From the IMG/VR virus record IMGVR_UViG_3300013005_004254, positions 1 through 20,211 of that record: a DNA stretch of 20,211 nt. One strand, given 5' to 3'. Below are positions 1 through 20,211 of the stretch, piece by piece. Within the stretch, counting starts at the first letter, position 1; every line of letters starts with the position of its first letter. Below the pieces are notes generated by a model. That model saw nothing but the letters and a program-made list of their open reading frames with translations, was not told the origin of the DNA and did not search any database. Both the position numbers and the translations under genes were made by a program. Source of the stretch: a virus.

Positions 1-1091
1 GTAAGGAGATTATCGGATTTAAAGAATTAGATCCTGCGTCTCTTTTACCATCTGTTGAAAAACAATTAGACGGATCTTTCGTTGAATGTTGGATCCAATA
101 TCCGGACAATCCTGCGATGACTAGAAAGTTATATGATTCTCAAATCATTTACATTTCATACGCAAAGGGAAATACTATAACAAGATTAAGTTATGTTGAG
201 AGATTGGTTAGATCCTTCAATCTACTTAGAATCATGGAACACACCAGAATTATCTGGAACGTGATGAATTCTTCCTATAGAATGACGATGACAGTTCCTA
301 TTGGAACTAAATCCCCACAAAAAGCAAAACAGTCTTTAGCAGAACTAATGAGCATCTATAAAGAGGATATTAGATTAGATTCAGATTCTGGAGAACTTTT
401 TGTAAATGGTAGACCGAATATCCAGTTCTTTAAGAACTATTTAATGCCATCTACCCCGAACGGTGCCCCGGATATTACCCCATTAGCGGGATCTGGAGAT
501 GCTACTCCTTTTAGTGACCTGAAAGCTCTATCATATTTTGCTGATAAATTAAAACTTGATTCAAAGATCCCTTATTCAAGGTTTGATAGGGAAGACAGGG
601 GAACACAGGGAACATATAGCGGTAATGCTGAAGGTCTAGACCAGGAAGAGATCAGATTCTTTAAATTTATCACCAGATTAAGATCTATTTTCCAAGATAT
701 CATGCTTAAGCCACTATGGATTCAATTTAGCTTGGACTATCCTAAATATCAAAAGGATTTCATGGTTAAGAGTCAATTTGGATTGGATTATGTGAAGGAT
801 AACTCTTTTGCTGAAATTAGATATATGGAAATTCTTAATGCTAGAAAGGATCAGGTAAGTAAAATCTCCGGTCTTATGGACGGAGACGGAAATCCTTATT
901 TTTCATTAAGATATGTTCTGGACAAATATCTAGGCATGACCGATGATGATAAGATAGCAAACGAGAATGCTAAAGTGAAGGCAGAAAAGAAGAAAGCAGA
1001 TGAGGCAAAGAAAGAGGAGGAAAAGAAAGCTGAAGAGGGCGAAGCACCAGCAGAAGGTGGTGAAGAAAAACAAGACGAGTTTAAACTTTAA
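1..1091 (+). CDS. 20: Portal protein, T4 gp20-like, paralogue 1 (5' end outside window)
   Basis: The reading frame is open from base 3 with no start in the window, so the N-terminal part lies upstream; the ATG at 117 is internal. The protein would form the dodecameric ring at the packaging vertex through which DNA enters and leaves the head. Recognition rests on gp20-like order: the KEIIGFKELDP segment, an IMEHTRIIWNVMN helix, the SPQKAK segment before a 'MSIYKEDI' helix, the EIRFFKFITRLR helix and a C-terminal 'MTDDDKI' motif comparable to the T4 gp20 end. It ends in about 40 highly charged Lys/Glu residues. The next gene is a full paralogue, about three-quarters identical by eye across the central region. 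Three bases separate the two, so they are surely co-transcribed. Whether this copy is a functional portal cannot be judged without its N-terminus. Confidence 0.85.
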   Translation, partial: KEIIGFKELDPASLLPSVEKQLDGSFVECWIQYPDNPAMTRKLYDSQIIYISYAKGNTITRLSYVERLVRSFNLLRIMEHTRIIWNVMNSSYRMTMTVPIGTKSPQKAKQSLAELMSIYKEDIRLDSDSGELFVNGRPNIQFFKNYLMPSTPNGAPDITPLAGSGDATPFSDLKALSYFADKLKLDSKIPYSRFDREDRGTQGTYSGNAEGLDQEEIRFFKFITRLRSIFQDIMLKPLWIQFSLDYPKYQKDFMVKSQFGLDYVKDNSFAEIRYMEILNARKDQVSKISGLMDGDGNPYFSLRYVLDKYLGMTDDDKIANENAKVKAEKKKADEAKKEEEKKAEEGEAPAEGGEEKQDEFKL

Positions 1092-1094
1092 AAA

Positions 1095-2822
1095 ATGGCA
1101 GGATTCATAGACAACTTTTCGCAGAACAATCCCAATATGGGGAGAATACTTAAAACCGTAAGTAAGATTGGATCTTTCGGAATGGAGTATAAGGATCTTG
1201 TAGTGAAAAATTCACAGGCGATCGGTGTGTCTGAAGCAATGATGAGACAGAGATTAGCACTGGGAGATGCTGATGAAGATTTCATTTACAGCTTAGCAGC
1301 TCAGGATACGTCAAATAGAAAATATATTGCATACTTTGATAAAGAGTATCCCTTTAAAAGAGAATTTCTAAGAAGATTTGCAATCAATGCTGAAATTGAA
1401 TGGATCTTAGATATTCTTGCAGACGAAGCTATCGTTTATGATGATAGAAATTTTTGCTGTGGTTTATCCCTAGTTAATTTGGAGTTATCCGAAGAAATGA
1501 TAGGATCTCTAAGAGATAACTTTCGTAAGATTTACGTTTCTCATGGATTTAATAATGGAATTTCTGCTTGGCAGTACTTTAGACAATTTCTTATCGACGG
1601 ATTCTTATCCTTTGAAATAGTCTATTCTGATGATGGTAAACAGATTGTTGGATTTAAGGAGATTGATCCTATTTCATTGACTCCTTCTATCGAAAGAAAT
1701 GCAGCTGGTCAAACTGTTCAAATCTGGTATCAATATTTTGGGGATAATGTAAAAGAAAGAAAATTATATGACTCCCAAGTTATTTATATCTCATATGCTA
1801 AGGGTAACACAACTAGTAGAACTAGCTACTGTGAAAGATTAATTAGATCCCATAATCTTTTAAAGATCATGGAGCATACCAGAATTATCTGGAACGTAAT
1901 GAATGCCTCATTCAGAATTAAAATGACCGTTCCGGTTGGTACAAGATCTCCTCAAAAAGCGAAAGAAACTCTAGGTGAGTTGATGAGCATGTATAAGGAA
2001 GATATTAAACTAAATACAGATTCTGGGGAATTAAGCGTTAACGGAAGACCCAATTTACAATTCTATAAAAACTATCTTTTTCCTGTTCAAGGTGGGGAAT
2101 CTCCAAAGGTAGAAACTCTTAATTCAGCAGGACCTAATTTAAATATTATAGACGCAGTTGTTTATTTCTTTAATAAGCTCAAGGCAGATTCTAAGATTCC
2201 TTTCAACAGATTTGCTGCAAGATCTGGCGGAACAGTAGGTACCTATAAAATCGGGGCGGAATCAGCAGAAAGAGATGAAATTAGATATAATAAATTTATT
2301 AATAGAATAAGATCCATCTATCAAGAGATTCTTTTAAAGCCTTTATGGATTCAAATGACCCTGGATCATCCAGAATTAAACAACGATACCATCTTTAGAT
2401 CTCAATTAGGTCTTAAGTTTAATTCAGATAATCAATTCGGTGAATCCAAGGAAATTGAGCAATTAATCAAGAAAATAGATTTTATTGCTGGTCTTTCTGA
2501 GATTAAAGAAAAGAAAGGAGAGGAGGAAGTTCCATATTTCAGCCAAGACTTTTTAATTGATAAATTTTTAGGATTAACCAACGAGGATAGAAGGGTTAAT
2601 GATATTTATAAAGAAAGAGACGAGAAAGAAAATGCAGAGGCTGCTGCACCAGCAGAAGGAGCTGGCGATGCAGGAGGAGCTTCTGCCGGAGGAGCAGAGA
2701 CAGCGGCAGAACCCGCAGCAGGGGGAGAACCCACAGCAGAACCAGCGGCAGAGCCCGCAGCAGAACCCGCAGCAGAACCAGCGGCAGAACCCGCAGCAGG
2801 TGGAGAAGCAGGGGTAGTTTAA
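1095..2822 (+). CDS. 20: Portal protein, T4 gp20-like, paralogue 2 (complete)
   Basis: A complete 575-residue gp20-family portal subunit (T4 gp20 is about 520 residues). The ATG at 1095 follows the upstream stop by three bases and is preceded by an A-rich stretch, not a Shine-Dalgarno sequence. Family signals are the 'EIEWILDILADEAI' helix (about residues 95-110), 'GFKEIDP' (about 190), the 'IMEHTRIIWNVMN' helix (about 255-268), the SPQKAK loop and the 'EIRYNKFINRIR' helix. The extra length is a C-terminal tail of about 65 residues made of Ala, Glu, Pro and Gly, including five AEPA units. The upstream paralogue instead has a Lys/Glu tail, so the tails differ while the cores agree. Known of the family: the portal nucleates head assembly and docks the terminase and the neck. 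Inferred: the pair could form mixed rings, or one copy may be specialised. Confidence 0.9.
   Translation: MAGFIDNFSQNNPNMGRILKTVSKIGSFGMEYKDLVVKNSQAIGVSEAMMRQRLALGDADEDFIYSLAAQDTSNRKYIAYFDKEYPFKREFLRRFAINAEIEWILDILADEAIVYDDRNFCCGLSLVNLELSEEMIGSLRDNFRKIYVSHGFNNGISAWQYFRQFLIDGFLSFEIVYSDDGKQIVGFKEIDPISLTPSIERNAAGQTVQIWYQYFGDNVKERKLYDSQVIYISYAKGNTTSRTSYCERLIRSHNLLKIMEHTRIIWNVMNASFRIKMTVPVGTRSPQKAKETLGELMSMYKEDIKLNTDSGELSVNGRPNLQFYKNYLFPVQGGESPKVETLNSAGPNLNIIDAVVYFFNKLKADSKIPFNRFAARSGGTVGTYKIGAESAERDEIRYNKFINRIRSIYQEILLKPLWIQMTLDHPELNNDTIFRSQLGLKFNSDNQFGESKEIEQLIKKIDFIAGLSEIKEKKGEEEVPYFSQDFLIDKFLGLTNEDRRVNDIYKERDEKENAEAAAPAEGAGDAGGASAGGAETAAEPAAGGEPTAEPAAEPAAEPAAEPAAEPAAGGEAGVV
2736..2795 (+). repeat. 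12-bp tandem repeat (AEPA x5) at the end of portal 2
   Basis: Five in-frame 12-base units each encode Ala-Glu-Pro-Ala (residues 548-567), with third-position changes between units. The stretch is much richer in G and C than its surroundings. It gives a probably disordered tail and is a likely site of length variation by slippage. Confidence 0.85.
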
Positions 2823-2827
2823 TTGAA

Positions 2828-2862
2828 ACATTTTTTGTAACCGAGTTTTTCCTGTATATTTG
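2828..2862 (+). promoter_or_regulatory. Probable early promoter of the ligase-nuclease operon
   Basis: TATATTTG at 2855-2862 matches the Bacteroidota -7 consensus TAnnTTTG. A TTTG at 2834-2837 lies 17 bases upstream, as expected for the -33 element. ACATTTT (2828-2834) and CCGAG (2841-2845) recur at the same spacing at 12725-12759, giving 26 matches in 35 positions. The ligase ATG follows 20 bases after the -7 box, so the leader would be short. The rest of this 59-base gap shows no clear terminator for the portal genes. Confidence 0.7.
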
Positions 2863-2881
2863 ATGTCTAAACTAAAATCAA

Positions 2882-4201
2882 ATGCAGCAGGAATTAGAAA
2901 TTCTTTTGGATGTCGAAAGAGCAACTGGGGAGGGATCCCAGAAAAAGAAACAACAAATTATCTCGGAAAACTTATCCCCTAGATTGGAATACATCCTTTC
3001 TATTTGTTTTGATCCTTTCGTAACAACTAAGCTACACAAGCTAGACTACGAAGACAAGGAATGCAAAGAAAATCCCAAGTTATATGAAGAATTCTTCTCC
3101 CTATGTGAGGAGTTAAAAGCAGCACCAGCAATTAATGATCATTTAAGGCGCAAGGCTGAACGATTGATTGAATCTACTGGTTATCACATCGAACTCAAAA
3201 AAGTGTTAGCTAAAGTCCTTACAAAGCGAATGAACATAGGAATAGGTGCCAAAATGATCAATAAAGCTGTCGGAAAGGAACTAATTCCTGATCCTAGCCT
3301 TATGCTAGCAGAAGATGACCACAAAGTGCTGGATAAATGGGGATCTATTGTCTGCGAAGAGAAATATGATGGGGTAAGAGTTATCTGCGCAATAGAGGAC
3401 AGAAAGCCTAGATTTTACACCAGAGCATTTAATGAATTAGACTCCAGATTTCTTACCCGTATAGCAAATCAGATTTTAGAACTTTCCCATGGAATAGATG
3501 GGATTTTCTTCGACGGAGAATTAACTGATTTGGACAGAAAGAGCGTGAGTGGAAAGGTTACCCAAATGATGAAGGGATCTCCAAAAGAAAGTATTGGAGA
3601 CGACCTATTATTTAACATCTTCGACGTTGAACCAACAAAAACAATTAAAGATGGCAAAGGAATAACAGTTTACACCCAAAGAAGAGAGCTTTTGGAGCAA
3701 TTCTTTAAGGATAAATCCTTTGAAAATATTAAAATAGCCCAAAAATGGGAAGCAAAAACCAAAGATGAGCTAATGCCTATCTACGATCAAATCGTTGCTA
3801 ACGGGGGAGAAGGAGTTATTATGAAAGATCCTACTCATTTTTATGAATGTAAAAGATCTAAAAGTTGGATTAAGTTTAAAGAGGTGCAAGACTGCGATCT
3901 GGTAGTTACTGGATGGTATCCTGGCGAGGGAAAGAGGGAAGGATTTATCGGAGGATTTACTTGTATGGATTCTTCAGGAGAATATCAGGTTAAAGTTGGA
4001 TCAGGATTTACAGAACAGGATTTAATTGAACTCTCTAAGAACCCTAATGATATAATAGGTAAAATCGTTGCTATTCAATACAATGTTCCTATTGAGGACA
4101 AGAATGGTAACAAATCACTTTTTCTACCTAGATTTATCGAGGTTAGAAATGATAAAACAGAACCGGAAAATTTAGTAATAAGATTTAATAAGAATAAATG
4201 A
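2882..4201 (+). CDS. 30: ATP-dependent DNA ligase (T4 gp30-like)
   Basis: Seals nicks in duplex DNA by enzyme-AMP and DNA-AMP intermediates, joining Okazaki fragments and repair patches. The nucleotidyltransferase motifs appear in order: motif I 'EEKYDGVR' with the nucleophilic lysine at residue 161, motif III 'FFDGEL' (209-214), motif IV 'EGVIMK' (310-315) and motif V with W329, K331 and K333. An N-terminal helical region of about 140 residues matches the T4 ligase N-terminus, and a C-terminal OB-fold region ends 'RNDKTEPEN' like the T4 end. At 439 residues it is slightly shorter than T4 gp30 (487). The start lies 20 bases after a TATATTTG box. It is the first gene of a five-gene operon; its TGA overlaps the next ATG (ATGA), suggesting translational coupling. 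Confidence 0.95.
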   Translation: MQQELEILLDVERATGEGSQKKKQQIISENLSPRLEYILSICFDPFVTTKLHKLDYEDKECKENPKLYEEFFSLCEELKAAPAINDHLRRKAERLIESTGYHIELKKVLAKVLTKRMNIGIGAKMINKAVGKELIPDPSLMLAEDDHKVLDKWGSIVCEEKYDGVRVICAIEDRKPRFYTRAFNELDSRFLTRIANQILELSHGIDGIFFDGELTDLDRKSVSGKVTQMMKGSPKESIGDDLLFNIFDVEPTKTIKDGKGITVYTQRRELLEQFFKDKSFENIKIAQKWEAKTKDELMPIYDQIVANGGEGVIMKDPTHFYECKRSKSWIKFKEVQDCDLVVTGWYPGEGKREGFIGGFTCMDSSGEYQVKVGSGFTEQDLIELSKNPNDIIGKIVAIQYNVPIEDKNGNKSLFLPRFIEVRNDKTEPENLVIRFNKNK

Positions 4202-5142
4202 TCAATTCACTTTTAACAGAAAAACTCAGACCCAAAAAATTAGAACATATGATTCTTCCGCAGAGAATCAAGGATGTTTTTAAAAATGGGTTACAACAGA
4301 ACGTTTTACTTACAGGATCTCCGGGATCTGGTAAAACCTCTTTAGCAAAAATTCTTTCAGAGAATTCCCCACGGCTCTTTATAAATGTATCTGACGAGAG
4401 TTCAGTGGAAACTGTTAGGGAAAAAATAACAGGATTCTGTTCTACTATCTCAATCATGAACGAAGAGAATGCTACAAAGGTTGTGGTATTAGACGAGTTT
4501 GATGGAGCATCAGACCAATTCTACAAAGCTCTTAGGGGTACAATAGAAAAATTTGCTAAAAATACCAGATTTGTAGCTACATGCAATTGGATCAATAAAG
4601 TACCAGATCCTATTAAAAGTAGATTCGAGGTATTTCTTTTTGATCCAGTTAATAAAGAGGAAGAAGCTGAATTAAAGAAACAGTGGGAAGATAGAATTGT
4701 TCTCATCTTAGATAAGATGAATATTTCTATCGAGGAAAAAGCTTTACATTCTTTTGTAAAGAAATACTATCCTGATATGAGATCTGCTCTTAACTGTATT
4801 CAAAGATGGCAGATACAAGAAATCACAGAGATAAGCGAGCAAAAAGTATCAGAATCTTCTTGGGATTATGAAGAAATTTACGATTTACTTTTCCAAAAAT
4901 TAGATCCAGTCAAAAGCTACCAAATCATAGTTGGACAATATTCCAATTCGGTAGGTGAGGTAATGGAATCTTTAGGTCGGGAATTTATCGAATGGATTAG
5001 AGAAAAGAAATCAGAAAAGACTGCTGTAATTCCAGCAGTATTAATTCTGGTTGCCCAGCATCAATCCCAAAGAAATCAGGTCATCGATCCAGTGGTTAGT
5101 CTTCTTTCCCTATTTTATTCAATACAAAAATTGACACAGTAA
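4198..5142 (+). CDS. 44: Sliding-clamp loader ATPase (T4 gp44-like, AAA+)
   Basis: The ATPase subunit that opens the sliding clamp and places it on primer-template DNA. Visible motifs are Walker A 'GSPGSGKTS' (40-48), Walker B 'VVVLDEFD' (95-102), sensor 1 'ATCN' (127-130) and the arginine-finger SRF (141-143), followed by the helical collar. The length of 314 residues is close to T4 gp44 (319). The ATG overlaps the ligase stop by four bases and the TAA overlaps the next ATG by one base, so expression is probably coupled. T4 gp44 works with gp62; no clear gp62 is adjacent, but the small protein at 6753-7154 is a candidate partner. Confidence 0.93.
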   Translation: MINSLLTEKLRPKKLEHMILPQRIKDVFKNGLQQNVLLTGSPGSGKTSLAKILSENSPRLFINVSDESSVETVREKITGFCSTISIMNEENATKVVVLDEFDGASDQFYKALRGTIEKFAKNTRFVATCNWINKVPDPIKSRFEVFLFDPVNKEEEAELKKQWEDRIVLILDKMNISIEEKALHSFVKKYYPDMRSALNCIQRWQIQEITEISEQKVSESSWDYEEIYDLLFQKLDPVKSYQIIVGQYSNSVGEVMESLGREFIEWIREKKSEKTAVIPAVLILVAQHQSQRNQVIDPVVSLLSLFYSIQKLTQ

Positions 5143-5621
5143 TGGCATTCAAGGATAGTAAAATAATTTTGGTAGGCAGGGGAGGGTCAGGAAAAGACTT
5201 TATGAGAAAAAAGTTCGAGGAAAGAGGATTTAAATATTGTGTTTCATATACTAGCCGACCTAAAAGAGAAAACGAAAAAGAGGGTAAAGATTATTATTTT
5301 AAAGAAGAATCTTTCTTCAACAATAATATCCACAGGTTTTATGAAATAGACGACTTTAACGGTTGGAAATATGGAAGACTGATTGAGGATTTTGAAAGAG
5401 CTAGTCTTTTAATTATGACACCCGGTGGGATTAAAAAAATAAAACCGGAGCACAGGAAAAAATGTATTATCATCTTCATTGCTCCTGACAGAGAAATACT
5501 AAGACAAAGATTAGCGGAAAGAAAAGATGCTGATAGTGCAGAAAGAAGATTAATCGCAGACGATCAGGATTTTTTGGACTTTTTTGACTATGATATAAGA
5601 ATAACAAATTCAGATTTTTAA
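5142..5621 (+). CDS. Guanylate-kinase-like nucleoside monophosphate kinase
   Basis: Predicted to phosphorylate a (d)NMP, most likely (d)GMP, to feed phage dNTP synthesis. The 159-residue protein has a P-loop 'GRGGSGKD' (12-19) and the guanylate-kinase GMP-binding pattern 'SYTSRPKR' followed by E..G.DYYF (35-53). A late 'RLAERKD' stretch with a downstream arginine fits the LID region. It is shorter than cellular guanylate kinases (about 200 residues). It is not the T4 gp1 type of dNMP kinase by these motifs. It starts on a TAATG overlap with the clamp-loader stop and is followed by the 5' nuclease after one base. The P-loop has Asp where most family members have Ser or Thr after GK, so substrate choice or activity may differ. 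Confidence 0.82.
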   Translation: MAFKDSKIILVGRGGSGKDFMRKKFEERGFKYCVSYTSRPKRENEKEGKDYYFKEESFFNNNIHRFYEIDDFNGWKYGRLIEDFERASLLIMTPGGIKKIKPEHRKKCIIIFIAPDREILRQRLAERKDADSAERRLIADDQDFLDFFDYDIRITNSDF

Positions 5622-5622
5622 T

Positions 5623-6753
5623 ATGGTTAGCGTAATTATAGACGGCAATTATTTATTTCATAAGACCTTTGCAATCTTTTCTGATTATGGGTCTAAACAG
5701 CCAGGGGAGGTTTTATCTCAAGCTTCAGAACAGGGAATGTTCATGAGAAAAATCATAACAGATCTTTGTTATGCTTTGAACCAATTGCCTACAAACGGCC
5801 ATGTTATCTTTTGTAAGGATTCTAGATCCTGGAGAAAAGATTTAAAAGTAGAAAGAGCAGATTATAAAAGTTCTAGGGTTAAGGACGAGAAGGTTGATTG
5901 GGGATCTTTTTTTGATCTTATGGACGAGTTTGGTAAATTTCTAGAAACAAATGGTTATATCTATTCAACCGCTCAAGGAGCAGAGGGAGATGATCTATTA
6001 TGGTTTTGGAATGAAAAATTAAAGAAAGCAGGACACAATGTTGTTGTTTTTTCCGGAGATAAGGATAGTCATCAATTAGTTTCCTGCGATGATACCTGGA
6101 CAATCTGTTGGAATGCTAACTCTAAAAACAATAAAATATTTTGTTCAGATAACTGGAAGTCAGATTATCTTGATAAAGAAGGAGAAACCTCTATTTTTAA
6201 TTTAGATTTCGTGGCTGATTCGGAGAAGGAGAAGATGGTAAATCTATGCGGCTCTGCTGCTTTAGAATTTACAAATCCAGAAAGACTCACATTTGAGAAA
6301 ATTTTAACCGGGGATAAGGGAGACGATGTACCAAGTGTTTTTGCCTACGAAAAAACTCCAGGAAAAATTTATAAATTAACTAAAGCAAAAGCTGAGTCTA
6401 TTTATGAAAATTACAAGCAATCTGGATGGGGATCTTCTAGATTAGAAGATATTTGGAAGGATGAGGAATTTAAGGATTGGATTTCTGGATATGTTTTAAG
6501 ATCTATCGGATACACTGACAATAAAGATAATAGAAAAGAGGTTGCTAATAATTACCACGAGAATGCTCAATTGGTTTGGTTATCGGATCAGGTAATACCC
6601 GAAACTGTCTTGTCTAATATGGAATTTTCATTTTCAACAACCAAAATGGAAATTAAACCCATAATGACAGATAAGAAAAATCTAATAGGCAGATCAAGAT
6701 GGGATTCATATGAAGCTCCTTCTGCATTTAATCCATTTAAAAGCTTTAAGTAA
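5623..6753 (+). CDS. rnh: 5'-3' exonuclease / flap endonuclease (T4 RNase H family)
   Basis: Predicted to remove RNA primers and flaps from lagging-strand fragments, making substrates for the ligase encoded upstream. Acidic metal-binding motifs of the FEN/RNase H family are all visible: 'IDGNYLFHK' with D7, 'RADYKSSR' (78-85) in the helical-arch area, 'GAEGDD' (119-124), 'SGDKDS' (144-149) and 'LTGDKGDDVPS' (228-238), the last resembling the H3TH/K+ site. At 376 residues it is longer than T4 RNase H (305). The extra length appears to be an insert near 155-215 and a C-terminal tail ending 'AFNPFKSFK', which might bind the clamp or SSB (guess). The stop overlaps the next ATG as TAATG. Confidence 0.9.
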   Translation: MVSVIIDGNYLFHKTFAIFSDYGSKQPGEVLSQASEQGMFMRKIITDLCYALNQLPTNGHVIFCKDSRSWRKDLKVERADYKSSRVKDEKVDWGSFFDLMDEFGKFLETNGYIYSTAQGAEGDDLLWFWNEKLKKAGHNVVVFSGDKDSHQLVSCDDTWTICWNANSKNNKIFCSDNWKSDYLDKEGETSIFNLDFVADSEKEKMVNLCGSAALEFTNPERLTFEKILTGDKGDDVPSVFAYEKTPGKIYKLTKAKAESIYENYKQSGWGSSRLEDIWKDEEFKDWISGYVLRSIGYTDNKDNRKEVANNYHENAQLVWLSDQVIPETVLSNMEFSFSTTKMEIKPIMTDKKNLIGRSRWDSYEAPSAFNPFKSFK

Positions 6754-7154
6754 TGGAATTGTTTGATATTTTAAAAGCATTTTTTTCAGACAAAAAATGG
6801 CAGGATGTAACTAAACAGGAGAAGGCTAAAAACTTCTTTATGATCAATAGAATCATGTCTATCTCCTTGCCGTTACAAGCAAATGCCTTTAATAACACTA
6901 AAATAGATCCGGTTTCCGTTATAGATTTCTGGAAATTTACTCTGAACACCAAATACAAAACACCCCCAGGATGGTTCTTTACTTCAACCAATAAGAAGGA
7001 AAAGAAGAAAGAATATGCTCCAAAAGAAGAAGTTTTGGACCTAATTAGATCCAAGTTTGAGATCTCCAATCGAGAGATAAAAGAACTTCTTCGTTATTAC
7101 CCCAAAGAATTTAAAAGTTTTTGTGAATCGATCGAAGAGCAGATAGCTGGATAG
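6753..7154 (+). CDS. Small protein of unknown function; possible clamp-loader small subunit (gp62-like)
   Basis: A 133-residue soluble, basic protein without signal peptide or membrane segment. I do not recognise it firmly. The N-terminal half has a 'SDKKWQDVTKQEKAKNFFM' helix followed by 'INRIMSISLPLQANAFN', then a Lys-rich linker (about 80-90) and a C-terminal helical part. It is the last gene of the ligase, gp44, kinase and nuclease operon and starts on a TAATG overlap, so a replication role is likely. The T4 clamp loader needs a small gp62 partner, and a weak resemblance of the DW...K..FF stretch makes this the only candidate in the window. That is inference from position. Ends with TAG, 42 bases before the tail-fibre start. 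Confidence 0.7.
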   Translation: MELFDILKAFFSDKKWQDVTKQEKAKNFFMINRIMSISLPLQANAFNNTKIDPVSVIDFWKFTLNTKYKTPPGWFFTSTNKKEKKKEYAPKEEVLDLIRSKFEISNREIKELLRYYPKEFKSFCESIEEQIAG

Positions 7155-7161
7155 GTTCTTT

Positions 7162-7197
7162 TTTCTGTGGATATATAAGAAAAGTATCCACCAGAAA
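7162..7197 (+). promoter_or_regulatory. Hairpin overlapping the tail-fibre start codon
   Basis: TTTCTG (7162-7167) pairs with CAGAAA (7192-7197), and TGGATA (7168-7173) pairs with TATCCA (7185-7190). A single C (7191) is bulged and an 11-base loop separates the arms: 12 base pairs in all. The A of the ATG at 7197 is inside the 3' arm. No U-run follows, so it does not look like an intrinsic terminator. It is placed to block translation of read-through RNA from the replication operon. Confidence 0.65.
7170..7177 (+). promoter_or_regulatory. Candidate late promoter GATATATA
   Basis: GATATATA followed by an A-rich stretch, 19 bases before the tail-fibre ATG. The same octamer occurs in the gaps before 14329 and 17738. 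It resembles the T4 late element TATAAATA. It lies in the 5' arm and loop of the hairpin, so a transcript starting a few bases downstream would lack the 5' arm. Confidence 0.5.
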
Positions 7198-9764
7198 TGA
7201 AAGAACTAACAGATTTAAACATACAACAATTAGGATCCAGCTATGATTCCCTAAAGATTAATCAGAATTTTCAACAGATTCAAGATGCGATTGATCTGCT
7301 ACAAACAACCTTTGGGATAACCATAGAATTACCAGGGTTTGAAGCTCAAAATGCTAAATTTTTAGTCGATGTATTAAGATCTAATTCTATAAAGCTTCCT
7401 GCTACTGGAGCAGTTAAGATAGGATTAGATGGTAATGATGGTGGTATTACTGGATCTTCCTTCAACGTTATTAATAATGCTTATGTTGGAGGCGATTTGG
7501 ACATTTATAACAAAAATGGAACCGGTGGTAGGGTAAGATTTAGAGTTGATAAAAATACCGAGATTACAAAGCCACCAATTCCTGGTCAAGTAAGATTTAC
7601 TGGTAATGCTTTCCAGGGATATGTTTATCAGAACGAGGTTAATTCATCATTTTCTTTCGGGATTAATTCAGGTTCAACGGGGGGAACGATAGCAATTTCG
7701 ATTAACGGAAATCCACTTACAACTACAACTTGGCAGGGTGCAGGTTATTTAACTGGTCAAAAAATTGTTGCTGATATTATTGCAATATCCAATGGCACAA
7801 TTAAAGCCTCCTCCGATGCAACAACAGTAACATTAGAATCAGTTACTGGATATGCATCATTTTATAACAATGCACCGGTAGTTTTAACTACAAACAATAT
7901 TAGTGTCACTCCATCCACTGGTATAATGAGCGGTGGTATAGATGGAACTCAAGGATGGGTAAACTTCACCGGTTATATTGGAGCGACTGGGGGAACTGGT
8001 TCATCAGGACCAACAGGTGCAACAGGTGCAACCGGTCCATCAGGAGGAAGTTCAGGATCAGCAGGATCTTCTGGATCTTCAGGTTCTTCCGGATCTACTG
8101 GATCCTCAGGAAGTTCTGGTTTATCAGGGACATCCGGAAGTTCTGGTCAAAATGGAACTTCAGGAACTGCAGGAACCTCTGGCGAATCTGGATCTGTTGG
8201 ACCAAGAGGATCGACTGGACCAGCTGGATCCTCTGGAACCTCGGGACAAACAGGAACATCCGGGTCCTCTGGAACTTCAGGTACACGTGGATCCTCTGGT
8301 ACATCAGGTACATCTGGATCAACAGGATCTTCAGGATCGTCTGGGCAAACAGGTACCTCTGGATCTTCCGGAACTAGTAGTACCTCCGGAACATCTGGGT
8401 CATCGGGAAGTACAGGAACCTCAGGATCAACCGGAACATCAGGATCTTCAGGGACTTCAGGATCCTCTGGACTTACTGGAGATATTTACGCAACCGATGC
8501 TTCAATCTATGACTCAGTTCACAGTTCACCAAATAGTTTAAATTTATCTTCCCTGGTGATAGACACCTCTGTTGTTTATGTAAATACAGTTTTATTAGAT
8601 CTTGCTTACACTGTAGCTCAAAGCGTGATTGTTGCAGTAGATGAAAATAATTGGTTCGTAGGAGTAATACAATCACTTATTCCAGTAGATGGATATTATG
8701 ATATCTTAGTTAAAGACGTGGAGGGTACTGCTAGTTACGGACCTTCTCAGGTTTGGTCTATGAATCTGGACGGAGCTGTTGGACCTGAAGGACCGGCGGG
8801 AACTTCGGGAACTTCAGGAACTGCAGGTTCTTCTGGAACATCAGGAACTTCTGGATCCTCGGGAAGATCTGGATCAGCAGGAACTTCGGGTTCAACAGGA
8901 ACGTCTGGTTCAGCAGGATCCTCTGGTAGCACTGGTTCTTCTGGAACATCAGGAACTTCGGGATCTTCTGGGTCTTCTGGTAGTACTGGTTCATCTGGAT
9001 CTTCTGGTCAAAATGGATCCTCAGGATCCTCTGGTAGCACTGGTTCATCTGGGGAATCAGGAACTTCGGGGTCTTCTGGTAGCACTGGTTCATCTGGATC
9101 CTCTGGTCAAAATGGATCCTCAGGGTCTTCTGGATCTTCTGGACAAGATGGATCATCAGGGTCATCAGGGTCATCAGGATCATCAGGATCATCAGGATCT
9201 TCAGGATCTTCAGGACAGTCGGGGTCTTCAGGATCATCTGGACAATCAGGCTCTCCTGGATCTTCCGGAACATCTGGAGTAGGGGGAGCAAACGGTACAT
9301 CAACTCAAGTTGCATTTTTTACCGGATCAACAGAACTTGGATCAGATCCCGGACTTTATTGGGATAATAGCAATAAAAGACTAGGGATTGGAGCAGGTAC
9401 AAACCCAGCCTATCCATTAGAGGTAGATGGTAACGCTTCCGGTATTTCAATCTATGCAAGTCATGACGTGGCAGCTTATTCTGATATCTCAGTTAAAAGC
9501 GAGGTGGAAGAAATAACAAATGCTATAGAAAAGATAAAACAAATCAGAGGAGTTACTTTCGTTAGAAATGATTCCGAATCAAAAGAAAGAAGAGCTGGGG
9601 TTATTGCACAGGAAGTAGAAAAAGTTTTACCAGAGGTTATAACTAAAAAAGAAGACGGAACATTAATGGTTGCTTATGGTAACCTTACCTCTTTGTTAAT
9701 TCAAGCAATTAAAGAACAACAGGTTGAAATAGACAATTTAAAAAAGATTATATCGGAGAAATAA
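7197..9764 (+). CDS. Tail fibre with two collagen-like blocks and C-terminal S74 intramolecular chaperone
   Basis: An 855-residue, probably trimeric receptor-binding fibre. Order: an N-terminal region (1-261) with a helical 'YDSLKINQNFQQIQDAID' start that may attach to the virion; a Gly-X-Y block (about 262-428); a folded insert of about 97 residues (429-525); a second Gly-X-Y block (526 to about 697); a short beta domain with 'RLGIGAGTNPAYPLEVDG'; and a peptidase S74 domain. The S74 signature is S762-D..K767 (Ser and Lys five residues apart, as in endosialidase-type chaperones), then 'AGVIAQEVEKVLPEV' and a terminal helix. Family knowledge predicts self-cleavage just before S762, releasing about 94 residues after trimer folding. 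The collagen blocks use Ser and Thr rather than Pro in most X-Y positions. It follows the replication operon, but its hairpin and GATATATA suggest late expression. Confidence 0.9.
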   Translation: MKELTDLNIQQLGSSYDSLKINQNFQQIQDAIDLLQTTFGITIELPGFEAQNAKFLVDVLRSNSIKLPATGAVKIGLDGNDGGITGSSFNVINNAYVGGDLDIYNKNGTGGRVRFRVDKNTEITKPPIPGQVRFTGNAFQGYVYQNEVNSSFSFGINSGSTGGTIAISINGNPLTTTTWQGAGYLTGQKIVADIIAISNGTIKASSDATTVTLESVTGYASFYNNAPVVLTTNNISVTPSTGIMSGGIDGTQGWVNFTGYIGATGGTGSSGPTGATGATGPSGGSSGSAGSSGSSGSSGSTGSSGSSGLSGTSGSSGQNGTSGTAGTSGESGSVGPRGSTGPAGSSGTSGQTGTSGSSGTSGTRGSSGTSGTSGSTGSSGSSGQTGTSGSSGTSSTSGTSGSSGSTGTSGSTGTSGSSGTSGSSGLTGDIYATDASIYDSVHSSPNSLNLSSLVIDTSVVYVNTVLLDLAYTVAQSVIVAVDENNWFVGVIQSLIPVDGYYDILVKDVEGTASYGPSQVWSMNLDGAVGPEGPAGTSGTSGTAGSSGTSGTSGSSGRSGSAGTSGSTGTSGSAGSSGSTGSSGTSGTSGSSGSSGSTGSSGSSGQNGSSGSSGSTGSSGESGTSGSSGSTGSSGSSGQNGSSGSSGSSGQDGSSGSSGSSGSSGSSGSSGSSGQSGSSGSSGQSGSPGSSGTSGVGGANGTSTQVAFFTGSTELGSDPGLYWDNSNKRLGIGAGTNPAYPLEVDGNASGISIYASHDVAAYSDISVKSEVEEITNAIEKIKQIRGVTFVRNDSESKERRAGVIAQEVEKVLPEVITKKEDGTLMVAYGNLTSLLIQAIKEQQVEIDNLKKIISEK
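7980..8480 (+). repeat. Collagen-like Gly-X-Y repeat block 1
   Basis: Nine-base periodic DNA encoding Gly-Ser/Thr-Ser, Gly-Ala-Thr and similar triplets (fibre residues about 262-428). Codons vary between units, so the protein pattern is kept while the DNA has diverged. Long open frames in the other phases here are by-products of the periodicity. Confidence 0.9.
8772..9290 (+). repeat. Collagen-like Gly-X-Y repeat block 2
   Basis: Encodes fibre residues 526 to about 697. Longer-period repeats are visible: segments encoding GSSGSTGSSGSSGQNGSSG recur around 8980-9010 and 9075-9120. Near 9150-9215 the DNA is almost pure nine-base repeats of the ggatcatca/ggatcttca type, which suggests recent slippage expansion. 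Confidence 0.9.
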
Positions 9765-9769
9765 TTATT

Positions 9770-10309
9770 ATGCCTAAATTAACAGAAGTAGATAAAAAAT
9801 TAATCGATGGAGTAATATCAACTATTGACTGGGACCAGATCTTAAAGTTCTACAAAATCCTAAATAAAAGAATAGGTTGTGAACAGGTTAAGATAAAAGG
9901 GGTTATCAAGAAAGATAAAGTTGATCTGGAATCTGCGAAAGATGAGCTATATAAAGTTTTAGAATTTGTTATAGAAAATGATCTACCTGAAATGAATTAC
10001 GGACCTTGGGTAATTCTTTGGGTAAACGGGGAGTGGGAAATAAGTGAATTATTTCAATTCCCACAGGAAGACGAAGAACCACAGCAGGAAGAAATTATAG
10101 TTCCTGTTATGGAATCTAAACTTCAGGTTTTGTTTGTTCCTCAAAGTGTTATTATGAAAGAGGAAATAGAAATAGAGGAGGAACCTTTTGTAATAGATGA
10201 CACTTTAATCCTAGAAGGAAGATTAAAAGAGTCGATAGTTACTGAAGATTATGTACTTGCTAGTAAGATCAGAGATCTTCTGGAAGAATTAAATAAGAGA
10301 AAGAAATGA
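9770..10309 (+). CDS. UVR-motif protein of unknown function
   Basis: A 179-residue acidic protein. The C-terminus (about 148-179) fits the UVR motif found in UvrB, UvrC and related proteins: L...L...I..EDY..A..IRD.L..L, ending in a basic tail. That motif is a short helical hairpin mediating protein-protein contact. The N-terminal half (1-95) is a compact domain with 'NYGPWVILWVNGEW', which I do not recognise. The middle (about 100-140) is Glu/Gln-rich and probably disordered. No nuclease or ATPase motif is present, so it is not UvrB or UvrC; it may be an adaptor. It starts five bases after the tail-fibre stop and its TGA overlaps the next ATG by four bases, so it probably shares a transcript with virion-type genes. 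Confidence 0.75.
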   Translation: MPKLTEVDKKLIDGVISTIDWDQILKFYKILNKRIGCEQVKIKGVIKKDKVDLESAKDELYKVLEFVIENDLPEMNYGPWVILWVNGEWEISELFQFPQEDEEPQQEEIIVPVMESKLQVLFVPQSVIMKEEIEIEEEPFVIDDTLILEGRLKESIVTEDYVLASKIRDLLEELNKRKK

Positions 10310-11229
10310 GAATCAAAAAGCTTAATGAACAGTTTGCCCAAACTTTTTCAGGGGATGGGTTTAACAGCTCCAATGGTGTTTTTAAAGTTAAATATTTATC
10401 TTATGACGATCTTTCTCAAGCAAGAGGAAGAGAGATCAATCCTTACGATCACGTAAAAGGGGAGGAATTCCAAGCAGGTGACATCGTGCTTGCTAAATTA
10501 AAAAGCGGTAAAGGAAGGAAGAAAATCGAAGCTGTTATAGTTTCTTCTAGTAAATCCGAAGACGGAAAAAGCTTAAGCTTTAAAATCAGAAGTCTAAATA
10601 CCAATAAAATTCACAGTGTTCCTGTTCATGCTATAGAATTCGCACAGGACAGAGGACATGTTAATACAGAAAGAGGAAAAAGTGGATCTACCATTTCTAA
10701 CAAACAAAAATTTCTAACCTCCTTAAAATATAATGCAGGAAATTTTATTTGGGGATCTTTAGAATCTAAAAAGAATAATCTTAAAAGTGATATTCTATTA
10801 AATGAATCAGGATCTAATATTGAAAGACCTGGTTTAATTGATCCTTCGGTAAGAATAGTTCTAATAAATTCAGCCAATCCTGATTATCAAACCCACATAG
10901 AAAATTTTAAAAAGCTTGGAATTCTGTATTCTATACCGGAAGAAAAAACTATCTTTATTAATAAAGAGGATCCTAATTTTAGTAAACTAACTGACAACCA
11001 TCTATTAGTTATAGAGGCTCTTGAGATCGCTAAATTTGTGTCAGCAAACAAGCAGCATATTGACGAAAAATTTCAAGACGTGTTAGCTGCTCAGATCCTA
11101 AGAAAAAAAGGACTAAAAGAAGCTTATAAAACTATCGCATCAAACTTTATAAAGAAACATGGAGTTTCTTACGGAGAGTGCGCAGATAGTATGGTTCCAG
11201 AAATGAATGAATATCTATTAGAAAAATAA
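10306..11229 (+). CDS. Unknown protein; SH3-like N-terminal part and possible inactive gluzincin-like C-terminal part
   Basis: 307 residues, start coupled to the upstream stop (ATGA). Residues about 55-112 contain 'AGDIVLAKLKSGKGRKKIEA' and look like a small SH3/KOW-type beta barrel. Residues 195-290 resemble the layout of small zinc metallopeptidases: a beta strand 'KTIFINKEDP', then 'HLLVIEALEIAKF' (232-244), then 'DEKFQDVLAAQILRKKG'. Where HExxH would be expected there is L239-E240-I-A-K243, so both His ligands are missing. If the relation is real it is a pseudo-peptidase. Two LNE sites are present (E8 and E167), compatible with prohead-protease processing. The family is not recognised with certainty and no function is assigned. 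Confidence 0.75.
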   Translation: MRIKKLNEQFAQTFSGDGFNSSNGVFKVKYLSYDDLSQARGREINPYDHVKGEEFQAGDIVLAKLKSGKGRKKIEAVIVSSSKSEDGKSLSFKIRSLNTNKIHSVPVHAIEFAQDRGHVNTERGKSGSTISNKQKFLTSLKYNAGNFIWGSLESKKNNLKSDILLNESGSNIERPGLIDPSVRIVLINSANPDYQTHIENFKKLGILYSIPEEKTIFINKEDPNFSKLTDNHLLVIEALEIAKFVSANKQHIDEKFQDVLAAQILRKKGLKEAYKTIASNFIKKHGVSYGECADSMVPEMNEYLLEK

Positions 11230-11232
11230 ATA

Positions 11233-11937
11233 ATGGCTGCTTCAATAGAGAGAATAAGAAGAAGATTAACTATTCCGGAGGAAAGCGCTAAAGAATTTCA
11301 AAAAGCCATTGAGGTAAATCAGCAAAAACCTATTGGGCAATTTGAAAAATTTATAAATTGTCACCCACAAGAATCTTTTATAATCTGTGGTTGCGGTTCT
11401 TCTCTTAATCAATACGAAAAATTTGACGGGCATGTTGTTATAGGGGTTAATGATGCAGGAAGAAGAATCCCTTGCAAATATCTAGTTGTTGTTAACGAGC
11501 CCCACACTTTTAAATGGGACAGATGGAAGCATGTTGAAAACAATGATTCTGAATACGTTTTTACCCATCTCCCTAATTTACCATTGATGAATAGAGAATC
11601 AAAAGTTGTAGTGAATCTAGGCAAGCCTAATGGGGTTAATTTAGATAATCATGGATTTATAGATTACACAACAAACTCTCCTTATATGGCATGTATTATA
11701 GCATATCAAATGGGTGCTAGAAAAATTGGACTCATCGGAGTTGATTTTACCCTAAATCATTTTTTCGGAGAAACAGGAAGCCATCAGATTATGAGAGCTA
11801 TAAGTTTAGTTCTTGAACAATACGCTAATCTAGGAAAAGCTCTTTTGGCTAAAGGGGTAAGAATTGCCAACCTCTCCAATGAGAGCGTTATTGAATCCTG
11901 GCCTAAGATGACACTGGAAGAATTCGAAACAATTTAA
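11233..11937 (+). CDS. DUF115/MptE-like Rossmann-type protein
   Basis: A 234-residue protein with the layout of the DUF115 / 6-hydroxymethylpterin pyrophosphokinase MptE-like and sialyltransferase-like fold. It has a glycine-rich loop 'ICGCGSSL' after a beta strand (51-58), 'VVIGVND' (68-74), 'KYLVVVNEP', then 'TNSPYMACIIAYQMGARKI' and 'LIGVDF' (167-172), and a terminal 'GVRIANLSNES'. Members act on nucleotide-linked substrates or sugars, and some serve flagellin or surface glycosylation. In a phage it could modify DNA, a cofactor or a glycan; the substrate cannot be read from sequence. It starts three bases after the previous stop, behind an A/T-rich leader without a Shine-Dalgarno sequence, and is followed by the UvsE-like gene. 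Confidence 0.65.
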   Translation: MAASIERIRRRLTIPEESAKEFQKAIEVNQQKPIGQFEKFINCHPQESFIICGCGSSLNQYEKFDGHVVIGVNDAGRRIPCKYLVVVNEPHTFKWDRWKHVENNDSEYVFTHLPNLPLMNRESKVVVNLGKPNGVNLDNHGFIDYTTNSPYMACIIAYQMGARKIGLIGVDFTLNHFFGETGSHQIMRAISLVLEQYANLGKALLAKGVRIANLSNESVIESWPKMTLEEFETI

Positions 11938-11957
11938 GAATTAAGGTTATAAATAAG

Positions 11958-12725
11958 ATGACTGAATTAAAAAACGGGATTTTAGTCAGATTTCCTCTTG
12001 TTCAAAAGAGAAGAAAAAAATCTGGATATCGGGTTTCCTTTGCTGATTTCATTCATAGAAAAATCAACGAGGGATTAAATATCGGATACAAGTGCTTTGT
12101 CTTTGAAATTGCAGACGAAGATTTTAATACCCTAGATTTTGAAATTAATGAATTTGAAAAAATATCTCTAGATGCTTGTCTAGAAAAGGGAATTAGAGTT
12201 GCTCTTTACATCAAAGGGAAGAGGTATTTAACATCTGATTCTGATGACGAAATTCAGGAAGCTCACACTCAGATAGTACTTTGTCTGGATCTAATTAAAA
12301 AGTTGAACGTTACAGATCCTCAGCAATTTCCGATTATTCTTCACGTAGGTGGTGCAAAAGGAGATAGAAGAGGAACAATGGAAGATTTTTGTAAAAAGGT
12401 TGAATGTTGGTTTCACGAAGAGGATATTAAAAGACTTGCTGTTGTGAATGATGAAAAACCAAGCTTGTTTTCTGTTAAGGATTTATTATCTGGGGTTTTC
12501 TATAGAATTAAAATCCCAATAGTTTTTAGATCAACCTCATACCCAACAAATCAAGGAAATCTAACCCTTAACGAATCCCTATTTCTTGCAGCTTCAACTT
12601 GGAAAAGGACTGTTAATCCAATCTTTGTTTATCTTCCAGGGAGCACACAACTTGGTGACGAAGATACTAGACCTTTTGGACTAGAGCTTGACTTTGTCTT
12701 CGATAATAGACTACCAGAACCATAA
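11958..12725 (+). CDS. UvsE/UVDE-like TIM-barrel protein lacking most metal ligands
   Basis: A 255-residue protein whose order of motifs follows UV-damage endonuclease UvsE. It has 'KGIRVALYI' where the family has R.S.HPGQ, 'IILHVGGAKGDRRGTMEDF' (126-144) matching the family LHVGG.YGDK...F block, 'RLAVVNDEKPSLFSVKDLL' (159-177) matching the LEND....DLL block, 'IPIVF' (186-190), and 'AASTWKR' (211-217). Active UvsE uses several His, Asp and Glu ligands. Here only H129 of LHVGG is kept: the Glu before Asn-Asp is V163, the Asp after IPIVF is R191 with no following His pair, and the HPGQ and terminal His positions are also replaced. Inference: a non-catalytic relative, perhaps DNA-binding or structural. 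It is shorter than UvsE (about 300). Its stop overlaps the promoter of the glycosylase gene. Confidence 0.6.
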   Translation: MTELKNGILVRFPLVQKRRKKSGYRVSFADFIHRKINEGLNIGYKCFVFEIADEDFNTLDFEINEFEKISLDACLEKGIRVALYIKGKRYLTSDSDDEIQEAHTQIVLCLDLIKKLNVTDPQQFPIILHVGGAKGDRRGTMEDFCKKVECWFHEEDIKRLAVVNDEKPSLFSVKDLLSGVFYRIKIPIVFRSTSYPTNQGNLTLNESLFLAASTWKRTVNPIFVYLPGSTQLGDEDTRPFGLELDFVFDNRLPEP

Positions 12726-12759
12726 CATTTTATTCTTCCGAGGATTTCTTCTATATTTG
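12725..12759 (+). promoter_or_regulatory. Probable early promoter of the glycosylase-exonuclease operon
   Basis: TATATTTG at 12752-12759 is an exact Bacteroidota -7 box. ACATTTT (12725-12731) and CCGAG (12738-12742) stand at the same distances as in the promoter at 2828-2862. A TTG is not found at the -33 position (ATT at 12732-12734), so the upstream blocks may carry a phage-specific contact. The glycosylase ATG is 17 bases after the box. Confidence 0.65.
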
Positions 12760-12770
12760 TAAAAACAAAT
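12755..12770 (+). promoter_or_regulatory. Small palindrome overlapping the -7 box and presumed transcription start
   Basis: ATTTGT, AAAA, ACAAAT forms a perfect 6-bp inverted repeat with a 4-base spacer. It overlaps the end of TATATTTG and the expected start site. It could be an operator or a 5' RNA hairpin; no equivalent exists at the other early promoter. Confidence 0.3.
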
Positions 12771-12776
12771 AGGAAT

Positions 12777-13601
12777 ATGCCGGAAATTAGTGAGGTTAGA
12801 ATTATGTCAGATTTTATTAATCAGGTAGCAGGAAGAACCGAGAATTTTGTGGGAATTTCTAAAAATCCGGAACATAAGAGCAAAACAAATTTACATCTTC
12901 CCTTCGAATCATTTCAACTAAGAGCGGATGCTAGGGGAAAGGAGCTAAGACTTAAATTTATTAGTTTAGATTTTAACTACGAAGAAGCTGAAACTAGAAT
13001 TATGACTTTTACAATGGGCATGAGTGGGAACTGGAATTACTCCAAAGATCTTTTTTCCATCCCTAAGCACACTCATCTAACAATTGTAGATTGTAATGGA
13101 GGAGTTTTAGGAATGCATGATGTTAGAAGATTTGCTAGATGGGATTGGAGAAGCTGGAATCCAGAAAGAGGACATGATCCAGTTCAGGAGACAGAACTTT
13201 TTAAGAAAGATATATTGGAAAATTTGATGAAAGATAGAATCTTTCAAAAACCAATCTTCGAGGTCATGATGAACCAGAAATATTTTAATGGGGTTGGAAA
13301 TTATCTAAGGGCTGAGATCCTAGGCAGAATAGATTTAGATCCAAGATTATCTGCTGAGAATTATATTACCAGAGCGGGAGAACAATTTTTTAATATTACT
13401 GAAAAGGTAATCGTTGAATCCTATATTCTAGGGGGAGGTCAATTTAAGGACTGGTACAACCAAGCAGATCTAGAGAAAAAGAAAAGCAAAGAATTCCAAG
13501 CATGGATGCAATTCTATTTCAATAAAGAAAGGTGTGAACCGATTAAGGATAAACAGGATCGCAATTTTTGGATCGATAAAAAATGGATAAATGATAAGTA
13601 A
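12777..13601 (+). CDS. Fpg/Nei-family DNA glycosylase with a zincless C-terminal finger
   Basis: A base-excision repair glycosylase/AP lyase of the Fpg (MutM)/Nei family, 274 residues. The N-terminus 'MPEISEV' gives the catalytic Pro2 (after Met removal), Glu3 and Glu6, which fixes the start. Further family signals are 'RGKELRL' with K55, 'GMSGNW' (81-86), 'HDVRRFARW' (114-122) and the H2TH block 'NQKYFNGVGNYLRAEIL' with N175. Active Fpg/Nei proteins usually end in a Cys4 zinc finger. Here the terminal region keeps 'MQFYFNKERC' and 'RNFWI' but only one Cys (253) remains, as in the zincless finger of NEIL1. It is first in a two-gene operon behind a TATATTTG promoter and overlaps the next gene by 11 bases. 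Confidence 0.88.
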   Translation: MPEISEVRIMSDFINQVAGRTENFVGISKNPEHKSKTNLHLPFESFQLRADARGKELRLKFISLDFNYEEAETRIMTFTMGMSGNWNYSKDLFSIPKHTHLTIVDCNGGVLGMHDVRRFARWDWRSWNPERGHDPVQETELFKKDILENLMKDRIFQKPIFEVMMNQKYFNGVGNYLRAEILGRIDLDPRLSAENYITRAGEQFFNITEKVIVESYILGGGQFKDWYNQADLEKKKSKEFQAWMQFYFNKERCEPIKDKQDRNFWIDKKWINDK

Positions 13602-14286
13602 AGACACGCTAAGAAAATGCCTATATTTTGATATAGAAACAGCAGGAATAACTTCATCTTTTGAAGAGTTACTGGAATTCGATCCTAGAATTGCTAAACT
13701 CTGGGAGAAGAGATGTAAGTGGCTTAAACAGAATTCCGGGGAAGAATATCGGGATTATGATTACGGGGATTTTTGGAAAATTAAAGCTTCATTACATCCT
13801 GAATTTTCTAAAGTTGTTTGTATTAGCTTCGGAGCTTATCACGGGGAAGAAATGAAGATTCAATCTTTTATCGGTGAAGAGTATGAAATTCTAAATAACA
13901 CCAATAAGGTTTTTAATAATGCAATCTCAAAAGCATGGAAGCTTGGTGGTCACACAATTAAAAATTTCGATATCCCTTTCGTCGGAAAGAGAATGATCAT
14001 CAATAAGATTGATCCCTCTCCCCTTATTGCAAATCTTAATAGAAAACCCTGGGAATCACCATATCTAGACATTTCGGAAGCTTTTTCATTTGGAGGCTGG
14101 GGCCAAACACACACTTCACTTGATTTAATGTCCGCGGTATTGGGCTTAGAATCACCTAAAGAAGATATGGACGGATCGATGGTACATCAATATTTCTACG
14201 AGGGAAGAATTGATGACATTAAAAAATACTGCGAAATGGACGTCAGGGTCCTTATGGAATGCTTCAATTCCTTCTCTTTTGATTAA
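13591..14286 (+). CDS. 3'-5' exonuclease, DNA polymerase B exonuclease-like
   Basis: A 231-residue DEDDy-type exonuclease. Exo I is 'YFDIETAG' with D14 and E16, Exo II is 'GHTIKNFDIPF' with N124 and D126, and Exo III is 'YCEMDV' with Y212 and D216. 'SPYLDISEAF' and 'SLDLMSAVLGL' fit the predicted 3'-5' exonuclease family related to the proofreading domain of PolB (PF10108-type). No polymerase domain is attached. It overlaps the glycosylase stop by 11 bases, so the two are co-translated. A role in repair-gap processing or proofreading in trans is plausible but inferred. The ATG at 13591 lies in the overlap, and Exo I begins only 11 residues later, supporting this start. Confidence 0.87.
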   Translation: MISKDTLRKCLYFDIETAGITSSFEELLEFDPRIAKLWEKRCKWLKQNSGEEYRDYDYGDFWKIKASLHPEFSKVVCISFGAYHGEEMKIQSFIGEEYEILNNTNKVFNNAISKAWKLGGHTIKNFDIPFVGKRMIINKIDPSPLIANLNRKPWESPYLDISEAFSFGGWGQTHTSLDLMSAVLGLESPKEDMDGSMVHQYFYEGRIDDIKKYCEMDVRVLMECFNSFSFD

Positions 14287-14296
14287 TTAAGAAAAT

Positions 14297-14334
14297 TCCC
14301 ATTAGATATATACAATTAAAATATCTAAGTGGGA
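14297..14334 (+). promoter_or_regulatory. Hairpin enclosing the GTG start of the nucleotidyltransferase
   Basis: TCCCA (14297-14301) pairs with TGGGA (14330-14334), and TTAGATA (14302-14308) pairs with TATCTAA (14322-14328). One G (14329) is bulged and the loop is 13 bases: 12 base pairs in total, the same geometry as 7162-7197. The start codon GTG (14329-14331) and the upstream in-frame TAA are in the 3' arm. No U-run follows. Confidence 0.7.
14305..14312 (+). promoter_or_regulatory. Candidate late promoter GATATATA
   Basis: The same octamer as at 7170 and 17708, 16 bases before the GTG start and followed by an A/T-rich stretch. It spans the end of the 5' arm and the loop of the hairpin, so an RNA started just downstream could not form the stem. 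Confidence 0.5.
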
Positions 14335-15075
14335 TCTCACATTCAAAGTTTTAAAGATTGGCGTTTAAATGAAGATCGTTTTTATCAAAACGAGCTTAAT
14401 CCAATCTTTTGGTCCAATAAAGAATTTGATGCTTCCGTCAGGGAAAAGCTATTACAAATAGCTCAGGAATTCTATTCCTCTTTCAAATTGGAAATCCCCA
14501 TCGATGATATCCAATTAACAGGATCTCTTGCAAATTATAACTGGACCCCTAAATCAGACTTAGATGTTCATATCCTAATAGATTTTTCTAAGATTAATCC
14601 AGATCTAGCTTTAGTAAAAAAAGCAATGGATGGTCAAAGATTCATTTGGAATCTGAGGCATAATATTGTGATCAGAGGGTTTGATGTTGAGCTTTATCTC
14701 CAAGATGTTAGAGAGCAACACATTGCTTCTGGCCTATTCTCCCTATCAAATAATCAATGGATTAAGATTCCGGAATACAACCCTCCTCAAATAGACGAGA
14801 ATGACGTTGATCTCAAATTTTTAGGTTTGGCTAACGATATCAAAGAAATTGAGGCGAGACTATTAAATCCGGATCCTGGTGTATCGCCAAGAGAGCTTAA
14901 CGAGCATGCAGAAAAAGTTAAGTCTAAGATCATGAAAATGAGAAAAGAAGGTCTAGCAGAAAGGGGGGAGTTCTCCGTAGAAAACCTAGTCTTTAAAAAA
15001 TTAAGAAACGAAGGATATATAGAGAAACTAATAGACCTTATATCAAGGTCCTATGAACAAATCTATAATGAATAA
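14329..15075 (+). CDS. Pol-beta-superfamily nucleotidyltransferase with a possible capsid-targeting peptide
   Basis: A 248-residue protein read from GTG; an in-frame TAA directly precedes it and no earlier start exists. The nucleotidyltransferase signature is complete: G65-S66, D77-x-D79 and a third acidic strand 'FDVELYL' with D119/E121. This core is intact, so activity (NMP transfer to RNA, protein or a small molecule) is likely. The C-terminal part (about 150-248) is helical and charged. The N-terminus 'HIQSFKDWRLNE' ending at E15 resembles T4 capsid-targeting peptides such as MKTYQEFIAE of internal protein I, which gp21 removes after (L/I)xE. Together with a start-hiding hairpin, a GATATATA motif and location before head genes, this suggests a late, packaged protein. 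The substrate is unknown. Confidence 0.82.
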   Translation: MGSHIQSFKDWRLNEDRFYQNELNPIFWSNKEFDASVREKLLQIAQEFYSSFKLEIPIDDIQLTGSLANYNWTPKSDLDVHILIDFSKINPDLALVKKAMDGQRFIWNLRHNIVIRGFDVELYLQDVREQHIASGLFSLSNNQWIKIPEYNPPQIDENDVDLKFLGLANDIKEIEARLLNPDPGVSPRELNEHAEKVKSKIMKMRKEGLAERGEFSVENLVFKKLRNEGYIEKLIDLISRSYEQIYNE

Positions 15076-15086
15076 AAGCAAATAAA

Positions 15087-17687
15087 ATGTCGGGAATTTA
15101 CAAAGGATATAATCCGGTTTTTGAATCTTTACAAAAAGAGATCTTCGAACAGGAGCAAAAAGCAGCTAAACCTTCTGCCCTTTCCAGAGCAATTTATGAC
15201 GTATTTACGTCGTTAATTATGAGTGGGAAAGACGAAGCAATTAAAACCCCAGAAGGGTTTAAAGCTGCAATGGATCAGATTCTAAAATCAACTTCATTAG
15301 AAGGTATTAAAATCGAGATTCTTAAAAAGATCGATACTTTAATTCAAACAGATAAAGATCAGGCCGAAGCTCTTCAACAAAGTAAAACATACGTCGCACA
15401 ACTTATAGACCAATTGGTACAAACAATTGGTGGAAAGGCAGATTTAGTAAAATCTGTGATTGATGATATGAATTCTTATATTGGAGGAACAGTTTCTGGC
15501 TTACAAAGTGTAAAAGCCCAGCTTCAACAAAACGAAAGCTTAGTTTCTAAATACGTTGCAGAAAGAAAAAGAACTGGAGATGAAGGATCACCTGCAGAAG
15601 GTATAGACGATAAGAAATGGTGGGTAAACCTTTCTAAGTCTTGTTTAGACACAGCAGTTTCTTTTTCTGGTGAAACCGAATCAGCATTAACAGACAAAAG
15701 ACTTTCAAGTAATGGAGAAATGCAAAAATTCTCTGAAATGTCCCAAAAGTTTGTACAGGATGCTAGAAATTTAGCAGTAACTGGAAGAGCAGGACTTTTA
15801 AACACTGGTAAGATCGAAACAGCCAGTGGTAAGATGAAAGGTGAGGAATACAGGGTTGCTGCAACAAACCTTGTTAATGAGATTCTGAGACAAAGAAATC
15901 TTTTCAGACAACTAAGAAATTCTTTAACTAATATACCAACTCCTCCGATTCAGGATGTTCCGGTAGTTTGTCCAGCTGGATTCGTTTATGATGCAAACAA
16001 AAAAGCTTGTGTTGCTAAACCAAGTCCTGCACCGACTCCTGGCCCAGGCCCAAGTCCTACACCAACCCCGACACCTACCCCTTCTAGCGGATGTGAATTC
16101 CCTATTAAGATGAGTGGTAAGAAATGTCCTGAAGTAAAGGCAGTGCAAGAAAAATTAATGAGCATGGGTTCTTGTATCAAGGATATTCTTGCTAAGAGAG
16201 GAGGAGCGGATGGAAAATATGGTAAGGCAACAGCAAAACTTTGTAACATTACGTATGCTTATCTAACAGGGGCAACTTCATTTAACGAATTAGGTGATTT
16301 ATCTAAGGCGATGTATGATGTTATCATGTCAGGTTCAGCAACAATAGCTGCTAAAGAATCATATTATGCTATTCCAGCTGCAGATTTCCAAAAAATTATG
16401 GAAAGAAAAATATTTGAAAGAGAATCAGAATCCGCAGGATCTGTGATTTCTTTTGATGATTTTGCTAAAATCTTAAACGAGGACGAGGTAGCAGCAGTGA
16501 CCCCACCAGCACCAACAGTATCTCTAGCAGATTGTATCTGTAAAACATATGATTCAGGAGCTATCGACGCAGCTTGCGCTAAAACTATAGTGCCTATACC
16601 CGTACCAGATCCTGATAAAGAAGATGATAAAAAGGTTTGGGAATGGAAAGGTCTTAAACCACTTCCTGACGGAATTTATGGTTTATCTTATGACGAAAGT
16701 TGGGGAGAATGGTGGGCAAGTAAAGGAACTGCTATCGGAATTGGTGTTATCTTAGTTGTTGCTATTGCAGCAACAGCAGGTGCATTTGCACCAGCAGGAG
16801 TAGCAGCAGCGGGGGCAGCGGGAGCAGGGGGAACAGCAGCCGGGGCGGGAGCAGCAGTAGCAGGAGCAGAGGTAGCGGCGGCAGGAGCAGCAACAGTAGC
16901 AGGAGCAGAAGTAGCGGCAGGAACGGCAGCAACAGCAGCGGGAGCAGAAGTAGCAGCAGGAACAGCAGCAACAAAGGTTGGCTTATTAGCTAAGTTAGGA
17001 ACTGCTATTAAAGGGGCAAGTCTTGCAGGGGCTCAAGCTGGAGCAATGGGAGCATTAACAAGTCCAGTTGCTATCGGGGCAGGAGCAATAGGTGGAGCAG
17101 CAGCAGATTCTTTATTTGATGGAAGATCTGGTGTTGGAATCAGCTTATTCAATGGATTCATTTCAAAAACTGGTATAGTATCAATAGCAAGGGGTTTAAG
17201 TGATACCTATGATGGATATGTTACAAAAGAGGATGTCCAAGCATTCATGGCTTCTCTTTGTATTTTAAGAGGAGCTTGGACAGAAAGAAACGGAAAACCT
17301 GTTTCAGCTTGGGGTGAGGTTAAGAGAAGGTACATGGAAATGGAAACCGGAGAAAACATTGACCAACAACTAGGTAAGGGGGAATATGGAACGATGCTGG
17401 TTAGAGCAGTTGAAAACTTCCCAGATATTGAATCTGATAATATGGAAGATGGATCAAAAGTAAACTCAGACGATGCTAAAAAACTTATCGAAGAAGCAGT
17501 AGCACTTTTAAATGCTAATGAAGGCGATCTGTTACAAAATCTTTCTAATATCACAGAGGCAGAAATTAAGGAAGTTAAGAAAGGAGTTAAGATCGTAAAA
17601 ACAAGCGAGTCTGAAGAATCTGGAGCACCTGCTGATAAAACGGAAGCACCAGCATCACCAGCAGCATCAGGAGCTAATAAGATATAA
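15087..17687 (+). CDS. Large probable virion protein with Pro/Thr linker, PG-binding-like domain and Gly/Ala membrane segment
   Basis: 866 residues, family not recognised. Visible order: a helical N-terminal region (1-290); a Cys-pair segment 'CPAGFVYDANKKAC'; a Pro/Thr/Gly linker (about 311-334); a segment 'CPEVKAVQEKLMSMG....DGKYGKATAKL' (about 348-390) that resembles a peptidoglycan-binding type 1 domain; an internal 'SFDDFAKILNED' (456-466) matching the prohead-protease rule after E465; a strong hydrophobic helix 'AIGIGVILVVAIAATAGAF' (about 549-567) leading into a Gly/Ala-rich stretch to about 680; and a charged C-terminal region. No signal peptide. The gene lies between the nucleotidyltransferase and the protease. 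A head-internal or ejected protein that contacts wall and membrane during entry is a reasonable guess, but tail or baseplate roles are not excluded. Confidence 0.75.
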   Translation: MSGIYKGYNPVFESLQKEIFEQEQKAAKPSALSRAIYDVFTSLIMSGKDEAIKTPEGFKAAMDQILKSTSLEGIKIEILKKIDTLIQTDKDQAEALQQSKTYVAQLIDQLVQTIGGKADLVKSVIDDMNSYIGGTVSGLQSVKAQLQQNESLVSKYVAERKRTGDEGSPAEGIDDKKWWVNLSKSCLDTAVSFSGETESALTDKRLSSNGEMQKFSEMSQKFVQDARNLAVTGRAGLLNTGKIETASGKMKGEEYRVAATNLVNEILRQRNLFRQLRNSLTNIPTPPIQDVPVVCPAGFVYDANKKACVAKPSPAPTPGPGPSPTPTPTPTPSSGCEFPIKMSGKKCPEVKAVQEKLMSMGSCIKDILAKRGGADGKYGKATAKLCNITYAYLTGATSFNELGDLSKAMYDVIMSGSATIAAKESYYAIPAADFQKIMERKIFERESESAGSVISFDDFAKILNEDEVAAVTPPAPTVSLADCICKTYDSGAIDAACAKTIVPIPVPDPDKEDDKKVWEWKGLKPLPDGIYGLSYDESWGEWWASKGTAIGIGVILVVAIAATAGAFAPAGVAAAGAAGAGGTAAGAGAAVAGAEVAAAGAATVAGAEVAAGTAATAAGAEVAAGTAATKVGLLAKLGTAIKGASLAGAQAGAMGALTSPVAIGAGAIGGAAADSLFDGRSGVGISLFNGFISKTGIVSIARGLSDTYDGYVTKEDVQAFMASLCILRGAWTERNGKPVSAWGEVKRRYMEMETGENIDQQLGKGEYGTMLVRAVENFPDIESDNMEDGSKVNSDDAKKLIEEAVALLNANEGDLLQNLSNITEAEIKEVKKGVKIVKTSESEESGAPADKTEAPASPAASGANKI
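16860..16976 (+). repeat. 39-bp tandem repeat (three 13-residue Ala/Gly units)
   Basis: Three in-frame units of 13 residues, AGAEVAAxGxAATx type (protein residues 592-630), with the last two nearly identical. They lie inside a wider GCA/GGA-rich Ala-Gly stretch (about 16786-16976) whose reverse strand gives a spurious Leu-rich open frame. Confidence 0.8.
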
Positions 17688-17707
17688 AAGAATTATCTGA
17701 AAATACA

Positions 17708-17715
17708 GATATATA
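17708..17715 (+). promoter_or_regulatory. Candidate late promoter GATATATA before the protease-scaffold gene
   Basis: Third intergenic copy of the octamer, 22 bases before the ATG at 17738 and followed by AAAATAAATAAA. A short hairpin (TATCTG 17694-17699 with CAGATA 17706-17711) overlaps its 5' end, but no arm reaches the start codon. The rest of this 50-base gap shows nothing else. Confidence 0.5.
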
Positions 17716-17737
17716 GTAAAATAAATAAAGCAGCAGA

Positions 17738-19828
17738 ATGAGTCTTAATAATGAGTTCGTTTTAGTCCTGGAGAAATCCTCGCAAAACCTTAAAACAGAA
17801 AAAACAGGGAATGATTATTTCCTTGAGGGTATTGCAGCTGTTTTTGGAAAAGAAAATTCCAATCAGAGAATATACGAGGAAAAAGAATATCTTCCACATT
17901 TAGAATATCTTAAAGAAAAGATCAACCAGAAAAGATTAGTTGGTGAATTTGATCACCCTAAAGAGTTTGATGTTTCCCTTAAAAATATCTCCCATTTAGT
18001 GGAAGAACTTAACTATGATCAAAAGGACAGAACACTAAGAATTAAAGTTAGACTTTTAGATACTCCTGCTGGTAAAATTGCCAAATCGCTTGTTGATGCA
18101 GGAATTCCAGTTTCTATCTCTTCAAGAGCTGCTGGCAATGTTTTAGAAAACAAAAAAGTTCAAATTAAGAAGATTTTTACCTATGATCTAGTTGCAGATC
18201 CTGGATTCGAAAATGCTCAATTAGATAGGGTTTATGAGAGTTTTGGTGTTAATATGAACGAAAAAAATAAGACTGAATCAGTTTTAAATGGTCTTCCTTT
18301 AATAAACGAAAGCTTTGGATTAGAAAATGATTCAAATTTTAAGATATATAGAATAAAAGATCAGGAAAAAATACAAAAGCTTCTAGACAGGGAGCCAAAT
18401 AAGACGACTTCTATCATGGAAAATAACTTTGTTACAGCGGACGAGATGAACGGATATTCTAAGTTAATTAAAAAAGAACTTGATGGTATCAAGTCTTCAA
18501 TTGACTCTATTAAATCAGTTAAAGAAGCCGCTAAACCAGTAAGCTCATCATCTTCTCTAGAAGAAAGAGTTATCAAGCTAGAAAAATATGCTGACTACTT
18601 AGCAGAAAATCTAGAAGCTTCAATTAAATACGGAGAGTACCTAGCAGAAAATCTAGAGGACACCGTTTCTTATGCTAAGTATCTTGCTGAGAACCTTGAT
18701 AAATCTATTTCCTATGGAAAATATTTAGCAGAGCATTTAGATAATAATATTTCTTACGCAGAATATATTGCAGAGAACGTAGATAGTAGTTTAACCGCTG
18801 TTAAAACACTAAGTGAAAAAGTAGATCAATCTATTGCTTATTCTGAATATGTAGGTGAAAATCTTGATAAGAATATCAGATACAGTGAGTATCTTGCGGA
18901 GAACCTAGATAAGAACATTTCTTATTCTGAGTATCTTGCAGAGAATGTTGACAAGAACATTTCTTACTCTGAGTATCTTGCAGAAAACCTAGATAAAGGT
19001 TTAGCTTACTCTGAATACCTTGCAGAGAACCTAGATAAGAACATTTCTTACTCTGAGTATCTTGCAGAAAACCTAGATAAAGGTTTAGCTTATTCAGATT
19101 ACTTAGGAGAGAATCTAGATAAGACTGTACATTACAGCGAGTATCTAGCAGAAAAATTAGCTAACAATATCAGCTATGCTGAATATATTGCTGAAGCTAT
19201 TAACTCCACAAACGGAACAAAAGAAATGAAGGAAGCAGTAACTAAAGCTATTTCAGAAGACACAAACACTTCTGGATTTGCTGGTAACTACACTGCAATC
19301 TCTTCTAAAATCGACAACTTATTAGACACTGTCAATAAACAAAAGACAGAAGAAATAGCAGAAAAGAAAAGTTATCCTTTCCTTGGCATGATGAACAGCC
19401 AAGCTAAGAATGAATTTTTAGCTCTGCACGAAGGCCAAAAACAAAAGGTCGTTAAAGCTCTAAACGAAAGCAATTACTCATCCGAAAAAGAAGTAATTGA
19501 AATTATGGGTAAAGCTCTGGTTGAACAAAATCAATCTGGAGAAAAGTTCTTAGATCTAATGCCTGAAAAAATTAAAGCTGTTTGGGAAACAATGAACGAA
19601 GGTCAAAAAGCCTCGATTATTGCTCAAAGCAAGTTTTACAGACTAGATACCCCTTACCAGATTCAAAACTTCTGGAGCACAAGAGGTATTTCAGTTCCTA
19701 AAGCAAGTGTTCAAAGAATAGACGAATCCCTAAATGAATCTGCAATCTCCACTCCACAACCTAAGGGTGTTTCGAGAGAATACATCGCTAACTTGGGAGA
19801 AGCGTTGGAGGCGAGATTTAAAAAATAA
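17738..19828 (+). CDS. 21: Prohead protease fused to a repeat-rich scaffold (T4 gp21 + gp22-like)
   Basis: A 696-residue protein. Residues about 1-185 are a T4 gp21-type (assemblin-fold) serine protease: 'EGIAAVF..ENSNQRIY', 'LVGEFDHPKEF' with the catalytic-type His73, and 'VSISSRA' with S128-S129-R130 comparable to SSRG of gp21. 'LINES' at 188-192 is a likely self-cleavage site at the domain boundary. Residues 284-493 are fifteen 14-residue helical repeats, and 494-696 is a helical region with two more LNE-S sites (E577 and E667). T4 makes protease and scaffold (gp22) from separate adjacent genes; here one gene occupies both positions just before the capsid gene. Predicted role: internal core of the prohead, then autolysis, cleavage of head proteins and self-destruction to peptides. 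Confidence 0.88.
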   Translation: MSLNNEFVLVLEKSSQNLKTEKTGNDYFLEGIAAVFGKENSNQRIYEEKEYLPHLEYLKEKINQKRLVGEFDHPKEFDVSLKNISHLVEELNYDQKDRTLRIKVRLLDTPAGKIAKSLVDAGIPVSISSRAAGNVLENKKVQIKKIFTYDLVADPGFENAQLDRVYESFGVNMNEKNKTESVLNGLPLINESFGLENDSNFKIYRIKDQEKIQKLLDREPNKTTSIMENNFVTADEMNGYSKLIKKELDGIKSSIDSIKSVKEAAKPVSSSSSLEERVIKLEKYADYLAENLEASIKYGEYLAENLEDTVSYAKYLAENLDKSISYGKYLAEHLDNNISYAEYIAENVDSSLTAVKTLSEKVDQSIAYSEYVGENLDKNIRYSEYLAENLDKNISYSEYLAENVDKNISYSEYLAENLDKGLAYSEYLAENLDKNISYSEYLAENLDKGLAYSDYLGENLDKTVHYSEYLAEKLANNISYAEYIAEAINSTNGTKEMKEAVTKAISEDTNTSGFAGNYTAISSKIDNLLDTVNKQKTEEIAEKKSYPFLGMMNSQAKNEFLALHEGQKQKVVKALNESNYSSEKEVIEIMGKALVEQNQSGEKFLDLMPEKIKAVWETMNEGQKASIIAQSKFYRLDTPYQIQNFWSTRGISVPKASVQRIDESLNESAISTPQPKGVSREYIANLGEALEARFKK
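18587..19216 (+). repeat. Fifteen 42-bp units encoding 14-residue YSEYLAENLDKNIS-type repeats
   Basis: Residues 284-493 divide into fifteen units of 14 residues, the sixth and last most diverged. Units 10 and 12 are identical over all 42 bases, and units 9-10 and 11-12 look like an 84-base duplication. Two heptads per unit fit an amphipathic or coiled-coil helix. Nearly every unit has L-A-E, which fits the gp21 cleavage rule. Confidence 0.9.
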
Positions 19829-19838
19829 CATTTTTAAA
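19817..19838 (+). other. Weak A/T-only inverted repeat between scaffold and capsid genes
   Basis: TTTAAAAA (19817-19824) and TTTTTAAA (19831-19838) are perfect inverted repeats around a 6-base spacer containing the scaffold stop. It could be a processing site or chance in A/T-rich DNA. No GATATATA is present in this 14-base gap. Confidence 0.2.
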
Positions 19839-19842
19839 CAAA

Positions 19843-20211
19843 ATGCAACTTATTAATCAACATGAAATTTATGATACCTGGGCTCCAGTACTTGAGAGCA
19901 AAACAGGTATCCAAGATAGAGGTAAGTTAGATTGGTTAACCAAATACTGCCACTATCACTCACTAAACGAATCTGCCGGAGCGTACAACTCTTTAGGCGT
20001 ATTAAACGGTATGGGCCAAGTATCTCCTGCTTCTAACGTAGGTTTATCTGGCGGTCCTGCTGGCTTCTATGCTGGTGGTTCTTACGCAGGAACTGGTCTT
20101 GGTTCTGGCGATAAATTCCCTTCTCTTTTACCTTTAGCTATTCAAGTAGCTGCTAAAACAGTAGGTTTTGATATCGTTCCAGTTATCCCAATGAGCGGTC
20201 CTACAGGAGTA
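19843..20211 (+). CDS. 23: Major capsid protein, T4 gp23-like (3' end outside window)
   Basis: The first 123 residues of the main head shell protein. The ATG at 19843 is 14 bases after the scaffold stop behind an A-rich leader. Two segments match T4 gp23: 'IYDTWAPVLE' (9-18) with LLNKWKPLLE near the gp23 N-terminus, and 'VGFDIVPVIPMSGPTG' (107-122) with IAFDICGVQPMNSPTG. In T4 the first 65 residues are removed by gp21 after an (L/I)xE site; here 'SLNE' ending at E43, followed by Ser, is the clear counterpart, so the propeptide would be shorter. Residues 53-90 are rich in Gly, Ser and Ala. The open frame runs to the window edge. Confidence 0.93.
   Translation, partial: MQLINQHEIYDTWAPVLESKTGIQDRGKLDWLTKYCHYHSLNESAGAYNSLGVLNGMGQVSPASNVGLSGGPAGFYAGGSYAGTGLGSGDKFPSLLPLAIQVAAKTVGFDIVPVIPMSGPTGV

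Follow-up and report, generated by a model that had tools for sequence, protein, structure and literature searches.

The stretch at 14297-14334 of the viral record IMGVR_UViG_3300013005_004254 (20,211 nucleotides, analyzed at its full length and called the window here) raises the question of whether the leading gene of a late operon can be kept silent by a hairpin that covers its start codon and holds a late promoter. The gene concerned (14329..15075, + strand) has a GTG start and encodes a protein of the nucleotidyltransferase (NT) fold, with a conserved GS...DxD signature (PHROG 36119) and the invariant residues G65, S66, D77, and D79. Its database matches were weak (NTP_transf_2 or MTPAP-like; best solved structure at an E-value of 0.0013 over approximately 85 residues), and its substrate was therefore left without a name. 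It follows a 3'-5' exonuclease gene (13591..14286, + strand; DNA_pol_B_exo2/RNase_H_2, Pfam 3e-13, PHROG 25228 1e-32), which is the last of an early-type block. In a cyanophage and in Caulobacter phage Cr30 (L174, L175), an NT homologue is located near the DNA polymerase, in the replication region. The window also contained two tandem portal-protein paralogues (3-1091 and 1095-2822), which were found in many relatives as well.

The hairpin at the NT start was confirmed as real. Folding paired a 5' arm at 14297-14309 (UCCCAUUAGAUAU) with a 3' arm at 14321-14334 (AUAUCUAAGUGGGA), both on the + strand, into a stem of 13 bp with one bulge and an 11-nt loop. Its minimum free energy was -12.8 kcal/mol (z -2.8), a value that none of 200 shuffled sequences equaled; none of 100 was as good when the motif GATATATA was fixed and the flanks were shuffled, and 6 of 200 were for a wider stretch. 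The motif (14305-14312, + strand) overlaps the 5' arm and GTG 14329 lies within the 3' arm, which agrees with the placement in the initial annotation. The latter had described 12 bp with a single bulge in the 3' arm and a loop of 11-13 bases; the bulge and loop stand, but an outer T-A pair lengthens the stem. It had also assigned the bulge to the G of the GTG, which is possible, but A14327, A14328, and G14329 are bulged at essentially equal energies and the feature is not conserved in relatives, one of which (L002) has a 9-bp stem without a bulge. A comparison with Rfam yielded no match.

Very probably, GATATATA serves as the late promoter in a T4-like group of phages, because its enrichment, the classes of genes that it precedes, its T4-homologue neighbors, and the presence of a matching sigma factor all point to this function. 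Across the window and the 55 loci related to it that were retrieved with the NT protein, 189 of 1013 gene calls had the motif in the 60 bases upstream, a 24-fold excess over background. The motif preceded the prohead protease in 44 of 44 distinct cases, NT in 43 of 45, and two more clusters downstream of a capsid-region gene in 22 of 22 and 12 of 12. By comparison, it preceded none of 323 starts in ten clusters of the early-type block, namely ligase, gp44-like, GMP kinase, flap exonuclease, gp62-like, UvdE, Fpg, exonuclease (0 of 42 orthologues), and two conserved clusters without a named function; the block upstream of NT consists of such replication and repair genes. In long contigs, GATATATA promoters adjoined homologues of T4 gp14, gp17, gp20, gp21, gp23, and gp25, and a T4 gp55-type late sigma factor was encoded on 18 of 20 relatives' contigs, its gene lying beyond the 20-kb window. 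GATATATA would thus act as a -10-like element, and the early and late gene classes, including the early status of the operon upstream of NT, are putative. By analogy with T4 spacing, late transcription is predicted to start approximately six bases downstream of the motif, at 14318 (± 2 bases, + strand), and the 5' arm would be missing from the RNA that begins there.

The window contained five copies of GATATATA, compared with 1.1 expected. Two of these (15014 and 18343), absent from the initial annotation, were intragenic and lacked a hairpin. Another (7170-7177) is spanned by a companion hairpin (7154..7207, + strand; -23.2 kcal/mol, z -3.9) whose stem passes through ATG 7197, the start of a collagen-like tail fiber gene, and orthologous hairpins were present in relatives; a hairpin had been noted here before, although its proposed extent (7162-7197) was too short. 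The late promoter of the prohead protease (17708..17715, + strand) carried no lock, as had been claimed for this copy, and neither did any of its 39 orthologous sites.

Hairpins were then sought at every GATATATA in the 55 related loci and in seven long contigs. An early pairing score that took in every pair across +1 within 72 nt was discarded for being dominated by the A+T background. Splitting at a fixed +13 overlooked hairpins whose loops had 8 bases, so three split points were used instead. All 39 distinct sites with GATATATA upstream of NT formed a hairpin spanning the promoter, with energies no higher than -9 kcal/mol (median -15.8, compared with -6.6 in shuffled sequences), and for 29 of these, no more than 2 of 200 shuffled sequences did as well. 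The very distant homologues L048 and L052 had no motif, and L008 had a variant of it. Among the other late promoters of the same loci, 7 of 119 reached the cut-off, and all seven were orthologues of the 7170 site. The hairpins therefore fall at two orthologous junctions that directly follow replication and repair genes: from exonuclease to NT (28 of 37 passing the strict cut-off, -10 to -24 kcal/mol) and from the clamp loader to the fiber-type gene (-12 to -25 kcal/mol). None of 77 late-to-late promoters and none of 73 in-gene copies of GATATATA passed; had stems been as common at random junctions, this would have counted against the initial annotation. Its expectation that they occur only where early genes give way to late ones held in these loci. 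Not every promoter that follows early-type genes is locked, however: none of 13 sites between a clamp-loader gene (c08) and c04 was. This unlocked promoter was seen in L017-L049; c04 (9770-10309 in the window) is followed by more early-type genes.

Stems were maintained while their sequences changed, with compensatory substitutions in both clades, which bears out the view that structure rather than sequence is conserved. Both sides were altered in 8 of 12 pairs in a sister clade; for the clade of the window, the count was 6 of 11. On most measures, covariation exceeded that of controls made by shuffling or sliding. G-U cells outnumbered A-C cells by 34 to 13, a ratio in which related rows are not independent, and this excess fits a structure that forms in the coding-strand RNA. 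More distant NT homologues, including those of Maribacter phages Molly and Colly, Prevotella Lak phages, and uncultured phages of 634-735 kb, had no GATATATA lock upstream; the lock therefore belongs to a subclade. In a distant huge phage (L168), a palindrome (AGGATTTTTAATATATATTAAAAATCCT, with the core AATATATA) was present upstream of the NT match, at a distance of approximately 130 bases.

Predicted accessibility of the start differed strongly between the two presumed transcripts. At start-lock sites, the cost of opening the start was 10.8 kcal/mol in read-through RNA and 3.9 in late RNA, with a difference of at least 2 kcal/mol at 15 of 15 sites, and the fiber starts behaved alike (10.6 and 3.3, 11 of 11). 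The window's NT start cost 13.9 kcal/mol in read-through RNA and 4.1 in late RNA, and was thus approximately 10 kcal/mol easier to open in the latter, whereas other late promoters showed little change (2.4 versus 1.5). No Shine-Dalgarno enrichment was detected upstream of the genes of this group, whose hosts appear to do without such sites; the lock would therefore act directly on the start codon. From this lack of enrichment, together with distant isolated relatives, we infer a Bacteroidota-like host.

These results provide good computational support for the start-lock reading of the initial annotation, and the element is very likely a timing lock of the T4 type. Read-through RNA from the upstream replication and repair operon would carry both arms and fold into the hairpin, and the GTG of NT would then be concealed from the ribosome. 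Later, a gp55-like sigma factor would bring the polymerase to GATATATA, and the RNA begun within the loop would leave the NT start open. The first gene of the late operon would in this way remain silent on early read-through RNA and be expressed from late RNA.

Alternatively, the main role of the hairpin might be to stop transcription that arrives from the upstream operon, its loop holding the late promoter. This is unlikely at 14297-14334, where the start codon itself sits in the stem, a terminator scan of the site found none, and, as in the rest of the window's clade, no T-tract follows. The sister clade, which comprises 27 tree rows, is what speaks for termination: a stem of at least 10 bp is followed by a T run with the start right after it, the loop is GATATATA or little more, and the whole resembles the canonical terminators of these phages near 17.2 kb of the loci. 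A stem followed by a U-tract, as in intrinsic (Rho-independent) terminators, was thus found in the sister clade and not in the window, although a late promoter in the loop sets the sister-clade form apart from such terminators. In form, the sister-clade hairpin is closer to a terminator than to a start lock. Its starts were barely less open in read-through RNA (5.7 versus 3.9 kcal/mol, with a 2 kcal/mol difference reached at 7 of 26 sites), so translational locking does not explain them. In the window's clade, the 3' arm reaches the start codon or extends over it. In L025 and L027, the GTG can pair in a stem and there is no T-tract; their hairpin was not significant in the shuffle test, and their position nested inside the terminator clade of the NT tree implies a change of mode. 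On balance, we lean toward one orthologous early-to-late junction at which some phages have a start-codon lock and others an intrinsic terminator whose loop contains the late promoter, the mode having changed at least once more in L025/L027. If so, early RNA would end and late RNA would begin at one and the same terminator-form element, approximately 45 bases long. A search of the accessible literature for promoters within terminators returned nothing relevant, which is weak evidence of absence.

An inverted repeat that flanks and overlaps a promoter could also be a DNA operator for a dimeric regulator, and I-TevI of T4 is described as binding over its own late promoter and repressing it (PMC2988022). 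However, arm sequences and spacing vary among relatives, the repeat is missing from other late promoters, and there are more G-U than A-C cells, which makes an operator quite improbable. We give hardly any credence to a chance or compositional effect of A+T-rich DNA around GATATATA: the motif is partly self-complementary and provides weak background pairing, but the comparative data contradict this explanation, given the contrast of the NT sites with in-gene and late-to-late copies and the covariation of the stems.

Timing locks of the kind favored here are known from T4 genes e, I-TevI, and segB (PMC3014915 and PMC2988022). In T4 e, late promoters lie in the 5' strand of a hairpin of the early mRNA (McPheeters 1986, as reviewed in PMC3014915). 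The NT element is similar in that the late promoter lies in the 5' strand, the initiation region is in the 3' arm, the gene is presumably downstream of early transcription, and late RNA would lack the 5' arm. Unlike the NT element, T4 e hides a Shine-Dalgarno site together with its ATG; here the GTG, TTG, or ATG itself is covered and no Shine-Dalgarno site is used. In addition, the T4 e promoter is TATAAATA rather than GATATATA, and the gated gene here heads a late operon. The T4 lock is defined in PMC3014915 by sequestration of the Shine-Dalgarno site and/or the start codon; at the NT start, the predicted fold pairs the initiation region with upstream RNA and sequesters only the start codon. 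Hairpins of T4 I-TevI, I-TevII, I-TevIII, and segB and of Aeh1 mobE share the promoter-in-hairpin logic (PMC2988022), but they guard mobile endonucleases, whereas NT and the tail fiber gene occupy fixed positions in the gene order. New here are the covering of the start codon itself and the U-tract form of the sister clade with a promoter in its loop. As a control, the same pipeline was applied to T4 and recovered e, I-TevII, segB, and I-TevIII without flagging 20, 22, 19, or 34. I-TevI (7 of 200 shuffles) and gene 49 (23 of 200) fell below the strict cut-off, soc showed nothing, and 51 and inh passed, yet are not among the T4 locks described in the accessible text of PMC3014915 and PMC2988022. 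The pipeline therefore yields false negatives and perhaps false positives.

The T4 trick, known from a handful of genes, is thus extended to dozens of large relatives in an uncultured T4-like phage family, where the lock is fixed at defined early-to-late boundaries. It offers a sequence-only marker of such boundaries and of late promoters for phages that have never been grown, and shows how a lock could operate on ribosomes that make no use of Shine-Dalgarno sites. It also suggests that a translational lock may be swapped for a transcriptional one in evolution while the promoter geometry is kept.

In the seven long contigs (one of them scanned over 396 of 434 kb), the promoter-like sites that passed numbered 17 of 252, and the other sites 3 of 123. 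Upstream genes in these contigs often have no known function, and the early-to-late rule is therefore firm only at the two conserved junctions. The starts of gp25 homologues were locked at G011 74308 and G014 325254 by unrelated stems, and the orthologous G017 275629 had none. A late promoter with a start-covering stem also followed an asparagine-synthase-like gene (G011 56737; weaker at G014 307624). Finally, in L113 (G014 51811), a GATATATA hairpin just below the cut-off preceded a LAGLIDADG-type endonuclease gene, right after smpB, an arrangement like that of the T4 homing endonucleases.
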